Below, piece by piece: positions 1 to 64,000 of a stretch of DNA of 64,000 nucleotides. A program made the position numbers and the translations under genes. The DNA comes from Devosia sp. SD17-2 (GTDB lineage Bacteria; Pseudomonadota; Alphaproteobacteria; Rhizobiales; Devosiaceae). The notes beneath the pieces are model-generated. The model was given only the letters and a program-made list of their open reading frames with translations. It ran no database searches and was not told the DNA's origin. Every line of letters begins with the position of its first letter. Position 1 is the first letter of the stretch. Location of the stretch: assembly GCF_029201565.1 (NCBI RefSeq), contig NZ_CP104002.1, positions 3,365,001 through 3,429,000 of the forward strand, written 5' to 3'.

Positions 1-40
1 CTGCGATGTCATCGAGCAGAGCAAGCAGGCCAACACTCAT
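1..40 (-). CDS. DUF808 family membrane protein, N-terminal fragment (cut by window edge)
   Basis: Only the first 13 codons lie in the window. They read MSVGLLALLDDIA, the typical opening of DUF808 (YedI-like) inner-membrane proteins of unknown function. The ATG is at 40-38 on the minus strand and a GGAG lies 8 nt upstream. Family assignment rests on this short N-terminus, which is distinctive, but the rest of the gene cannot be checked. Confidence 0.6.
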   Translation of the reverse strand, partial: MSVGLLALLDDIA

Positions 41-130
41 CGGGAAAACTCCAAAAATATATCGCAGGATAATGCGCGGCGACGCAGCTGGTGCCAAGAG
101 CCTGAAAATAAGTCGGCACTATGGAGAAAA

Positions 131-158
131 AGAAACGCCCGGCCTTTTGGACCGGGCG
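131..158 (-). terminator. Rho-independent terminator of glyS
   Basis: A 7-bp stem, CGCCCGG (136-142) with CCGGGCG (152-158), has a 9-nt loop. On the minus strand it is followed by a T-rich run (TTTCTTTTT). It lies 25 nt past the glyS stop codon, between glyS and the DUF808 gene. Confidence 0.8.
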
Positions 159-183
159 CACTGATGTTCAGCGGCGAAAAGGA

Positions 184-2208
184 TCAGCCGGCGACTTTGC
201 CGAAATCGGCGACCAGATGCATGGTGTCGCGCAGGCGTGCCAGAAGATTAAGGCGGTTGGCGCGGACGGCCGGATCGGCGTCGTTAACGAGCACTTCGGT
301 GAAGAAGGCGTCGACGGGCGCGCGGAGGGTCGCCAGATCCGCCATGGCGGCCTTGTAGTCGTCCTTGCCGACATGGCCGGCCACGGTCGCATTGACGCTT
401 TCGACGGCAGACGCCAGCGCGATTTCTTCCGGCAGTTTCAGTGCGGCCTGATCGACGGCACCGGCATAAGCCTTGCCGTCCTTCTTTTCTTCGGCGGCGA
501 GAATGTTGGCAGCGCGCTTGTAGCCGGCGAGCAGGTTTGCACCATCATCGCTGGAGAGCAGCGCGGAGAGAGCCTCGGCACGCTGGGTGATCTGGAGCAT
601 GTCATTGCTGTCGGCCGAGATAACGGCATCGACGAGGTCGTGACGGGCGCCGGATTCGCGCAGGGTGACCTTCAGGCGATCATGGAAGAAGGCGAGGAGA
701 TCGACATCGACCTGAAGCGGGAATTTGAGCCCGTTCTCGGTGATGATGCGGATGACGCCCAGAGCGGCGCGGCGCAGCGCAAAGGGGTCGCGCGAGCCGG
801 TGGGCTTTTCGTCGATCGACCAGAAACCGGTGAGGAGGTCGAGCTTGTCGGCCAGGGCCACGGCGATGGAGATCGGCTCGGTGGGGACCTGATCGGTCGG
901 GCCGAGCGGCTTGTAGTGCATTTCCATGGCTGTCGCGATATCGGCGGGCTCGCCCTGCGCAGTGGCGTAATAGCGGCCCATCAGGCCCTGCAGCTCAGGG
1001 AATTCACCGACCATCTGGGTGGTGAGATCGGCCTTGGCGAGCATGGCGGCGCGCTTGGCGCGTTCGGGATCAGCACCGATCTGCGGGGCGATTTCGCCCG
1101 CGAGTTTGACCAGACGTTCGATGCGGGCGAACTGGCTGCCGAGCTTGGCGTGGAAGACGGTCTCTTCGAGCTTGGGCAGACCATGCTCGAGCGGCAGCGC
1201 CAGATCGGAATTGTAGAAGAACATCGCGTCCGAGAGGCGCGCGCGAATGACGCGCTCATTGCCGGATACGATCGTCGCGCCACCATCAGTGGGGACGGTG
1301 TTGGAAATGATGATGAAGTTCGGCGCCAGCTTGCCGGAGGCATCGCGCAGGCAGAAACATTTCTGATTGGCGCGGATGGTGGCGATGATGACTTCTTCAG
1401 GCAGGGTGAGGAAGTCCGGATCGAACGCACCCATCATGACATTGGGCCATTCCACCAGCCCGGCGACTTCCTCGAGGAGGCCCTCGTCGGCAATGACGGT
1501 CAGGCCCTGTGCAAAGGCCAGCTGGTCGGCGTCGGCGCGGATGATATCCTTGCGGCGGTCGATATCGAGCACAACCTTGGCGCGCTCCAGAGCGGTGACG
1601 TAATCGTCGAAACGCTTGATGCGGATGGCCTCGGGCGCGAGGAAGCGGTGACCAAACGTGGTCTGGCCCGATTCAATGCCGGCAGCCGCGAAGGGAACGA
1701 CGATCGGCTCGTCGTTCTCCGTACCGAAGGTGGCGGTGATGGCGCGCAGCGGGCGCACCCAGTTGAAGCTGCCCGAGCCCCAACGCATGGATTTTGCCCA
1801 GGGGAAGTCGGTGAGAATCTTTGGCAGGATAGCCGAGAGCAGCTCGACCGCATCGGCACCCGGCTTTTCGATCAGCGCGATGTAAAAATCGCCCTTCTTC
1901 GGGTCGCTCTGGATTTTCGCGTCGTCAATCGACGAGAGGCCTGCGGCGCGCAGAAAGCCGTCGATGGCGGGCTGGGGAGCGCCGACCTTAGGGCCCTTCT
2001 TTTCTTCGCGCGTATCGGGCGAGCGCGGCGGCAGGCCAGACACGGTCAGCGCCAGGCGGCGCGGCGTGGCGAAGGCTTTTGCGCCCTCATAGACCAGACC
2101 TGCATCGACCAGAGCATTGGTGACAGCTTTCTTGAGGTCTTCGGCGGCGCGACGCTGGAAGCGGGCCGGGATTTCCTCGGAGAAGAGTTCGAGCAGCAGT
2201 TCTGGCAT
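184..2208 (-). CDS. glyS: Glycyl-tRNA synthetase beta subunit
   Basis: Beta subunit of the heterotetrameric (alpha2beta2) bacterial glycyl-tRNA synthetase, which charges tRNA-Gly in the cytoplasm. The 674-residue product opens with [17 protein letters not shown], the hallmark of the GlyS family, and continues with the [10 protein letters not shown] segment. The C-terminal part (about 550-674) resembles the anticodon-binding region. Length is slightly short of the usual 690-750. The alpha subunit gene glyQ lies upstream on the same strand but about 3.8 kb away, with four other genes between. Assignment is secure. Confidence 0.96.
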
Positions 2209-2281
2209 GATGGCTTACCGATTAGAATGGGCGCGGTTTGCCTAGCAAGCGCGTCGCCAGATGTCCACACGCCTTGCCATC

Positions 2282-2653
2282 TCAGGTCGTGCGGGAGGCG
2301 AGATGAGCAACGCGCATGTCGTTGACGATCTCCATGATCTCGCGCGGCACGACGGCATAGCGCCCCTCGCGAAAACACTGCAGCGCGCCATAGCGCATGG
2401 AGAGGAAGACCAGAACCCTGAGGGTAAAGGGATCATCCGAGCAATCGGACATGAGCAGCGCCCTCCCCGGCTCGTCGAAGTAGTGGCGGGCGCGCAGGGT
2501 CACGCCGCCCTCTTCGAAGGTGTAGTCGATGTAATTGTACCAGAAGCCGAAATCGTCCGGCCGGTCGGGTGAGACGTCGCCATATTCGACGAGGTGCTGC
2601 ACCGCCACCGGGGCGATAATGTCCTGGGCATAGGGCGGTGCGGGCTCGGTCAT
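2282..2653 (-). CDS. Hypothetical protein, 123 aa
   Basis: A small, acidic, soluble protein with no signal peptide or membrane segment and no domain I recognise. It is rich in Tyr, Phe and Asp (for example FGFWYNYIDYTF) and ends with a predicted helix around EIMEIVNDMRVAHLA. The ATG is 6 nt after the stop of the DUF2207 gene and glyS follows 73 nt later, so it is probably co-transcribed with lemA and DUF2207. The tight spacing supports it being real. No function is proposed. Confidence 0.65.
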   Translation of the reverse strand: MTEPAPPYAQDIIAPVAVQHLVEYGDVSPDRPDDFGFWYNYIDYTFEEGGVTLRARHYFDEPGRALLMSDCSDDPFTLRVLVFLSMRYGALQCFREGRYAVVPREIMEIVNDMRVAHLASRTT

Positions 2654-2659
2654 TGCTGG

Positions 2660-4558
2660 CTACCATCCTCCCCCGCCACCACCGCCACCGCCGCCGCCGG
2701 AGAAGCCTCCGCCTCCGCCCGAAGACCCGGACGAACTGGCCTGGACGGGCTGGGCCGCGATCATGGCCGCAGCCATGCCTGAAGAGGCGGTGCTGATGGC
2801 ATTGGAGAGATTGCCCGAGGAGAAGCTCCGCGAGCCGCCATACCAGTGCGGGTCATAGGACCCCTGGCTGGCGTCGGACACCGCATTGCGCGCCAGTTCA
2901 GCCTCGAAATGCTCGGACCACGGCTTTTCGACGCCAAGGGCGATGGCATAGGGCAAGATGCGCTCGAAACGCTCGATGGTCATGGGCGGCTCCTTGTCGA
3001 TATTGAGCCGGTTCTTTTCGGCGGTTTCGAGGTAGAGCTTAAAACCTTCGATCTCGTCCATGACCTTGCGGCCCTGCACGGTGGGTGCGCGCATCAGCAC
3101 GGCGAAAATGGCGCTGATGGCCACCAGCGAAGCCGCAGCCACAGCGGCCGTATTGATGGTGATATCGGTAAAGCTCTCGGCCAGCCCGCCGAGGAAGTTA
3201 AAGCCGAAGAAGCCGAGAAAGATGATGATGATAAAGCGTTGCCAGCCGCCCTGTCGCAGCACGCTGAAAAAGATCGAGCCAATGACGGTGACGAAGACGC
3301 CGCCGACAAAGGCGCCGAAGAGCCAGACCGGCTCAAGGATGTCGAGCGCGACCATGCCGACCATCATCAGGGCCGCAAAAACGAAGCTGAGAATGGCGAA
3401 GCCTGCATTGTGGTTGAACCAGACGGCACGGTTCTCACGGGTGATGGCGCTGGTGAATTTTTCACGCTGGCTGCCGAGCTCTTCGCCATGGGCCTTGTCG
3501 AGGGTGACGCTCTGCTGGGCTTCAAAATAGCGGAAGAGGATTTCCTCGCCCACCGGGAGCTTTTCATCCAGCGCCTTGCCAGTCCGCGTGACCGAGAGGG
3601 TGTCATTTTCATTGCGGATGGTGATGAGCCCGCGCACGCCCAGATTGAAGATGGCGGCGGTGAGTGCCGTCCAGCCGGAATTCTTGAAACCCCAATTGTG
3701 CACGTAGTGGGTCAGGGCCGGCGAGAAATCCTTGGGCGGGTAAAACAGCGGAATGACCGTGCCCTTGGGCGGATCGCGCCCGACGCGGGACCAGGCAGTG
3801 AAATTGTAAGCGAGAAGAATAAGCACGCAGAGGACAGGTAGCCAGACCTCACGCAGGTCTGAGGCCGACTGCACCAGCGCATCGAGCCCTTCCGGGAACT
3901 GGATGAGCCCCTTCTCGAAGGAGACGGAAAAGGTCATGCCCTCGCCCGGCCCCAGCACGCGCTGGGTGCGGAAGACGACGATATTGTCGGCTTCGCGGGT
4001 GACGCGCACGGCCTGTTCGGCCGAGCCGACATCGCCGGTATAGGCGACCGCATCGGAAATGACGGCGCCGTCCGGCAGGGTGACGCGCGCCACCGATTTC
4101 AGCACCGGGAAATCCCAGTAATTGCCGGTCGCATTCCAATAGAGCTCGTCATGGTCCGCAAAGGGGCGGGCCATGCGGTCCATGACATAGGAGATGGTGT
4201 AGCGGTGCTGGCCACGATTGAGCAGTCGTTCTGAACTGCCGATCCAGATGCGCTGGAAATTGCCCATGCGCTCGACGTTGTAGTCTTCCGGGGCCCCGGC
4301 GCGGGTGACGCCTTCGACCGTGAGGCTGACGCGGATCTTGTTGCCCGATTCGCCGAGCAGCACCGTCGGGATATCCCGATAGATGCCGCGACGGATATTG
4401 ATGCCTTCGGCCCGGACGTCGATGGTCTCGACGACGCGGACCGATCCGTCTGTGCGCAGCGTGACGTCGCTGGCAAAAGCCAGGATTTCCTCGCGCGCTG
4501 CCGCAGGCAGGGCAAGGGCGAGGACCAGCGCGAAGGCAGTCAGGAGGCGGGCAAGCAT
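2660..4558 (-). CDS. DUF2207 domain membrane protein
   Basis: 632-residue membrane protein. A signal peptide (about 1-21, MLARLLTAFALVLALALPAAA) is followed by a large extracytoplasmic DUF2207 region, a membrane segment near 241-258, a cluster of hydrophobic segments between about 380 and 490, and a cytoplasmic part. It ends in a long Gly/Ser tail (GGGGGFSGGGG type), which is typical of this family. Biochemical function is unknown. It lies 16 nt downstream of lemA; LemA and DUF2207 proteins are often encoded together and probably act in one envelope-associated unit (inference). Confidence 0.88.
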   Translation of the reverse strand: MLARLLTAFALVLALALPAAAREEILAFASDVTLRTDGSVRVVETIDVRAEGINIRRGIYRDIPTVLLGESGNKIRVSLTVEGVTRAGAPEDYNVERMGNFQRIWIGSSERLLNRGQHRYTISYVMDRMARPFADHDELYWNATGNYWDFPVLKSVARVTLPDGAVISDAVAYTGDVGSAEQAVRVTREADNIVVFRTQRVLGPGEGMTFSVSFEKGLIQFPEGLDALVQSASDLREVWLPVLCVLILLAYNFTAWSRVGRDPPKGTVIPLFYPPKDFSPALTHYVHNWGFKNSGWTALTAAIFNLGVRGLITIRNENDTLSVTRTGKALDEKLPVGEEILFRYFEAQQSVTLDKAHGEELGSQREKFTSAITRENRAVWFNHNAGFAILSFVFAALMMVGMVALDILEPVWLFGAFVGGVFVTVIGSIFFSVLRQGGWQRFIIIIFLGFFGFNFLGGLAESFTDITINTAAVAAASLVAISAIFAVLMRAPTVQGRKVMDEIEGFKLYLETAEKNRLNIDKEPPMTIERFERILPYAIALGVEKPWSEHFEAELARNAVSDASQGSYDPHWYGGSRSFSSGNLSNAISTASSGMAAAMIAAQPVQASSSGSSGGGGGFSGGGGGGGGGGGW

Positions 4559-4574
4559 CGCGTCAGTCGTCCCG

Positions 4575-5129
4575 TCAGAATTTTACCGTGGGCGCCTGGC
4601 GCTCGGCTTCGTTGTCGAGCTCGAAATACTGCGCCTTGGTGAAGCGGAAGGCGTTGGCGACAATATTGGACGGGAACGAATCAACCTGGATGTTCATGTC
4701 CCGGACCGCGCCATTGTAGTAGCGGCGGGCCATCTGGATCTCGTCCTCGGTGGTGCGCAGGGTCTGCTGGAATTCGAGGAAGGTGGTGTTGGCCTTGAGG
4801 TCCGGATAGGCCTCGGCCACTGCCAGCAGGCGACCCAGCGCACTCGAGAGTTCGCCTTCGGCCTTGGCGCGGGCTTCGGGGCCAGAGGCAGCGGCGCTGG
4901 TGGCAGCGGCGCGCGCCTGAACCACGGCTTCGAGCGTCTCGCGCTCATGGCCCATATAGCCCTTAACCGTCTCCATCATATTGGGAATGAGGTCGGTGCG
5001 GCGCTTGAGCTGCACATCGATGCCGCTCCAGCCCTCCTGGACCATCTGCCGGTTTTTCACCAGGCTGTTGTAGATGACGATGGCGTAGCCGATGACGGCG
5101 ACGGCAAGTACGAGAATGACCCATTCCAT
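4575..5129 (-). CDS. lemA: LemA family protein
   Basis: 184-residue protein with one N-terminal membrane segment (MEWVILVLAVAVIGYAIVIYN) followed by a helical cytosolic domain that contains the family core NRQMVQEGWSGIDVQLKRR and DLIPNMMETVKGYMGHE. Length fits LemA (about 185 aa). I chose the ATG at 5129: it gives the canonical MEWVILVLAV start and has AAGGGAG about 8 nt upstream; an upstream in-frame start would add 23 non-conserved residues. The molecular role is not established. It forms an apparent operon with the downstream DUF2207 gene. Confidence 0.9.
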   Translation of the reverse strand: MEWVILVLAVAVIGYAIVIYNSLVKNRQMVQEGWSGIDVQLKRRTDLIPNMMETVKGYMGHERETLEAVVQARAAATSAAASGPEARAKAEGELSSALGRLLAVAEAYPDLKANTTFLEFQQTLRTTEDEIQMARRYYNGAVRDMNIQVDSFPSNIVANAFRFTKAQYFELDNEAERQAPTVKF

Positions 5130-5461
5130 GACGCTGGCTCCCTTGGGATAGTGGGTTATGTCGGGCCGGACAGTGGCAGTTTCCCTCAATCGGCGCAATT
5201 GCTTGGCGGACGCCGGGACGGGGCAGGCTTGACTTTTCCCGTGGCGGCACTAGCTTTCAAGGCATGAACACGAGCCTTTCGCATCACCGCATCTTCCTGG
5301 TCGCAGGACTGAAGCCCTAGGCTTGCTCGCGCTGGAGCCTGCTTAGGGCAGGCCTTCGTTACACCTTTTCCCAGCGCCCCCGTTCATCCCGATTTTCCAA
5401 ACGACACGCCCGTCTGGTGATGCGCATTTTCGCGCGCCGCGGGCCGAGAGGACATGTTGCC
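5130..5461. other. 332-bp divergent intergenic region between lemA and the Rnk-like gene
   Basis: It must hold the promoters of lemA (minus) and the Rnk/GreA-C gene (plus), but I see no convincing -35/-10 pair. The one structure noticed is an imperfect hairpin at 5314-5349: GCCCTA with TAGGGC outside and GGCT with AGCC inside. No tRNA, repeat of the nearby palindromic type, or plausible small gene was seen. Confidence 0.4.
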
Positions 5462-5869
5462 ATGACGCAGCCCACCAGAGATTTGTCGCCCCGCATCGTG
5501 CTGGGTTCGACCGACCACGAGACGCTGGGACGCCTGGCCCGCGCCGGGCTGGACCGCATGCCCGAGCTGGCCGAGACGCTGCTCGACGAGCTCGACCGCG
5601 CCCGTGTCGTGGAAGATGCCAAGCTGCCCGAGGATGTGGTGCGCATGGGTGCGCGCGTCGTCTACCGCACCAATGGCGGGGCCGAGCAGGACGTGACGCT
5701 GGTCTATCCGGCCGAGGCCGATATTGCTGCGGGCAAGATTTCGGTGATGACGCCGATCGGCACGGCGCTGATCGGGCTCAAGGCCGGCCAGTCCATCACC
5801 TGGCGCGACCGCGCCGACAAGCGGCAGATGCTGACCGTGGTGGAAGTGAGGGCTGCGGCTGAAGCTTGA
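5462..5869 (+). CDS. Rnk/GreA C-terminal domain protein (nucleoside diphosphate kinase regulator-like)
   Basis: 135-residue protein of the Rnk type: a short helical N-terminal part (about 1-45) then the GreA/GreB C-terminal FKBP-like domain (about 50-130), with VVYRTNGGAEQDVTLVYP and the typical ISVMTPIGTALIGLKAGQSI. Rnk proteins bind RNA polymerase in E. coli and antagonise Gre factors; whether this one does is inference. The ATG at 5462 has GAGAGG about 10 nt upstream and gives MTQPTRDL; an upstream start would add 15 residues without homology. It is the only plus-strand gene within a minus-strand block. Confidence 0.8.
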   Translation: MTQPTRDLSPRIVLGSTDHETLGRLARAGLDRMPELAETLLDELDRARVVEDAKLPEDVVRMGARVVYRTNGGAEQDVTLVYPAEADIAAGKISVMTPIGTALIGLKAGQSITWRDRADKRQMLTVVEVRAAAEA

Positions 5870-5888
5870 TTTGATTGGGGTGCACTGA

Positions 5889-6036
5889 GTACCCCCACCC
5901 GGCCTCCCCCTGATAGGGGGAGGAGCCCATTGGGGCTCTCGCGGGCTCGTGCCCGACAACTCGCTTGAAGAACCCAATGGTTCCGACCTCACCGGCCGGT
6001 CCCCTCCCCCTACCAGGGGGAGGTTAGGTGGGGGTC
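5889..6036. repeat. Inverted pair of G/C-tract palindromic repeats
   Basis: Two near-identical units face each other. Each has a perfect 9-bp hairpin CCTCCCCCT/AGGGGGAGG (5903-5911 with 5915-5923, and 6003-6011 with 6015-6023). The outer flanks are also complementary: ACCCCCACCC on the left and GGTGGGGGT on the right. The element lies between two convergent genes (Rnk-like and glyQ). A related copy occurs at 10098-10210 in the same kind of position. It is probably a dispersed REP-like family and could also stop transcription from both sides (inference). Confidence 0.75.
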
Positions 6037-6056
6037 GACGAACCCCCGACAAAACC

Positions 6057-6980
6057 TTATTCCGCGCCGCCGCCGGCAGTCTGCAGCCAGGCTTCGCCGC
6101 AGGATTTTGCCAGTTCGCGGATGCGCAGGATGTAGCTCTGGCGCTCGGTGACCGAGATGACGCCGCGGGCGTCGAGCATGTTGAAATTGTGCGAGGCCTT
6201 CACAACCTGCTCATAGGCGGGGATGGCCATGGTCTGGCGATTGCCTTCGGCACCCTTGGCGAGGATAGCGCGGCATTCCTTTTCCGCATCATCGAAGTGA
6301 CGGAACAGCATTTCGGTATCGGCCGCCTCGAAATTGTACTTCGAGGATTCCTGTTCGTTCTGCAGGAAGACCTCACCATAGGTGACCTTCTCGTCGCCTT
6401 CGCGGCCGTTGAAGTTGAGGTCGTAGACGTTTTCCACGCCCTGCACATACATGGCGAGGCGCTCGAGACCGTAGGTGATTTCGCCCGGAACCGGGGAGCA
6501 TTCAAAGCCGGCGACCTGCTGGAAGTAGGTGAACTGAGAGACTTCCATGCCGTCGCACCAGCATTCCCAGCCCAGACCCCAGGCGCCGAGCGTCGGGCTC
6601 TCCCAGTCGTCCTCGACGAAACGGATGTCGTGCACCGAGGCGTCGAGGCCGATGGCGGCCAGCGAGTCGAGATAGAGCTGCTGGATGTTTTCCGGCGATG
6701 GCTTGAGGATCACCTGGAACTGATAATAGTGCTGCAGGCGATTGGGATTTTCGCCGTAGCGACCATCCTTGGGACGGCGCGAGGGCTGCACATAGGCGGC
6801 CTTCCACGGCTTTGGGCCCAGGGCGCGCAGCGTCGTAGCGGTGTGGAATGTGCCGGCGCCCATCTGCATGTCATAGGGCTGCAGAACAACGCAACCCTGC
6901 TCAGCCCAGAATTGCTGGAGCGTGAGGATCAGACCCTGGAAGGAGTTCTTCGGGTCCATATGGGCGGGGCGAGAGGTCAT
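6057..6980 (-). CDS. glyQ: Glycyl-tRNA synthetase alpha subunit
   Basis: Catalytic alpha subunit (307 aa) of the alpha2beta2 glycyl-tRNA synthetase. The family signature is clear: [37 protein letters not shown], the [20 protein letters not shown] motif and the conserved [21 protein letters not shown]. The ATG at 6980 ([12 protein letters not shown]) has AGGA 9 nt upstream; an upstream start adds 20 non-conserved residues. glyQ and glyS are usually adjacent, but here the beta subunit gene is about 3.8 kb downstream. Confidence 0.96.
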
Positions 6981-7036
6981 CGACAAATATCCTGCATATA
7001 TGCGGGACAAACCTCTAGTTTGGACGCTCCCGGTGG

Positions 7037-7270
7037 TCAATGGCGCTTGTCGTTGCCATCCTTGTCGCCGGGTCGATAGGTGCCGTCCTTGTCGCGCTTG
7101 AGGTCGATGACGTCATGGGTCTGGCGATCCGCCATATCGCGCTGGCGGCGCAGCAGCTTTGCCCCTTCGGCATCAGCATTGAATTTCCCCGACCAGTCGC
7201 GCCAGATGCGGCGGACACCGAAATAGATGAGAATGGCGAGGGCCGCGAACAGCAGGATGCGCAAGAGCAT
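7037..7270 (-). CDS. Small single-pass membrane protein, hypothetical
   Basis: 77 residues: one N-terminal membrane segment ([19 protein letters not shown]) then a very charged tail rich in Arg, Lys and Asp ([37 protein letters not shown]). I recognise no family. It starts 12 nt after the S49 peptidase stop codon and precedes glyQ on the same strand, so it is probably in that transcription unit. Function unknown. Confidence 0.65.
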
Positions 7271-7282
7271 GGCCGGAAACTT

Positions 7283-8125
7283 CTAAAGGCCGAGCCGGGC
7301 CCAATGGGCACGGTCTTCGAGGGTTGAGACGGCATCATCTAGCACGCCAGAAGCGGAAATGCTCAAGCGCGGTAAGGCGAAGAATGGTTTTTTGGGCGCA
7401 ATGACCTTGAGCTCGATATCCGGCCCGAAGCGCTGGCGGAGGGTCGAATGGAGATCACCGATGGCGTCGACGAGGCCGAGCTCGACCCCGCGCAGGCCGG
7501 TCCACCATTGACCGGTAAAGAGCGTATCGTCGTCCGCCTTCAGGCGCCCTGCCCTATGGGCTTTGACGTGGTCGATGAAGACCTGATGGATATCGAGTTC
7601 GAACTGCTTGATGCGTTCCACGTCCTCTTCCTTCTCGGGGAGGAAGGGATCTAGCGTCGATTTATTGCGCCCAGCGGTATGGACGCGACGCTCGATACCA
7701 AGCTTGTCGATTGCTTCGACAAAGCCGAAGCCGGCCATGATGACGCCGATGGAGCCGACAATGGAGGACGGATCGACAAAGATTTCGTCGCCGGCCACCG
7801 CGATGAAATAACCGCCCGAGGCGGCGGCATCTTCGACAAAGACCAGCACCGGCTTGTTGTGCTGGTCGGCAAGTTCGCGGATCCGCTTGGAAATGAGCCG
7901 GCTCTGGACCGGCGAGCCGCCCGGAGAATTGATGACGATGGCGACGGCTGGCGCGGCTTTCATCGCAAAAGCACGGGTCAGCAGGGGTTCAACCCCGGCA
8001 ATGTTGAGGCGGCCGGGGCGCTGTTCAGCGGCAATGACCCCCTGAAGGCGCACGACGGGAATGACCGGGGCGCGACGGAGGACGCGGCGAAGCCAATTGG
8101 GTTTAGCACTGGTCAGTTCGGCCAT
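7283..8125 (-). CDS. S49 family peptidase (SppA/SohB type)
   Basis: 280-residue Ser/Lys-dyad protease of family S49, which includes signal peptide peptidase A. The catalytic serine is S103 in EDAAASGGYFIAVAGDEI and the general-base lysine is probably K155 in TAGRNKSTLDPF. The substrate-binding motif INSPGGSPVQS lies at 66-75. It is a short, single-domain form, and its N-terminus has no clear membrane segment (WLRRVLRRAPVIPVVRLQG), so membrane association is uncertain. Likely role: degradation of cleaved signal peptides or membrane fragments (family knowledge). Confidence 0.9.
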   Translation of the reverse strand: MAELTSAKPNWLRRVLRRAPVIPVVRLQGVIAAEQRPGRLNIAGVEPLLTRAFAMKAAPAVAIVINSPGGSPVQSRLISKRIRELADQHNKPVLVFVEDAAASGGYFIAVAGDEIFVDPSSIVGSIGVIMAGFGFVEAIDKLGIERRVHTAGRNKSTLDPFLPEKEEDVERIKQFELDIHQVFIDHVKAHRAGRLKADDDTLFTGQWWTGLRGVELGLVDAIGDLHSTLRQRFGPDIELKVIAPKKPFFALPRLSISASGVLDDAVSTLEDRAHWARLGL

Positions 8126-8169
8126 GTCCTCTCCTTCGTCCCGGCTGATTTAGGCATGGCGACAGGGGA

Positions 8170-8955
8170 TTACCAGTCGAGCACGCCGGCACCACGGAAA
8201 ATTGCGTCGAAGGCGGGGGCGAAGGCGCGGTCCTCAGCGCCATGCAGCGGACGGCTGGCCAGAAGCGTCAGCGGCGCGCGCGACCCCTTTATCCCGCGCA
8301 CGAGAATACGGCTCGCCGGCTGGTTTGGTCGCGGCGTCAGCGGCAGGATGGTGATGGCGCCGAAGCGCGGCGTGAAGGCGGCCAGCAAGGCCGCCAGCCC
8401 GGCTGCCGGATAGATGAAGATGATCTCGCCCCCGGCCTTGGCGGCTCCCGCGGCACAGCGCAGCCAGGTCTCGAGCTTATCGGCAGGCATGTGGCGCGCA
8501 TCGGCGCGGCTGTCGTTCGGGGCCAGCGTGCCCTGACCCGCGCCGAAGAACGGCGGGTTGGCGATGATGGCGTCGTAGTAATTGTCGAGCAGCCCGGCCT
8601 CTCGCCGCAGCGCCGGCTTTTCGAGGATATCGACCCCCAGAACATTGGCGCGGCAGGCTAGACCGTTCTCGTCAATGTTGCGACGCGCCAGGTGCGCGGT
8701 GTCGTCGTGGCGCTCGACCATAGTGGCAGTGCCGGTGAGGCCGAGAGAGAGCGAGACAAGCGAAGCCGTGCCCACGCCGGCGCCCAGATCGAGCAAATTC
8801 CTCGTGTCCCGGCCGATGGCAGCGCCGAGCAGCACCGAGTCGAGCCCGGCCCGAAAGCCGTGGCTGGGCTGCGACACAATGAGCCTGCCGCCTAAAAAGG
8901 CGTCGCGCGTTATGGTTTGGTGTTTTACAAACGGATTGGGCTGGTCTAGGGACAT
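8170..8955 (-). CDS. TrmN6-like tRNA1(Val) adenine N6-methyltransferase family protein
   Basis: 261-residue class I SAM-dependent methyltransferase. The SAM-binding motif LLDLGAGVGTASLVSL is followed by the catalytic N6-adenine motif NPPF (IIANPPFFG), as in YfiC/TrmN6, which methylates A37 of tRNA1(Val). The N-terminal TRDAFLGGRLIVSQPSHGFRAGLDSVLLGAA matches the family. The ATG at 8955 (MSLDQPNPF) was chosen because the conserved region starts soon after it and the divergent prenyltransferase gene begins 91 nt away. The tRNA substrate is inferred from the family. Confidence 0.85.
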   Translation of the reverse strand: MSLDQPNPFVKHQTITRDAFLGGRLIVSQPSHGFRAGLDSVLLGAAIGRDTRNLLDLGAGVGTASLVSLSLGLTGTATMVERHDDTAHLARRNIDENGLACRANVLGVDILEKPALRREAGLLDNYYDAIIANPPFFGAGQGTLAPNDSRADARHMPADKLETWLRCAAGAAKAGGEIIFIYPAAGLAALLAAFTPRFGAITILPLTPRPNQPASRILVRGIKGSRAPLTLLASRPLHGAEDRAFAPAFDAIFRGAGVLDW

Positions 8956-9046
8956 CGCACCCGGATGGCTGGTTCCGCGCGACCATATATGCGCGGGCGT
9001 GGCAGGCTCAACCCGTTTTGCCGCTGCGCCCAAAAAGAGGACGGTA

Positions 9047-10066
9047 ATGGCGGTCTCTGTTCTGACCCAGACGAAGCAGGCTGAAACGACCAATGCGGTC
9101 GATCGGCTTTTGGCGGCAACGGCCGAGGATATGGCGCAGGTCAACGCGCTGATCCTGAGCCGTGCGGAATCGCATGTCGATATGGTGCCCGAACTGGCCC
9201 GCTATCTCATCGAGAGCGGCGGCAAGCGGTTGCGCCCGATGCTGACCGTCGCCGCGTCCATCCTCTTCGGTCGTGGCAAGGGCAGCGCCATCAATTTCGC
9301 CGCCGCCGTCGAGTTCATGCACAATGCGACGCTCCTTCATGACGATGTCGTGGACGAGAGCGACATGCGCCGCGGCAAGCCTGCGGCCCGCATGGTATGG
9401 GGCAACAAGGCGTCCATTCTCGTGGGGGATTTCCTCCTCGGCCAGGCTTTCATGATGATGGTGGAAACCGGCGACATCGATGCGCTGGGCGTGCTGTCGG
9501 CCGCGTCGGCGATGATGGCCGAGGGCGAGGTGTTCCAGCTGGCCAAGACCGGCGACCTCACCACCACCGAAGCCGATTATGCCGAAGTGATCCGCGCCAA
9601 GACGGCCGTGCTGTTCAAGGCGGCCTGCGAAGTGGGCGCCATGTCGGGCGGCGCTGACGCGGCCGGACGCGAAGCGCTGGCGCAATATGGCATCGAGCTC
9701 GGCAACGCCTTCCAGCTCGTCGACGATGCGCTCGACTACGGCGGGCAGACCGGCACGCTGGGCAAGAATGTCGGCGACGATCTGCGCGAGGGCAAAATGA
9801 CCCTCCCGGTGATCCTGGCGCTGGCCGAAGGCACGGAAGCCGAACGCGCCATCATCGCCTCGGCTCTGGGCAATATGGACGCCAGTGACCTCGAAGTGAG
9901 CCAGGTGGTCGCGATCTTTACGCGCTACAACACGCTCAAGCGCACGCTCGACAAGGCCCATGCCCACGCCGACGCGGCCATTGCCGCGCTCGCCCCCCTG
10001 CCCGACAGCGATATGAAGACCATTCTCGCTGACGTGGTGCGCCACAGCGTCGGCCGCGCGTCGTAG
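9047..10066 (+). CDS. Polyprenyl diphosphate synthase (ubiquinone side chain)
   Basis: 339-residue all-trans polyprenyl diphosphate synthase, elongating an allylic diphosphate with isopentenyl units, most likely to make the octa- or decaprenyl tail of ubiquinone. Both aspartate-rich Mg2+-binding motifs are present: LLHDDVVDESDMRRG (D99, D100, D103) and LVDDALDYGG (D226, D227, D230), as is GGKRLRP near 58-64. The ATG at 9047 has AGAGGA 5 nt upstream. It is divergent from the TrmN6-like gene. The product chain length cannot be read from sequence. Confidence 0.92.
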   Translation: MAVSVLTQTKQAETTNAVDRLLAATAEDMAQVNALILSRAESHVDMVPELARYLIESGGKRLRPMLTVAASILFGRGKGSAINFAAAVEFMHNATLLHDDVVDESDMRRGKPAARMVWGNKASILVGDFLLGQAFMMMVETGDIDALGVLSAASAMMAEGEVFQLAKTGDLTTTEADYAEVIRAKTAVLFKAACEVGAMSGGADAAGREALAQYGIELGNAFQLVDDALDYGGQTGTLGKNVGDDLREGKMTLPVILALAEGTEAERAIIASALGNMDASDLEVSQVVAIFTRYNTLKRTLDKAHAHADAAIAALAPLPDSDMKTILADVVRHSVGRAS

Positions 10067-10097
10067 GTTTTTAGTTTTTGGTACCGGTGCGTGTGAG

Positions 10098-10210
10098 CAC
10101 CCCCTCCTAGCCTCCCCCTGAAGAAGGGGGAGGGACAGATCGCATTCGCACAACTTCAGAGAGCCCCGATGTGACTCCTCCCCCTTTCAGGGGGAGGTTG
10201 GGTGGGGGTA
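10098..10210. repeat. Inverted pair of G/C-tract palindromic repeats, second copy
   Basis: Same family as the element at 5889-6036. Two hairpins of CCTCCCCCT/AGGGGGAGG (10111-10119 with 10125-10133, and 10177-10185 with 10189-10197) are in opposite orientation and flanked by ACCCCC and GGGTGGGGGT tracts. It again lies between convergent genes (prenyl synthase and ispE), which supports a role at shared 3' ends or a preference for tolerated sites. Confidence 0.75.
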
Positions 10211-10216
10211 TTTGCC

Positions 10217-11092
10217 TCAAACACCCAGGAGCGGAGCAGCGGCCACCCAGTGTTCGGGATTGTGGCGGCGCATGATCTGGGCGGCCTCGTGCGCCTGCCC
10301 TTCCGTGCCAAAGAGGCCGAAGACCGTGGCGCCGGAACCGGACATGCGCGCCAGAATGCATCCTGGCGTCTCGGCCAGCTCCGCGATGATCTCCCCGATG
10401 ACGGGCACCAGCTTGATCGCCGGCGGCTGCAGATCATTGCGGGTTTCAGCGAGCCAGAGACCAAGCTGGGCCGGGCGCGTCAGCGGGCTTGGCAGGGCCG
10501 GCAGCGGATAATTGTCGTGGGCATTGAGGCGGCGGAAAATATCGGCCGTCGCCACCGGCACCAGCGGGTTGATCAAGACGATGTGCAGCGCCGGAAAATC
10601 GGGCAGCGGCGAGAGGATTTCACCCACGCCACGCGCCACCAGCGGCTGGCTGATGAGGCAGGCAGGCACGTCCGCGCCAAGGCCGGCAGCCAGATCGGAG
10701 AGATCGGCAACGGAAAGGTTTTGTCTGCTTATCTGCACTAGAAGTCGCAAGGCGGCCGCGGCATCGGCCGATCCACCGCCAATGCCGGCAGCCACCGGCA
10801 GGTTCTTGACCAGATGGATGTGCAGCCCATCTGGCACCAGCCCCGGCCAGCGTGCCCGGAAAGCCGTCACCGCCCGCATCACGAGATTGGTGCTGCCCGC
10901 TCCAAGGCCCGCAGCGAAGGGACCGGAAATGGTCAGGCTGTCGGTGTCGGCGGGCGTGGCGGTGAGTTCGTCGGCCAGATCGGCGAAGACGATGAGGCTT
11001 TCGAGATCGTGATAGCCATCATCGCGACGACGGGTGACATGCAGCGCCAGATTGATCTTTGCCGGCGCTGCCTGGGTGGTGGATGGGATCAT
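10217..11092 (-). CDS. ispE: 4-diphosphocytidyl-2-C-methyl-D-erythritol kinase
   Basis: 291-residue GHMP kinase that phosphorylates CDP-methylerythritol in the non-mevalonate isoprenoid pathway. The N-terminal APAKINLALHVTRRRDDGYHDL and the glycine-rich ATP loop NLPVAAGIGGGSADAAAAL (about 97-115) are diagnostic. It converges with the polyprenyl diphosphate synthase gene, so two isoprenoid steps are encoded side by side. Upstream on the same strand, 10 nt away, is the TPR protein gene, so the two are probably co-transcribed. Confidence 0.95.
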   Translation of the reverse strand: MIPSTTQAAPAKINLALHVTRRRDDGYHDLESLIVFADLADELTATPADTDSLTISGPFAAGLGAGSTNLVMRAVTAFRARWPGLVPDGLHIHLVKNLPVAAGIGGGSADAAAALRLLVQISRQNLSVADLSDLAAGLGADVPACLISQPLVARGVGEILSPLPDFPALHIVLINPLVPVATADIFRRLNAHDNYPLPALPSPLTRPAQLGLWLAETRNDLQPPAIKLVPVIGEIIAELAETPGCILARMSGSGATVFGLFGTEGQAHEAAQIMRRHNPEHWVAAAPLLGV

Positions 11093-11102
11093 CGGATCGG
11101 GA

Positions 11103-12821
11103 CTATTCAGTCTCGTTTTCCGGGGTCAGCCCCTCGGCCAGCTTTGGGCCGGTACGTTCGGTGACGCGACCATCCTTGTCGACCGCGCGGGCGACATTCC
11201 ACTGGAAGCGCGCTTCGAGCTTGCGCCCGGCCTTCCAGTAAGCGTCGCCGAGATGGTCATTGATCTCGGGGTCGTTGGGCAGCAGCATGACCGCGCGCTC
11301 GAGCGTTTCGATCGCTTCGTCGATGCGGCCGAGCTTGTAGAAGGCCCAGCCGAGCGAATCGACGATATAGCCATCCTGAGGCTGGGCTTCGACAGCCTTC
11401 TCGATCATGCCGAGGGCGCGGTCGAGGTGCATGTCCTTGTCGATCCAGCTGTAGCCGAGATAGTTGAGCACCGCAGGCTGATCGGGATTGAGCTCCAGCG
11501 CCTTGAGGAAATCTGCCTCGGCCTTGGGCCACTCGTCGCCCCGCTCATAGGCGATGCCGCGCACGTAATAGTAGCGCCAGTCGGCCGGAGCCTCGCCACC
11601 GGAGATCTCGATGCTGCGCGTATAGGCCTCGGCAGCCTCGAGATATTGCTCGTCATAGCGGAGCATGTCGCCGAGCACCGAGACGGCGTCGAGATCATTG
11701 GGATTGGCGGCAATGATATTGCGCAGGCGGCGCAGCGCCTCGGGACGATCGCCAGTGGCATCAAGATTCTGGGCGATGCGCACGACGGCAGTCGGCTTGA
11801 CCGAAGAGGTCACCGGGATGGCGTCATAGATCTTGTTGGCCGCCTCGTGCTGGTCGGCGTTGTCGAGCAGCTGGCCAACGGCGAGGGCAATGACGTCGGC
11901 ATTGGGATCGAGATAGAGACCGAGGCGCAGGAAAACCAGCGCCAGGTCCATGCTGCCATCACGCGTCAGGGCCGCACCAATACCGTGGAACATTTCGGCG
12001 GCGCCGACCTGCACATTGGGGGTGAAGACGCCCGGCTTCTGGCGAGCCTCCACCGCCTCCTTGACCACGGTGACGACCGGATGGGTCAGGCCCTGTTTTT
12101 CGAAGGTGTCAATGACTTCGGCGGCTTCGTCGAATCGGCCGTCATTGGCGAGCATGCGGGCATAGACTTCGACCATGCGGGCTACATAGGGCTCGTTCTC
12201 GAAGGCCTTGGCGGCAAGATCGAGCGCGGTCTCGCGTTCGCCGGCGACTTCGGCCATCAGCGCACGATGGAAGACGAGGAAATCCTCGAGGCCGGTCTCG
12301 CCGAGGGTTTTGAGCAGATCATCTGCCTCGGCATAGCGATTGTCGCCCACCAGAGCCCAACCGCGCAGAATGGCGGCGGTAATCCCGGTGAAACTGTCCT
12401 GCGAAACCGAGGCGAGCATGCGCTCGGCCGCGCCATAGCGGCGCTCCTTGATCGCTTCGGAAGCAATGACGAGATCGGCAAGCTCATTGCGCCCGGCGAG
12501 GTCGACCAGGTGCTTTGCCACAGAGGCCGCCTGGCCGATCTGCCCGTCCGCCGCATAGGCGACAAAGGCACGCTCGATGAGCAGCGGATTATCCCAATCG
12601 GATTGCGCGGCCTGGGCGAAATAGCGCGCGGCCTCATCGGTGCGCAGCTCCTGCATGGCCTGCTGGCCGGCCATATAGGAGCCGGAAATGCTGGGCCGGT
12701 AGAGCTGGAGCATGTCGAGCGCCGCCAGGGGGTTATTCTGCGCCGCAAGCGGTGCGCTGAAACCCAACGCCATCAGCGCGGCAAGAAGGGGTCGCGCCAT
12801 TCGGGTCGAAAGCAGGGTCAA
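11103..12821 (-). CDS. Secreted tetratricopeptide repeat protein
   Basis: About 572 residues with an N-terminal signal peptide (MARPLLAALMALGFSAPLAAQ) and many TPR-type helices along the whole length; the C-terminal repeats are clearest (PAVLNYLGYSWIDK, YIVDSLGWAFYKLGRIDEAIETLERAV, PEINDHLGDAYWKAGRKLEA). It is probably periplasmic or exported and mediates protein contacts; no partner can be named. Start: GGGAGAG (12837-12831) fits a TTG at 12821 with 9-nt spacing, while the next ATG (12800) begins the signal peptide without a ribosome site. Either start is possible. It is probably in an operon with ispE. Confidence 0.85.
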   Translation of the reverse strand: MTLLSTRMARPLLAALMALGFSAPLAAQNNPLAALDMLQLYRPSISGSYMAGQQAMQELRTDEAARYFAQAAQSDWDNPLLIERAFVAYAADGQIGQAASVAKHLVDLAGRNELADLVIASEAIKERRYGAAERMLASVSQDSFTGITAAILRGWALVGDNRYAEADDLLKTLGETGLEDFLVFHRALMAEVAGERETALDLAAKAFENEPYVARMVEVYARMLANDGRFDEAAEVIDTFEKQGLTHPVVTVVKEAVEARQKPGVFTPNVQVGAAEMFHGIGAALTRDGSMDLALVFLRLGLYLDPNADVIALAVGQLLDNADQHEAANKIYDAIPVTSSVKPTAVVRIAQNLDATGDRPEALRRLRNIIAANPNDLDAVSVLGDMLRYDEQYLEAAEAYTRSIEISGGEAPADWRYYYVRGIAYERGDEWPKAEADFLKALELNPDQPAVLNYLGYSWIDKDMHLDRALGMIEKAVEAQPQDGYIVDSLGWAFYKLGRIDEAIETLERAVMLLPNDPEINDHLGDAYWKAGRKLEARFQWNVARAVDKDGRVTERTGPKLAEGLTPENETE

Positions 12822-12919
12822 TTCGCTCAACTCTCCCATTGCCAATAATGGCAGCCATTAGGCGGCAAAGATTGTCCGTTTTAGGACTGCGCCGCAAGGT
12901 CAGCACGAAAAACTGGTGC

Positions 12920-14572
12920 TCAAATTCCGCTGTAATTGGGCCCGCTGCCGCCTTCGGGCGGAACCCAGGTGATATTCTGCGCCGGATCCTTGATGTCGCA
13001 GGTCTTGCAATGCACGCAATTGGCAGCGTGGATGCGGAAGACGGGCGCGCCATTTTCCTCGGCCAGTTCATAAACCCCGGCCGGACAATAAAGCGGCGCC
13101 GGCTCGCCATAGCGCGGCAGGTTTTCGCGCACGGGGATGGTGGGATCAGCCAGTTTGAGATGGATCGGCTGGTCTTCGTCATGGGCCAGATTGGCGAGGA
13201 AGACCGAGGAGGCGCGATCGAACGTGGTCTTGCCATCGGGGCGCTGATAGACGCGCGGTGTCACCGATGCGATCGGCTTGAGTTTTGCCGCATCCGGCGT
13301 GTCATTGCGCTGCGTGCCGAACAGCGAAAATTTGAGCAGCGACTGGCACCAGAGATCAAACCCGCCGAGACCGGCACCAAGCAATGTGCCGAATCGGCTC
13401 CACAGTGGCTTGATGTTGCGGACGCCGACGAGTTCAGCCTCGATGCCGGTTTCGAAGACGCGTTCCTGGAGGTTCTCCAGGCGATCGTGCTGGCGACCGG
13501 CGGCCACCGCCTCCCCCACCGCATCGGCAGCGCCGATGCCCGAGAGAATGGCATTGTGAATGGCCTTCAGGCGCGGGGCGTTCATGAAGCCGGCCGCGCA
13601 ACCGATGAGCCCACCACCGGCAAAGGCCAGATCTGGCAGCGACTGCCAGCCGCCTGAGGCCAGAGCCCGCGCGCCGTAGCTGATGCGGGTCGCGCCTTCG
13701 AGCAGCGGGGCAATGGACGGATGAGTCTTGAACCGCTGGAACTCGCCAAAGGGCGACAGCGTGGGATCGGCATAATCGAGATGAACAACGAGGCCGAGAT
13801 AAAGCTTCCGGTCCTGCGCGTGATAGGCAAAGCCACCGCCGGAGGTGGCATCGTCGAGCGGGAAACCAAGATAATGATCGACCTCGCCGGGCTGGTGGCG
13901 CTCGGCCGGGATCTCCCAGACTTCCTTGATGCCGAGGCCGTATTTTTGCGGGCTCTTGCCCTCGGCGAGAGCGAACTCGCCAATGATCTTCTTGGCGAGC
14001 GAGCCGCGCGCCCCCTCCCCGATCAGCGTATATTTGGCTTCAAGGGCAATGCCCGCCGCGTGGCCGGGCTTGGGATTGCCCTCCCGATCGAGCCCGAGAT
14101 CGCCGGTGATGATACCGCGCACGGGGCCATCGCCGTCTCGCAGCACATCAATGGCCGCGGTCATGGGGAAAATGTCGACGCCAAGCGCTGTTGCTTCCTC
14201 GCCCAGCCAGCGCACGAGATCGCCGAGGCTGACAATGACACCGCCCTTGGTGCGCATCTGCGGCGGGATCAGCGCATGGGGGACGGCAAAATCGCCCTTG
14301 CTGGTGAGGAAATGATAGGTGTCCGTCGTCACGTCCGGACCGACGGGAGGGTTTTTCAGCCGCCAGTCGGGGATCAGCGCGTCGAGACCCACGGGGTCCA
14401 TGACCGCGCCGGAAAGGATATGGCCACCGATCTCGGCAGCTTTTTCCACAATGGTGACGGCGATGTCAGGATGGCGCTGCTTGAGGCGAATGGCGGCGGC
14501 AAGTCCGGCCGGTCCCGCCCCGACGATCAGCACGTCGGTCGACAGTACCTCGCGATTACCGGCCTCTGCCAT
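12920..14572 (-). CDS. Electron transfer flavoprotein-ubiquinone oxidoreductase
   Basis: 550-residue ETF-QO, which passes electrons from ETF (fatty-acid and amino-acid dehydrogenases) to ubiquinone at the inner membrane. The N-terminal FAD motif is VLIVGAGPAGLAAA (about 14-27). The C-terminal ferredoxin-like region carries the [4Fe-4S] cysteines: CPAGVYEL and then CVHCKTCDIKDP. Length matches the family (about 550-560). The ATG at 14572 has AGAGGA 9 nt upstream. It is divergent from the uracil-DNA glycosylase gene, with a 66-bp shared promoter region. Confidence 0.95.
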   Translation of the reverse strand: MAEAGNREVLSTDVLIVGAGPAGLAAAIRLKQRHPDIAVTIVEKAAEIGGHILSGAVMDPVGLDALIPDWRLKNPPVGPDVTTDTYHFLTSKGDFAVPHALIPPQMRTKGGVIVSLGDLVRWLGEEATALGVDIFPMTAAIDVLRDGDGPVRGIITGDLGLDREGNPKPGHAAGIALEAKYTLIGEGARGSLAKKIIGEFALAEGKSPQKYGLGIKEVWEIPAERHQPGEVDHYLGFPLDDATSGGGFAYHAQDRKLYLGLVVHLDYADPTLSPFGEFQRFKTHPSIAPLLEGATRISYGARALASGGWQSLPDLAFAGGGLIGCAAGFMNAPRLKAIHNAILSGIGAADAVGEAVAAGRQHDRLENLQERVFETGIEAELVGVRNIKPLWSRFGTLLGAGLGGFDLWCQSLLKFSLFGTQRNDTPDAAKLKPIASVTPRVYQRPDGKTTFDRASSVFLANLAHDEDQPIHLKLADPTIPVRENLPRYGEPAPLYCPAGVYELAEENGAPVFRIHAANCVHCKTCDIKDPAQNITWVPPEGGSGPNYSGI

Positions 14573-14638
14573 GGGCAAACATCCTCTTGAGCTGGAGGCG
14601 ACTGGTCGCCCCGCATGCGGTGTGACATAACAGAGGCC

Positions 14639-15460
14639 ATGTCTCAAGCTCACGCGCTCAATAACGCCGAACTGCTTTCGGTGCTGGACTGGTATCGCGC
14701 CGCCGGCGTCGATCTGGCCGTGGGCGAAGATCCGATCGACCGGTTCGCGCAAAAGCCGCCCGCTGCCAATACTGCTGCGCCGGCCCGGGTCCTGCCTATG
14801 CCGGGCGCACCAGCTCCCGCGCCCATTCCTTTGGCCGCCGGCCCCGTTGGCGGGGACCCCACCGAAGCGCGGGCACTGGCCGCCTCGGCCCAGTCGCTCG
14901 ATCAACTCCGCTCTATCCTTGAGACCTATGATGGCTGCGGCCTCAAGTTCCGCGCTACCCAGCTGGTGTTTGCCGACGGCAATCCAGAGGCAAAGATCAT
15001 GCTGATCGGGGAAGCCCCCGGCGCCGAGGAGGACCGGCAGGGCAAGCCCTTCGTCGGCCGGTCCGGGCAATTGCTTGATCGCATGCTGGCTGCCATCGGC
15101 CTCGATCGCACCAAGGTCTACATTGCCAATTCCGTGCCGTGGCGTCCGCCCGGCAATCGCGCCCCCTCGCCCGAAGAGATGGAATTGTGCCTGCCGTTCC
15201 TCCATCGTCAGGTGGAGCTGGTGGCGCCAAAGCTGGTGGTGACCCTGGGCGGCTCGGCCATGCAGACCGTGTTCAAGACCAGTGTCGGCATCATCAAGAT
15301 GCGCGGCAAATGGGAAGATCTGAGCATCGGCGCCCACGCCACCCACGGCATGCCAACGCTCCATCCGGCCTATCTCCTGCGCAACCCGGCCGCAAAGCAA
15401 CAAGCCTGGCGCGACCTGCTCAGCCTCAAGATGAAAATGGACGCGCTGGGGCTCGGTTGA
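14639..15460 (+). CDS. Family-4-like uracil-DNA glycosylase without the usual Fe-S cysteines
   Basis: 273-residue uracil-DNA glycosylase. The catalytic motif [20 protein letters not shown] begins near residue 124 and the DNA-binding HPAYLLRNP motif is near the C-terminus, both as in family 4 UDGs. A Pro/Ala-rich linker fills about 50-75. Family 4 enzymes normally bind [4Fe-4S] with four cysteines; here only two cysteines exist in the whole protein (YDGCGLKF and ELCLPFL), and the usual KCRPPGNR is PWRPPGNR. The start at 14639 has AGAGG closely upstream. It is divergent from the ETF-QO gene. Confidence 0.85.
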
Positions 15461-15507
15461 AGCGGACGCTGATAGCGCCTAAATTAGCGTCGATGGAGGA
15501 CAGCCAG

Positions 15508-15741
15508 ATGTCCAATTCTGCCAAGCGCATCGACGAAGCAAATGAGACGGCAATGCGTGCAAAGGGCCTGCGGCCAGTGACAATCTGGGTGCCGGACAAC
15601 ACGCAGCCCGGCTTTGCGGAAAAGGCGGCCCAGCAATCCAGACTACTGGCACAGGCCGACGCAGACGATCCCACCCTCGACAGTTTTCTCGAAGCGGCGT
15701 GGGATGAGATGACCAAAACTACAGACGGTCCCAATCCGTGA
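15508..15741 (+). CDS. Antitoxin, DUF3018 / MazE-like
   Basis: 77-residue antitoxin of the DUF3018 type often annotated as MazE family. The N-terminal SAKRIDEANETAMRAKGLRPVTIWVPD and QSRLLAQADADD are family-like, and the acidic C-terminal tail (FLEAAWDEMTKTTDG) would bind and neutralise the toxin. The start at 15508 has GGAGGA 7 nt upstream. It overlaps the PemK-like toxin gene by 4 nt (GTGA), the classic arrangement for translational coupling. Antitoxin and complex probably repress their own promoter (family inference). Confidence 0.85.
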   Translation: MSNSAKRIDEANETAMRAKGLRPVTIWVPDNTQPGFAEKAAQQSRLLAQADADDPTLDSFLEAAWDEMTKTTDGPNP

Positions 15742-16061
15742 AGCGCGGCGACGTAGTGATCGTCGCATTGCCAGGCGATCTGGGCAAACCACGTCCAGCG
15801 CTGGTGCTTCAATCAGACCTCTACGCAGAGACGTCCAGCGTCACCGTGGTTCCCATCACGTCTACGATCATCGCGGGATCGTCGGTCCGGGTCTCCTTGC
15901 AACCAACTCGGGAAAACGGTCTCAGAGACGCGTCACAGATCATGACGGACAAGGTGACCACAGTCCCCCGCAGCAAGATCGGACAAGTGGCGGGTGCGGT
16001 CGACGAAGCGACGATGCAGTCCCTCACATCTCGCCTCGCCCTCTTCCTTGGCTTCGTCTGA
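15738..16061 (+). CDS. PemK/MazF-type endoribonuclease toxin
   Basis: 107-residue toxin. The N-terminal MKRGDVVIVALPGDLGKPRPALVLQSD is the PemK/MazF signature, including the GKPRPALV loop; VTVVPITST and the helix ending in SRLALFLGFV complete the fold. Such toxins cleave mRNA when free of antitoxin. It starts with GTG at 15738 inside the antitoxin stop (GTGA). The pair sits between the UDG gene and an MFS gene as a compact two-gene cassette. Confidence 0.87.
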   Translation: MKRGDVVIVALPGDLGKPRPALVLQSDLYAETSSVTVVPITSTIIAGSSVRVSLQPTRENGLRDASQIMTDKVTTVPRSKIGQVAGAVDEATMQSLTSRLALFLGFV

Positions 16062-16171
16062 ACTTTCCGTCCGGCGGAACAGTTTCGGGTCTGTCCATTA
16101 AGTTTTGCCGCGCTATTGTCACCTTCAGGTGATTTGCAAAACTACGACTTCATTCAAGATCCGAAAGCGCC

Positions 16172-17497
16172 ATGGCTTCCGTCGTCAAGATCTATGCCCT
16201 CTTCCTAGGTTCGGCACTGTTGATGTTCGGAGGTGGCCTCCAGGGCCTTCTTCTCTCGGTCCGTGGCGCCGAGGAGGGCTTCTCCCTTCCGGCGCTGGGC
16301 CTGATCGGAACAGGCTGGTCGGTTGGGTTCGTTGCCGGCTCCATCGCGGTGCCGATGATCGTGCGAAAAGTGGGCCATATCCGCGCTTTCTCGGTCATGG
16401 CGGCGATCGGCACCATCACCATCCTGCTCAACCTCTTGTGGATCAACGACATCGGCTGGATCATGATGCGTGCGCTCAGCGGCTTCTGCTTTGCCGGAGC
16501 GGCGATGATCGTTGAAAGCTGGCTCAACGAGGTCAGTGACAACAAGAGCCGCGGCACGATCTTCTCGATCTATGTCACCATCAACCTTGGCGCCTCGACG
16601 CTCGGCCAGATCGCCATGTCGGTCACCGGCACGGCGGGCTATCTGCCCTTCGTCATCGGCGCCATCAGCTTTATCTGCGCGGTGCTGCCGACCTCGCTGA
16701 CCTCGAGCCCGCAGCCCCGTCCCCTCGCCTCAGCCAAGCTCGACCTGCCGCTTCTGATCAAGACCTCGCCGGTTGCCGCCGTCGCCGCCTTCTGCTGCGG
16801 CATGGCCAATGGTTCGTTCGGCACGCTGGCGCCGGTCTATGGCTATGAACAGGGGCTCGATGCCTCGGGTATCGCCCTGCTCTTCGCCATCGCAGCCATT
16901 GCTGGCGCTGTCGGCCAGATCCCCTTCGGCCGCCTCTCGGACAAAATCGATCGCCGTCAGGTGATGATCGGCCTCGCCAGCGCCGCGGCGGTGGTCGGTC
17001 TCCTAGTTGTCCTCATCAACCCGGGCCAGGGCTGGCTGATGTATGTGCTGTTCGCCCTTTACGGGCTGGCCGCCAATCCGCTCTATCCGATCGCCGTCGC
17101 ACATGCGAACGACTTTGCGCGCGAGGGCAATTTCGCCAAGATCGCCGGCGGCATGCTGCTGATCCTTGGCCTCGGCCTTGCCATCGGCCCGCTGATCGCC
17201 TCAGTGCTGATGAGCACGATCGCGCCCATGGCGCTGTTCATGGTCACTGCCGTCTTCCATGTCGTGGTCGCCATGTTCGCCTTCCTGCGCATGCGGGTCC
17301 GCAAGAGCGTCGACGCCGCCGACCGCGCACCGTTCCAGCCCATGGCCAATGACACGCCGGAATCGGTTGCCATGGATCCGCGCGCCGAGAGCGATCCCGA
17401 GGAAGACGACATCATCGTCCGGCACGAGCCGGCGGTGCCTGATGAACTGATCGAAACCCCTGACGCAGGCAGCCATGTTCAAGACAGACCGGTTTGA
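16172..17497 (+). CDS. MFS transporter
   Basis: 441-residue major facilitator superfamily protein with about 12 membrane segments. The first starts right at the N-terminus (YALFLGSALLMFGGGLQGLLL); a conserved loop 8-9 motif GRLSDKIDRRQVM follows the seventh/eighth helices. It resembles the YcaD-like branch. A 60-residue acidic cytosolic tail (RAESDPEEDDIIVRHEPAVPDELIE) follows the last helix, which is longer than usual. The substrate is unknown. Its last 23 nt overlap the start of moaB, which implies co-translation. Confidence 0.85.
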   Translation: MASVVKIYALFLGSALLMFGGGLQGLLLSVRGAEEGFSLPALGLIGTGWSVGFVAGSIAVPMIVRKVGHIRAFSVMAAIGTITILLNLLWINDIGWIMMRALSGFCFAGAAMIVESWLNEVSDNKSRGTIFSIYVTINLGASTLGQIAMSVTGTAGYLPFVIGAISFICAVLPTSLTSSPQPRPLASAKLDLPLLIKTSPVAAVAAFCCGMANGSFGTLAPVYGYEQGLDASGIALLFAIAAIAGAVGQIPFGRLSDKIDRRQVMIGLASAAAVVGLLVVLINPGQGWLMYVLFALYGLAANPLYPIAVAHANDFAREGNFAKIAGGMLLILGLGLAIGPLIASVLMSTIAPMALFMVTAVFHVVVAMFAFLRMRVRKSVDAADRAPFQPMANDTPESVAMDPRAESDPEEDDIIVRHEPAVPDELIETPDAGSHVQDRPV

Positions 17498-18011
17498 GGA
17501 CAGGGCGTTCAAGCCGCTCTCCATCGCCATCATCGCCGTCTCCGACACGCGGACCATCGAAACTGACACCGCTGGCGCTCTGCTGCAGTCGATGCTGGAG
17601 GCCGATGGCCACAGCTGCGCGGGCCGGCAGGTGGTGCGCGACGATATCCAGTTGATCCGCGCCGCCGTGCAGGCGCTGGTCGCCGACCCGCAGGTGGATG
17701 TGGTGTTGACCACGGGGGGCACCGGCTTTTCCGGCCGCGACGTGACGCCGGAGGCAGTGGAACCGCTGTTCGACAAGCGCATGGACGGGTTCTCGGTGCT
17801 GTTTCACCAATATTCGGCGACCACAGTGGGCACGAGTTCGGTGCAGTCGCGCGCCACCGCAGGTCTGATCGGCACGACCTTCGTCTTCTGTCTGCCTGGG
17901 TCGCGTGGCGCCTGCCGCGACGCTTGGGAGGGCATTTTGAGCCAGCAGCTCGACTACCGGCACAAGCCGTGCAACTTCGTCGAGCTCATGCCGAGACTGG
18001 CAGAGCGGTGA
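17475..18011 (+). CDS. moaB: Molybdenum cofactor biosynthesis protein B
   Basis: 178-residue MoaB/MogA-type protein of molybdopterin biosynthesis (adenylylation of molybdopterin or a related step). The molybdopterin-binding motif VVLTTGGTGFSGRDVTPEAVEPLF and the SVQSRATAGLIGTTFVFCLPGSRGACRDAWEGIL segment are characteristic. It overlaps the upstream MFS gene by 23 nt. No other molybdenum genes are in the window, so the link between the transporter and molybdenum metabolism is untested. Confidence 0.92.
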   Translation: MFKTDRFEDRAFKPLSIAIIAVSDTRTIETDTAGALLQSMLEADGHSCAGRQVVRDDIQLIRAAVQALVADPQVDVVLTTGGTGFSGRDVTPEAVEPLFDKRMDGFSVLFHQYSATTVGTSSVQSRATAGLIGTTFVFCLPGSRGACRDAWEGILSQQLDYRHKPCNFVELMPRLAER

Positions 18012-18017
18012 CAATCA

Positions 18018-18044
18018 GCGAACAACACGTTCGCTGTCGTTCGC
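18018..18044 (+). promoter_or_regulatory. Candidate operator: inverted repeat plus direct repeat upstream of VOC-GST pair
   Basis: GCGAAC (18018-18023) and GTTCGC (18029-18034) form a 6-bp inverted repeat with a 5-nt spacer, and a second GTTCGC follows at 18039-18044. It lies about 70 nt before the VOC gene and just after moaB. The symmetry suggests a regulator binding site; the regulator is unknown. The two GTTC are 6 nt apart, not the 7 of the alphaproteobacterial LexA box. Confidence 0.35.
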
Positions 18045-18112
18045 TTTAAGAAACCGATCAAAGGGGGCATCTTCAGGGCCAAGGCGCAAACGGCGCCACC
18101 AGGAGAATGCTC

Positions 18113-18937
18113 ATGTCCATTTCGCCAACGGCAACCATGCAGACCGGCATGGTGACCCTCAATGTGCGCCAGCTTGATGCTGTGGCGGACTATTACAAGC
18201 AATTGCTCGATCTCGAAACGCTCGGCCGCGACGGCAACAGCCTGCGCCTTGGCGTCGGCAATGAGGCCTTGCTTGAATTGCGAGGCAATCCCGAATTCGC
18301 ACAGCGCAGCCCGCGCGCGGCCGGCCTCTTCCACACCGCCTTTTTGATGGATCGCCCCGATCTCGGCGCCTGGGTGCGCAAGATCGCCCGCGAGCGCATC
18401 CCGGTCGGTGGCGCTTCCGACCATTTGGTCAGCGAGGCGTTCTATTTCAACGACCCGGAAGGAAATGGCATCGAGGTCTATGCCGACCGTCCGCGCACTG
18501 ACTGGCAGCGCGACGGCGAGATGATCGCCATGACCACCGACCCTCTCGATATCGACGCCCTGCTCGATCTTGACCCCAGCCGGGTGTGGAGCGGTGCGCC
18601 ATCCAACATGATCGTCGGCCATGTGCATCTGCAGCTGGGTGACATCACCAAGGCCGAGCCCTTCTATTCGGGCGTGCTGGGCACCAATGTCACCTGCGGC
18701 TATCCCGGGGCGGTGTTCTATGGCGCAGGCGGCTATCACCACCAGCTGGCGACCAATATGTGGTCGAGCCGCGGCGCGGGCCCCCTCGCCCCGGACACCA
18801 CTGGCCTCGTCGAGTTCGAACTCATTCTCGACAGCGCCGAACAGCGCAATGGCATCACCGAACGGGCCGGCGTCACCGGCCATCAGCTGACCGATCCCTG
18901 GGGCATCGCCCTTGATCTCGTCCTTCGTGGGGAGTAA
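18113..18937 (+). CDS. VOC family ring-cleavage-type dioxygenase/glyoxalase
   Basis: 274-residue protein with two vicinal-oxygen-chelate modules, similar to CatE-type catechol-2,3-dioxygenases. Candidate metal ligands are the His in LFHTAFLM and the Glu in GIEVYADRP of module 1, and the His in VGHVHLQLGD that opens module 2. AGGAGA lies 6 nt before the ATG at 18113. It is followed after 2 nt by a glutathionyl-hydroquinone reductase gene, so both probably handle quinols or catechols (inference). The natural substrate is unknown. Confidence 0.8.
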   Translation: MSISPTATMQTGMVTLNVRQLDAVADYYKQLLDLETLGRDGNSLRLGVGNEALLELRGNPEFAQRSPRAAGLFHTAFLMDRPDLGAWVRKIARERIPVGGASDHLVSEAFYFNDPEGNGIEVYADRPRTDWQRDGEMIAMTTDPLDIDALLDLDPSRVWSGAPSNMIVGHVHLQLGDITKAEPFYSGVLGTNVTCGYPGAVFYGAGGYHHQLATNMWSSRGAGPLAPDTTGLVEFELILDSAEQRNGITERAGVTGHQLTDPWGIALDLVLRGE

Positions 18938-18939
18938 AA

Positions 18940-19887
18940 ATGCTCGTCAACGGCAAGTGGACCGACAATTGGCAGCCCGTTCAGGGCACCGACGCCAAGG
19001 GCGGTTTTGTGCGGCAGACCTCGAGCTTCCGCAATTGGGTGACGCCCGATGGCAGCGCCGGGCCGACCGGAGAAGCCGGCTTCAAGGCCGAGGCCGGCCG
19101 CTATCACCTCTATGTCGCGCTGATCTGTCCCTGGGCGTCGCGCACCCTCATCGGGCGCAAGCTCAAGGGGCTCGAAGAAATAATCTCTGTCTCGATCGTC
19201 GAGCCGGAACTGAGCAACGAAGGCTGGCGCTTCGCCATGCCCGATCCGATCAATGGCGCCACCTATATGCACCAGATCTATACCGCCGCTGATCCCCAAG
19301 TCAGCGGGCGGGCGACCGTGCCTGTGCTCTGGGACAGGCAGAAAAACACCATCGTCAACAATGAGAGCGCGGATATCCTGCGCATGCTCAACTCCGGCTT
19401 CGGCGATCTGGCGAAAAACGATGTCGACCTTTATCCCGAGGCGCTGCGCAGCGAGATCGATGCGCTCAACGATTATATCTATCCGCGCTTCAACAATGGG
19501 GTCTATCGCGCCGGTTTTGCGACGACGCAGGCCGCCTATGACGAAGCCTATGCAGATGTGTTCGAGGCGCTCGATACGCTGGAAAAGCGCCTCGATGGAC
19601 AGGATTTCCTTGTCGGCAATGTGCTCACCGAAAGCGACATCCGCGCCTTCGTGACGCTGGTGCGGTTCGACGCGGCCTATCATGGCCTGTTCAAGACCAA
19701 TCTCCGGCGCATCGCCGACTATCCGCGCCTCCAGGACTATATGCTGCGCATTCTCGACCTGCCCGGCGTGCGCGAAACGGTCGACATCGACCACATCAAG
19801 CGCGGCTATTATTCGATCAAGACGCTCAACCCCTCGGGGATCGTGCCCAAGGGCCCGCATATTCCCGGGCTTTACGAAGTCGCCTGA
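18940..19887 (+). CDS. Glutathionyl-hydroquinone reductase (Xi-class GST)
   Basis: 315-residue glutathione transferase of the Xi/omega-like class. The active-site CPWA motif (LICPWASRTLIGRKLKG, Cys63) and the thioredoxin-fold residues VPVLWDRQKNTIVNNESADILRML are typical of YqjG/PcpF enzymes, which reduce glutathionyl-hydroquinones to hydroquinones. The C-terminal IKRGYYSIKTLNPSGIVPKGP is also conserved in the family. It is tightly coupled to the VOC gene and ends in a strong terminator. Confidence 0.92.
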   Translation: MLVNGKWTDNWQPVQGTDAKGGFVRQTSSFRNWVTPDGSAGPTGEAGFKAEAGRYHLYVALICPWASRTLIGRKLKGLEEIISVSIVEPELSNEGWRFAMPDPINGATYMHQIYTAADPQVSGRATVPVLWDRQKNTIVNNESADILRMLNSGFGDLAKNDVDLYPEALRSEIDALNDYIYPRFNNGVYRAGFATTQAAYDEAYADVFEALDTLEKRLDGQDFLVGNVLTESDIRAFVTLVRFDAAYHGLFKTNLRRIADYPRLQDYMLRILDLPGVRETVDIDHIKRGYYSIKTLNPSGIVPKGPHIPGLYEVA

Positions 19888-19890
19888 AAC

Positions 19891-19922
19891 AAAAAGGGCG
19901 CCGGATGATCCGGCGCCCTTTT
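19891..19922. terminator. Bidirectional terminator between GST and DHA2 efflux genes
   Basis: A 10-bp stem, GGGCGCCGGA (19896-19905) with TCCGGCGCCC (19909-19918), has a 3-nt loop. It has TTTT on the 3' side and AAAAA on the 5' side, so it can serve both the plus-strand GST and the minus-strand MFS gene, whose stops are 8-11 nt away. Confidence 0.9.
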
Positions 19923-19929
19923 GCATTTC

Positions 19930-21408
19930 CTAGTGGCCTGCGGCGTGGGCGGGCCCCTCGCCGTCCGGCTTTTTCACGAAGGCGGCCGAAATGACCATCA
20001 GCACCGAAACGATGGCACCGCAGAGGAAGCCGGCGCGCACGCCGGAGGCAAGTGCTTCGAGCTGATCCAGTCCGGCGGCCGTTTCGGACGCGGTCTGCAG
20101 GGTCATCATCGCCACAAAAAGCGCAATGCCCGCGGCGCCCGCCACCTGCTGCACAGAGCCCATGATCGCGCTGGCATGGGCGTAGAGCTTTGGCGGCACA
20201 GAGCTCATCGAGGCGGTGAAGAGCGGGGTGAAGGTGAACGCGAGGCCAATGCTGAGAATCAGGTGACCGGCGATAACCGCCCAGATCGGTGTGTCCTGGC
20301 CGGCAAAGGCCAGCGCCCACATCACGGCCGAAACCGCGACAACACCCGGCACCAGCAGCGGACGCGGCCCAAGCTTGTCATAAAGACGACCGACGATGGG
20401 CGCGAGGAACGCCATGGAGAGCGCACCCGGCAGCAGGATCAGGCTGGTATAGAATGGGTCGAGCCCAAGCACGGTCTGGGTATAGATCGGGATCAGGATC
20501 GAGCTGCCGAGCAGCGCCACCATGGCAATGGCAATGGTGATCAGCGACAGCGTGTAGTTGCGGTGCTGAAGCGTGCGCAGGTCGAGCAGCGCGTTATTGT
20601 CCTTCTGCAGGCCGAACTGGCGCCAGACGAAAAGACCCATGCCCAGGACACCAATGGCAATCGGCAGCCAGGCCGGAATGGCCGACGGATGCGAAGCGCC
20701 TTCGCCAAGGCTCGAAAGACCATAGACCAGGCCACCAAAGGCCAGGGCCGAGAGGATCACCGAGAGCACATCGAGCGGCACATCGCGCGGGGTCGTCACA
20801 TTGCGAATGCGGATTGCACCCAGGATCAGAGCGCCAATGGCGATCGGCAGGGTGAAATAGAACATGAAGCGCCAATCAAAATTGGTCAGGATGAACCCGC
20901 CGATCATCGGGCCGATGGCCGGGGCCACAGACATGACGATGGAGATATTGCCCATGGTCTTGCCGCGGCTCGCCGGCGGCACGAGGGTCATCACCGTGGT
21001 CATCAGCAGCGGCATCATGATGGCCGTGCCGGTTGCCTGAACCACACGACCCAGGATCAGCAGTTCAATACCGGGAGAGATCGCACAGATTGCTGTGCCG
21101 AGGCTGAAAATCGACATGGCGGCGATAAAGATCGGCCGCGTGTTGATGCGCTGGAGGAGGAAACCCGTCACCGGAATGACGACTGCCATGGTCAACAGGA
21201 AGGCCGTGGTCAGCCACTGGGCGGCGCTGGCGGTGACGCCAAGATCAACCATCAGATGCGGGATCGCGATGCTCATGATGGTTTCATTGAGCATGACCAC
21301 AAAGGTGGAGACGAGCAGGAGCGCAATTACCAGCTTGTTGCGGGCAGCATTATCGGGGTGCTGCGGCGCGATTTCGGGCACCGCATCAAGCGTAGCGTCC
21401 ATTGTCAT
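19930..21408 (-). CDS. DHA2 family MFS drug efflux permease (EmrB/QacA type)
   Basis: 492-residue proton-coupled exporter with about 14 membrane segments. The first helix region VALLLVSTFVVMLNETIMSIAIPHLMVDLG and the motif C-like GPMIGGFILTNFDWRFMFYFTLPI are typical of EmrB/QacA exporters; AQWLTTAFLLTMAVVIPVTGFL follows helix 1. The ATG at 21408 has a GAGAGAG upstream. No membrane-fusion partner gene (EmrA) is adjacent, so it may act alone. Substrates cannot be predicted. Confidence 0.9.
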   Translation of the reverse strand: MTMDATLDAVPEIAPQHPDNAARNKLVIALLLVSTFVVMLNETIMSIAIPHLMVDLGVTASAAQWLTTAFLLTMAVVIPVTGFLLQRINTRPIFIAAMSIFSLGTAICAISPGIELLILGRVVQATGTAIMMPLLMTTVMTLVPPASRGKTMGNISIVMSVAPAIGPMIGGFILTNFDWRFMFYFTLPIAIGALILGAIRIRNVTTPRDVPLDVLSVILSALAFGGLVYGLSSLGEGASHPSAIPAWLPIAIGVLGMGLFVWRQFGLQKDNNALLDLRTLQHRNYTLSLITIAIAMVALLGSSILIPIYTQTVLGLDPFYTSLILLPGALSMAFLAPIVGRLYDKLGPRPLLVPGVVAVSAVMWALAFAGQDTPIWAVIAGHLILSIGLAFTFTPLFTASMSSVPPKLYAHASAIMGSVQQVAGAAGIALFVAMMTLQTASETAAGLDQLEALASGVRAGFLCGAIVSVLMVISAAFVKKPDGEGPAHAAGH

Positions 21409-21677
21409 CTTGTTCTCTCTCGATCAGACGTGGCGTGCACACGACGGACAAAACCGCCGCGGATCGACACGGAAATAATGAATTGTCGGCGACAGGACCT
21501 GTCAGCATGATCGTCCGGCGCACGCCTCGGGAGCGGCATCAAGGCGGGACACGATCACGAGCCAAAAGGCGCGCCGAAAGGGGCAATGTCTACGCCCGCG
21601 CGGGCGCCCCGTAAAGTCTTGTAATGCATGGCACCCCTGCCGATATGAGGGACAACAAGAATAATGTGACTCCCCCT
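21409..21677. other. Intergenic region between DHA2 pump and radical SAM gene (part)
   Basis: The divergent gap between the two genes is 359 bp. This part holds an 8-bp inverted repeat whose left arm AACAAGAA (21654-21661) pairs with TTCTTGTT (21679-21686) inside the LexA-type box. No coding region or RNA gene was recognised here, and no pump promoter is obvious. Confidence 0.4.
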
Positions 21678-21711
21678 GTTCTTGTTTTGTTCTATTCGCG
21701 GTGCTACATGT
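21678..21711 (+). promoter_or_regulatory. LexA-type SOS box overlapping a candidate promoter
   Basis: GTTC-N7-GTTC at 21678-21692 (GTTCTTGTTTTGTTC) matches the direct-repeat LexA operator of alphaproteobacteria exactly. It overlaps a candidate -35 TTGTTT (21683-21688), followed after 16 nt by the -10-like CTACAT (21705-21710). The radical SAM ATG is about 57 nt further on, so LexA would block this promoter until DNA damage. The element matches the consensus by eye only. Confidence 0.6.
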
Positions 21712-21725
21712 TCCTGGACGTCGGA

Positions 21726-21742
21726 GGGAGTTCGATTCTCCC
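21726..21742 (+). other. tRNA T-arm-like hairpin in the radical SAM leader
   Basis: GGGAG-TTCGATT-CTCCC is a perfect 5-bp stem with a 7-nt loop and fits the T-arm consensus (GTTCRANTC). It is followed by CGGCTCGACAG, reminiscent of an acceptor 3' strand but without CCA. I found no matching D-arm, anticodon arm or 5' acceptor strand, so this is not an intact tRNA or tmRNA. Confidence 0.4.
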
Positions 21743-21767
21743 CGGCTCGACAGTCAGGAGACACATC

Positions 21768-22916
21768 ATGGCCCTTTATCAGGCCCCGTCCTTTGAAGCC
21801 CTGGAGAGATTGAGCCGCAGCCGCGATGCGGATCTGGCGCGGCGCGAGCTCATCAATGTGGACAGTGTTCGCGGGCGCGGCGCCCAGTCGAACCGCTCTG
21901 GCCGCTTCGAGACCCATGCGCGCGAAAGCTTCGATGATGGCTGGAACAATGTCGAGCCGATGCCGCTGTTCGAAACCACCGAACATGCCGAGCGCGCCAA
22001 GACCATCATCACCACCAATGACAGTCCTGACATCGCCTTCGAACGCTCGATCAATGCCTATCGTGGCTGCGAGCATGGCTGTTCCTATTGTTTTGCCCGG
22101 CCCACCCACGCCTATCTCGGCCATTCGGCGGGGATCGATTTCGAGCGCGACATCTACGTCAAGACCAATGCCGTCGAAGCGCTGCGGCACGAGTTGGGCA
22201 CGCGGTCCTATCGCCCCAAGGCGATCGCCATGGGCACCAATACCGACCCCTATCAACCGGCCGAGCGCAAGCACAAGCTGACGCGCGGCATTCTCGAAGT
22301 CATGCTTGAGACAAAGCATCCGGTGATGATCACCACCAAATCGGCGCTGATCCTGCGCGACCTAGACATCCTCACCGAGCTGGCCAAGCTCAATCTCGTC
22401 AAGGTCGCCATCTCGGTTACCTCGATGGACCATAAGCTGAGCCGCAAGATGGAGCCGCGTGCCTCCTCCCCGGCCCGTCGCCTCGAAGCCATCAAGGCAC
22501 TGAGCGATGCCGGCATTCCCACCGCAATCTTCGCCTCACCGATGATCCCGGCGATCAATGACATGGAGCTTGAGCGCATCCTCGATGCCGGCAAGGCCCA
22601 GGGCGCGATCAGCGCCTCGATGATCCTCCTCCGCCTGCCGGGCGAAGTGCGCGACGTGTTCCGCGAGTGGCTGCTGCGCCATTTTCCCGACCGGGTTCGG
22701 CATGTGCTGTCGCTGGTGCGCGATACGCGAGGGGGCAAGGATTACGATGCCCGCTGGGGCACGCGCTTCACCGGCGAGGGCCCTTATGCGACGCTGTTGC
22801 GCCAGCGGTTCGACAAGGCGCGCGAGCGCTATGGCCTCAACCCCAAGCTGCCACCGCTGCGGATCGATCTCTTTGAGGCGCCGACCCTCGAAACACGCCA
22901 GATGAGCCTTTTTTAG
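21768..22916 (+). CDS. PA0069 / Rv2578c family radical SAM protein
   Basis: 382-residue radical SAM enzyme. The [4Fe-4S] motif CEHGCSYC (C101, C105, C108) is followed by FARPTHAYLG, as in this family, which is related to spore photoproduct lyase-like proteins. The N-terminal SGRFETHARESFDDGW and ERSINAYRGCEHGC are characteristic. The reaction is not established. AGGAG lies 7 nt before the ATG at 21768, which excludes an upstream in-frame start that would add 48 unrelated residues. The LexA-type box upstream suggests a role in the DNA damage response (inference). Confidence 0.88.
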   Translation: MALYQAPSFEALERLSRSRDADLARRELINVDSVRGRGAQSNRSGRFETHARESFDDGWNNVEPMPLFETTEHAERAKTIITTNDSPDIAFERSINAYRGCEHGCSYCFARPTHAYLGHSAGIDFERDIYVKTNAVEALRHELGTRSYRPKAIAMGTNTDPYQPAERKHKLTRGILEVMLETKHPVMITTKSALILRDLDILTELAKLNLVKVAISVTSMDHKLSRKMEPRASSPARRLEAIKALSDAGIPTAIFASPMIPAINDMELERILDAGKAQGAISASMILLRLPGEVRDVFREWLLRHFPDRVRHVLSLVRDTRGGKDYDARWGTRFTGEGPYATLLRQRFDKARERYGLNPKLPPLRIDLFEAPTLETRQMSLF

Positions 22917-22918
22917 GC

Positions 22919-23500
22919 TCAGTACTGGGCGACGCGGCGGGCGTTGGTCGACATGAAGTCCAGCGCCGCCATGACACCCTGCAACGACAACCGGGTTTCC
23001 ACAGCTTCGATCCGGCCTTCGAGGGGGACGGCCAGTGTTACGGCCGCGCGTTCCTTCATCAGCGCAACGAGGCGATCGCGCAGGTCGGGCGCGGCCACGA
23101 AATACTGGTTGGTGGTGTTGTAGCGCGTCTCGATATCGATGCCGGGCATGAGGCGGATCGGCGGCTCTCTCGAGAACGACAGCACGATCGGCCTTTTTTC
23201 GTCATAGACAGCATCGTCGGCCGCAACGGTGATGGCGACATCGAGCGTACCGTCGAGCCGGTTCTGCACCAGCGTCAGCTTATAGGCTGGCAAGGACGCA
23301 CTGTTGAGCGCTTGGCTACCCGTGCTGGCAAAGCAGGAAAAGCTGTAGAAGTCCGGACCATCCTCATCGATCACCGAAGGACAGGCGGCCAGCCAATCGC
23401 GATGATATTCGCGCCATTCGCCAGACGAATGGCTGAACGGCTCGGCGGCAAGCGATTGTGTGAGGATAAGGATGACAGCAAGGCCGGCGGCATGGCGCAT
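22919..23500 (-). CDS. Periplasmic hypothetical protein, possibly IalB-like
   Basis: 193 residues with a signal peptide (MRHAAGLAVILILTQSLAAEP) and two cysteines near the N-terminus (ACPS, FSCFAS). The body (LTLVQNRLDGTLDVAITVA, RPIVLSFSREPPIRLMPGIDIET) and C-terminal SLQGVMAALDFM recall the invasion-associated locus B fold, where a similar LKGFTAAL ends the domain. The similarity is weak and by eye. It converges with the radical SAM gene, 2 nt apart. Function unknown. Confidence 0.6.
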   Translation of the reverse strand: MRHAAGLAVILILTQSLAAEPFSHSSGEWREYHRDWLAACPSVIDEDGPDFYSFSCFASTGSQALNSASLPAYKLTLVQNRLDGTLDVAITVAADDAVYDEKRPIVLSFSREPPIRLMPGIDIETRYNTTNQYFVAAPDLRDRLVALMKERAAVTLAVPLEGRIEAVETRLSLQGVMAALDFMSTNARRVAQY

Positions 23501-23576
23501 GAGTTACTCTCGGCTTTGCCCCCCGGCGAGACTCTTATATCAGGGTAGGCCAATATCGAGAACTCCCGGAGCGGGA

Positions 23577-23942
23577 ATGGCCGAAGAAACTGTAAATGGG
23601 GTGAAGCTGCTGGTGCTCGACGCCAATGGCGTGCTCCTGTCCAGCGAGGCAGACGCTCTCGACGTCATCGGCCAGACCTATGGCCTCGACGTCGATGCCG
23701 TCATTGTGCCCGCAAGCCGTTTCGCGCCCGCGTTTTTCCAATTGAGCACGACGCTGGCCGGCCTCTTCATCCAGAAATTCCAGAATTACCGCCTGCGCCT
23801 CATCGTCCTCGGCGACATTGCCAGGGCGGTTTCCGAAAGTCAGGCGCTGGCCGATTTCGTGCGCGAAACCAACAGGACTGGCCATCACCTCTTCGTCACC
23901 GACAGGGCCGAACTGGCTGACCGGCTGCGGGACACACGTTGA
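23577..23942 (+). CDS. DUF4180 domain protein
   Basis: 121-residue protein matching DUF4180 by its LDANGVLLSSEADALDVIGQTYGLDVDAVIVPASRFAPAFFQL opening and the C-terminal NRTGHHLFVTDRAELADRL. It is a small alpha/beta protein of unknown function. Its stop overlaps the ATG of rnhB (TGATG), so translation is probably coupled. GGAG lies upstream of the ATG at 23577. Confidence 0.78.
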   Translation: MAEETVNGVKLLVLDANGVLLSSEADALDVIGQTYGLDVDAVIVPASRFAPAFFQLSTTLAGLFIQKFQNYRLRLIVLGDIARAVSESQALADFVRETNRTGHHLFVTDRAELADRLRDTR

Positions 23943-24627
23943 TGGCCCGCAAGACTGCTCTCGAGACCAGTTCGACACTCCTTGACGCCCTGCCCGTCGG
24001 GCCCGATTTTTCCCATGAGACCATGTTGATGGCGCGCGGGGCGCGACTGGTCGCCGGCGTCGACGAGGCAGGACGCGGCCCGCTTGCCGGTCCCGTCGTC
24101 GTCGCAGCGGTCCGGCTCGATCCCGACCGTATCCCCGCGGGGCTCAATGATTCCAAAAAACTGACGGCAGAACGGCGCGAGGCGCTCTATGCCGAAATCA
24201 TGGCCAGCGCCGAGGTCGCCATAGCCACTGCGCCGCCCGACGAGATCGTCGCCCGCAATATTCGCGGCGCGACACTTGCCGCCATGACCCGCGCAGTGAT
24301 CGCCCTGCCCCGTGCCGTTGACCGTGTCCTGGTCGATGGCCGGGATGTGCCCCCGGGCCTGCCCTGCGACGGCCTTGCGCTGATTGGCGGCGACGGTCGC
24401 AGCGTCTCGATTGCCGCAGCCTCGATTGTCGCCAAAGTGGTGCGCGACCGCATGTGCACCATCATGGATTGCGACGCGCCCCATTTCGGCTTTTCCGGCC
24501 ACAAGGGCTATGGCACCGCCGCCCATCTCGCCGCGCTCAACGCCCACGGCCCCTGCCGCCACCACCGCGCCGAGTTCGCCCCGGTCGCTGCGCTGCTGGT
24601 CCAGCGCACGACGCTGGTTGTCGAGGG

Positions 24628-24631
<4 letters not shown>
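23942..24631 (+). CDS. rnhB: Ribonuclease HII
   Basis: 229-residue RNase HII, which removes ribonucleotides from DNA by cleaving RNA/DNA hybrids. The catalytic motif is LVAGVDEAGRGPLAGPVVVAAV with D41-E42; further acidic residues lie in RVLVDGRDVP and TIMDCDAPHFGFSGHKGYGT. The ATG overlaps the DUF4180 stop. A 30-residue N-terminal extension precedes the catalytic domain, which is common in this order. The gene precedes ccrM, as in many Hyphomicrobiales. Confidence 0.95.
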
Positions 24632-25847
<1,216 letters not shown>

Positions 25848-25881
25848 TCCTGACCTCCAATCGCCTCAGGCTCTATCAACT

Positions 25882-25910
25882 GGCCGCCGGTTTGCCCCGG
25901 CGGCCTTTTT
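25882..25910 (+). terminator. Rho-independent terminator of ccrM
   Basis: A 9-bp stem, GGCCGCCGG (25882-25890) with CCGGCGGCC (25897-25905), has a 6-nt loop and is followed by TTTTT. It lies 35 nt after the ccrM stop codon. Confidence 0.9.
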
Positions 25911-25989
25911 GTTATCTTGCGCCGCGCCAAAACCTTGAAATCCGGGAGCGAAGGCCCATTTTCGGTGTCGCAGTTTTTTGAGGGTAGAA

Positions 25990-26295
25990 ATGGCAACGGA
26001 TCGGGTTTCAGCCCAATATGACATCGAGAAGAAGTCCCTGCTGGTGGCTTACCTCCTCTGGGCGTTCCTCGGCTATGTCGGCGCGCACCGGTTTTATCTC
26101 GGCCGCCCGCTGAGTGGCGTCATCATGCTCGCCCTCTCCGCCATCGTCCTGCTCGTCACCTTCGTCAGCTTTGGGCTTCTGAGCTTCCTCTGGGCGATCG
26201 TGGCGATCTGGTGGTTCATCGACGCCCTTCTTATTCCCGGCATGGCGGCCAGCAGGAACAGCGATATCGCCGACCGCGTCTTCGGCCGGCGCTAG
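25990..26295 (+). CDS. TM2 domain membrane protein
   Basis: 101-residue protein with the TM2 motif: two membrane segments around YLLWAFLGYVGAHRFYLGRPLSGVIMLALSAIVLLV, then a third hydrophobic stretch FLWAIVAIWWFIDALLIPGM. The family has no agreed molecular function. The ATG at 25990 has GAGGG upstream. Its stop codon overlaps that of the convergent mutY gene by 2 nt (CTAG). Confidence 0.85.
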   Translation: MATDRVSAQYDIEKKSLLVAYLLWAFLGYVGAHRFYLGRPLSGVIMLALSAIVLLVTFVSFGLLSFLWAIVAIWWFIDALLIPGMAASRNSDIADRVFGRR

Positions 26296-27344
26296 GCCAG
26301 CCCCGCTCCTGCCAGCACTTTTCGGAAAAGGGTTGGCAGGGCTTCTCCACCCAGTGCCTCCGGCGCGCTCCACCAGCCGGTATCGAGCCCATCGGGCGCC
26401 ACCACGGCCGACCAGACTTCCAGCTCCAGCCGGAAATGGGTGAACACATGCACCACCTGTCCGCGGTGCCGCCACTCGGCGGCCAGCGGATAGTCGGGTT
26501 CGCCCAGCTCTGCCGTCCAGTCTGAAGTGGGCACTTCGGTCATCTTGGCCAGCAGCCCCTTGTCCGGCCGCGTCCGCAGATAGACATCACCATCAGCGTC
26601 CAGCATGACGAAAGCATGGCCCTTGCGAACCGGTTTTTCCGTTTTTTCGGGCTTGATCGGATAGACCAGCGCCGTGCCCTCGCGGGCGGCGGCACACCCG
26701 GGTTGCAGCGGACAGAGCATGCAGAGCGCGGCCCGCGGCGCACAGATGGTCGCCCCGAGATCCATCATCGCCTGGGCAAAGTCACCGGCCCGCGCCGGCA
26801 CCGAAGCCTGAAGCGCTGCGCGCAGCTCCTCCTTGGCTTCGCGCACCGGAACCGGCAGCGCATAGTAGCGCGCCAGCACGCGATCGAGATTGCCATCGAG
26901 CACGGCCACCGGCTCGTCATAGCAGATGGCGGCAATGGCAGCGCTGGTATAGGCGCCAACCCCCGGCAGCCCCAGCAATCCCGCTGCACTGGTCGGAAAC
27001 ACCCCGCCATGGTTCTCCACCACCGCGACGGCGCAGGCATGCAGATTTCGCGCGCGGGCATAATATCCCAGCCCCGCCCACTCGCGCAGCACGGCATCGA
27101 GCGGGGCGGCGGCCAGGTCGTGGACGGTCGGCCACAGGCTGGTGAAGCGCAAAAAATAGGTTTTCACCGCCGCGACCGTCGTCTGCTGCAGCATCACCTC
27201 GCTCAGCCAGATGCGATAGGGATCGGGCTTTACGCCACGGGCCCGATCCGCCGGCGACACCCGCCAGGGCAAGTCACGGGCGTGGCTGTCATACCAGGCG
27301 AGAACGGCGGCCGCGTCGATCCGGCGCGGAGAAATGAGCTGCAT
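26292..27344 (-). CDS. mutY: A/G-specific adenine DNA glycosylase
   Basis: 350-residue MutY, which removes adenine opposite 8-oxoguanine. The catalytic Glu is E49 in IWLSEVMLQQTTV; the helix-hairpin-helix GLPGVGAYTSAAI is followed by D150 in VAVLDGNLDRVLARY. The [4Fe-4S] ligands are C201, C208, C211 and C217 (C-x6-C-x2-C-x5-C). The C-terminal NUDIX-like domain (about 240-345) recognises 8-oxoG. It converges with the TM2 gene and is followed upstream by a coiled-coil gene on the same strand. Confidence 0.96.
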   Translation of the reverse strand: MQLISPRRIDAAAVLAWYDSHARDLPWRVSPADRARGVKPDPYRIWLSEVMLQQTTVAAVKTYFLRFTSLWPTVHDLAAAPLDAVLREWAGLGYYARARNLHACAVAVVENHGGVFPTSAAGLLGLPGVGAYTSAAIAAICYDEPVAVLDGNLDRVLARYYALPVPVREAKEELRAALQASVPARAGDFAQAMMDLGATICAPRAALCMLCPLQPGCAAAREGTALVYPIKPEKTEKPVRKGHAFVMLDADGDVYLRTRPDKGLLAKMTEVPTSDWTAELGEPDYPLAAEWRHRGQVVHVFTHFRLELEVWSAVVAPDGLDTGWWSAPEALGGEALPTLFRKVLAGAGLA

Positions 27345-27353
27345 AAATTCAAT

Positions 27354-27704
27354 CTATCGAGGAGTGACGGCGGCCAGTATGGCATCGAGCTTTTCGTCGA
27401 GGCGCTCGAGCCGCTGCCCAAGGCCATCGAGGCGGGTATCGTGTGCATCCAGCCGCCCCTCGAGCGCGGTTTCTAGTCGCGTCTCGAGATTGGCGATGGC
27501 ACCACCCAGTTCGAGCTTCACCAGTGTCTCCAGATCGTCGCGAAGTTCCACGATCCGGTGTTCCTGCCGGGAAAAATGCTCGGAAATAAGGGTAAAGGAG
27601 CGACGGATCTCCCGGCTCTCGATCCGCACAGCCCGAAGCTCTTCGAGCAGCAGCGCCTGCTGTCGGCTCAGAAATTCGAGGGTTACGGTCTCGTCAGAGA
27701 TCAT
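27354..27704 (-). CDS. Small coiled-coil protein, hypothetical
   Basis: 116 residues that are almost all predicted helix with heptad-like spacing (LLLEELRAVRIESREIRRSF, LETRLETALEGRLDAHDTRL, LGQRLERLDEKLDAIL). No signal peptide or membrane segment. I recognise no family. The ATG at 27704 has GGAG 8 nt upstream. It ends 9 nt before mutY on the same strand, so the two are probably co-transcribed. Divergent from the DUF721 gene. Confidence 0.65.
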   Translation of the reverse strand: MISDETVTLEFLSRQQALLLEELRAVRIESREIRRSFTLISEHFSRQEHRIVELRDDLETLVKLELGGAIANLETRLETALEGRLDAHDTRLDGLGQRLERLDEKLDAILAAVTPR

Positions 27705-27763
27705 GGTGTGCTCCAGCCCAAGCAATATAGGCCATCGCACCCATATCTGCTAGTAGACCCGAC

Positions 27764-28279
27764 ATGGCCGAGACAACGCCCCAACCCAAACGCCGCAACA
27801 AGACACTCAACCTTGCCGATGTGCTCGCCGGGGCGCTTGATCCTGTGCTGAAAAAGCGCGGCTTTGCCACCAGGGACATCATCACCCATTGGAAGGCGAT
27901 TGCGCCGCGGCCGTATGACGAAACGACCATGCCCGACAAGCTGGTCTGGCCGCGCCAGGCGTCCCACAATCATGAAGGCGCCGTGCTTTATCTGCGCTGC
28001 GCGCCGGGACAGGCCCTGTTTGCCCAGCATGATGCGCCGGCGATCGCCGCGGCGGTGAACCGCTATTTCGGCTATCTGCTGGTTCAGGATGTACGGCTTT
28101 CTGCCGAGCCATTCACGCCGGGTTCAGGCAAAAAGGTGCAAAAGCCTTATCAACCGAGCCAGAGCGAGATCGCGAAGGTCGGCGCCGCGGTCGAAAAGAT
28201 CGAGGATAGCGACCTGAGGGAAGCGTTGCGGGCCCTGGGCCTGGCGCTCTCCAGCAGGTCGGCAAACAAGAAACGATGA
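27764..28279 (+). CDS. DUF721 domain protein (DciA-like)
   Basis: 171-residue protein of the DUF721 family, which includes DciA, a helicase-operating factor that works with the replicative helicase in bacteria without DnaC. The conserved core runs from ITHWKAIAPRPYDETTMPDKLVWP to YLRCAPGQALFAQHDAPAIAAAVNRYFGY. It is adjacent to dsbA-like and smc genes, a layout seen across Hyphomicrobiales. Whether this one loads the helicase is inference. Confidence 0.85.
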   Translation: MAETTPQPKRRNKTLNLADVLAGALDPVLKKRGFATRDIITHWKAIAPRPYDETTMPDKLVWPRQASHNHEGAVLYLRCAPGQALFAQHDAPAIAAAVNRYFGYLLVQDVRLSAEPFTPGSGKKVQKPYQPSQSEIAKVGAAVEKIEDSDLREALRALGLALSSRSANKKR

Positions 28280-28366
28280 GACTTCACCCCCAAGTGATGT
28301 CTTTGCCCACTTGCCGACACGCGGGGCATGTGTAGTGTCGCGGTCACAAATATTCAGGAGCCAGAC

Positions 28367-29101
28367 GTGAAATTCAATCGCCGTGAGACCCTTGTCCTTG
28401 CAGCCGCAGCTTCGGCCCTCAGCCTTTGCGGCGTTTCGGCCAGCTTTGCTGCCGATGGCGACATGATCGACGAGGCCAAGCTGATGGCTCCTGCCGGTGG
28501 CATTGCCGACAAGGTTCTTGGCAGCCCGGACGCGCCCGTCACCGTCATTGAGTATGCCTCGCCGACCTGCCCGCACTGCGCGACTTTCCACAACACGGTG
28601 TTTGAGCCGTTCAAGGCAGAGTATGTAGACACCGGCAAGGTCAAGTTCATCGTGCGCCCCTTCGTGCGCAACGTGCTCGACGCGGCTATCTTCATGCTGG
28701 CCGAAGCCGCTGGCGAAGCCAATTACCACAATGTCATCGGCACCTTCTTCAAGACGCAGGGCGTCTGGGGCACGTCGGACAAGCCGCGCGACGCCATGCT
28801 CGACGTCGCCATGCAGCTTGGCTTCACCCAGGAAAGCTTTGAAGCTGCCTTGACGAATCAGGACCTGTTCACCGGGATGGAAGCCCAGCGCGAACAGGCG
28901 CTGGATGAATTCGGGCTGCAGGGCACGCCGACCTTCTATGTCAATGGCAAGACCATTTCCGGGACCACGACGCTGGAAGCACTCGCTGCTGCCATCGACC
29001 CGCTCGTGCCTGCCGACTTCGTTGCCCCGACCGCAGCGCCTGCCGCTGACGCAATGGCTCCCGCTGGCGGCGCCATGGCTCCTGCGCCTGCGCAGCAGTA
29101 A
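28367..29101 (+). CDS. DsbA family periplasmic thiol oxidoreductase
   Basis: 244-residue exported thioredoxin-fold protein. An N-terminal signal with [19 protein letters not shown] is Tat-like (twin arginine). The active site is CPHC (C68, C71) in [12 protein letters not shown]; the cis-Pro loop is near [11 protein letters not shown]. The last 30 residues are a low-complexity Ala/Pro/Met tail ([15 protein letters not shown]). The GTG at 28367 has AGGAG 6 nt upstream and gives a proper signal; an upstream in-frame start would spoil it. It probably forms or repairs disulfides in the periplasm. Confidence 0.9.
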
Positions 29102-29109
29102 TTCTGTCA

Positions 29110-29150
29110 GCCGGCGCGCATTTCCCCCTTGCGGATGCAAGCGCGCCGGC
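29110..29150. repeat. Inverted repeat between dsbA-like and smc genes
   Basis: A 10-bp perfect inverted repeat, GCCGGCGCGC (29110-29119) with GCGCGCCGGC (29141-29150), has a 21-nt loop. It may be a terminator for the dsbA-like gene, but no U-tract follows, so this is uncertain. Confidence 0.5.
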
Positions 29151-29235
29151 CCGACCATACAGGTGATGCGCCACCGCCCCTTGACTGGGTCGGTGGCAAT
29201 TCCCCCGCATACCCCTCACGCGCAGGGGAAAAACC

Positions 29236-32200
29236 GTGAAATTTGAGCGCCTCCGGCTGCACGGTTTCAAATCCTTCAGCGATGAAACAGTCCTCGTCAT
29301 GGAGCCGGGGCTCACCGGCATTGTCGGGCCGAACGGGTGTGGCAAATCCAACCTGGTCGAAGCCATGCGCTGGGTCATGGGCGAAAATTCCTACAAGGCC
29401 ATGCGCGCTTCGGGCATGGACGACGTCATCTTTTCCGGCTCTGGCAATCGGCCAGGGCGGAATTCGGCCGAAGTCACCCTCGTCCTCGACAACACAGACC
29501 GCACCGCACCCGCAGCGCTCAACATCGCCGATGTGCTGGAAGTCACCCGCCGCATCGAGCGCGAGCAGGGCTCGGTCTATCGCGTCAACGGCAAGGAAGT
29601 GCGCGCCCGCGACGTGCAACTGCTGTTTGCTGATGCTTCCACCGGTGCCCATTCACCCGCCATGGTGCGCCAGGGCCAGATCGGCGAACTGATCGCGGCA
29701 AAGCCCACCGCGCGTCGCGCACTCCTTGAAGAAGCGGCCGGTATTTCCGGTCTTCATTCGCGCCGGCGCGAGGCCGAGCTGCGCCTGAAGGCGGCCGAGC
29801 AAAATCTTGAGCGCGTCGAAGACGTCATCGCCCAGGTCGAACTCCAGCTCGAAACGCTGAAACGCCAGGCGCGCCTCGCCATCCGCTATCGCGGGCTCTC
29901 GGGCGACATCCGGCGCGCCGAGGCTACGCTCTTTCACATTCGCTGGGTCGCCAGCCGCGCCGCCGAAAAAGAGGCCGAGGCCGCCCAGGCCGTGCTGATC
30001 CGCCAGCTGGCCGATGCCATGCACGAAGAACATGAGGCCAAAAAGCGCGTCGAAACCAGCGAAGCCGCCCTCACCCCGCTCAAGGAGCGCGAGGCCGTCA
30101 CCAGCGCCGTGCTCCAGCGCTACAAGATCCTCCACGAACAGCTCGCCGACGAAGCGCGCCGCATGGACCAGCGCCGCGTCGAGCTTGAAGATCGCCTGCG
30201 CCAGATTGCCTCCGACGGCGTGCGAGAACGCCAGCTCGTCGAAGAGAGCGAGGAAACGCTCGCCACCTATGCCGAGGAGCAGGAAACCCTGCTTGCCGAG
30301 CAGGAGGAAAACCGGGCCGAATATGACGCGGCCCAGGAACTGGCCGAGGCTGCCCGGGACGCTGTCACCGCAGCGGAAGCCGAACTGCGCAATGCGGCCG
30401 ACCGGCTCAGCCAGTTGCGGGCACGCCGGGCCGAAGCCATGCGCATGGCTCAGGATGCCGAGCAAAGACGCGGCAAGCTTGCCCAGGAACTCGCCGCCGT
30501 CGAAGCCGAGATGGCAAAGATTTCCGCCACGCTCGATGCCGATGCGGCCGTGCACGAGGCACGCGAAGCGCTGAGCGAAGCCCAGGAGAATGCCGAGGCC
30601 GCGGAGGAAACCGCGCTCGCCGCCGAAGAAGCCGCGATGGAGGCGCAGGGCAAGCTCGACGACGCCCGACCGCGCCTTGCCGAGCTCGATGCGCTGGTGA
30701 CAAGGCTCGAAGCCGAGGCCTCCACGCTCGGCAAAATGCTCAATATCGGCGCCAGCCTCTGGCCGGCGATCGTCGATGAACTGCGGGTGGAGCCCGGTTA
30801 CGAAACCGCCCTGGGTGCGGCGCTGGGCGATGACCTCGAAGCCTCCTCGGATGCCGGAGCACCGATGCACTGGTCGGTGGCCATTGAAGGCTATGACGAT
30901 CCGGCCCTGCCCCAGGGTGCCGAGCCGCTGTCGCGCTATGTGGTGGGAACGCCCCTCTTGAAACGCCGGCTCGACCAGATCGGTCTTGTCGATGCCGTCG
31001 ATGGTCCGGGCCTGATGCAGGCGCTCTGGCCCGGACAGCGACTCGTCACGCGCGATGGCGCCCTCTGGCGTTGGGATGGTCTCGTCTCGGCAGCCGATGC
31101 GCCCACCCCGGCCGCGCAGCGCCTCGCCCAGCGCAATCGCCTCGCCGAACTCGACGAAGAGATTCTGCGCGCCAAGGACGAGCGCAATAATTGGCGCCGC
31201 GATGTTGAAACCCTCGGCCGGCACCTCGATGACGCCCGCCAGGAGGAGCGCAGCCGCCGCGAAATGTGGCGCGCCGCGCAGCACGCCATTGGTGTCGCCC
31301 AGTCCGGGCTCGATGCCGCGCAGCGCGCACTGGGTGATCTCGCCAGCCGCAAGTCGGCGCTCGAGGAAGCCCATAGCCGCATCCTCGCCGGTCTCGAAGA
31401 CATCGAGGAACGCCGCCTCGCCGCCGAAGAAGCCCTCGCCGATGCCGATGACGAAGGCGATGTCGCTCAGGCCGTCGAGGCCGGCCAGCGGCGCCTTTCC
31501 CGCCTGCGGGACGAAACCGAGCAGGCGCGGGCGAAACTCTCCAATCTCGATGCAGCGGCCCGCATGCGCCGCTCGCGTCTCGAACAATTGCTGCGCGACA
31601 GCTCTGCTTGGCAGCGCCGCTTTGAAAGCGCCACGGCCCAGCTCGCCACGCTTGACCAGCGTACCGCCGATGTCGAAACCCAGATGCGCCAGCTTGCCGA
31701 CGCACCGGACGGTTTTGCCGACCGCAAGGCCCAGCTTGAGGATCAGATCGAGGAAGCCACCGAAGCCCACGCCGAAGCCGGCGACCGGCTGAGTGCAGCC
31801 CAGACCCTGTGGCGCGATGCCGAGAAATCCCTGCGCGCCGCGAGCGAAAAGCTCGCCGAAGTGCGCATCGAGCTCAGCCGTATCGAGGAGCGGCTCAAGG
31901 GCAATATGGCCCAGCGCCAGCAGATCGAGCGTCAGGTCGAGGAAACCCTGGGCATTTCGGCCACCAAGACACTGGAAGTGTCAGGCATTCGCCCCGAGGA
32001 AGCCCTTCCGGCTGAACGGGTCATCGAACAGAAACTCGACCGGCTGAAAGCCGAGCGCGAGCGTCTCGGCGGCGTCAATCTCTCGGCGGAAAAGGAAGCC
32101 GAGGAGGTTCAGGAAAAGCGCGACACCATGGTGCGCGACCGCGACGAACTCATTGAAGCCATCGCCAAGCTGCGTGCCGGCATCAGCGCCCTCAACCGCG

Positions 32201-32691
32201 AAGGCCGCGCCCGCCTCAACGAGGCCTTCGGCAAGGTCAACGCGCATTTCCAGGAGCTTTTCACCACGCTCTTCGGCGGCGGCACGGCCGAGCTGACCTT
32301 TGTCGAAAGCGATGATCCGCTAGAGGCCGGGCTCGAAATCATTGCCCGACCGCCCGGCAAGAAGCCGCAGACCATGACGCTCCTGTCCGGCGGCGAGCAG
32401 GCGCTGACGGCGATGAGCCTGATCTTTGCCGTCTTTCTCACCAATCCGGCACCGATCTGCGTGCTCGACGAGGTCGATGCCCCGCTCGACGACGCCAATG
32501 TCGAACGCTTCTGCAATCTGCTCGAATCGATGCGCCAGCGCACAAACACGCGCTTTCTCACCATCACCCACAATCCGATCACCATGAGCCGCATGGATCG
32601 CCTGTTCGGTGTGACCATGGCCGAACGCGGCGTCTCGCAGCTGGTCTCGGTTGACCTGCAGACCGCCGAAAGCTTTCTCGAAGTGGTGTGA
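29236..32691 (+). CDS. smc: Chromosome segregation protein SMC
   Basis: 1151-residue SMC ATPase. Walker A is [10 protein letters not shown] (31-40); a long coiled coil follows; the hinge lies near 500-640; a second coiled coil leads to the ABC signature [13 protein letters not shown] (near 1052) and Walker [18 protein letters not shown] (near 1076). With ScpA/ScpB it would compact and segregate the chromosome; those genes are not here. GTG start with AGGGG about 8 nt upstream. Confidence 0.97.
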
Positions 32692-32721
32692 TCGGCGGGC
32701 CGCCGAGGCCCGCCCAGTCGA

Positions 32722-34086
32722 TCAGGTGAACCAGATACCGTCGGCGATCTGGCCGGCCACATTGGCCTTGTTCTCCGGGCTATCGGAGAAATTGACCAGC
32801 ACGGCGTCGCGGGTCATGCCCTTGTTGAGGCCTTCCTCGATCCAAAAGGCAAAGCCAGAGGCGTCGGCACCGCGCTTGAGAACATTCTGGTACAGCAGGC
32901 CGATGAACGCCTCATCCGAGACGCTGGCCGGCGTGCCATAGAGCGAGGCGAACTCGTTCGACCCGATGAAATTGCTCGCCGCCCAGTAGACGTTACCCTG
33001 CCCCTGATCCAGCGCCCTGATCCAGAAGCCGAGGCCATCTTCATCCGGCGTCCGGTTGAACGCGGCTTGATAGAGCCGGTACGCCTGCCCCGCATTGCCT
33101 TCAAAGTCGAAGGCCAACACGGCATCGGTAAAATTGATGCGCTCCGCCTGCTTGACGATCATGTCCCAGCTGTTTGAAGCATGGGTGATCATGTGGACCA
33201 TCTCGCGGTCGTGCGAGACGTCCCATAGAACAGACCGGGAGAAATCGGTCACGACAATGTCGAAGCCAGTTCCGGCGTTGATCTCGAAGTGCTGTCCCTT
33301 GACGTAGACGACGTCGTTACCACCCCGTGTAACGACCAGGTCCCGCCCGCCCCCGGCGTGGACGATATCGTGCGCATTGGTGCCATGGATGATCTCGGCC
33401 GCGCCTGTGCCTTGCTGGGTAAGGGTCAGGCTTGCCTGATCCCAGTTCCAGCCGGCGATCTGCGTGCCCTTTTGCGCCGGCGTGCCATACATGGCCTGTA
33501 TGGCCTGCAGGTCCATAACGCCCAGATGGTCATCATAGTCATTATAGGTCATGACCGTATTGGCGCCATTGTCCTTGCTGGGGTTCAGCAGCGGCTCGGT
33601 GCCATCATGCGGGTGCTCCATGCCCAGCGCATGACCAATCTCATGCAGCATCACATGCAGGTTCATGCCGGTTTTCTGATCGAGGAAGACACCGTCATAC
33701 CCAGTGCTGGGTGAGAAGAGGGTTGGCTTGCCGTCCCGGATGTAGACACCTGACCCCGGCATGGAGGCCTGGCCGGCCGTGGTGCCGGCGAGTTGGTAGC
33801 CGCCAGCCTCGACGTCGCCCATGCCTCCCGGCACCTCGAAAAACACGATGCCGGAAATATCCTCCCAGGCCTTAATCGCCTCGCGGAACATGGTCCGCTC
33901 AGACGTCGTAAGCGGCCGGAAATAGTTGGGGTCGTTATATTTTATGCCGTTCACATTTGGCGGCACAACTTCCGCGAAGGAATAGGTCAGAAAGACCCCT
34001 TTGGCCTGGATGCTACCGCCGTAAGGCTGGTTCTAGGTCGATTCATTGCTGAACAACGCGGTGTAGTCGTCGACATATCTTGCCAT
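32722..34086 (-). pseudogene. RTX-type metalloprotease with DUF4214 domain, broken by an in-frame amber codon
   Basis: Read from the ATG at 34086 (preceded by a G-rich ribosome site), codon 18 is TAG (34035-34033); the frame then stays open to 32722 (total about 454 codons). The downstream part has the zinc motif HEIGHALGMEH, a Met-turn region VMTYND, RTX-like repeats (HAGGGRDLVVTRGGNDVV) and a C-terminal DUF4214 domain (YRLYQAAFNRTPDEDGLGFW). Such proteins are secreted by type I systems. A single base change (TGG to TAG) would explain the stop. An internal GTG at 33966 has no ribosome site. Sequencing error is possible. Confidence 0.75.
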
Positions 34087-34365
34087 GATGTCCCCCCACA
34101 ATCGGCGCGCAAGCCTAACGGTACAAGTCTCGCCAAATGCCTAACGTTTCGGCAACCCCGTCATTGACGAGAATCTGGCTGACCTTCGCCCCCTCATAAT
34201 CCCCGCGCTCGCCCAAAATATGGTCCTGACAATCCCCTTGCAGAAGAGAGAATCCTCCCCCATCGCCATGACTCCGCCAAAATTGAGCTGTGGACAGCAT
34301 GACGCACCCGGGCTCCGGTGGAAAAACACCTTTCAAAACAAAGCCTTAATGTATCGAGGCTTGCC
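34087..34365. other. Intergenic region between the metalloprotease and the atp operon
   Basis: About 280 bp of low coding potential. A 73-codon minus-strand frame (34336-34115) is possible, but no family or ribosome site is recognised. The start of the metalloprotease lies at the left edge and the atp promoter at the right edge. Nothing else was seen. Confidence 0.4.
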
Positions 34366-34394
34366 TTGACACCATAAGGGGCCGCCACTATGTT
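34366..34394 (+). promoter_or_regulatory. Sigma-70-type promoter of the F0 ATP synthase operon
   Basis: TTGACA (34366-34371) is separated by 17 nt from TATGTT (34389-34394). This is a perfect -35 and a fair -10. It is 62 nt upstream of the atpI start, leaving a short leader. It fits a strong constitutive promoter. Confidence 0.75.
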
Positions 34395-34456
34395 GCGCCC
34401 GACTTAGGAGGCGCGCCCGTTTTAGCGGGTCAGGGACGGCCAAGGGGAGTGTGCGG

Positions 34457-34846
34457 ATGCCAAAACCGCCGGAGAACCAAGGCCCAGCTGAAAGCGCCAA
34501 CGAAGCAACGCGGGATCTCGCATCGCGCATTGCTTCGGCCAAGCGGGAACGCATGCTGGCGGACAACAGATCCGCGGGCGGCAATTCCGGGACGTCAGAA
34601 GGCATGAACCGAGGCATTCGCATCGGGAGTGAATTCGTGGCGGCCGTGCTGGTCGGTGCCGTTATCGGTTATCTGATCGACCTTGGATTGGGAACCAGCC
34701 CCTGGGCCATGCTCATCATGTTGATGATGGGTTTCGCCGCTGGAATTTTGAATGTCACCCGCGTGGTGGCCGAAATGAATGCCGCGACGGCAGTCCCGTT
34801 GGAACCAAAAGACGGTTCCGACAAGGATGCCGGAAGCGGGCAATAG
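34457..34846 (+). CDS. atpI: ATP synthase accessory protein AtpI
   Basis: 129-residue AtpI, a non-structural F0 assembly factor. A charged N-terminal region is followed by two membrane segments (EFVAAVLVGAVIGYLIDLG and WAMLIMLMMGFAAGILNVTRVVAEMN). The ATG at 34457 has GGGGAG 7 nt upstream; a GTG two codons earlier is less likely. It is the first gene of the atpI-B-E-b'-b operon, the usual alphaproteobacterial order with F1 genes elsewhere. Confidence 0.9.
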   Translation: MPKPPENQGPAESANEATRDLASRIASAKRERMLADNRSAGGNSGTSEGMNRGIRIGSEFVAAVLVGAVIGYLIDLGLGTSPWAMLIMLMMGFAAGILNVTRVVAEMNAATAVPLEPKDGSDKDAGSGQ

Positions 34847-34869
34847 ATTGATGACGCTTAGAGGGCTCC

Positions 34870-35640
34870 ATGGCCGGTACTGACCCGATCCACCAGTTTG
34901 TCATCTACGACTTGTTCCCGATTCACATCGGCGACCAAGCAGCCGGCACGGCGATGAACTTCTCGTTCACCAATTCGGCGCTCTTCATGGTCGCCACTGT
35001 GGTGATCCTCACCGGTTTCATGGTGATGTCCGCCTCGCGGAACGCTCTGGTTCCGGGGCGTTTCCAGCTTATCGGCGAAATGGCCTACAGCTTCGTGGCC
35101 AATATGTTGCGAAGTTCAGCGGGCACCGAGGGAATGAAGTTCTTCCCCTTCGTCTTCTCGCTTTTTGGTTTCGTGCTCGTGGCAAACCTGCTCGGCATGT
35201 TCCCCTACTTCTTCACCGTGACCAGCCACATCATCGTAACTGCCGCCCTGGCGTTCCTGGTGATCGGCGTAGTCATCGTCTACGGTTTCTTCCGTCACGG
35301 CTTCAAGTTCCTCAAGCTTTTCGTTCCTGCCGGCGTTCCTGCCTATGTGCTGCCCATCGTGGTGCCGATCGAGATCATCTCGTTCCTGTCGCGCCCGATC
35401 AGCCTGTCGGTTCGTCTGTTCGGTAACATTCTTGCCGGTCATATCACTCTCAAGGTGTTTGCTGGCTTTGTGGTCAGCCTCAGTGCCCTTGGTGCGCTTG
35501 GCTGGCTGGGTGCCCTGCTGCCGCTCATCATGACTGTGGCAATCACGGCGCTCGAACTGCTCGTCGCGGTAGTGCAGGCCTATGTGTTTGCGGTGCTGAC
35601 TTCGATGTATCTCAACGACGCGGTCCACCCATCACACTAA
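34870..35640 (+). CDS. atpB: ATP synthase F0 subunit a
   Basis: 256-residue membrane subunit a of the F0 rotor-stator, forming the proton half-channels. The essential arginine is in [18 protein letters not shown]. About six hydrophobic segments are visible and the C-terminus [16 protein letters not shown] is conserved. It lies 23 nt downstream of atpI and precedes atpE. Confidence 0.96.
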
Positions 35641-35703
35641 GGCGTTGAGTCCCTTAAACGGCGGCTTTTCGCCGGAATTTTTGACCCTCGAAAGGACAAA
35701 CAA

Positions 35704-35931
35704 ATGGATGTTGAAGCCGCAAAGATGATCGGCGCCGGTATCGCAACTCTGGGTATGGCTGGTGCCGCCCTGGGCGTGTCGAACATCTTCTCGAACTTCC
35801 TGTCGGGTGCCCTGCGCAACCCGTCCGCTGCTCCCAGCCAGGTCGGTAACCTGATTTTCGGTATGGCTATGACCGAAGCACTGGGCATCTTCTCGTTCCT
35901 GGTTGCTCTGATCCTGCTGTTCGTCGCCTAA
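35704..35931 (+). CDS. atpE: ATP synthase F0 subunit c
   Basis: 75-residue c subunit of the rotor ring. Two membrane helices flank the polar loop RNPSAAPSQ. The proton-binding carboxylate is the Glu in [11 protein letters not shown] of helix 2. AAAGGA precedes the ATG at 35704. The gene is richer in C/T at third positions than its neighbours, as in other highly expressed c-subunit genes (visual impression). Confidence 0.96.
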
Positions 35932-36024
35932 TAGGTTGACGATGAATTTGCGCAGCCGGGCCTGCCCGGCTGCGCCCATTCTGTCCGGCATTGGCCGGAC
36001 GCTGGATTAAACGGGACCGACCAG

Positions 36025-36651
36025 ATGGTAACGCAAGCCTTCGCCCAAGAGGCGGAAACGCCGACCGAGGACAATGTAGAAGCGCAAGGCGCCGACGCAG
36101 TCCATGCCGATCCGACGGCCGACACGCACGCCACCACCGAAGCGCATGGGGATGCCCATCATTCGGACGTGTTCCCGCCCTTCGATCCGGCTACATTTCC
36201 CAGCCAGTTGCTCTGGCTCGCTATTTCCTTTGCCGCGCTTTACCTGCTGATGAGCAAGATTGCCCTTCCCAAGATGGGCAGCATCATCGAAAAGCGCCAG
36301 GCCATGATCGAAGCCGATCTGGCCGCCGCCGACCAGGCTCGTCAGAAGACTGACGCCGCCATCGCCGCCTATGAGAAGGCACTTGCCGAGGCCAAGGCCA
36401 AGGCACAGGGCATCGCAAACGAGAGCCGTGAGGCGATCCAGGCTGATCTCGCTGCCAAGCGCGGCGCTGTCGAAGTCGATCTCGCCACCAAGGTCTCCAC
36501 TGCCGAAGCCCGCATTGCCGCGACCAAGGCTGAAGCTTTGACCCATGTCGACGAAATCGCCGCCGACACGGCTCAGGCGCTGGTTAGCCAGCTCGTCGGT
36601 GACGTCAATGCAGACAATGTCCGCGCTGCAGTCGCCAAGGCCAAGGAGTAA
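36025..36651 (+). CDS. atpG: ATP synthase F0 subunit b'
   Basis: 208-residue subunit b' of the peripheral stalk. One membrane helix (LLWLAISFAALYLLMSKIAL) is followed by a long charged helix (KRQAMIEADLAAADQARQKT onward). An N-terminal extension of about 55 residues rich in Asp, Glu and His (HADPTADTHATTEAHGDAHH) precedes the helix. It pairs with the next gene to form the b-b' dimer. The gene symbol atpG is sometimes used for b' in this order (also written atpF'). Confidence 0.92.
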   Translation: MVTQAFAQEAETPTEDNVEAQGADAVHADPTADTHATTEAHGDAHHSDVFPPFDPATFPSQLLWLAISFAALYLLMSKIALPKMGSIIEKRQAMIEADLAAADQARQKTDAAIAAYEKALAEAKAKAQGIANESREAIQADLAAKRGAVEVDLATKVSTAEARIAATKAEALTHVDEIAADTAQALVSQLVGDVNADNVRAAVAKAKE

Positions 36652-36656
36652 TCGCG

Positions 36657-37142
36657 ATGGATTTTCTCGATAACAGCTTCTACGCCCTTCTCGGCCTGGT
36701 TCTCTTCATCGGTCTCCTGATCTACGTCGGCGTACCGCGTGTCATCGGCACCATGCTCGACAAGAAGATCGCCCAGATCGAGACTGACATCTCCGAGGCC
36801 AAGCGCCTGCGTGAGGAAGCCGCCGCCCTGCTCGCCGAATATGAGCAGAAGCGCGTTGCTGCCGAGGCTGAAGCCGAAGACATCATCACTGCTGCCAAGG
36901 AAGAGGCTGTCCGCCTCACCGCCGAAGCACAGGCTTCCCTGGCAGACCTCGTCGCCCGCCGCACCAAGTCGGTGGAAGACAAGATCGCCCAGGCCGAAGC
37001 TCAGGCCATCGCTGAAGTGCGTGCCCGCTCCGCCGACCTCGCCGTCGAAGCAGCCCGCACCGTGCTGAGCAATGAAATGAACGCCAAGGGCGGTCAGATC
37101 ATCGACAAGGCCATCGCCGACGTCGGCAATCGCCTCAACTGA
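36657..37142 (+). CDS. atpF: ATP synthase F0 subunit b
   Basis: 161-residue subunit b. The N-terminal membrane helix (FYALLGLVLFIGLLIYVGVP) is followed by a long alpha-helical stalk (IAQIETDISEAKRLREEAAALLAEYEQKR). It starts 5 nt after the b' stop codon and ends the operon at a strong terminator. Role: holds the F1 sector against the rotor. Confidence 0.95.
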   Translation: MDFLDNSFYALLGLVLFIGLLIYVGVPRVIGTMLDKKIAQIETDISEAKRLREEAAALLAEYEQKRVAAEAEAEDIITAAKEEAVRLTAEAQASLADLVARRTKSVEDKIAQAEAQAIAEVRARSADLAVEAARTVLSNEMNAKGGQIIDKAIADVGNRLN

Positions 37143-37165
37143 GATCTTGCACAGTTTTGAATTTG

Positions 37166-37194
37166 AAGGCGGGCAGCAATGCCCGCCTTTTTTG
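37166..37194 (+). terminator. Rho-independent terminator of the atp operon
   Basis: A 10-bp stem, AAGGCGGGCA (37166-37175) with TGCCCGCCTT (37180-37189), has a GCAA tetraloop. The T-run continues to 37193. It begins 23 nt after the atpF stop codon. The DNA from here to the IS110 left end (37195-37322) shows no gene. Confidence 0.92.
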
Positions 37195-37313
37195 TTGGCT
37201 TGGAGCCTGCCGCCCGCATGCACGTCCCCCCTGGCCTGCGGACACGCCTCTCCCTCCCCGCGAATTCATATCCGCCTTACGCCCACAGACACCGCCCCAT
37301 CCCCTCCATCGTC

Positions 37314-37322
37314 ATTGCCCGG
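37314..37322. repeat. Left half of the REP-like palindrome split by the IS110 element
   Basis: ATTGCCCGG (37314-37322) is the left arm; the right arm CCGGGCAAT lies at 38469-38477 on the other side of the element. Joining them across CTCGT rebuilds a perfect 9-bp palindrome with a 5-nt loop, similar in design to the intact palindrome at 38498-38520. Confidence 0.85.
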
Positions 37323-37344
37323 CTTGTGTGGAGGATCTGTGCTT

Positions 37345-37508
37345 TAGTGGTGGCATCAGCCGGGTTGCGCATCCCGGCTGATGCAGTCAGGAGGCCGTTT
37401 TGTCCGGCTGGTTTGTCACAGCCGAGGACGAGCAAGGCCCTGTCTGCTCCCTTTGACCCCGAACGGTTGATCGGGCTGTTGCCCGCACCACAAGCCTGGG
37501 AGCAAGGT
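37345..37508 (+). ncRNA. Predicted IS110 bridge RNA
   Basis: Structure: a 12-bp 5' hairpin GCATCAGCCGGG/CCCGGCTGATGC (37353-37364 with 37373-37384); a target loop bounded by GGCC/GGCC (37393-37396, 37436-37439); a donor loop bounded by TGCTCCC/GGGAGCA (37445-37451, 37498-37504) with an inner stem CGGGC/GCCCG. Guides: 37400-37409 copies the left target 37315-37324 with one C-to-T (still G-U paired); 37426-37432 is the reverse complement of the right target CTCGTCC; 37463-37469 copies the left donor ACGGTTG; 37489-37494 is the reverse complement of the right donor CTTGTG. Order and sidedness match the known IS621 bridge RNA. Exact RNA ends are not known. Confidence 0.85.
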
Positions 37509-37509
37509 C

Positions 37510-38451
37510 ATGATACACGACACCCTCTTCGTTGGCATCGACGTTTCCAAGACGCATCTGGACGTTCATACCCATCCCGCTGGCAAATCCTGGCGTTGCA
37601 GCACTGGACCGGAGGCGCTCGCCGAGCTGACGCAGCGCCTGGCCAGACTGGGGCCGTTGGCCATCGGGCTCGAAGCCTCGGGAGGCTATGAAGCCCGCGT
37701 GGCCGAGAGCCTGCATGCCGCTGGCCTTGAAGTGCATGTTCTAGCCCCGGCGCGGATCCGCAGTTACGCGCGGGGTATCGGCCAATTGGCCAAAACCGAC
37801 AAGATCGATGCCGCTCTGATCGCGCGTTATCTGCAGGCCGTGCGCGCCAGCTTGACCCCTTATGTGTCTGATCCGATCCGACAAAGGCTGAGCGCGTTCA
37901 CAGCCCATCGGCGGCGGATCGTTGCGGAAAAGAGCGGCCTTGTCAGTCAGCTCGATACCATCGACGAGCCGCTTGTGCGCAGCCTGATCGAGGAGCGTCT
38001 GGCGGCCATCGCCCTGGAGATCAAACGCATCGAAGCGGCCATCACTGCCCTTCTCGCCGACAATCGCCAGCTCCAGCAGCGCCAGGCGCGGCTGCGGCAG
38101 GTGACCGGCGTCGGTCCGGTTCTGGCGATCGCCTTACTGGCCGACATGCCCGAGCTCGGCAAGGTCTCCGCCAAGGTGGCCGCAGCACTCATCGGCGTTG
38201 CCCCTTATGCCCGCCAATCGGGCGCATCGGATCGCAACGGCCGCTGTCTTGGCGGACGAAAACATCTGCGCGATATCGCCTACATGGCCGTGCTCAGCGC
38301 CATCAAGGTGAAAGACCCCGTTCTCGGCGACTTCTATCAAAGACTGCGCCTGCGCGGAAAACCCTTCAAACTCGCCATGATCGCAACGGTGAGAAAACTC
38401 ATCACAATCCTCAACGCCATCGCCCGACAGGAACCGGCATTCCAACAGTGA
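37510..38451 (+). CDS. IS110-family RNA-guided recombinase (transposase)
   Basis: 313-residue IS110 recombinase. The RuvC-like DEDD residues are D11 (GIDVSKTHLDV), E55 (GLEASGGY), and D97/D100 (KTDKIDAALIARY). The C-terminal transposase_20 domain contains VTGVGPVLAIALLADMPELG and the candidate nucleophile Ser237 (YARQSGASDRNG). A coiled-coil linker lies about 135-195. It is full length and shows no frameshift, so it may be active. Its ribosome site GGGAG (37498-37502) is part of the donor-loop stem of the bridge RNA. Confidence 0.95.
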   Translation: MIHDTLFVGIDVSKTHLDVHTHPAGKSWRCSTGPEALAELTQRLARLGPLAIGLEASGGYEARVAESLHAAGLEVHVLAPARIRSYARGIGQLAKTDKIDAALIARYLQAVRASLTPYVSDPIRQRLSAFTAHRRRIVAEKSGLVSQLDTIDEPLVRSLIEERLAAIALEIKRIEAAITALLADNRQLQQRQARLRQVTGVGPVLAIALLADMPELGKVSAKVAAALIGVAPYARQSGASDRNGRCLGGRKHLRDIAYMAVLSAIKVKDPVLGDFYQRLRLRGKPFKLAMIATVRKLITILNAIARQEPAFQQ

Positions 38452-38468
38452 TGTCCACGGTTGCTCGT

Positions 38469-38520
38469 CCGGGCAATCCATCTGGCCGAAACACTGGATC
38501 ACCGGGACAAGCCCGGTGAT
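38469..38520. repeat. Right arm of the split REP-like palindrome plus an intact palindrome
   Basis: CCGGGCAAT (38469-38477) completes the palindrome interrupted by the IS110 element. Twenty bases on, ATCACCGGG (38498-38506) pairs perfectly with CCCGGTGAT (38512-38520) around ACAAG. The two palindromes form a REP doublet (BIME-like), so the original site was a pair of hairpins. Confidence 0.8.
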
Positions 38521-38576
38521 GACGACCGAACAACCTTCGGTGCACACACCGAGGCCTATTTTCCCCATACCCCTGC

Positions 38577-38740
38577 CCTCCGCTCCATCGTCCCCTCGCC
38601 CCTCAGGGGAGAGGGTCAGGGTGAGGGGTGAGGACCTCTCAGCGGCTCACCGCACCTAAACCCCTGCCCACCACCATCTCAGCTCCATCGCCTCCCTCCC
38701 CCTTGTGGGGAGGGAATGAGGGTGGGGGTTCTGCAGTCAC
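38577..38740. repeat. G/C-tract palindromic repeats upstream of the gcv operon
   Basis: Two units: one with CCCCTCGCCCCTCAGGGG and then GAGGGT/GGTGAGGGG tracts (38592-38632), another with CCTCCC...GGGGAGGG and GAGGGTGGGGG (38691-38730). They resemble the families at 5889 and 10098 in composition but are not clear copies. They fill most of the stretch between the IS110 element and the glycine riboswitch; no gene was seen there. Confidence 0.55.
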
Positions 38741-38814
38741 GCCTCCGCCCCCACCCCACGGGAACAATCGCAAACCCCAATTGACGCCATTAAATTTCTC
38801 CACCATGGTGCCGG

Positions 38815-38990
38815 CGACTGCGGGAGAGATCGGCCTAGGCCGGCGCCGAAGGAGCAACCGCCCCGGAAACTCTCAGGCAACCGGACCGTAGTCAGGACAA
38901 CACTCTGGAAAGCAGGTCGCTTGCGGCCTCTCCGAAGGAGCAACCGGCGCTCAGCCGGGAAATCTCTCAGGGCAAGGACAGAGGGGGCAC
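38815..38990 (+). promoter_or_regulatory. Tandem glycine riboswitch
   Basis: Two glycine aptamers in series. Aptamer 1 (about 38815-38898) has GGGAGAG, then CCGAAGGAGCAACC and AAACTCTCAGGCAACCGGACCG. Aptamer 2 (about 38910-38988) has CTCTGGAAAG, CCGAAGGAGCAACC and AATCTCTCAGGGCAAGGACAGAG, with P1 formed by CTCTG/CAGAG. These are the core motifs of glycine riboswitches. Placement directly before gcvT-H-PA-PB is as expected: it switches on glycine cleavage when glycine is high. Confidence 0.93.
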
Positions 38991-38995
38991 GCATT

Positions 38996-39011
38996 TCCGC
39001 CAAATGGCGGA
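38996..39011 (+). promoter_or_regulatory. Hairpin in the riboswitch expression platform
   Basis: TCCGCC (38996-39001) pairs with GGCGGA (39006-39011) around AAAT. It lies between aptamer 2 and the gcvT start. A short T-rich tract (CTTTGTCG) follows, too weak to be a certain terminator, so control might be at translation or by premature termination. Confidence 0.5.
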
Positions 39012-39047
39012 GCTTTGTCGTGTCGCCTGCCCAACCAGAGAGCGCCC

Positions 39048-40211
39048 ATGTCCGCGTCCGATGCCGATCAGAACCTTCTTACCGTCCCGCTCAACGACCA
39101 GCATGTTGCTGCGGGTGGCCGCATGGTGCCGTTCAGCGGCTACTCCCTGCCCGTCCAGTATCCCACCGGCATCATGGCCGAGCACAAATGGACCCGCGAG
39201 CACGCCGGCCTGTTCGACGTCAGCCATATGGGCCCCTGCTTCCTGACGCTGAACAGCTCAAGCGGCGACCCCGACACTGATTACACCGATATCGCCGCTA
39301 TCATCGAGCCTCTCGTCTGCGGCGACATCCTCAACCTCAAGCCTGGCCAGATCCGCTACACGCTGTTTCTCAATGAGAATGGCGGCGTTCTCGACGATCT
39401 GATGGTGGGCCGCTCCCCGCTCCATCCGGGCGCGCTCTATATCGTGGTCAACGCCGGTATCAAGGAAGCCGACTTTGCCCGCCTCAGGGCCGCCGCCGGC
39501 GACAGGGCCAGTCTGCAGCGCGCCGACAACAATGTTCTGCTCGCCCTTCAGGGCCCGCAGGCGGCCAATGTCCTCAGCGCACTGGTACCAGGCATCACCG
39601 ACCTCAGCTTCATGACCTATGGGACATTCCCCTGGGGCGACGAAGACCTGATCATTTCCCGCTGCGGTTATACCGGCGAGGACGGGTTCGAGATTCTCTG
39701 CTCGCCTCAACACGCGCCGCCCCTCTGGGAGACGCTGCTTGCGGACGAGCGCGTCAAGCCAATTGGCCTCGGCGCCCGCGATTCCCTTCGTCTCGAGGCC
39801 GGCCTGCCGCTTTATGGCCATGACCTCGACGAGACAGTCTCCCCCATTGAAGCCGACCTCGGCTTTGCCGTCTCCAAGCGTCGCCGCGATGCCGCTGACT
39901 TTCCCGGCGCCGCGCGCATCCTCGCCGAGCGCGATGGGAAACTCTCCCGCAAGCGCGTTGCCCTTGTGGTCGAAGGCGCTCCGGCCCGTGAAGGCGCCGA
40001 AATTCTCGATGCCGACGGCAAGGCCATAGGCGTGGTCACCAGCGGCGGTTTCGCGCCCACGCTGGGCAAGGCCATCGCGCTGGGCTTCGTGCCCCCAGAA
40101 CACGCCGCAATCGGCAACAAGCTGCAGGTTTCGGTCCGGGGGCGCCTGCAGCCCGCCGAAGCCGTCGCCGCCCCCTTCGTCCCCCACAATTATTTCCGCA
40201 AGCCAGCCTGA
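39048..40211 (+). CDS. gcvT: Glycine cleavage system aminomethyltransferase (T protein)
   Basis: 387-residue T protein, which releases ammonia from the lipoyl-bound intermediate and transfers the methylene group to tetrahydrofolate. Conserved segments: GGRMVPFSGYSLPVQYPTGIMAEHKWTREHAGLFDVSHMG and the RCGYTGEDGFEI motif; LGARDSLRLEAGLPLYGHDLDETVSPIEADLGFAV near the C-terminal domain. ATG at 39048 with GAGAG upstream. First gene of the riboswitch-controlled operon. Confidence 0.96.
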   Translation: MSASDADQNLLTVPLNDQHVAAGGRMVPFSGYSLPVQYPTGIMAEHKWTREHAGLFDVSHMGPCFLTLNSSSGDPDTDYTDIAAIIEPLVCGDILNLKPGQIRYTLFLNENGGVLDDLMVGRSPLHPGALYIVVNAGIKEADFARLRAAAGDRASLQRADNNVLLALQGPQAANVLSALVPGITDLSFMTYGTFPWGDEDLIISRCGYTGEDGFEILCSPQHAPPLWETLLADERVKPIGLGARDSLRLEAGLPLYGHDLDETVSPIEADLGFAVSKRRRDAADFPGAARILAERDGKLSRKRVALVVEGAPAREGAEILDADGKAIGVVTSGGFAPTLGKAIALGFVPPEHAAIGNKLQVSVRGRLQPAEAVAAPFVPHNYFRKPA

Positions 40212-40220
40212 GGCCCCGCC

Positions 40221-40586
40221 ATGACCACGAAATTTACGCCAGACCACGAATACATCCGCGTCGAGGGTGACATCGGCACAGTCGGCATCACCAATTATGC
40301 CCAGGAGCAGCTCGGCGACATCGTCTTCGTCGAACTGCCGGCGGTCGGCAAAGTGCTCAAGAAGGGCGACGAGGCCGCCGTGGTCGAGTCGGTCAAGGCC
40401 GCTTCCGAGATCTACGCCCCTGTCACAGGTGAGGTCGTCGAAGTTAACAGTCTGCTAACCAACTCCCTTGGTACGCTAAACACTGCGGCCGAGGGTGAAG
40501 GCTGGATGTTCAAGATCAAACTGACCAATTCCGCCGAAGTCGAGACTCTGCTCGACGCCGATGGCTACGCCGATCTCACCCTCTAA
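40221..40586 (+). CDS. gcvH: Glycine cleavage system lipoyl carrier (H protein)
   Basis: 121-residue H protein, the lipoylated shuttle between P, T and L proteins. The lipoyl lysine is K59 in [20 protein letters not shown]. Full length and 9 nt downstream of gcvT, in the same operon. Confidence 0.96.
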
Positions 40587-40599
40587 AGCACTGAGTTTC

Positions 40600-41943
40600 A
40601 TGCGCTATCTCCCCCACTCCGCCCATGAGCGCGCCGATATGCTCGGCGTCATCGGCGCGCCGGACATCGACGCACTGTTCAGCGCCGTCCCCAAAGCCGC
40701 GCTCAAGAATTTTGTGCTGGATCTTCCGGCACATAGCCCGGAATTTCTCGTCGAAGCGCATATGCGCGCACTCGCCGGCAAGAACCATGCTGCCGGCGAT
40801 GGTCCCTTCTTCGTCGGGGCCGGTGCTTACCGCCACCATGTACCCGCCACGGTCGACCATCTTATCCAGCGTTCTGAATGGCTTACGGCCTATACGCCGT
40901 ACCAGCCGGAGATCTCGCAGGGCACGCTGCAAATGCTGTTCGAGTTCCAGACGCAGGTGGCCAAGATCACCGGCATGGACGTCGCCAATGCCTCGCTTTA
41001 CGACGGCTCGACCGGTACGGCCGAAGCGGTGCTAATGGCCCGCCGCATCACGAAAAAGAACAAGATTATCCTCTCCGGTGGTCTGCACCCCCATTATAGG
41101 GACGTGGTGAAGGCCTATCTCAAGGACGATGCCGACCTCGTCTGCCTTTCGCCCTCGCCGCAGGGACAGGGGGATATCTTGGATAAGATTGACGGCGACA
41201 CCGCCGCCATCGTCATCCAAACCCCTGACTTTTATGGTCATTTGCGCAATCTCAAGGCCGCCGCCGATGCAGCCCACGCCCAGGGCGCGCTACTGATCGT
41301 GGTCATCACCGAGGTGGTGTCGCTGGGTCTGCTCGAAGCCCCGGGTGCACTGGGTGCCGACATCGTCGTCGCCGAAGGCCAATCCATTGGCAACGCTCTC
41401 AATTTTGGCGGCCCCTACCTTGGCCTGATGGCCACGAAGAAGGAATTCATCCGCCAGATGCCTGGCCGGCTCTGCGGTGAAACCGTCGACGCCGATGGCA
41501 ATCGCGGTTTCGTGCTGACCCTCTCCACCCGCGAGCAGCACATCCGCCGCGAGAAGGCGACGTCGAATATCTGCACGAATTCAGGGCTTTGCGCCCTGGC
41601 CTTCTCGATCCATATGTCGCTGCTCGGCGAAGCCGGCTTCGTCCGCCTCGCCCGCCTCAACCACGCCAATGCCATCAAGCTGGCCGATGCGCTGGCGGCG
41701 ATCTCGGGCGTCGAAGTCCTCAACAAGACCTTCTTCAACGAGATGACCATCCGCGTCACCCAGCCGGCCGCTTCGGTGGTCGAGCGCCTGGCCAAGCGCG
41801 GCATTCTCGCCGGCGTCCCCGCCAGCCGCCTCTTGCCGGGGGATCCGGAGGTCGAAAACCTCATCATCCTCGCGGCGACTGAACTCACCACTGACACTGA
41901 TATTGCTGCCCTTTCCGCGGCGCTGACGGAGGAACTGGCATGA
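40600..41943 (+). CDS. gcvPA: Glycine dehydrogenase (decarboxylating) subunit 1
   Basis: 447-residue N-terminal half of the P protein, in the two-subunit form. It opens [31 protein letters not shown] and contains [20 protein letters not shown] and [14 protein letters not shown]. It pairs with the PLP-binding GcvPB. I chose the ATG at 40600 because the family starts here and the gcvH stop is 13 nt upstream; an earlier in-frame start overlaps gcvH. Its stop overlaps the gcvPB start (ATGA). Confidence 0.95.
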
Positions 41944-43487
41944 GCATGAACACGCAAGGCCGCCCCACCGGCATCGGCACCGGCGGCAGCACCAATGCCT
42001 CCGGTTCGGCGCTGATCCCGGATGAACCGCTGCTGTTCGAGATCGGCGACACCGAGCACTCCGGCGTCGACCTCCCCGAAGTCGAGTTGTCCAACGACCG
42101 TCTCGGCGGTTTTGGCCGCCAGACCAAGCTCGATCTGGCTGGTCTCACCGAACCCGAAGCCATGCGCCACTATGTGCGCCTGTCGCGGATGAACCATTCG
42201 ATCGACAGCGGCATGTATCCGCTGGGCTCGTGCACGATGAAGCACAACCCGCGTCTGAACGAGAAAATGGCCCGTCTTCCGGGCTTTTCGGACATCCACC
42301 CGCTGCAGCCGGTCTCGACCGTGCAGGGCGCGCTGGAGCTGATGAACGAGCTCTCCTACTGGCTGATGACGCTCACCAATACCGCTGCCGTGGCGCTCTC
42401 GCCCAAGGCCGGCGCCCATGGTGAACTGCTCGGCATGATGGCCATCAAGGCCGCGCAGGAGGCCCGCGGTCAGTCCCATCGCCGGATCGTCCTCGTTCCG
42501 GAAAGCGCCCACGGCACCAATCCGGCAACCGCGGCCTTCCTCGGCTACAGTGTGAAACCCGTGCCAGCCAAGGATGACGGCACCGTTGACGTGGAAGCCG
42601 TCAAGGCGGCGCTGTCCCCCGAAGTCGCAGCGATCATGCTGACCAATCCCAATACCTGCGGCCTCTTCGAGCCCCAGGTGATCGAGATTGCCAAGGCGAT
42701 CCACGATGCGGGTGCGTTCTTCTACTGCGATGGCGCGAATTTCAACGCCATTATGGGCGTGGTGCGTCCGGGTGATCTCGGCATCGACGCCATGCACATC
42801 AACCTCCACAAGACCTTCTCGACGCCCCATGGCGGCGGCGGGCCGGGTGCAGGTCCGGTCGTGCTCTCCGAAGCGCTGGCGCCCTTTGCGCCCGTCCCCT
42901 TCGTGCGCAAGGCAGAGAATGGCCTTGAGCTGGTGGAACATGTCGAGAGCCAGGCCCTGGGCCGCGTGACGGCCTTCCACGGCCAGATGGGCATGTATGT
43001 TCGGGCGCTGACCTATATGCTCAGCCACGGCGCTGACGGGCTGGCCCAGGCGGCTCAGGACGCCGTTCTCAACGCCAATTACGTTAAGGCGCGGCTCGAG
43101 CACCTGTTCTCTGTCCCCTTCCCCGACTATCCGACCATGCACGAGGCCCTGTTCGACGACAGCTTCCTCAAGGACACCGGCGTCACCACGCTCGATTTCG
43201 CCAAGGCGCTGATCGACGAGGGCTTCCACCCGATGACCATGTATTTCCCGCTGGTCGTGCACGGGGCCATGCTGATCGAGCCCACCGAGAGCGAGAGCAA
43301 GCAGACCCTCGACAAGTTCTGCGACGTGATGGCCGAGCTGGCGCAGGACGCCAAGTCCGGCAACAGCGCGCGGTTCACCGCCGCGCCGGTCAAGGCGCCT
43401 CGACGCCGCCTCGACGAGACGCGGGCAGCTCGCCAGCCCATTTTGAAGTGGGAACGCCCGGAAGAACTGCCCCAGGCAGCTGAGTAA
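41940..43487 (+). CDS. gcvPB: Glycine dehydrogenase (decarboxylating) subunit 2
   Basis: 515-residue PLP-containing half of the P protein, which decarboxylates glycine. The PLP lysine is about K291 in [22 protein letters not shown]. The segment [25 protein letters not shown] is conserved. The ATG overlaps the gcvPA stop by 4 nt. A terminator follows, closing the operon. Confidence 0.96.
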
Positions 43488-43489
43488 TA

Positions 43490-43523
43490 AAAAAGGCCCG
43501 GAGCATCTGCTCCGGGCCTTTTT
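43490..43523. terminator. Bidirectional terminator after gcvPB
   Basis: GGCCCGGAG (43495-43503) pairs with CTCCGGGCC (43510-43518); the pairing extends with A-run and T-run on the two sides (AAAAA before, TTTTT after). It can stop both the gcv operon and the convergent lipoprotein gene. Confidence 0.92.
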
Positions 43524-43540
43524 CGATCGATTTTATGATC

Positions 43541-44128
43541 TTAGCCGCGGGTGTCGAAGCCGACCCAGATGGTGATGGTCTCGCCACCGAGATAGGGCAC
43601 GGCGACGTTTTCGACAACCTTGACGAATTCGGCCGACTGCGCCGGCGGGGTGACCGCAACGGGAATGGTGTATTTTTCCGAGAAGATGGCCTGGCCATCG
43701 CGCTCGACGGCGAAGCGGATCGGCGCATTGACCGAGCTCTGCGAGCCAGCCGGCCCCAGAAGAACGCGTCCGGACACGCCCATATTGACGGTGATGAGAC
43801 CGTTGGACACCACGCAATTGCGCGTGGTCTCGTCGATGACCCCCTGATACTGCAGCGCCTTCGGATCGCCGGTGCGACCGCCGCCATAGTAGAACATGGC
43901 TTCACCACCGAGGCGCACCTTGATGGGCGGGCACTGCGTGGCAATCGCCGGAAGGGCGTTGGTCTGGGCCTGCGCGACCGCGGCCGGCGTGGCCGTGGCG
44001 TTCTGCAGATTGGCGTTCGAGGCGGTCGATCCGCCGCCGCCGCCGAACATGCTGCCCATCGAGCAACCGGCCAGCAGCGTGGCAAGGCCTGCAGAGGCAA
44101 CGACACGGATCAAGCTGTTCTTGGTCAT
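43541..44128 (-). CDS. Lipoprotein, hypothetical
   Basis: 195-residue lipoprotein: signal MTKNSLIRVVASAGLATLLAGC with lipobox LLAGC, then a Gly/Ser-rich linker (GSMFGGGGGSTASNANLQ). The body is beta-rich (CPPIKVRLGGEAMFYY, RNCVVSNGLITVNMGVSGRVLLGP, IWVGFDTRG) with two cysteines that could pair. I do not recognise the family. The ATG at 44128 has GGGAGC 8 nt upstream; an earlier in-frame start would place 13 residues before the signal. Confidence 0.78.
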   Translation of the reverse strand: MTKNSLIRVVASAGLATLLAGCSMGSMFGGGGGSTASNANLQNATATPAAVAQAQTNALPAIATQCPPIKVRLGGEAMFYYGGGRTGDPKALQYQGVIDETTRNCVVSNGLITVNMGVSGRVLLGPAGSQSSVNAPIRFAVERDGQAIFSEKYTIPVAVTPPAQSAEFVKVVENVAVPYLGGETITIWVGFDTRG

Positions 44129-44147
44129 GAGCGTGCTCCCGGCTCGA

Positions 44148-44642
44148 TTACGCATTGGCAGCTTCAAGCGCCATGAGGATTGCTGGGGCGCCGCTGGCGT
44201 TCACCCCCGGGCCATCTTCGACAAAGATATCGGAAACGACACCGTCACGCAGGATCAATGCAGCGCGAGCGTAGCGTGTGCCCATCCCGTAGGGGGCGAA
44301 GTCCCTGGCCAGACCAAGGGCCTCGGCCAGCTCGGCGTTGCCATCTGCAAGAAAGTCGATGCTGTCCAGAGCCTCGGAGGCTTCTGCCCACGCCTTCATG
44401 ACGTGCTGGTCGTTGACCGATGCGCAGACGATCTTGTCGACGCCGGCAGCCTTCAGCTTGCCTGCATTGGCGAGGAAGCCCGGCAAATGGTTGACGTGGC
44501 AAGTGGGGGTGAAAGCACCCGGAACTGAAAAGAGCACCACGACGCCGGTGCCGAAGGCCTCAAGGCTGGTCGTTTCGGTTGTGCCGGACGCAGTCACCAG
44601 CTTGATCCCTACCGAAGGGATCGCGTTGCCCCGCTCAATCAT
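44148..44642 (-). CDS. Peroxiredoxin (Prx5 type)
   Basis: 164-residue thiol peroxidase of the Prx5 subfamily. The peroxidatic cysteine is C48 in VPGAFTPTCHVNHLPGF; another Cys (C73, KIVCASVND) is the possible resolving residue. It reduces peroxides using glutathione/glutaredoxin or thioredoxin (family knowledge). The ATG at 44642 gives MIERGNAIPSVGIKLV, which matches the family; an upstream start adds 17 residues. It lies 19 nt before the lipoprotein gene and may be in the same transcript. Confidence 0.92.
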   Translation of the reverse strand: MIERGNAIPSVGIKLVTASGTTETTSLEAFGTGVVVLFSVPGAFTPTCHVNHLPGFLANAGKLKAAGVDKIVCASVNDQHVMKAWAEASEALDSIDFLADGNAELAEALGLARDFAPYGMGTRYARAALILRDGVVSDIFVEDGPGVNASGAPAILMALEAANA

Positions 44643-44769
44643 TGATGAATGTGCCCTATACCCTCTTGGCGACCAAAGGCCGCCATACGCCAAAACTATC
44701 CGCTCCTGCGATATGCGGCTTTAAGCCGACATACAAGACCAGATGGTCCCCTGCGCCCGAGCGGCACTC

Positions 44770-45582
44770 TTACTCGTCGTCGGCCCCAATTGTCCGGCTG
44801 AGCTCGAATGCTCCCATACCGGTCATGAATGTGAGCTGAACATCCCGGCCTTCCAAGCCACTATTCTCGGTTTTCTCAAGGATGGGAAGCAGGACTAGGT
44901 CTTGTTGCGGGCTTTTTTGCGGCATGCCGAACAGCGGCGTGCCGGTCTCCGTGGTGGCGATCAGTGAGGAAATGTCGAGGTTCGGATCGGCAATTTCGAT
45001 AGCAATGGCGCGCTCGTCGGGGAGAAAATCGACTTCACCCAGGGGCTCGTCGCTCTCCTCCCAGAGGATTGGGGCCTGTGCCAGGGCCTGGCGGAGCCGG
45101 AGAGAATTGACCTTGTCGACTGAAGCGCCGCTCAGCGCCAGATCAAAGCTCGCCTGCGCGGGAATGCAGATGTCCGAGCAGATGCCGAGCGTTGCGCTGA
45201 CGACGGCATGCGTATCGGCGCCATCAAGGGTCAACTCGATCGGCAACACGGTCGGACCATAATAGACGTAGTCGAGATAGGCGCCCTTCTTCTCCCGGGT
45301 CGGATAGGGCCAGACGACCTGATAGCTCGCAATGCCCTTTGAACCAGCGAAATCGAGATTGAGCGGCAAACCCGTGTCGCCGGGAACGCGCCAATAGGTC
45401 TTGGTGTCGGACGGCATGTCGATCTCTAGACCGATGGTCGTGACGCCCGACGAGCTCACCTGCCCCGACGAAACCAGCCGCACCGAGACGCCGGGGGCGA
45501 TCTCCTGCCACGGCGTATCGGCCGCCAGGGCGGGCAGAGGGCTGGCAATGATCAGGGCGGCGACAAGAGGCAGGATATGCAT
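44770..45582 (-). CDS. DsbD N-terminal-domain-like periplasmic protein
   Basis: 270-residue exported protein: signal MHILPLVAALIIASPLPALAA, then a beta-rich domain with the DsbD alpha-like pair in LGICSDICIPAQASFDL. The same N-terminal domain in DsbD takes electrons from the membrane part; here there is no membrane or thioredoxin part, so it may work with a separate CcdA-like protein (inference). The start is uncertain: an ATG at 45609 adds 9 residues; neither has a clear ribosome site. Confidence 0.78.
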   Translation of the reverse strand: MHILPLVAALIIASPLPALAADTPWQEIAPGVSVRLVSSGQVSSSGVTTIGLEIDMPSDTKTYWRVPGDTGLPLNLDFAGSKGIASYQVVWPYPTREKKGAYLDYVYYGPTVLPIELTLDGADTHAVVSATLGICSDICIPAQASFDLALSGASVDKVNSLRLRQALAQAPILWEESDEPLGEVDFLPDERAIAIEIADPNLDISSLIATTETGTPLFGMPQKSPQQDLVLLPILEKTENSGLEGRDVQLTFMTGMGAFELSRTIGADDE

Positions 45583-45711
45583 GACGTTGGCATTAACGCA
45601 GGAGAGCATGAAGGAATAGCTGACGCCAGTTCAGGCCTTCGTGATGGTGGATGTCAACCGTGTTACCGGGTCGTGCTTGTGAGAGGCGGAACGGACACCT
45701 ACTATCTCAGT

Positions 45712-46287
45712 ATGAACTCGCTCGAAGGACAATTTCTGGTCGCCATGCCGGATATGGAAGACGAACGCTTCGCCGAAAGCGTCATCCTGCTTGTCGGTCA
45801 TGGCGACGACGGAGCGATGGGCCTGGTGATCAACCACGAACTGGCCAATCTGCGCTTTTCCGACATTATCGACGAACTCGACCTCGGTGATCCAGACGCC
45901 GTTATCCGCCTGCCGGACGTGATCCGCGACCGGGCGGTGATGCGCGGCGGGCCGGTGGAAAAGAGCCGTGGCTTCGTGCTGCACTCAGCCGATTACCACA
46001 GCGGCAATACCTACAAGATTTCCGAGGAACTGGGCCTGACGGCGACGCTGGACGTGCTCAAGGCCATTGCCTTCGGCCCTGCGCCGAAAGCGGCGCTCTT
46101 CGCCCTCGGTTGCTGCGGCTGGAGCCCGGGGCAACTCGAGACCGAGATTGGCGCCAATGGCTGGCTCACCGTGCCCTTCGACAGGGCCCTGCTGTTCGAT
46201 GTGCCGGTGGAGGACCGCTATGACGAAGCCCTGGCGCGGCTGCACATCACCCGCGCCACGCTGAGTTCAGACGCCGGACACGCCTGA
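45712..46287 (+). CDS. YqgE/AlgH family protein
   Basis: 191-residue protein of the UPF0301 (YqgE/AlgH) family. The start MNSLEGQFLVAMPDMEDERFAESVILLVGHGDDGAMGLVINH and the motif LFALGCCGWSPGQLETEIGANGWL are diagnostic. Function is unknown; in Pseudomonas AlgH is linked to alginate regulation. The ATG at 45712 matches the family start although no ribosome site is visible. It is divergent from the DsbD-like gene. Confidence 0.9.
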   Translation: MNSLEGQFLVAMPDMEDERFAESVILLVGHGDDGAMGLVINHELANLRFSDIIDELDLGDPDAVIRLPDVIRDRAVMRGGPVEKSRGFVLHSADYHSGNTYKISEELGLTATLDVLKAIAFGPAPKAALFALGCCGWSPGQLETEIGANGWLTVPFDRALLFDVPVEDRYDEALARLHITRATLSSDAGHA

Positions 46288-46296
46288 ACGCAACTC

Positions 46297-49176
46297 TTAG
46301 CGGCTCTTCTGGGCGATCAGCTTGCGGGCCAGTTCCGCCCCCGTCATCGCGGTTCCAAAGGCAAAGCCCTGTGCGAGACGGCAGTTGAGCTGGCGCAGGC
46401 GTTCGATCTCATCCAGCGACTCCACGCCTTCGGCGATCACCGTCAGCTCGAGATCGCGCGCGAGGGCGACGATGGCCTTGATGATCGGGCCCTGCGTGTG
46501 GGCGATCCCTGTGTCGGTGCCCATCTTTACGAAGGCAGCGGGGATCTTGATCGTGTCGAACGGGAAGCGGTGCAGATAGCTCAGCGACGAATGACCGGTG
46601 CCGAAGTCATCGAGCGCCAGCCCGACGCCGAGGCCGTGCAGGGCCTCCAGCATATAGGCGGAATGCTCGGGATTGCTCATCACCTGGCTCTCGGTGATTT
46701 CGAGCTTCAGACTTGCCGCCAGCGCCTTGTCACGATCGAGCAGGCTGCGCATGTCGGCCAGCAGGCTTTCAGTCGCCAACTGCGTGGGCGAGAGATTGAC
46801 GGAGACGAAGAACTCCTCGGGGAGCCCGATGCTGGTCATCCATTCGCGCGTCTGCGTCGCGGCCTGCTCAAACGCCAGGCGCCCGAGCTTGTCGATCTGG
46901 CCGGAGCGTTCGGCCAAGGGCACGAATTCCTCGGGATTGACGGCGCCGCGCGTGGGGTGGTTCCAGCGCATGAGCGCTTCAGCACCAACGATCTGGCCCG
47001 AGGTGATGTCGGTGACGGGTTGGAACTGTACATGCAGCTCGCCCTCTTTCATCCCCCGCTCAAGGTCTTCTTCGCTGGCGCGGTTGTAGGTGGAGATCGA
47101 GCGCGCGGAGGCGCGATAGGCCTCGATGCGGTCGCCGCCGAGACGCTTGGCGTAATACATCGCCAGCTCGGCATCGCGCAGCACATCGGCCGCCGTGGCG
47201 GGATTGCTGTCGTAAATGGTGACGCCGATGGAGGCAGAGAGGGTCAGGTCGCGGTCGCCGAAATTGAACGGGGCCTTGAGGGCTTTCCGGATCTGCTCGG
47301 CGATCTCGGCGATCTTGCTGGCCGCCTGCTCGGAGGCGAGGATCACGGCGAACTGATCGCCGGTGATGCGGGCGACGGTGTCGAGCGGGCGGATGGCGCG
47401 AGAAATGCGCCGCGACATGGCGAGCAGCACGGAATCGGCGGCGGAATGGCCGATGCGTTCCTCGAGCTCCATGAACCGGTCGATGTCGATAAGGAAGACG
47501 GCAGGCTTCACCCCACCCGGCAGGCGGGCGCGCTCAAGAGCCCGCTCAAGCCGATCGAGGAAGAGCTGCTTGTTGGGCAGGCCGGTGAGGCTATCATGCA
47601 CGGCGTCGTGGAGAAGGCGCTCGCGTGCGGCACGGTCCTCGGTCACGTCCTGCAGGGTGCCGACGATACGGTTGACCTGGCCGTCGCCGCCCAGCACGGG
47701 TTTCACGCGCATGCGGAAGCTGCGGTAGGTGCCGTCATGGCCAGCGATGCGGATATCAGCCGAGACCTTGCCGCGACGCAATTCAACCAGCGTGTCGAAG
47801 GCGGTGCGGAAACGATCCCTGTCATCGGCATGCAGCCGGTCGAGCCAGCGCTTGATGGCGCCGCGCAGGGCGCCGCGCTTTTCGCCGAGGCGAATGGCCA
47901 GTTCATCGCTGACGGTGACGCGGTCGCGATCGATATTCCAGTCGAACACGAAATCACCCGAGCCCGTCAGCGCCAGCGCACGGCGCTCGACCTCGCTCAA
48001 GGTGCCGATGGACACCTGCCCTTCGGAAAAGGCGTGTTGTACCGCCGTGAAGCCGAGCAGCATCACCACCAGAACAAGGCCGCCCCCAACGGCGGGCTGT
48101 GCCACGTCATTGCTGACCTGCCCGGAGATAACAAGCCAGGCGTAGAACAGCCAGGCGATGAAGATGATCCAGGTGGGCACGAGCAGAACCGCACGGTCGT
48201 AGCCACGCAGCGCCAGCAGCAGGATGAGGAAGAAACCGGACAGGCCCAGCATGGCCAGCACCAGCCGCGAGATCGTGGCGGCAATGGCAGGCTGGAAAAA
48301 GGCAAACGCAAAGAGCGCGAGGAACAGCGCGGCGAGGCCCAGCGCCAGATGGATGAAGCGCAGATGCCAGCGATGGAGGTTCAGATATATAAACAGGAAC
48401 CCCGCCAAGGTCGTGGCAATGCCGGCCTCCGCCGCGGCGCGCAGGGGCTGAACGCCGCCTGCCGAGAGCGAGAACAGACGGCCAAGGATCCCGAAATCGA
48501 TGAGGAGATAGGCCAGGACTGCCCACGCGAAGGCAGCGGTCGCCGGGAAGACGCCACGCCCCTTGACCACGAACATGATGGTGAGGAACACCGCCGCAAG
48601 CGAGGCGACGCCGAGCACAACGCCACGGAACAGCGTGAACGAGTTCACATAGTCGCGGTACGCATTGGGCTGCCAGAGATAGAGTTCGGGCAGACTGCCG
48701 GCGGACAATTCGGCGACGAGCGTGACCGTGGCGCCGGGGTCGAGGGTAACCTCGAACACATCGGCTTCCGGATCGGAGAGACGGACGGGACGGATACCCG
48801 CGCTTGGCGTGACGGCACTGATGCGCGCTTCGCCCAAATCTGGCTGGAAAACGCCGGAGCCCGGAAGGCGGAAGAAGGGGGCGACCAGAAGCCGCTCGAT
48901 CTGCTGGTCGCTGTCATTGCGCAGCGCGAACAGCGCGAAGCTGGGATTGGTGCCCTGTTGGCTCGCCAAAACCTCGATGCGCCGGATAATGCCGTCGGCA
49001 TCGGGCGCCGTGGATAATTGCACACGTCCATCATTGCCGCCGACGATCTCGACGACTTCGGACAGATTGACCGCGTTCACGTCCTCAGGGACGGAAATAA
49101 CCTCAAAGCCGCGCGCAGGCGCAGCGGCAGAGAGCGCGAAAACGAGGAAACACGCGAGGGCAAGCAAATGACGCAT
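46297..49176 (-). CDS. Membrane GGDEF-EAL protein, probably a c-di-GMP phosphodiesterase
   Basis: 959 residues. Signal peptide (1-23), a periplasmic domain (about 24-175), seven or so membrane helices (about 180-390; 7TMR-like sensor), a PAS domain (from about 405), GGDEF (about 520-680) and EAL (about 700-955). The GGDEF active site is changed to TGDQF (RITGDQFAV), so cyclase activity is doubtful. The EAL domain keeps VGAEALMRW, LALDDFGTGHSSLSYL and IAEGVESLDE, so it should degrade c-di-GMP. Probable role: sensing an envelope signal to lower c-di-GMP (inference). Confidence 0.92.
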   Translation of the reverse strand: MRHLLALACFLVFALSAAAPARGFEVISVPEDVNAVNLSEVVEIVGGNDGRVQLSTAPDADGIIRRIEVLASQQGTNPSFALFALRNDSDQQIERLLVAPFFRLPGSGVFQPDLGEARISAVTPSAGIRPVRLSDPEADVFEVTLDPGATVTLVAELSAGSLPELYLWQPNAYRDYVNSFTLFRGVVLGVASLAAVFLTIMFVVKGRGVFPATAAFAWAVLAYLLIDFGILGRLFSLSAGGVQPLRAAAEAGIATTLAGFLFIYLNLHRWHLRFIHLALGLAALFLALFAFAFFQPAIAATISRLVLAMLGLSGFFLILLLALRGYDRAVLLVPTWIIFIAWLFYAWLVISGQVSNDVAQPAVGGGLVLVVMLLGFTAVQHAFSEGQVSIGTLSEVERRALALTGSGDFVFDWNIDRDRVTVSDELAIRLGEKRGALRGAIKRWLDRLHADDRDRFRTAFDTLVELRRGKVSADIRIAGHDGTYRSFRMRVKPVLGGDGQVNRIVGTLQDVTEDRAARERLLHDAVHDSLTGLPNKQLFLDRLERALERARLPGGVKPAVFLIDIDRFMELEERIGHSAADSVLLAMSRRISRAIRPLDTVARITGDQFAVILASEQAASKIAEIAEQIRKALKAPFNFGDRDLTLSASIGVTIYDSNPATAADVLRDAELAMYYAKRLGGDRIEAYRASARSISTYNRASEEDLERGMKEGELHVQFQPVTDITSGQIVGAEALMRWNHPTRGAVNPEEFVPLAERSGQIDKLGRLAFEQAATQTREWMTSIGLPEEFFVSVNLSPTQLATESLLADMRSLLDRDKALAASLKLEITESQVMSNPEHSAYMLEALHGLGVGLALDDFGTGHSSLSYLHRFPFDTIKIPAAFVKMGTDTGIAHTQGPIIKAIVALARDLELTVIAEGVESLDEIERLRQLNCRLAQGFAFGTAMTGAELARKLIAQKSR

Positions 49177-49353
49177 CAGGGGCAGCTAATTCCTGCACAA
49201 GGCTTCTTTGTGGCAACTCTCCGCGCATTTACGCGAGGCGGACGCGCCGTTTTTTATTCGGACCTCCGTGGGGAGCGCCTCCTTGGTACGGGAGATTGCT
49301 GGCCGGGACAAGCTTTGGGGGGTGTTGCAGGCCAGCAACACCGTGAACAAGTG

Positions 49354-49971
49354 CTAGAAAGTTGCCGTGCGCCGGCTCAGTCGCAGCAGATCCCAGCGCT
49401 CGCGCGTTAGGCCCATCATGACGTGATCTTCCCAGCGGCCGTCGATCTGGAGATAGCGTTCGGCAAATCCCTCTTCGACAAAACCGTTCTTTTCGAGCAC
49501 GCGGCGTGACGCGATATTTGTGGGGAGAAAGGCTGCGTGGACGCGATGGAGGTCGAGAGTTTCGAAGACGAAGGGCATGGCCATGGACACGGCCTCGCTC
49601 ATCAACCCCCTGCCCGCATAGCTCTGGCCCATCCAATAGCCGAGGGTGACGAACTGGGCCGCACGCCGACGAATATTGGAGAGGGTCATGCCGCCCGCCA
49701 GCGTCTGCTTGCCGGCAGGACCCACGAACAAGAGAAAGGTGTAGTCGGTGCCCTGCTCTGCCTCGATGCGGGCCCGCTTGACGCGCAGGGCGAAAAGACG
49801 CCGTGACAGGTCGGCATCGGTCCAGCGCGGTTCGAATGGCTTGAGGAACTCCCGGCTGGCGCGGCGCAGCGCTGCCCATTCCTCATAGTCACGCATGTGC
49901 GGCAGGCGCATGGTCATGCGCTTGCCGCGTAGTTCGACCAATGGCGCCGGCGAAGACCAGGGCCACAGCAT
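49354..49971 (-). CDS. GNAT family acetyltransferase (RimJ-like)
   Basis: 205-residue N-acetyltransferase of the RimJ/RimL type. Conserved: LGYWMGQSYAGRGLMSEAV (acetyl-CoA motif) and HRVHAAFLPTNIASRRVLEKNGFVEEGFAERYLQIDGRWEDHVMMGL. In this family the targets are ribosomal protein N-termini or other amino groups; the substrate is not known here. The ATG at 49971 lies 4 nt downstream of the M16 peptidase stop, in the thrC-M16-GNAT run. An upstream start would overlap the peptidase by 68 nt. Confidence 0.88.
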   Translation of the reverse strand: MLWPWSSPAPLVELRGKRMTMRLPHMRDYEEWAALRRASREFLKPFEPRWTDADLSRRLFALRVKRARIEAEQGTDYTFLLFVGPAGKQTLAGGMTLSNIRRRAAQFVTLGYWMGQSYAGRGLMSEAVSMAMPFVFETLDLHRVHAAFLPTNIASRRVLEKNGFVEEGFAERYLQIDGRWEDHVMMGLTRERWDLLRLSRRTATF

Positions 49972-49975
49972 GGGA

Positions 49976-51238
49976 TCAGCTCTTGAGCCGCTCGCCGATG
50001 CTCTCGACATCGGGCAGGCCGCTGATCGGGCCGATACCGGCAAGGGTCGGCATGCCGGAGGTGAAGAGCTGCTCGGCGACTTCGCGAACGCGCTGGGCCG
50101 TGATGCGGTTGATGCGCTCCACAGTCTCCTGCATCGGGATGGTCCGACCCCAGAGGATCTGCTGGCGCGCCAGCTGACCGGCGCGGGCCGAAGGGCTCTC
50201 CAGCGACATCAGCAGGCCGGCGCGGATCTGATTGCGCACGCGCACCACTTCTTCGTCGGAAATGGTCTGTGCCGCGCGGCGCAGCTCATCGATGACGACG
50301 GGGACCAGTTCGGGGACCTCGTCCTCGCCTGTCGCCGCGGCAACGCCAAAGACACCGCTGTCGGCAAAAGCCCAGTGGAACGAATAGACCGAATAGCAAA
50401 GGCCGCGCTTCTCCCGGATTTCCTGGAAGAGGCGCGAGCTCATGCCCCCGCCGAGCACAGATGCCAGCACCTGTGCGGCGTAAAAGCCGTCGGAATTATA
50501 GGCGCGTCCTTCAAACCCGAGAACGATGTGGGCCTGCTCGTGATCAGATACCAGTCGTTCCTGGCCGCCCTTATATTCTGCACGCTGGGGCGCCGGTGCG
50601 CCATTGGGGGCGAGATCGGCGAAGCGTTCACGCGCCACTTCCACGAGACCTTCGTGGTCGACATTGCCCGCGGCGGAAATGACCATGTGGTCACCCACAT
50701 AGTTGCGGCGCATATATTTGCGAACCATCTCCGGCGAGAAGTCCCGAACGGAATCAACCGTACCGAGAATTGTTCGACCAATCGGCTGCGAGGGAAACGC
50801 CGCTTCCTGGAAGAGATCGAAGACATGGTCGTCAGGATTGTCGCGTGCTGCGCCGATCTCCTGGACAATGACCTGCTTTTCGCGGGTCATCTCATCTTCG
50901 TCGAAAGTCGAGTTCTGGAGGATGTCGGCCAGAATATCGGCGGCAAGCGCGACGTCGTCCTTGAGGACGCGGGCGAAATAGCCGGTATGCTCAATCGAGG
51001 TGGCAGCGTTGAGATCACCGCCCACATTCTCGATCGATTCGGCGATCTGGAGGGCAGTGCGGGACTCGGTGCCCTTGAAGGCCATATGCTCGAGAAGATG
51101 GGAAAGCCCATGCTCGGCCTTGCGTTCAGACCGGGCACCCGCCTTTACCCAGACGCCCAGCGAGGCGCTTTCGAGGTGGGGCATGTTGTCGGTCAAAACA
51201 ACCATGCCGTTGTCGAGGGTCGTCGATTGTACGCTCAC
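49976..51238 (-). CDS. M16 family zinc metallopeptidase (processing-peptidase-like)
   Basis: 420-residue M16 peptidase related to the beta subunit of mitochondrial processing peptidase. The inverted zinc motif HXXEH is at 47-51 (HGLSHLLEHMAFKGT) with the distal Glu in EKQVIVQEIGAARDN. It lies downstream of thrC, the usual place in alphaproteobacteria. Substrates are unknown. Confidence 0.94.
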   Translation of the reverse strand: MSVQSTTLDNGMVVLTDNMPHLESASLGVWVKAGARSERKAEHGLSHLLEHMAFKGTESRTALQIAESIENVGGDLNAATSIEHTGYFARVLKDDVALAADILADILQNSTFDEDEMTREKQVIVQEIGAARDNPDDHVFDLFQEAAFPSQPIGRTILGTVDSVRDFSPEMVRKYMRRNYVGDHMVISAAGNVDHEGLVEVARERFADLAPNGAPAPQRAEYKGGQERLVSDHEQAHIVLGFEGRAYNSDGFYAAQVLASVLGGGMSSRLFQEIREKRGLCYSVYSFHWAFADSGVFGVAAATGEDEVPELVPVVIDELRRAAQTISDEEVVRVRNQIRAGLLMSLESPSARAGQLARQQILWGRTIPMQETVERINRITAQRVREVAEQLFTSGMPTLAGIGPISGLPDVESIGERLKS

Positions 51239-51290
51239 ACTCGTTCTCCTGAGCCAACGGCAAGAAGTACCGTCACTCCCTTAAGTGGTT

Positions 51291-52685
51291 TCAGGCCGCG
51301 CGCGTGCGCGACGAGATGAAGTCTTCCAGCGCCCTCTGGTCATTGGGCAGAACACTCAGGCGCTCCGGCCGATCGTAAAGATCAGACAGCCACACGGGCA
51401 AGCCCGGTGTGCTTCCGGCTGCGGCAGAAACTGCTGCCGGGAATTTGGCCGGATGCGCCGTGGACAGGGTGATCATCGGCGTGCCGACTTCGATCAGCTT
51501 GCGGGCAACAGCGACACCGACGGCAGTATGGGGGTCGAGAAGATAGCCCGCGTCACGCCAGGTCTGGAGAATCGTTGCGCTGGTCTGGGCTTCGTCAGTC
51601 GTTCCGGCCAGGAAATCGCGGCGGATGGCGGCAATCGACTGCTCGGGGAGATCGAAGCCGCGCGACTGCTTGAGCGCGGACATCATGCGGTTGACCGCGT
51701 CAGCGTCCCGGCCGACCGACTCGAACAGCAGGCGTTCGAAATTGGACGAGATCTGGATATCCATGGACGGACTGATGGTCGGCGCAACGCCAAGCATCTC
51801 GTAGCGACCGGTATCCAGCGTGCGACGCAGAATGTCGTTGGCGTTGGTGGCGATCACCAGCTTTTCGATCGGCAGGCCCATGCGCTGGGCGCAGTAGCCG
51901 GCGAAGATGTCGCCGAAATTGCCGGTCGGCACGGTGAAGCTCACCTTGCGGTGCGGGGCACCGAGGGAGGCGGCAGCCGTGAAATAATAGACGATCTGCG
52001 CAACGATGCGGCCCCAGTTGATGGAGTTCACGCCGGAGAGGCGGACGCTGTCGCGGAAGGCATGATGATTGAACATCGCCTTCACCGCGTCCTGGCAGTC
52101 ATCGAACGTGCCGTCGAGGGCAATGTTATGCACATTGTCATCGAGCACCGTCGTCATCTGCCGGCGCTGCACCTCGGAGGTGCGGCCCTGCGGATGGAGA
52201 ATGAAGATGTCGGTGGTTTCGCGGCCGCGGAAGGCTTCAATAGCCGCCGAACCGGTGTCACCAGAGGTCGCACCGACGATAGTCGCCTTGAGGCCGCGCT
52301 CGGCCAGGATGTGATCCATGACGCGGCTGAGGAACTGCATGGCGACGTCCTTGAACGCCAGGGTCGGGCCATGGAAAAGTTCAAGTACGAAATGTCCGGG
52401 CTCAAGCTCTACGAGCGGCGCGACGGACGGGTGACGGAACGATGCATAGGCCTCATCCACAATCGTGCGGAGGACGGGGCCCGGAATTTCGTCGCCAGTG
52501 AACCTGGAGATGATGTCATAGGCGACATCGGCGTAGGGACGGCCAGCATAACCAGCGATTTCATCCGGCGTAATCCGGAGCCAGGATGCAGGAACATAAA
52601 GCCCCCCATCGGAAGCAAGACCTGCCAAAACTGCGTCGGAGAAACCAAGCGCCGGCGCCTGGCCGCGCGTCGAAACAAACTGCAT
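51291..52685 (-). CDS. thrC: Threonine synthase
   Basis: 464-residue PLP enzyme, the last step of threonine biosynthesis (O-phosphohomoserine to threonine). The PLP lysine is about K112 in LFHGPTLAFKDVAMQFL; VGATSGDTGSAAIEAFRG binds the phosphate. N-terminus MQFVSTRGQAPALGFSDAVLAGLASDGGLYVP is typical. Downstream of SURF1 on the same strand after 71 nt. Confidence 0.96.
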   Translation of the reverse strand: MQFVSTRGQAPALGFSDAVLAGLASDGGLYVPASWLRITPDEIAGYAGRPYADVAYDIISRFTGDEIPGPVLRTIVDEAYASFRHPSVAPLVELEPGHFVLELFHGPTLAFKDVAMQFLSRVMDHILAERGLKATIVGATSGDTGSAAIEAFRGRETTDIFILHPQGRTSEVQRRQMTTVLDDNVHNIALDGTFDDCQDAVKAMFNHHAFRDSVRLSGVNSINWGRIVAQIVYYFTAAASLGAPHRKVSFTVPTGNFGDIFAGYCAQRMGLPIEKLVIATNANDILRRTLDTGRYEMLGVAPTISPSMDIQISSNFERLLFESVGRDADAVNRMMSALKQSRGFDLPEQSIAAIRRDFLAGTTDEAQTSATILQTWRDAGYLLDPHTAVGVAVARKLIEVGTPMITLSTAHPAKFPAAVSAAAGSTPGLPVWLSDLYDRPERLSVLPNDQRALEDFISSRTRAA

Positions 52686-52756
52686 GGGGTGGAAATGCCC
52701 TCTTAGAATTGTCGCAACCTAGTCAAAGCGCGGGAAAGCCGCAAGCTTCTGCGCGC

Positions 52757-53524
52757 CTAGTTGGCGAGTGGCCGACGCTGTCGCCACAGCCAGAAGCCCA
52801 GCATGACAACCGCGACAATGGAAAAGCCGTACCAGGTCAGTGCGTAACCAAAATGGTTGTTGGGGAAGGTGATCACCGTCTCGCCGCCCTGAGGCAGTTC
52901 GCCCGGCACGGTCGCGGGCAGATCGACATAGAACGGCGCAATCGGCGCAAGGTTCGGGTCGGCCATGAGGGCCATACGCGCGGGATCGCGCACCCACTCG
53001 ATCCGATCAGACATATTGGCCTCGGGCGTCATCATGCCAGCAACTTCAGGCTCACGGAAAAGACCGGTTATCGTGACCATACCGGGGTCTTCGCCGTGCA
53101 GATCACCGATCGCTGCGGCCTCCTGGTACTGCTGAGGCACGAACCCGCGATTGACGAAGACAGTGCCACCCTGCTCGAGCTCGAATGGGGTCATGACCCA
53201 GAAACCGGGTCCACCATATTGGCCATTGGCATTGGAGAGGCTGGTGAAGACCGTAAGGGTCTGCGTGTAGCGATAGGCCCCTGTCAGCGAGACGGGCTGG
53301 AAAACCAGAGCTTCATAGTCGAGGCTGGACCACTGATCGACCGCAGGCACCGGTATGGGCGCAGAAGTCAGGCGCGCATCAACGGCCGCCACCAAGGCGT
53401 CTTTCTCGGCCAGGCGATCCATCTGCCAGGCACCGAGGAAAGCGCACACGGCCGCAAGAACGAGCATCAAGACCGCAAAGAGCCAGTCAGTCCAGCGCAG
53501 CGGGCGAGTGGTAGACGCGGTCAT
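52757..53524 (-). CDS. SURF1 family cytochrome oxidase assembly protein
   Basis: 255-residue protein with a membrane helix at each end (LFAVLMLVLAAVCAFLGAWQ and WYGFSIVAVVMLGFWLW) and a periplasmic domain with GFWVMTPFELEQGGTVFVNRGFVP and the ITFPNNHFGYALTWY motif. SURF1 helps insert haem a into cytochrome c oxidase. It overlaps the stop of the DUF983 gene by 4 nt (ATGA). Confidence 0.93.
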   Translation of the reverse strand: MTASTTRPLRWTDWLFAVLMLVLAAVCAFLGAWQMDRLAEKDALVAAVDARLTSAPIPVPAVDQWSSLDYEALVFQPVSLTGAYRYTQTLTVFTSLSNANGQYGGPGFWVMTPFELEQGGTVFVNRGFVPQQYQEAAAIGDLHGEDPGMVTITGLFREPEVAGMMTPEANMSDRIEWVRDPARMALMADPNLAPIAPFYVDLPATVPGELPQGGETVITFPNNHFGYALTWYGFSIVAVVMLGFWLWRQRRPLAN

Positions 53525-53874
53525 TGGTGTCCCTCATGGGCATCATTGCTGAATTGAAGATTGACCAGGACACCCTTGAACGGGGGCAGGAGCACCAGGC
53601 AGAGCAGAAGCGTCGCGGGTATCCAAACGAGAAGGTGAACCCATGGCGCCATCGGGATTACCGAGCCGACCGCAAGCGCGAGGATGATGACCAGCGGCGC
53701 CACGAGGAAGATCACGAATACGGCGGGCCCATCGCCACTATCGGCGAACGAATAGTCGAGGCCGCAATTGGAACATGCCGGCGCCAGGGAGAGATAGTTG
53801 CCAAACAGAGGTCCCCGGCCGCAGCGCGGGCAGCGGCAGCGAATGCCGGTCAAAATCGGGCTGGGCGTCGACAT
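53521..53874 (-). CDS. DUF983 protein (zinc-ribbon membrane protein)
   Basis: 117 residues: two CxxC pairs at the N-terminus (CPRCGRG and CSNCGLDY) form a zinc ribbon, followed by two membrane helices (VFVIFLVAPLVIILALAVG and HLLVWIPATLLLCLVLL). It is regularly found in alphaproteobacterial cytochrome oxidase clusters and probably supports assembly. The ATG at 53874 has GGAG 7 nt upstream. Confidence 0.9.
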   Translation of the reverse strand: MSTPSPILTGIRCRCPRCGRGPLFGNYLSLAPACSNCGLDYSFADSGDGPAVFVIFLVAPLVIILALAVGSVIPMAPWVHLLVWIPATLLLCLVLLPPFKGVLVNLQFSNDAHEGHQ

Positions 53875-53939
53875 GGAGCATCTCCAAAGAGAAAAGGGCG
53901 CAGCTGATGCCGCGCCCCTGAAACCTTGTTTGTTCGGGA

Positions 53940-54776
53940 CTAGTGGCTCAGCGCCACGCCCCAGCTGCCCCACACATAGATGGTGGCAAAGAGGAAAATC
54001 CAGACCACGTCAACGAAGTGCCAGTACCAGGCAGCGAATTCGAAGCCGAGGTGACGCTCGGGGGTGAAATGCCCGGCCAGGGCGCGGAAGAGGCAGACGG
54101 CCAGGAAGATCGTACCGATGAGGACGTGGAAGCCATGCAGGCCGGTCGCCATCACGAAGGTCGCGCCATACATGTTGCCGGTGAACGAGAAGCCGGCGTG
54201 GCTGTATTCCAGAGCCTGGACGAAGGAGAAGAGGATACCCAGACCAACGGTGAGGGCGAGGCCCCACTTCAGACCCTGACGATCATTCTCGAGAAGAGCG
54301 TGGTGCGCCCAGGTCACGGTGGTGCCCGAGGTCAACAGAATGAGGGTGTTGAACAGCGGCAGGTGGAACGGGTCGAACACTTCGACGCCGGTCGGGGGCC
54401 AATGACCACCGGTTGCAGCGACGCGCGTGTACTGCTCGACGTCATCGAGACGGAAGAAGCCGTCGAAATAGGCCCAGAAGAAAGCTGCGAACAGCATGAC
54501 TTCGGAGGCAATGAACAGGATCATGCCATAGCGGTGGTGCATCTGCACGACTGGGGTGTGATCAACGCCGTTCTCGGCTTCCTTAACGACGTCGGACCAC
54601 CAGCCGTAGAAGGCGTAGAGAACGCCGGCGAAGCCAATGGCGAAGATCCACGGGGTCCAGTCGCGCATCCAGAAAACGACGCCGACCATCATCACAAGCA
54701 CGGCGGCCGACATCACGACGGGCCACGGGCTCGGTTCTACCATGTGGTAGTCATGGTTCTTTTCAATCGCGGCCAT
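53940..54776 (-). CDS. ctaE: Cytochrome c oxidase subunit III
   Basis: 278-residue subunit III of aa3 oxidase with seven hydrophobic segments. Characteristic: HDYHMVEPSPWPVVMSAAVLVMM, FIASEVMLFAAFFWAYFDG, and FVMATGLHGFHVLIGTIFL; the C-terminus YWHFVDVVWIFLFATIYVWG is conserved. It follows ctaG after 2 nt. Confidence 0.97.
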   Translation of the reverse strand: MAAIEKNHDYHMVEPSPWPVVMSAAVLVMMVGVVFWMRDWTPWIFAIGFAGVLYAFYGWWSDVVKEAENGVDHTPVVQMHHRYGMILFIASEVMLFAAFFWAYFDGFFRLDDVEQYTRVAATGGHWPPTGVEVFDPFHLPLFNTLILLTSGTTVTWAHHALLENDRQGLKWGLALTVGLGILFSFVQALEYSHAGFSFTGNMYGATFVMATGLHGFHVLIGTIFLAVCLFRALAGHFTPERHLGFEFAAWYWHFVDVVWIFLFATIYVWGSWGVALSH

Positions 54777-54778
54777 GT

Positions 54779-55327
54779 TCAGCTTCCCTCATTCTCTGAA
54801 GCGTAGAAGGTATAAGAGAGAGTTATCTCTTTGATCGTGTTGAGTTCCGGATTGTCGTCCAGGTCTGGATCGACAAAGAAGACGATGGGCATTTCCACCG
54901 TTTCCCCGGGCTGGAGTGTCTGCTCGGTGAAGCAGAAGCACTCAATCTTGTTGAAGTAGATGCCGGCCTTGGGAGGCGAGACGTTGAAGATCGCCGTACC
55001 CGTCACCACTTCGTCAGAGGTATTGGTGGCAATGTAATTGACGGTATCGACTGCGCCGATCTGATCTGTCACCGGAGCTGCGGCCGTGACCTTCCAGGGA
55101 AGTGCGTCTTCGACATTCGCGTCGAAGCGAACCTTCATCTCGCGTGCGATCAAACCCTTGGGATTGTCGCTCGCGACCTGAGTGGTCCCGCCATAGCCGG
55201 TCACCTGGCAGAAGAGCTGGTAAAGCGGAACAGCCGCGAAGGCGAGGCCGACCATGCCGGCAGCGATGCCGAACAGGACAATGCCCGTCTTTCCATTATG
55301 CCGCGGCTGGAATGCAGTGGTCGCCAT
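54779..55327 (-). CDS. ctaG: Cytochrome c oxidase assembly protein CtaG (Cox11)
   Basis: 182-residue Cox11/CtaG, a copper chaperone for the CuB site of subunit I. One N-terminal helix (TGIVLFGIAAGMVGLAFAAVPLYQLFCQVTGYGG) is followed by a periplasmic domain with the copper-binding CFCF motif (FNKIECFCFTEQTLQPGE). The ATG overlaps the stop of the small upstream gene by one base. Confidence 0.95.
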   Translation of the reverse strand: MATTAFQPRHNGKTGIVLFGIAAGMVGLAFAAVPLYQLFCQVTGYGGTTQVASDNPKGLIAREMKVRFDANVEDALPWKVTAAAPVTDQIGAVDTVNYIATNTSDEVVTGTAIFNVSPPKAGIYFNKIECFCFTEQTLQPGETVEMPIVFFVDPDLDDNPELNTIKEITLSYTFYASENEGS

Positions 55328-55503
55328 TACATCATCCGGTCAAACAGCGCCGGACCCATCTTGACGAGGGTCAGCACGTAGAACGTGACTGCGAACAGCA
55401 GCAGTACCACCGCAAGGGCGATCGAGCGGCCGCGGCGGCGAGCCTGGCTGGGCACAACAGGCGAAGCATTCCCGGCGGGCATTTGTTCGGTATGGCTGGC
55501 CAT
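55327..55503 (-). CDS. Small membrane protein of the cytochrome oxidase cluster (CoxF-like)
   Basis: 58-residue protein with a hydrophilic N-terminus (MASHTEQMPAGNASPVV), an Arg-rich stretch (SQARRRGRS) and one membrane helix (IALAVVLLLFAVTFYVLTLV), ending KMGPALFDRMM. AGGAG lies 9 nt before the ATG at 55503. Its stop overlaps the ctaG start by one base, and it lies 1 nt after the ctaB stop. Similar small single-pass proteins sit at this spot in other alphaproteobacterial cox operons. Function unproven. Confidence 0.8.
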   Translation of the reverse strand: MASHTEQMPAGNASPVVPSQARRRGRSIALAVVLLLFAVTFYVLTLVKMGPALFDRMM

Positions 55504-55504
55504 A

Positions 55505-56434
55505 TCACAACACTCCTAGGCTGATGACGACGTGATCGGCGAGCAGGGCCAGGAAGAGCACGAACAGATAGCTCAACGAGTAGGTGAAGAGCTTGCGTGC
55601 GGCCTTGCGCATGTCGACCCCGTCAGGCGCACGCAGAAGGCGCAGCGCGAGGAAAACAAAACCAAATCCGGTGACGGCAGCAACCGCGCCATACATCAGG
55701 CTGGAGAAGCCCAGGATGACAGGCAGCAGGGAGCTCAGCGCCAGGAGAACGGAATAGACGAAGATCTGACGCTTGGTCGACGGCACACCGGCAACATTGG
55801 GCATCATCGGGATGCCGGCAGCGCCGTAGTCACCCTGCTTGTAAAGGGCGAGAGCCCAGAAGTGCGGGGGCGTCCAGAGGAAGATGATCAGGAACAGCAC
55901 GAAGCTGTCGAGGGTGATGTCGCCGGTTACAGCGGCCCAGCCAACCATGGGCGGGAAGGCACCGGCAGCGCCGCCGATAACGATGTTCTGGGGCGTCGAG
56001 CGCTTGAGCCAGATCGTGTAGACGACAGCGTAAAAGAAAATCGTGAAGGCCAGGAAGGCGCCGGCAACCCAATTGGTCGCCAGACCAAGCAGGGCAACCG
56101 AGAAGGCCGACAGGATCAGGCCGAACGCCAGAGCTTCGCCCTTGGTCACGCGGCCGGCGGGAATGGGCCGATTGACGGTGCGGCTCATGACCGCGTCGAT
56201 ATCGGCGTCATACCACATGTTGAGTGCCCCGGAGGCACCGCCACCGATCGCGATACAAACGATCGCGATCAGCCCGATGATGGGATTGATGTCGCCAGGA
56301 GCGACGAGCATGCCCACCAGTGCGCAGAAAACCACAAGCGACATAACACGCGGCTTGAGGAGCGCGAGGTAGTCACCTACCCGAGCTTCGCCTGTCATCG
56401 CAGGCGCGTCCTTCATGCTGTCGAGATATGCCAC
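55505..56434 (-). CDS. ctaB: Protoheme IX farnesyltransferase (haem O synthase)
   Basis: 309-residue polytopic membrane enzyme adding a farnesyl group to haem b, the first step to haem a. The Mg2+-binding DxxxD-type motif is in [25 protein letters not shown]. About nine hydrophobic segments. It starts with GTG at 56434 and has AAGGAA upstream. Also called cyoE/coxE. Followed by the CoxF-like gene. Confidence 0.96.
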
Positions 56435-56501
56435 TTGTCTTTCCTTAATCTTGCGGACCGCACAAAGCGCGATCCGCGGAGAGTTTTATCAAGCCTGTCG
56501 C

Positions 56502-58196
56502 TTAGTGAGCCTTGGACGAGTCGATCTGCGGCAGGGTCGAGAACTGGTGGAACGGCGGAGGCGAGCTCAGGGTCCATTCCAGAGTGGTTGCACCATCGCC
56601 CCACGGATTGTCACCGGCCGGACGCTTCTTACGGCTGGCTTCCCAGGTGGCGTAGAAGAAGATGATCATTGCCACGAAGGTCACGTAGTAGCCGACGGAA
56701 GAGACGCGGTTCCACAGGGTGTAGGCATCCGGGTAGTCGATGTAACGACGCGGCATGCCGGCGAGGCCAAGGAAGTGCTGCGGGAAGAAGATCAGGTTCA
56801 CGCCGACGAACATGGTCCAGAAGTGCAGCTTGCCCAGGAACTCGGAGTACATGTAGCCGAACATCTTGGGGTACCAGTAGTACCAGCCAGCGAAGATCGA
56901 GAACACGGCGCCGAGCGACAGCACGTAGTGGAAGTGAGCAACCACATAATATGTGTCATGCAGCATACGGTCAGCACCGGCATTGGCGAGCACCACACCC
57001 GTCACACCACCAACGGTGAACAGGAAGATGAAGCCGATGGCCCAGAGCATGGGCGTGCGGAAGGTGATCGAGCCACCCCACATCGTCGCGATCCACGAGA
57101 AGATCTTCACGCCCGTGGGCACGGCGATCACCATGGTTGCCGCAGCGAAGTAGCGCTGGACGTCGAGGCTGAGGCCGGTGGTGTACATGTGGTGAGCCCA
57201 CACAACGAAACCGACGAAGCCGATAGCCACCATAGCGTAAGCCATGGCCATGTAACCGAAGACAGGCTTGCGGGAGAAGGTTGCCACGATGTGGCTGATG
57301 ATGCCGAAGCCCGGCAGGATCATGATGTACACTTCGGGGTGACCGAAGAACCAGAACAAGTGCTGGTAAAGGATCGGGTCGCCGCCACCTTCAGGCGAGA
57401 AGAAGGTCGTGCCGAAGTTGCGGTCGGTCAGCAGCATGGTGATGGCGCCAGCCAGAACCGGCAGGGCGAGCAGCAGCAGGAAACCAGTGACCAGCACGGA
57501 CCAGGCAAACAACGGCATCTTGTGGATGGTCATGCCAGGGGCGCGCATGTTCAGGATGGTGGTGATCAGGTTGATCGCACCAAGGATCGAGCTCACGCCA
57601 GCAACGTGCAGCGACAGGATCGCAAAATCCAGAGCCGGACCGGGGTGACCCGAGGTCGACAGCGGCGGGTAAACGGTCCAGCCGCCACCAAAACCGGTCG
57701 TGCCCGGAGCGCCTTCAAAGAACAGGCTCAGCAGCAACAGGATGAATGCGACCGGCAGCAGCCAGAACGCAATATTGTTGATGCGCGGGAACGCCGTATC
57801 AGGCGCACCGACCATGAGCGGAGCAAAGTAGTTGGCAAAGCCGCCCATCGTGGCAGGCATGACCATGAAGAACACCATGATCAGCGCGTGCGCAGTGGTG
57901 AACACGTTGAACATCTGCTTGCCGGCATCGATGGCTTCGCCACCGCTGATGCCATAAACCATGGCTGCGAGGCCGTGGAAGATCTGAATGCCAGGCTCCT
58001 GGAGTTCCAGGCGCATCACGCCGGAGAGCAGGCCGCCAACGATACCCGCCACAATCGAGAACACCAGGTACATGATACCGATGTCTTTGTGGTTGGTCGA
58101 AAACAGCCAGCGACGCCAGCCGGTGGGCGTATGATGGTCGTGCGCGGCGTGATCATGCCCTGTGGCATGGGCCTCGAGGTGAGCTGTATTGGCCAT
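56502..58196 (-). CDS. ctaD: Cytochrome c oxidase subunit I
   Basis: 564-residue catalytic subunit of the aa3-type oxidase, carrying haem a, haem a3 and CuB. Visible motifs: [24 protein letters not shown], the CuB-region [22 protein letters not shown], and [23 protein letters not shown]. The His-rich N-terminus ([21 protein letters not shown]) is common in this order. It is downstream of ctaC. Confidence 0.98.
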
Positions 58197-58219
58197 TTAT
58201 ATTCCCCTGACCCTATGAC

Positions 58220-59140
58220 TTACTGGACGGCGGCCAGCGTCGTAACGGCGCTAGCGTAGTCACGGCTCTCTTTGAAAGCGGCCATGAAGGCTTCGTATTC
58301 TTCGGAGGTCACAACGCGAACTGCGACGGGCATGTAGGCATGATCCTTGCCGCACAGCTCGGAGCACTGACCGTAATAAAGACCGGTCTCGCGTGCGTTG
58401 AACCAGGTTTCGTTCAGACGACCAGGAACGGCGTCAACCTTGATACCAAAAGCAGGCACGGCGAAGGCATGGATAACGCCCGACGGGCTGGCAGTGATCT
58501 GAAGGCGAACGGTGGTATCCACGGGGACAACCAGTTCGTTGTTCACAGCGAGAAGACGCGGCTGGTTCGGCTTCAGCTCGGCCAGCTCTTCGTCGTTGAG
58601 CATATTGCTGTCGAAGTAGACGCCTTCATCGACGTATTCATAGGTCCAGTACCACTGCTCACCCGAGACCTTAACGGTCAGATCGGCAGCAGGCACTTCA
58701 ACATCACCAAACGAGAAGATGTTGGAGCCGAGGTACTTACGCTCGCCATCGGGCACGGTCATCTGATCCGACAGCACGCCAAAGGACGGCACGGCAATGA
58801 TGATGAGAGCCACGATGGGCAGAACGGTCCACACAACTTCGATCGCAGTGTTGTGGGTAAAGCGCGCAGGCACCGGATTGGCCTTCGCATTGAAGCGAAC
58901 CACCACAATCACCAGCAGCACCAGCACGAGCAGGACAATACCAGTGATCGCCCACAGCAGCGGACCATCGTGGAACGCCACGATCGAGTCCATGATCGGC
59001 GTCACCGATTCATTGAGGTGAATCTGGCCAGGCGCAGGCTGCCCCTTACCCAGCTCCTGGGCAGCAACCATCGCCGGCGCTAGCGCCAGAGAGGCCGCCA
59101 ACGCGGCTCCTAACTTCCTCATCATCTGACCGGTCACCAT
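58220..59140 (-). CDS. ctaC: Cytochrome c oxidase subunit II
   Basis: 306-residue CuA-bearing subunit. Signal peptide (LGAALAASLALAPAMVAAQ), two membrane helices (about 60-85 and 105-125), and the periplasmic cupredoxin domain with the CuA ligands in YYGQCSELCGKDHAYMPV. First gene of the oxidase operon. The ATG at 59140 has AGGGGA upstream; an internal ATG at 59125 is a possible alternative. Confidence 0.97.
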   Translation of the reverse strand: MVTGQMMRKLGAALAASLALAPAMVAAQELGKGQPAPGQIHLNESVTPIMDSIVAFHDGPLLWAITGIVLLVLVLLVIVVVRFNAKANPVPARFTHNTAIEVVWTVLPIVALIIIAVPSFGVLSDQMTVPDGERKYLGSNIFSFGDVEVPAADLTVKVSGEQWYWTYEYVDEGVYFDSNMLNDEELAELKPNQPRLLAVNNELVVPVDTTVRLQITASPSGVIHAFAVPAFGIKVDAVPGRLNETWFNARETGLYYGQCSELCGKDHAYMPVAVRVVTSEEYEAFMAAFKESRDYASAVTTLAAVQ

Positions 59141-59460
59141 AAATCCCCTATCGACTTGTTCTGGCGGCAGGCACCGAGACGAAGAGGGGAAAAAATAGCG
59201 GCATAGCTAACGCCGCCCCGACTCAACCTCGGAGCGCAAAACTCATTCGGAGCTAAACCACATCGGAGGGACTGAGTCTATTGCGGCGTAAAAGCGCGGC
59301 GCTGCGGCAAATTGCAGCCTCCCACACCCCATTGCCTCATGCACGCCGTACTCATGAGCGAAAAATAGGATAAGCTGGGCTCGGTTGACAGGGCCAAGAC
59401 CCTGACAGAAACACAACAAAACGCCTGAAAAGTGCCCGATTCGGCAGGAGAAATAACAGA
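59141..59460. other. 320-bp divergent region between ctaC and the IalB gene
   Basis: Expected to hold promoters of both. A TTGACA at 59385-59390 faces the IalB gene but lacks a good -10 at 16-18 nt. No terminator, repeat or gene was seen. Confidence 0.4.
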
Positions 59461-59967
59461 GTGATGGACGTTGCGAAGCGGCTCGCCGGTGTTGGCGCAA
59501 TCCTGGTGGCATTGATGACCGCATCTCCTGCTCTCGCCCAGGGCACTGTTCGTGCCGAATATGGCGACTGGCAGATGAGCTGCGACACCCCGCCTGGCGC
59601 CAGCTTTGAGCAGTGCGCAATTATCCAGAACGTTCTGGCCGAGGACCAGCCAAACGTCGGGCTTTCGGTGATCGTGCTGCGCACGGCCGATCGGGAGGCC
59701 CGCCTGCTGCGTGTCCTGGCGCCGCTCGGCGTGCTGCTGCCAAATGGGCTCGGGCTCAATGTCGACGGCACGGATATGGGGCGCGTTGCCTTCGTGCGCT
59801 GCCTGCCCAATGGCTGCATCGCCGAGGTCGAGCTCGACGACGATCTGATCAAGATCCTCTCCGAAGGCACTGACGCAATTTTTGTGGTGTTTAAGACGCC
59901 AGAAGAAGGTGTGGGCATTCCGGTTTCACTTGAAGGCTTTACCGAGGGCTTTGCCGCCCTGCCCTGA
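59461..59967 (+). CDS. Invasion-associated locus B (IalB) family protein
   Basis: 168-residue exported protein: signal peptide (MDVAKRLAGVGAILVALMTASPALAQ) then the IalB core EYGDWQMSCDTPPGASFEQCAIIQNVL, a second cysteine pair in FVRCLPNGCIAEVELDDDLI, and the C-terminal GIPVSLEGFTEGFAAL. IalB helps Bartonella enter erythrocytes; in free-living species the role is unknown. Start is GTG at 59461 (AGGAG 10 nt upstream) or ATG at 59464. The PilZ gene follows after 14 nt. Confidence 0.88.
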   Translation: MMDVAKRLAGVGAILVALMTASPALAQGTVRAEYGDWQMSCDTPPGASFEQCAIIQNVLAEDQPNVGLSVIVLRTADREARLLRVLAPLGVLLPNGLGLNVDGTDMGRVAFVRCLPNGCIAEVELDDDLIKILSEGTDAIFVVFKTPEEGVGIPVSLEGFTEGFAALP

Positions 59968-59981
59968 CGGGAGTTCGCAGC

Positions 59982-60230
59982 TTGACCGAGGAGCGCCGCA
60001 AAAGTTTCAGGCGTCGCACGCTCAAGGGCGGAAAGATCGTTATTAACAGTGGATATTCCACGTTCGACTGCTCGGTTCGCAATCTGTCAGATGAGGGGGC
60101 CAAGCTCATCATCGCGGGAATCATCGGGATACCCGACCACTTCGACCTCGAGATGGATGACGGAAAACGCCTTTCCTGCGAGGTCATCTGGCGCACCGAA
60201 GCAGAGCTGGGCGTCAAGTTTCTGCCTTGA
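59982..60230 (+). CDS. PilZ domain protein (c-di-GMP receptor)
   Basis: 82-residue single PilZ domain. The c-di-GMP-binding RxxxR region is in EERRKSFRRRTLKGG and the second motif is NLSDEGAKL (D/NxSxxG). It starts with TTG at 59982 with GGGAG 8 nt upstream. It is 14 nt after the IalB gene, so it is probably co-transcribed. It may be an effector of c-di-GMP levels set elsewhere, for instance by the EAL protein in this window (inference). Confidence 0.85.
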   Translation: MTEERRKSFRRRTLKGGKIVINSGYSTFDCSVRNLSDEGAKLIIAGIIGIPDHFDLEMDDGKRLSCEVIWRTEAELGVKFLP

Positions 60231-60236
60231 AGGAAC

Positions 60237-60269
60237 AAAAAAACCGGGCAAGTGCGCTGCACTGCCCGG
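60237..60269 (-). terminator. Terminator downstream of the DUF1127 gene
   Basis: CCGGGC (60244-60249) pairs with GCCCGG (60264-60269), with further pairing AGTGC/GCACT inside. On the minus strand it is followed by a run of 7 T. It faces the DUF1127 gene and may also act on the plus-strand PilZ transcript without a U-tract. Confidence 0.7.
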
Positions 60270-60384
60270 CAAGTCATCAGGAAACAGGACCGAAGGCAAA
60301 TTCGGCCTGAGAGATGGAACGATCACTCTGCGTGATCGAACCAACGCGGTGGCGGACCCGTAAAAGATCCGCAATTCATTGACT

Positions 60385-60648
60385 TCAGCCGCGCGCAGCC
60401 TTCGCCCGAGCCGCATTGAGCACCATGGCAGCGCTCCGACCCTGCTCTGCCCGGATTGCCTCGAAAATGTCCGAGCGGGTCACACCGAGATCGCGCAGTC
60501 GGGTCGCATCGAGATCGAGCAGGCTCTCCAGGGCTTTGCGCTGGCGGCGTCGCGCAAGGCGCGCAGCAATGAACGCGAAGAGCGCAAGGACAGGATTTGC
60601 GGGCGTCGCGGCCGCAAGTGACCGCTCGCCGGGAAGCGAGAGAGCCAT
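60385..60648 (-). CDS. DUF1127 domain small protein
   Basis: 87-residue protein. The C-terminal half has the DUF1127 motif RRRQRKALESLLDLDATRLRDLGVTRSDIFEAIRAEQG; the N-terminal part includes a short hydrophobic stretch PANPVLALFAFIAARLA. DUF1127 proteins in Agrobacterium and Brucella affect RNA turnover and phosphate or virulence control. The ATG at 60648 has GGAG 9 nt upstream; a longer in-frame start adds 33 unrelated residues. It is divergent from the LysR-type gene, 138 bp apart. Confidence 0.88.
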   Translation of the reverse strand: MALSLPGERSLAAATPANPVLALFAFIAARLARRRQRKALESLLDLDATRLRDLGVTRSDIFEAIRAEQGRSAAMVLNAARAKAARG

Positions 60649-60786
60649 TTCAAAATCTCCGAAAGGCAACGGGATCCACCGGGGGGAGGCCGGTGCTTCA
60701 GCGCGCATCTGCGTTGATGAAAGAGGAATACGCCGCTGGACTTCCATTCGTCTAACAAATAGATTTCATCCCACCGATCAATTCAC

Positions 60787-61689
60787 GTGATGAGATCCGA
60801 AATGACCGCCCCGCTCGACCTCGACCAGTTGCAGAGCTTTTGCGCCATTGCCGATTGCGGAAGCTTCACCGAAGCGGCGCGCCGCGTGAACAAGACCCAA
60901 TCGGCCGTGTCCATGCAGATCAAGCGCCTGGAAGAGCGGCTGGGACAGATCCTGCTCCTGCGGGACGGGCGCAGTGTGTCGCTCACCCACCATGGCGAAG
61001 TGCTTTATGAGCGCGCCCGAAAAATGCTGCGCACCAATGCCGAAATTCTCGATCATTTCTCTGAAGGCGACCTCGCTGGCTCGATCCGCTTCGGCGTGCC
61101 GGACGATTATGCGGTGCGCCTTCTGCCGGTAATCCTCTCCAGCTTTCAGCGCACGCATCCAAAAATCGCTGTGGATGTCTCCTGCATGGCGTCAGAGCAA
61201 TTGCTCGAAGGCATGCGGGCCGGACGATACGACCTCATCGTCTTTACACAGGGGACCGATCAAAACTTCGGCGAGCTGTTCCGCACCGAAAAAATGTTCT
61301 GGGTCTCCAGCCATGGTGGCCGCGCCCTGGCTAATGAGCCTCTAGCCATCGCCTGCGGCCCCAGCTGCTGCATCTGGCGAAAGGATGCGCTCGAATCTCT
61401 TGACCGGACCGGCAAGGATTATCGCGTCGCCTATACCTCATCCAACGCGACCGCTATATCGTCGGCCGTTCTCTCCGACCTGGCTGTCGGCTTTCTCCCC
61501 GAAAGCGCGCTGCAGCCGGGCATGCGGGTGATCTCCGATGATCATGGCCTGCCGCAACTGACCGATGCCCAGATCGCGCTGATGCGCTCGAGCCACGCCT
61601 ATGGCGGCATCTACGACGCGCTCGCCAATCATATCGTGCAGTCGATGGGCAATCTCGATCAGGCGATCACTACCGAGGCCGCTGAGTAG
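60787..61689 (+). CDS. LysR-type regulator, LsrB/VtlR-like
   Basis: 300-residue LysR regulator. The N-terminal HTH has MTAPLDLDQLQSFCAIADCGSFTEAARRVNKTQSAVSMQIKRLEERLG, very close in pattern to LsrB (Sinorhizobium/Agrobacterium) and VtlR (Brucella). The C-terminal co-inducer domain contains GSIRFGVPDDYAVRLLPVILSSF. Several starts are possible (GTG 60787, ATG 60790, ATG 60802); the last gives MTAPLDLD. It is divergent from a DUF1127 gene, and DUF1127 genes are known VtlR targets. Confidence 0.85.
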   Translation: MMRSEMTAPLDLDQLQSFCAIADCGSFTEAARRVNKTQSAVSMQIKRLEERLGQILLLRDGRSVSLTHHGEVLYERARKMLRTNAEILDHFSEGDLAGSIRFGVPDDYAVRLLPVILSSFQRTHPKIAVDVSCMASEQLLEGMRAGRYDLIVFTQGTDQNFGELFRTEKMFWVSSHGGRALANEPLAIACGPSCCIWRKDALESLDRTGKDYRVAYTSSNATAISSAVLSDLAVGFLPESALQPGMRVISDDHGLPQLTDAQIALMRSSHAYGGIYDALANHIVQSMGNLDQAITTEAAE

Positions 61690-61746
61690 TGAATCCGTCC
61701 GCGGTCCGGACTTGACCGAAGGCGGCAATTCGCCCACCAACAAGCC

Positions 61747-63363
61747 ATGGCCGAAATCCTTTCCAATGCCGCCGAATTCACCGTTTCCGAGATCGCCCAG
61801 GCGGTCAAACGAACCGTCGAGGACGAGTTCGGCCATGTCCGCGTGCGCGGCGAGATTTCGGGGTATCGCGGGCAGCATTCTTCGGGCCACGCCTATTTCA
61901 CCCTCAAGGATGATGCGGCTTCTATCGACGCCGTCATCTGGAAGGGCAATTTCGGACGCCTGACCTTTCGGCCCGAAGAGGGCCTCGAAGTCATCGCTAC
62001 CGGGCGGCTGACGACGTTTCCGCGCTCGTCGAAATATCAGATCGTCATCGACAATATCGAGCCGGCCGGCGCCGGCGCGCTCATGGCCCTGCTCGAAGAG
62101 CGGCGGAAGAAGTTGCTCGCCGAAGGTCTCTTTGCCCGCGAGCGCAAGCGCCCCCTGCCCTATCTGCCCCGCGTGATCGGCGTCGTCACTTCGCCGACCG
62201 GCGCCGTGATCCGCGACATTCTCCATCGTCTCGCCGACCGGTTCCCCAGCCATGTGCTGGTTTGGCCGGTGCGCGTGCAGGGCGAAGGCTGCGCCCCCGA
62301 GGTGGTCAATGCCATCGAGGGGTTCAACGCTCTTTTGCCGGGTGGGGCTATTCCGCGACCGGACCTTCTTATCGTCGCACGCGGCGGCGGCTCCATCGAG
62401 GATCTTTGGGGATTTAACGAGGAGGCCGTCGTCCGGGCGGTCGCCAATTCGGACATCCCGGTCATCTCTGCAGTGGGGCATGAGACCGACACAACCCTTG
62501 TCGACTACGCTTCCGACATGCGGGCGCCGACGCCGACGGCCGCCGCGGAAGCCGCTGTGCCGGTCCGCGCCGAGCTCATTGCCTATGTCGAAGATCAGGG
62601 GAGCCGGCAGCGGCAGGCGGCGCGGCGCAGCCTCATCAGCCTCAAGGATCGGCTGCGCGCCGCTGGCGCGGGCCTACCGCGCCCGGCTGATCTGGTTGCC
62701 ACCCAGAGGCAGAGCCTTGACCTGGCGGCAAGCGAACTCTCAGGAGCGCTGCGCCACTTCGTCCAATCTCGACGCCTTGCTTATTCACAGCTTGCCAGCG
62801 CCGTGCAGCCGCGCCTCGTCCGCCAGCGCCATGCGGAGCTGGGAGACAAGTTGCGCCATTTGCAGCACCGCTCCGATGCCGGACTGACCAAAACCATCGA
62901 GCGGGCGCGACTGACCTTTGATCCCCGCGCCGCACGGCTGGCCGGCAGCACCGAACAATCGCTCGAGCGCAAGCGCACCGCGCTGGGGCGGGTGGCACCA
63001 CGCCTATCCACCCAGCCACTGAAGGCGGAACTGCGCCATGCCCAGGGGCAACTCGCCCCCGTAGCGGCGCGTCTGGCCAAGGGCTCGGCGACCATTATTC
63101 CAGACCGCCGCCATGGGCTTGAGCAGTTGGGGAAACTCCTCGCGAGCCTCGGCTATCGCAATGTTCTCGCGCGCGGTTATGCGCTGGTGCATGATGACAA
63201 TGGTGCCTTGATCACCGGTAAGGCCGCGCTGCAGCCCGGCGATCAACTGAAGCTGACCTTTGCCGATGGCGATGTCGCAGCGTCGGTGGCGGGCGCACCG
63301 CCAGCCAAGCGCAAGGCCGCCCGTCCACAAGCGGACGACGGGTCGCAGGAAAGCCTCTTTTGA
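61747..63363 (+). CDS. xseA: Exodeoxyribonuclease VII large subunit
   Basis: 538-residue XseA, a single-strand-specific exonuclease with XseB. The N-terminal OB domain (ISGYRGQHSSGHAYFTLKDDAASIDAVIWKGNF) binds DNA, then the catalytic region RGGGSIEDLWGFNEEAVVRAVANSDIPVISAVGHETDTTLVDYASD. A long helical middle (about 300-440) and a conserved LASLGYRNVLARGYALVHDDNGALIT near the end. Length is greater than the E. coli protein (456), due to a C-terminal tail. xseB is not in the window. Confidence 0.96.
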   Translation: MAEILSNAAEFTVSEIAQAVKRTVEDEFGHVRVRGEISGYRGQHSSGHAYFTLKDDAASIDAVIWKGNFGRLTFRPEEGLEVIATGRLTTFPRSSKYQIVIDNIEPAGAGALMALLEERRKKLLAEGLFARERKRPLPYLPRVIGVVTSPTGAVIRDILHRLADRFPSHVLVWPVRVQGEGCAPEVVNAIEGFNALLPGGAIPRPDLLIVARGGGSIEDLWGFNEEAVVRAVANSDIPVISAVGHETDTTLVDYASDMRAPTPTAAAEAAVPVRAELIAYVEDQGSRQRQAARRSLISLKDRLRAAGAGLPRPADLVATQRQSLDLAASELSGALRHFVQSRRLAYSQLASAVQPRLVRQRHAELGDKLRHLQHRSDAGLTKTIERARLTFDPRAARLAGSTEQSLERKRTALGRVAPRLSTQPLKAELRHAQGQLAPVAARLAKGSATIIPDRRHGLEQLGKLLASLGYRNVLARGYALVHDDNGALITGKAALQPGDQLKLTFADGDVAASVAGAPPAKRKAARPQADDGSQESLF

Positions 63364-63412
63364 TCGCGGCCATTGCGCCTTATATCGATCCTCAGAGACA
63401 AGGAGCCAGGCG

Positions 63413-63634
63413 ATGAACATCTTCGACAAGGGTTTTGCGCCGGCCGAGGCCACACTGCGCTATCTCGATGGAGACTATGTGGTGTTAAAGCCTGGCACGT
63501 TCGTGCGCTGCGCCATTACCGGCAAGCCGATCCCGCTCGATGAACTGAGCTATTGGAGCGTTGACCGCCAGGAAGCCTATGCTGATGCAGCCTCGGCCCA
63601 CACGGCGTTCGAGCGTTACGGCCGGGGCAAATAA
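63413..63634 (+). CDS. DUF2093 domain protein
   Basis: 73-residue protein matching DUF2093: MNIFDKGFAPAEATLRYLDGDYVVLKPGTFVRCAITGKPIPLDELSYWSVDRQEAYADAASA. The family is restricted to alphaproteobacteria and has no known function. AGGAG is 7 nt before the ATG at 63413. The LpxB-like gene begins 2 nt after its stop codon. Confidence 0.88.
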   Translation: MNIFDKGFAPAEATLRYLDGDYVVLKPGTFVRCAITGKPIPLDELSYWSVDRQEAYADAASAHTAFERYGRGK

Positions 63635-63636
63635 AG

Positions 63637-64000
63637 GTGACGGGGACGGCGGCGCGTCGACGCTACCTCGTCATTTCCAACGGTCACGGTGAAGATGCCA
63701 TTGCGGCAGCGCTGGTGAGACGCCTCAGGGATGTCGCCAGCGTCGAAGCTTACCCGATGATCGGCAGCGGCAAGGCCTATGATGGGGTCTGCGCTACGGT
63801 CGGGCCGCGTGCGTCGCTGGCCTCCGAAGGCTGGCGCAACGTCAAGGGGTCGCTGCGCCGGGATATTGTCACCGGCGGCATCATGACCGTGCCCCCTGCC
63901 CTCAAATTTCTCCGCTCGATCCGGGGCCGCTATGACCGGATCATCGTTGTGGGCGACATGGTCGGTGTGCTGGCATGCCTCGCCACCGGGAATCGCGACC
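63637..64000 (+). CDS. Lipid-A-disaccharide synthase-related protein, N-terminal part (cut by window edge)
   Basis: About 121 codons lie in the window. The N-terminus RRRYLVISNGHGEDAIAAALVRRLRDVASVEAYPMIGSGKAYDGV is typical of the LpxB-related protein family (glycosyltransferase, GT-B fold), as is DRIIVVGDMVGVLACLATGN. It starts with GTG at 63637, 2 nt after the DUF2093 stop codon. The substrate of this LpxB-like branch is not established. Confidence 0.78.
   Translation, partial: MTGTAARRRYLVISNGHGEDAIAAALVRRLRDVASVEAYPMIGSGKAYDGVCATVGPRASLASEGWRNVKGSLRRDIVTGGIMTVPPALKFLRSIRGRYDRIIVVGDMVGVLACLATGNRD

Follow-up and report, generated by a model that had tools for sequence, protein, structure and literature searches.

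An IS110-type insertion sequence of Devosia with a predicted bridge RNA that reads REP-like palindromes

Introduction

Devosia sp. SD17-2 carries an IS110-type insertion sequence in the window, the 64,000-nucleotide stretch of DNA analysed here. Upstream of its recombinase gene, an earlier note made from the letters of the stretch had described a bridge RNA whose four guide segments match the element's ends and its insertion site. The locus raises the question of whether this reading holds and whether it accounts for the places where copies of the element are found. The ends, the core, the scarless sites, the guides, the fold, the site choice and the reprogramming in relatives can all be followed in the sequences, and they indicate that the 1141-bp element is almost certainly complete, recently mobile and moving by bridge-RNA-guided recombination. 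The mechanism itself is not new, having been described in 2024; the element is a new, unusually clear example of bridge-RNA guidance.

The element, its ends and its copies

The following features define the element and its site:

37323..38463, plus strand: whole insertion sequence, 1141 bp, with one CT core counted inside
37315..37324, plus strand: left target with core, the left half of an interrupted palindrome (letters checked; empty site in L166)
38464..38476, plus strand: core CT with right target and right palindrome arm (CTCGTCCGGGCAA); the guide reads 38464-38470
37323..37328, plus strand: right donor, made up of the core and the element's left end, CTTGTG
38457..38463, plus strand: left donor, the element's right end, ACGGTTG
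37510..38451, plus strand: IS110 DEDD recombinase, 313 aa

As in other IS110 elements, the upstream region is long, with 187 bp of non-coding DNA before the recombinase start codon and 12 bp after the stop codon. The genome holds 14 full copies and one shortened copy (15 in total), and exact searches for the ends return equal numbers, 15 left and 15 right. The full copies agree at every base but 38330, which is A in five, as in the window, and G in nine. The shortened copy (L015, G000:C1:4101340-4102250) lacks 232 bp from inside the recombinase gene, and its site carries the element in a second, same-species genome as well.

This second genome (G045) is a draft that lacks the element at 10 of the 15 sites, the left and right flanks abutting with a gap of 0 at all ten sites compared by script. 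These sites fix the element's ends independently of the guides, and all ten display the scarless insertion without target duplication that is typical of IS110 elements. An eleventh empty site, L013, was judged by eye from L145 and L296, and four of the 15 (L007, L008, L010 and L015) are occupied in both genomes. The draft contains 8 left and 9 right element ends, all at contig breaks, of which 5 left and 5 right are private to it, and 11 sites are occupied only in the window's genome. Since the copies of the draft are cut at contig ends, these counts compare sites and do not describe an element-free strain; since such elements excise without a scar, presence or absence cannot tell insertion from excision.

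The identification of the recombinase as an IS110 protein, made in the earlier note, is borne out by several lines of evidence. Pfam PF01548 and PF02371 (the DEDD RuvC-like domain and the Transposase_20 domain) score above their cut-offs, and NCBIfam NF033542, "IS110 family RNA-guided transposase", reaches 184 bits against a cut-off of 140. Among solved proteins, ISCro4 (PDB 9t56) is the best match with 88 bits, followed by IS621 with 81 bits. The catalytic residues D11, E55, D97, D100 and S237 are in place, aligning with the IS621 active-site residues named in PMC11208158 (positions counted by hand).

The predicted bridge RNA

The upstream region contains the following features, all on the plus strand:

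37343..37348: -10-like TTTAGT; the TTGCTT at a distance of 17 nt exists only when the right and left ends join in a circle
37345..37508: predicted bridge RNA, with putative exact ends (supported by its fold and by the consensus fold of four relatives)
37353..37384: 5' hairpin of 12 bp (arms 37353-37364 and 37373-37384), with two double changes kept in relatives
37385..37445: target-binding loop (outer stem 37385-37391/37439-37445, inner hairpin 37406-37410/37419-37423; consensus fold)
37400..37409: left target guide with core (UUGUCCGGCU)
37426..37432: right target guide with core, GGACGAG
37446..37503: donor-binding loop (outer stem 37446-37451/37498-37503, inner hairpin 37472-37476/37481-37485; consensus fold)
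37463..37469: left donor guide, ACGGUUG
37489..37494: right donor guide with core, CACAAG

For all four guides, the earlier note's letters and coordinates are correct throughout, and the hairpin and two loops that it placed upstream of the recombinase are present. The DNA of the left target guide, TTGTCCGGCT, differs from the target at 37315-37324, TTGCCCGGCT, by a single C-to-T change, and the right target guide is the reverse complement of the right target CTCGTCC at 38464-38470. The left donor guide, as DNA, is identical to the element's right end, and the right donor guide is the reverse complement of its left end. The CT core is included in three of the four guides. That such a set of matches is unlikely to arise by chance, as had been argued, agrees with a shuffling test in which the element ends were kept constant. 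Taken in order, the four guides agree with their partners at 28 of 29 letters; when the 181-bp stretch was shuffled 5000 times with its dinucleotides preserved, the mean was 20.3 and the best shuffle reached 25. The test is generous to chance because it lets the guides take any spacing.

The stretch 37330-37510 folds better than 199 of 200 shuffles, and the predicted RNA better than all 200 (z -3.9). In the consensus fold of the four relatives, the 5' hairpin is followed by two loops, each with an outer stem, a left guide, an inner hairpin and a right guide. Double changes occur at only three stem pairs of this four-sequence fold, so that the support for the structure is mainly energetic and the covariation thin. 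An Rfam scan of 36500-39000 gave no hit over the RNA; a glycine riboswitch was the sole hit above its curated threshold, six others remaining below theirs. In the predicted fold of the free RNA, the left target guide is partly paired with the right target guide. The idea that the odd U of the left target guide maintains this pairing was dropped as a general rule, the pairing being seen in the element's own fold and absent from the consensus of the relatives.

When the two ends are joined, TTGCTT and TTTAGT, 17 nt apart, agree with 7 of the 12 letters of the sigma-70 consensus. Promoter scores for 14 elements were better at the circle junction than in the best integrated copy in 10 cases, tied in 4 and worse in none. 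A promoter across joined ends is known for IS621 (PMC11208160). Since the junction promoter contains the donor end TTG, these conserved letters may serve both as a guide match and as part of a -35 box.

Relation to IS621 and a proposed cycle

The papers on IS621 of Escherichia coli (PMC11208160, PMC11208158) describe a system that shares most of its layout with the Devosia element. Common to both are the recombinase domains and active site, the position of the RNA upstream of the gene, the succession of 5' hairpin, target loop and donor loop, the CT core, a REP target, a promoter across the joined ends and a wobble pair in a natural target; the four guides also agree with the published IS621 arrangement (PMC11208160) in strand sense, order and position, as had been claimed. 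The two differ in several respects. The proteins are only distantly related (81 bits). The right target guide has 7 nt here and 4 in IS621, longer ones having been reported for other IS110 elements (PMC11208160, PMC11208158), and several wobble positions occur at once here, compared with one in IS621. The left donor guide of IS621 pairs with the first core base through a C, a detail of IS621 that does not define the family. In the Devosia element and all four close relatives, this position is an A; many distant relatives (uncounted) have the C. ISCro4, the closest solved protein, was compared at the level of the protein.

By analogy with IS621, the recombinase would excise the element as a circle. 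The joining of the ends would then create the promoter described above, from which the bridge RNA would be transcribed. The second RNA loop is predicted to pair with the joined ends ACGGTTG|CTTGTG and the first with a REP-like palindrome of the form YYRCCCGG|CTYGTC, upon which the recombinase would join donor and target at the CT core, leaving no duplicated target. Expression of the RNA and catalysis are assumed here to proceed as in IS621.

Site choice in REP-like palindromes

All 15 copies lie in one class of REP-like palindromes of the form just given, and TTGCCCGGCTYGTCC is the predicted insertion target of the recombinase and its RNA. Within 3 mismatches, the window's genome has 109 such places, compared with 44 for a reversed control. 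As is characteristic of REPs, the palindromes are numerous and dispersed, and inverted pairs about 40-50 bp apart occur among them. That IS110 elements insert into REPs has long been known (PMC1525189).

The unused palindromes allow the guides to be compared with the choice of site. In the pool that differs from YYRCCCGGCTYGTCCGGGYRR by one mismatch at most, 31 places are guide-compatible, of which 15 are occupied, and 11 are incompatible, of which none is (p 0.003), compatible meaning Watson-Crick or wobble pairing throughout and incompatible meaning another core or an unpairable base. If every wobble is allowed, the whole genome has 33 empty guide-compatible places. Compatible places with a wobble at either of the two left positions adjacent to the core are not used (0 of 14), compared with 15 of 34 places without one (p 0.0017); for palindromes only, the figures are 0 of 5 and 15 of 30 (p 0.048). 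Wobbles at these two positions thus seem not to be accepted.

Two places deserve mention in their own right. At G045:C31:33720-33785 (L145, L296), two adjoining REPs form an inverted pair, and the element lies in one of them (L013) in one genome and in the neighbour in the other. The REP-like palindrome at G000:C1:1824496-1824516 (L294) contains no element; its right half, CTTGTGTGG, resembles the element's left end, and it is either a variant repeat or the trace of an old event.

Natural reprogramming in relatives

The earlier note had held that homologous copies whose loops do not track their flanking DNA would speak against the guide reading. In Devosia limi, Shinella and Novosphingobium the loops do track it, with some mismatches: the donor guides are letter-identical, and the target guides differ together with the flanks, which they largely match. 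The sample comprises 5 left and 6 right ends from D. limi, where the copies are cut at contig ends and the left ends derive from other contig ends than the right ends, and one copy each from the other two. The protein pieces of D. limi share 93% identity over residues 209-312 and 65-66% over residues 5-48.

The D. limi RNA has the left target guide UUUACGGGCU and the right guide GGUCAAG. All six right flanks start with CTTGACC, in agreement with the latter, and the five left flanks end with CCACGGG (2), CCGCGGG (2) or CCTCGGG (1). A true mismatch is present at left position 3, where the guide has A and the targets have A, G or T. In Shinella kummerowiae (76%), the guides CUUUCGGGCU and GGUCAAG stand beside the flanks CATCCTCGGG|CTCGACC, one right-side base being unable to pair with the guide. 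In a Novosphingobium bin (63%), the guides UAUCGGACU and GGUCAAG stand beside GGCCCGGA|CTTGATCC, with two mismatches at the far-left bases.

An alignment of the four sequences is variable at 0 of 13 donor-guide columns, 6 of 12 target-guide columns (core excluded) and 31 of the 136 remaining columns. Compared with all other columns, donor guides included (31 of 149), the target guides are the more variable (Fisher p 0.03). Judged from the aligned sequences, the target loops are reprogrammed naturally among close relatives and the donor loops stay constant. Natural reprogramming as such was described earlier for ISEc11 and ISXne4 (PMC11187229), related elements in which guide and target changed together as they do here. 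The same source assigns ISEc11 to the IS1111 group, whose RNAs are usually located downstream of the gene, whereas the Devosia element belongs to the IS110 group.

Further relatives yielded two separate observations. In genome G032, the left target guide of an IS110 relative ends with CA, yet the core at its four insertion sites (L199-L202) is CT. In genome G031, three right ends of a near relative (L290, L292 and L293) abut CTTGACCCGAGG and one (L291) abuts CTTGTCCCGGCAATCC. Perhaps two differently programmed versions are present in this genome; no part of the RNA was found in the stretches examined.

Wobble reading of the targets

Watson-Crick pairs alone account for none of the 15 sites. 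Left position 3 has U in the guide and C in the target at every site; the other differences, at left positions 1 and 2 and right positions 3 and 7, are all of the U:G or G:T type and lie away from the core. With G:U-type pairs in the right arm and at left positions distant from the core, the target guide enables one RNA to read several variants of the palindrome. One private left end of the second genome, TTGCCGGG (L334), has a true mismatch. A site matching by Watson-Crick pairs throughout was sought in both genomes and not found; two matches to TGTCCGGCTNGTC in each have T/G, not C, at the variable base.

Whether wobbles are favoured more generally was assessed in 38 elements (12 multi-copy and 26 single-copy), whose distinct guide/target cells comprise 400 identical pairs, 34 wobbles, 13 non-pairing transitions and 48 transversions. 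The excess of wobbles over non-pairing transitions has a one-sided binomial p of 0.0015, or 0.006 when normalised for guide letters (Fisher). The corresponding values are 0.0098 and 0.025 without the Devosia element, 0.047 and 0.23 for the other multi-copy elements alone, and 0.084 and 0.077 for the single-copy elements alone. These numbers suggest a modest lean towards wobble over non-pairing transitions, in a tally whose guide positions were chosen by identity and whose sequences were not freed of near-duplicates.

The tally was assembled as follows. It includes the 12 multi-copy groups, out of 18, that could be resolved; G005, G287, G123, G265, G137 and G219 were unreadable and lie outside it. 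Copies L203, L217, L218, L236, L269 and L270 were dropped (nested or cut, duplicate flank, other element, gapped, or too divergent), and L277 and L278 did not enter the analysis. Motif and spacing rules retained 25 of 92 single-copy loci, to which Novosphingobium, its ends having been misplaced by the script, was added by hand; reading distant single-copy relatives by score alone was abandoned, decoys reaching 26 and the best real locus 28. A partial tally without G032, G273, G113, G373, D. limi and Novosphingobium had 26 wobbles versus 9 non-pairing transitions.

One tentative explanation, which is possible rather than likely, is that the target loop is a degenerate code, with the wobble-capable letters U and G placed at those core-distal positions at which the host palindrome varies, so that one RNA reads a whole repeat family. 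The commonest natural target of IS621 is likewise read through an rG:dT pair (PMC11208160, PMC11208158). A literature search, with most subscription papers outside its reach, found nothing on wobble-reading IS110 guides beyond that pair.

Alternative explanations

The site could be picked by the recombinase protein or by the shape of the palindrome, the guide matches being a by-product of descent from a REP. All 15 sites are indeed palindromic, and the four non-palindromic compatible places without a core-adjacent wobble (L354, L361, L362 and L377) are empty, versus 15 of 30 palindromic ones occupied (p 0.08), a comparison of few places in which insertions into genes may have been lost. However, REP-like palindromes with another core or an unpairable base are left unused in this genome (0 of 11 within one mismatch), and the D. 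limi copies, which share the donor loop and encode a closely related protein, lie in another palindrome that agrees with their own target loop, which makes a choice without the guides very improbable. Still less probable is that the element is a dead relic with an RNA that no longer acts. One copy of 15 (L015) has suffered a deletion, but the 14 full copies differ by one base, and occupancy differs in both directions between the two same-species genomes, with 11 sites filled only in the one and 5 left and 5 right ends private to the other.

The meaning of the wobble pairs is less clear. They could be without significance, REP arms varying by transitions anyway and C-to-T in the guide being a common mutation, and this explanation has a substantial chance of being correct, if somewhat below even. 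It is favoured by the compensated transitions through which palindrome arms change, by the modest normalised tests (p 0.006 for all elements, otherwise 0.025, 0.23 and 0.08), by the 48 transversions, and by left position 3, where the target is invariant, so that the guide U is not explained by target variation. On the other hand, non-pairing transitions are the rarer class (13 versus 34) even though the two arms test opposite base changes, and the IS621 precedent of the rG:dT pair points the same way. Wobble reading may have been selected or may only be tolerated.

Significance, distribution and genomic setting

The element amounts to a natural experiment, in which one guide can be compared with 15 sites, with additional ends from the second genome, with unused places that can be counted, and with close relatives that have another guide and other sites. 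The candidate rule that wobbles are tolerated far from the core and not beside it is relevant to how specific bridge recombinases are, and the recombinase, being small and having a 7-nt right guide, is a candidate tool. Copies of ISPpu9, ISPpu10, ISPa11 and ISRm19, IS110 elements of other hosts and other palindromes, were likewise all found in REP palindromes (7 of 7, 7 of 7, 6 of 6 and 4 of 4) in a 2006 study (PMC1525189), the accessible part of which contains no guide reading.

A family-wide search matched 5 of 136 genomes, its own included, and no other genome among the 385 drawn in a class-wide search matched at E 1e-55. The element's DNA has no match in the plasmid collection; among viral contigs, two distant relatives entered only in the search for distant relatives. 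No paper on this Devosia element was found in a literature search that had most subscription papers outside its reach.

In the window, the element is inserted between putative ATP synthase b-subunit-like genes and a unit of glycine riboswitch and putative aminomethyltransferase-like gene. The glycine riboswitch aptamer lies at 38811-38898, scores 67 bits (cut-off 32) and is situated just upstream of the aminomethyltransferase-like frame at 39015.
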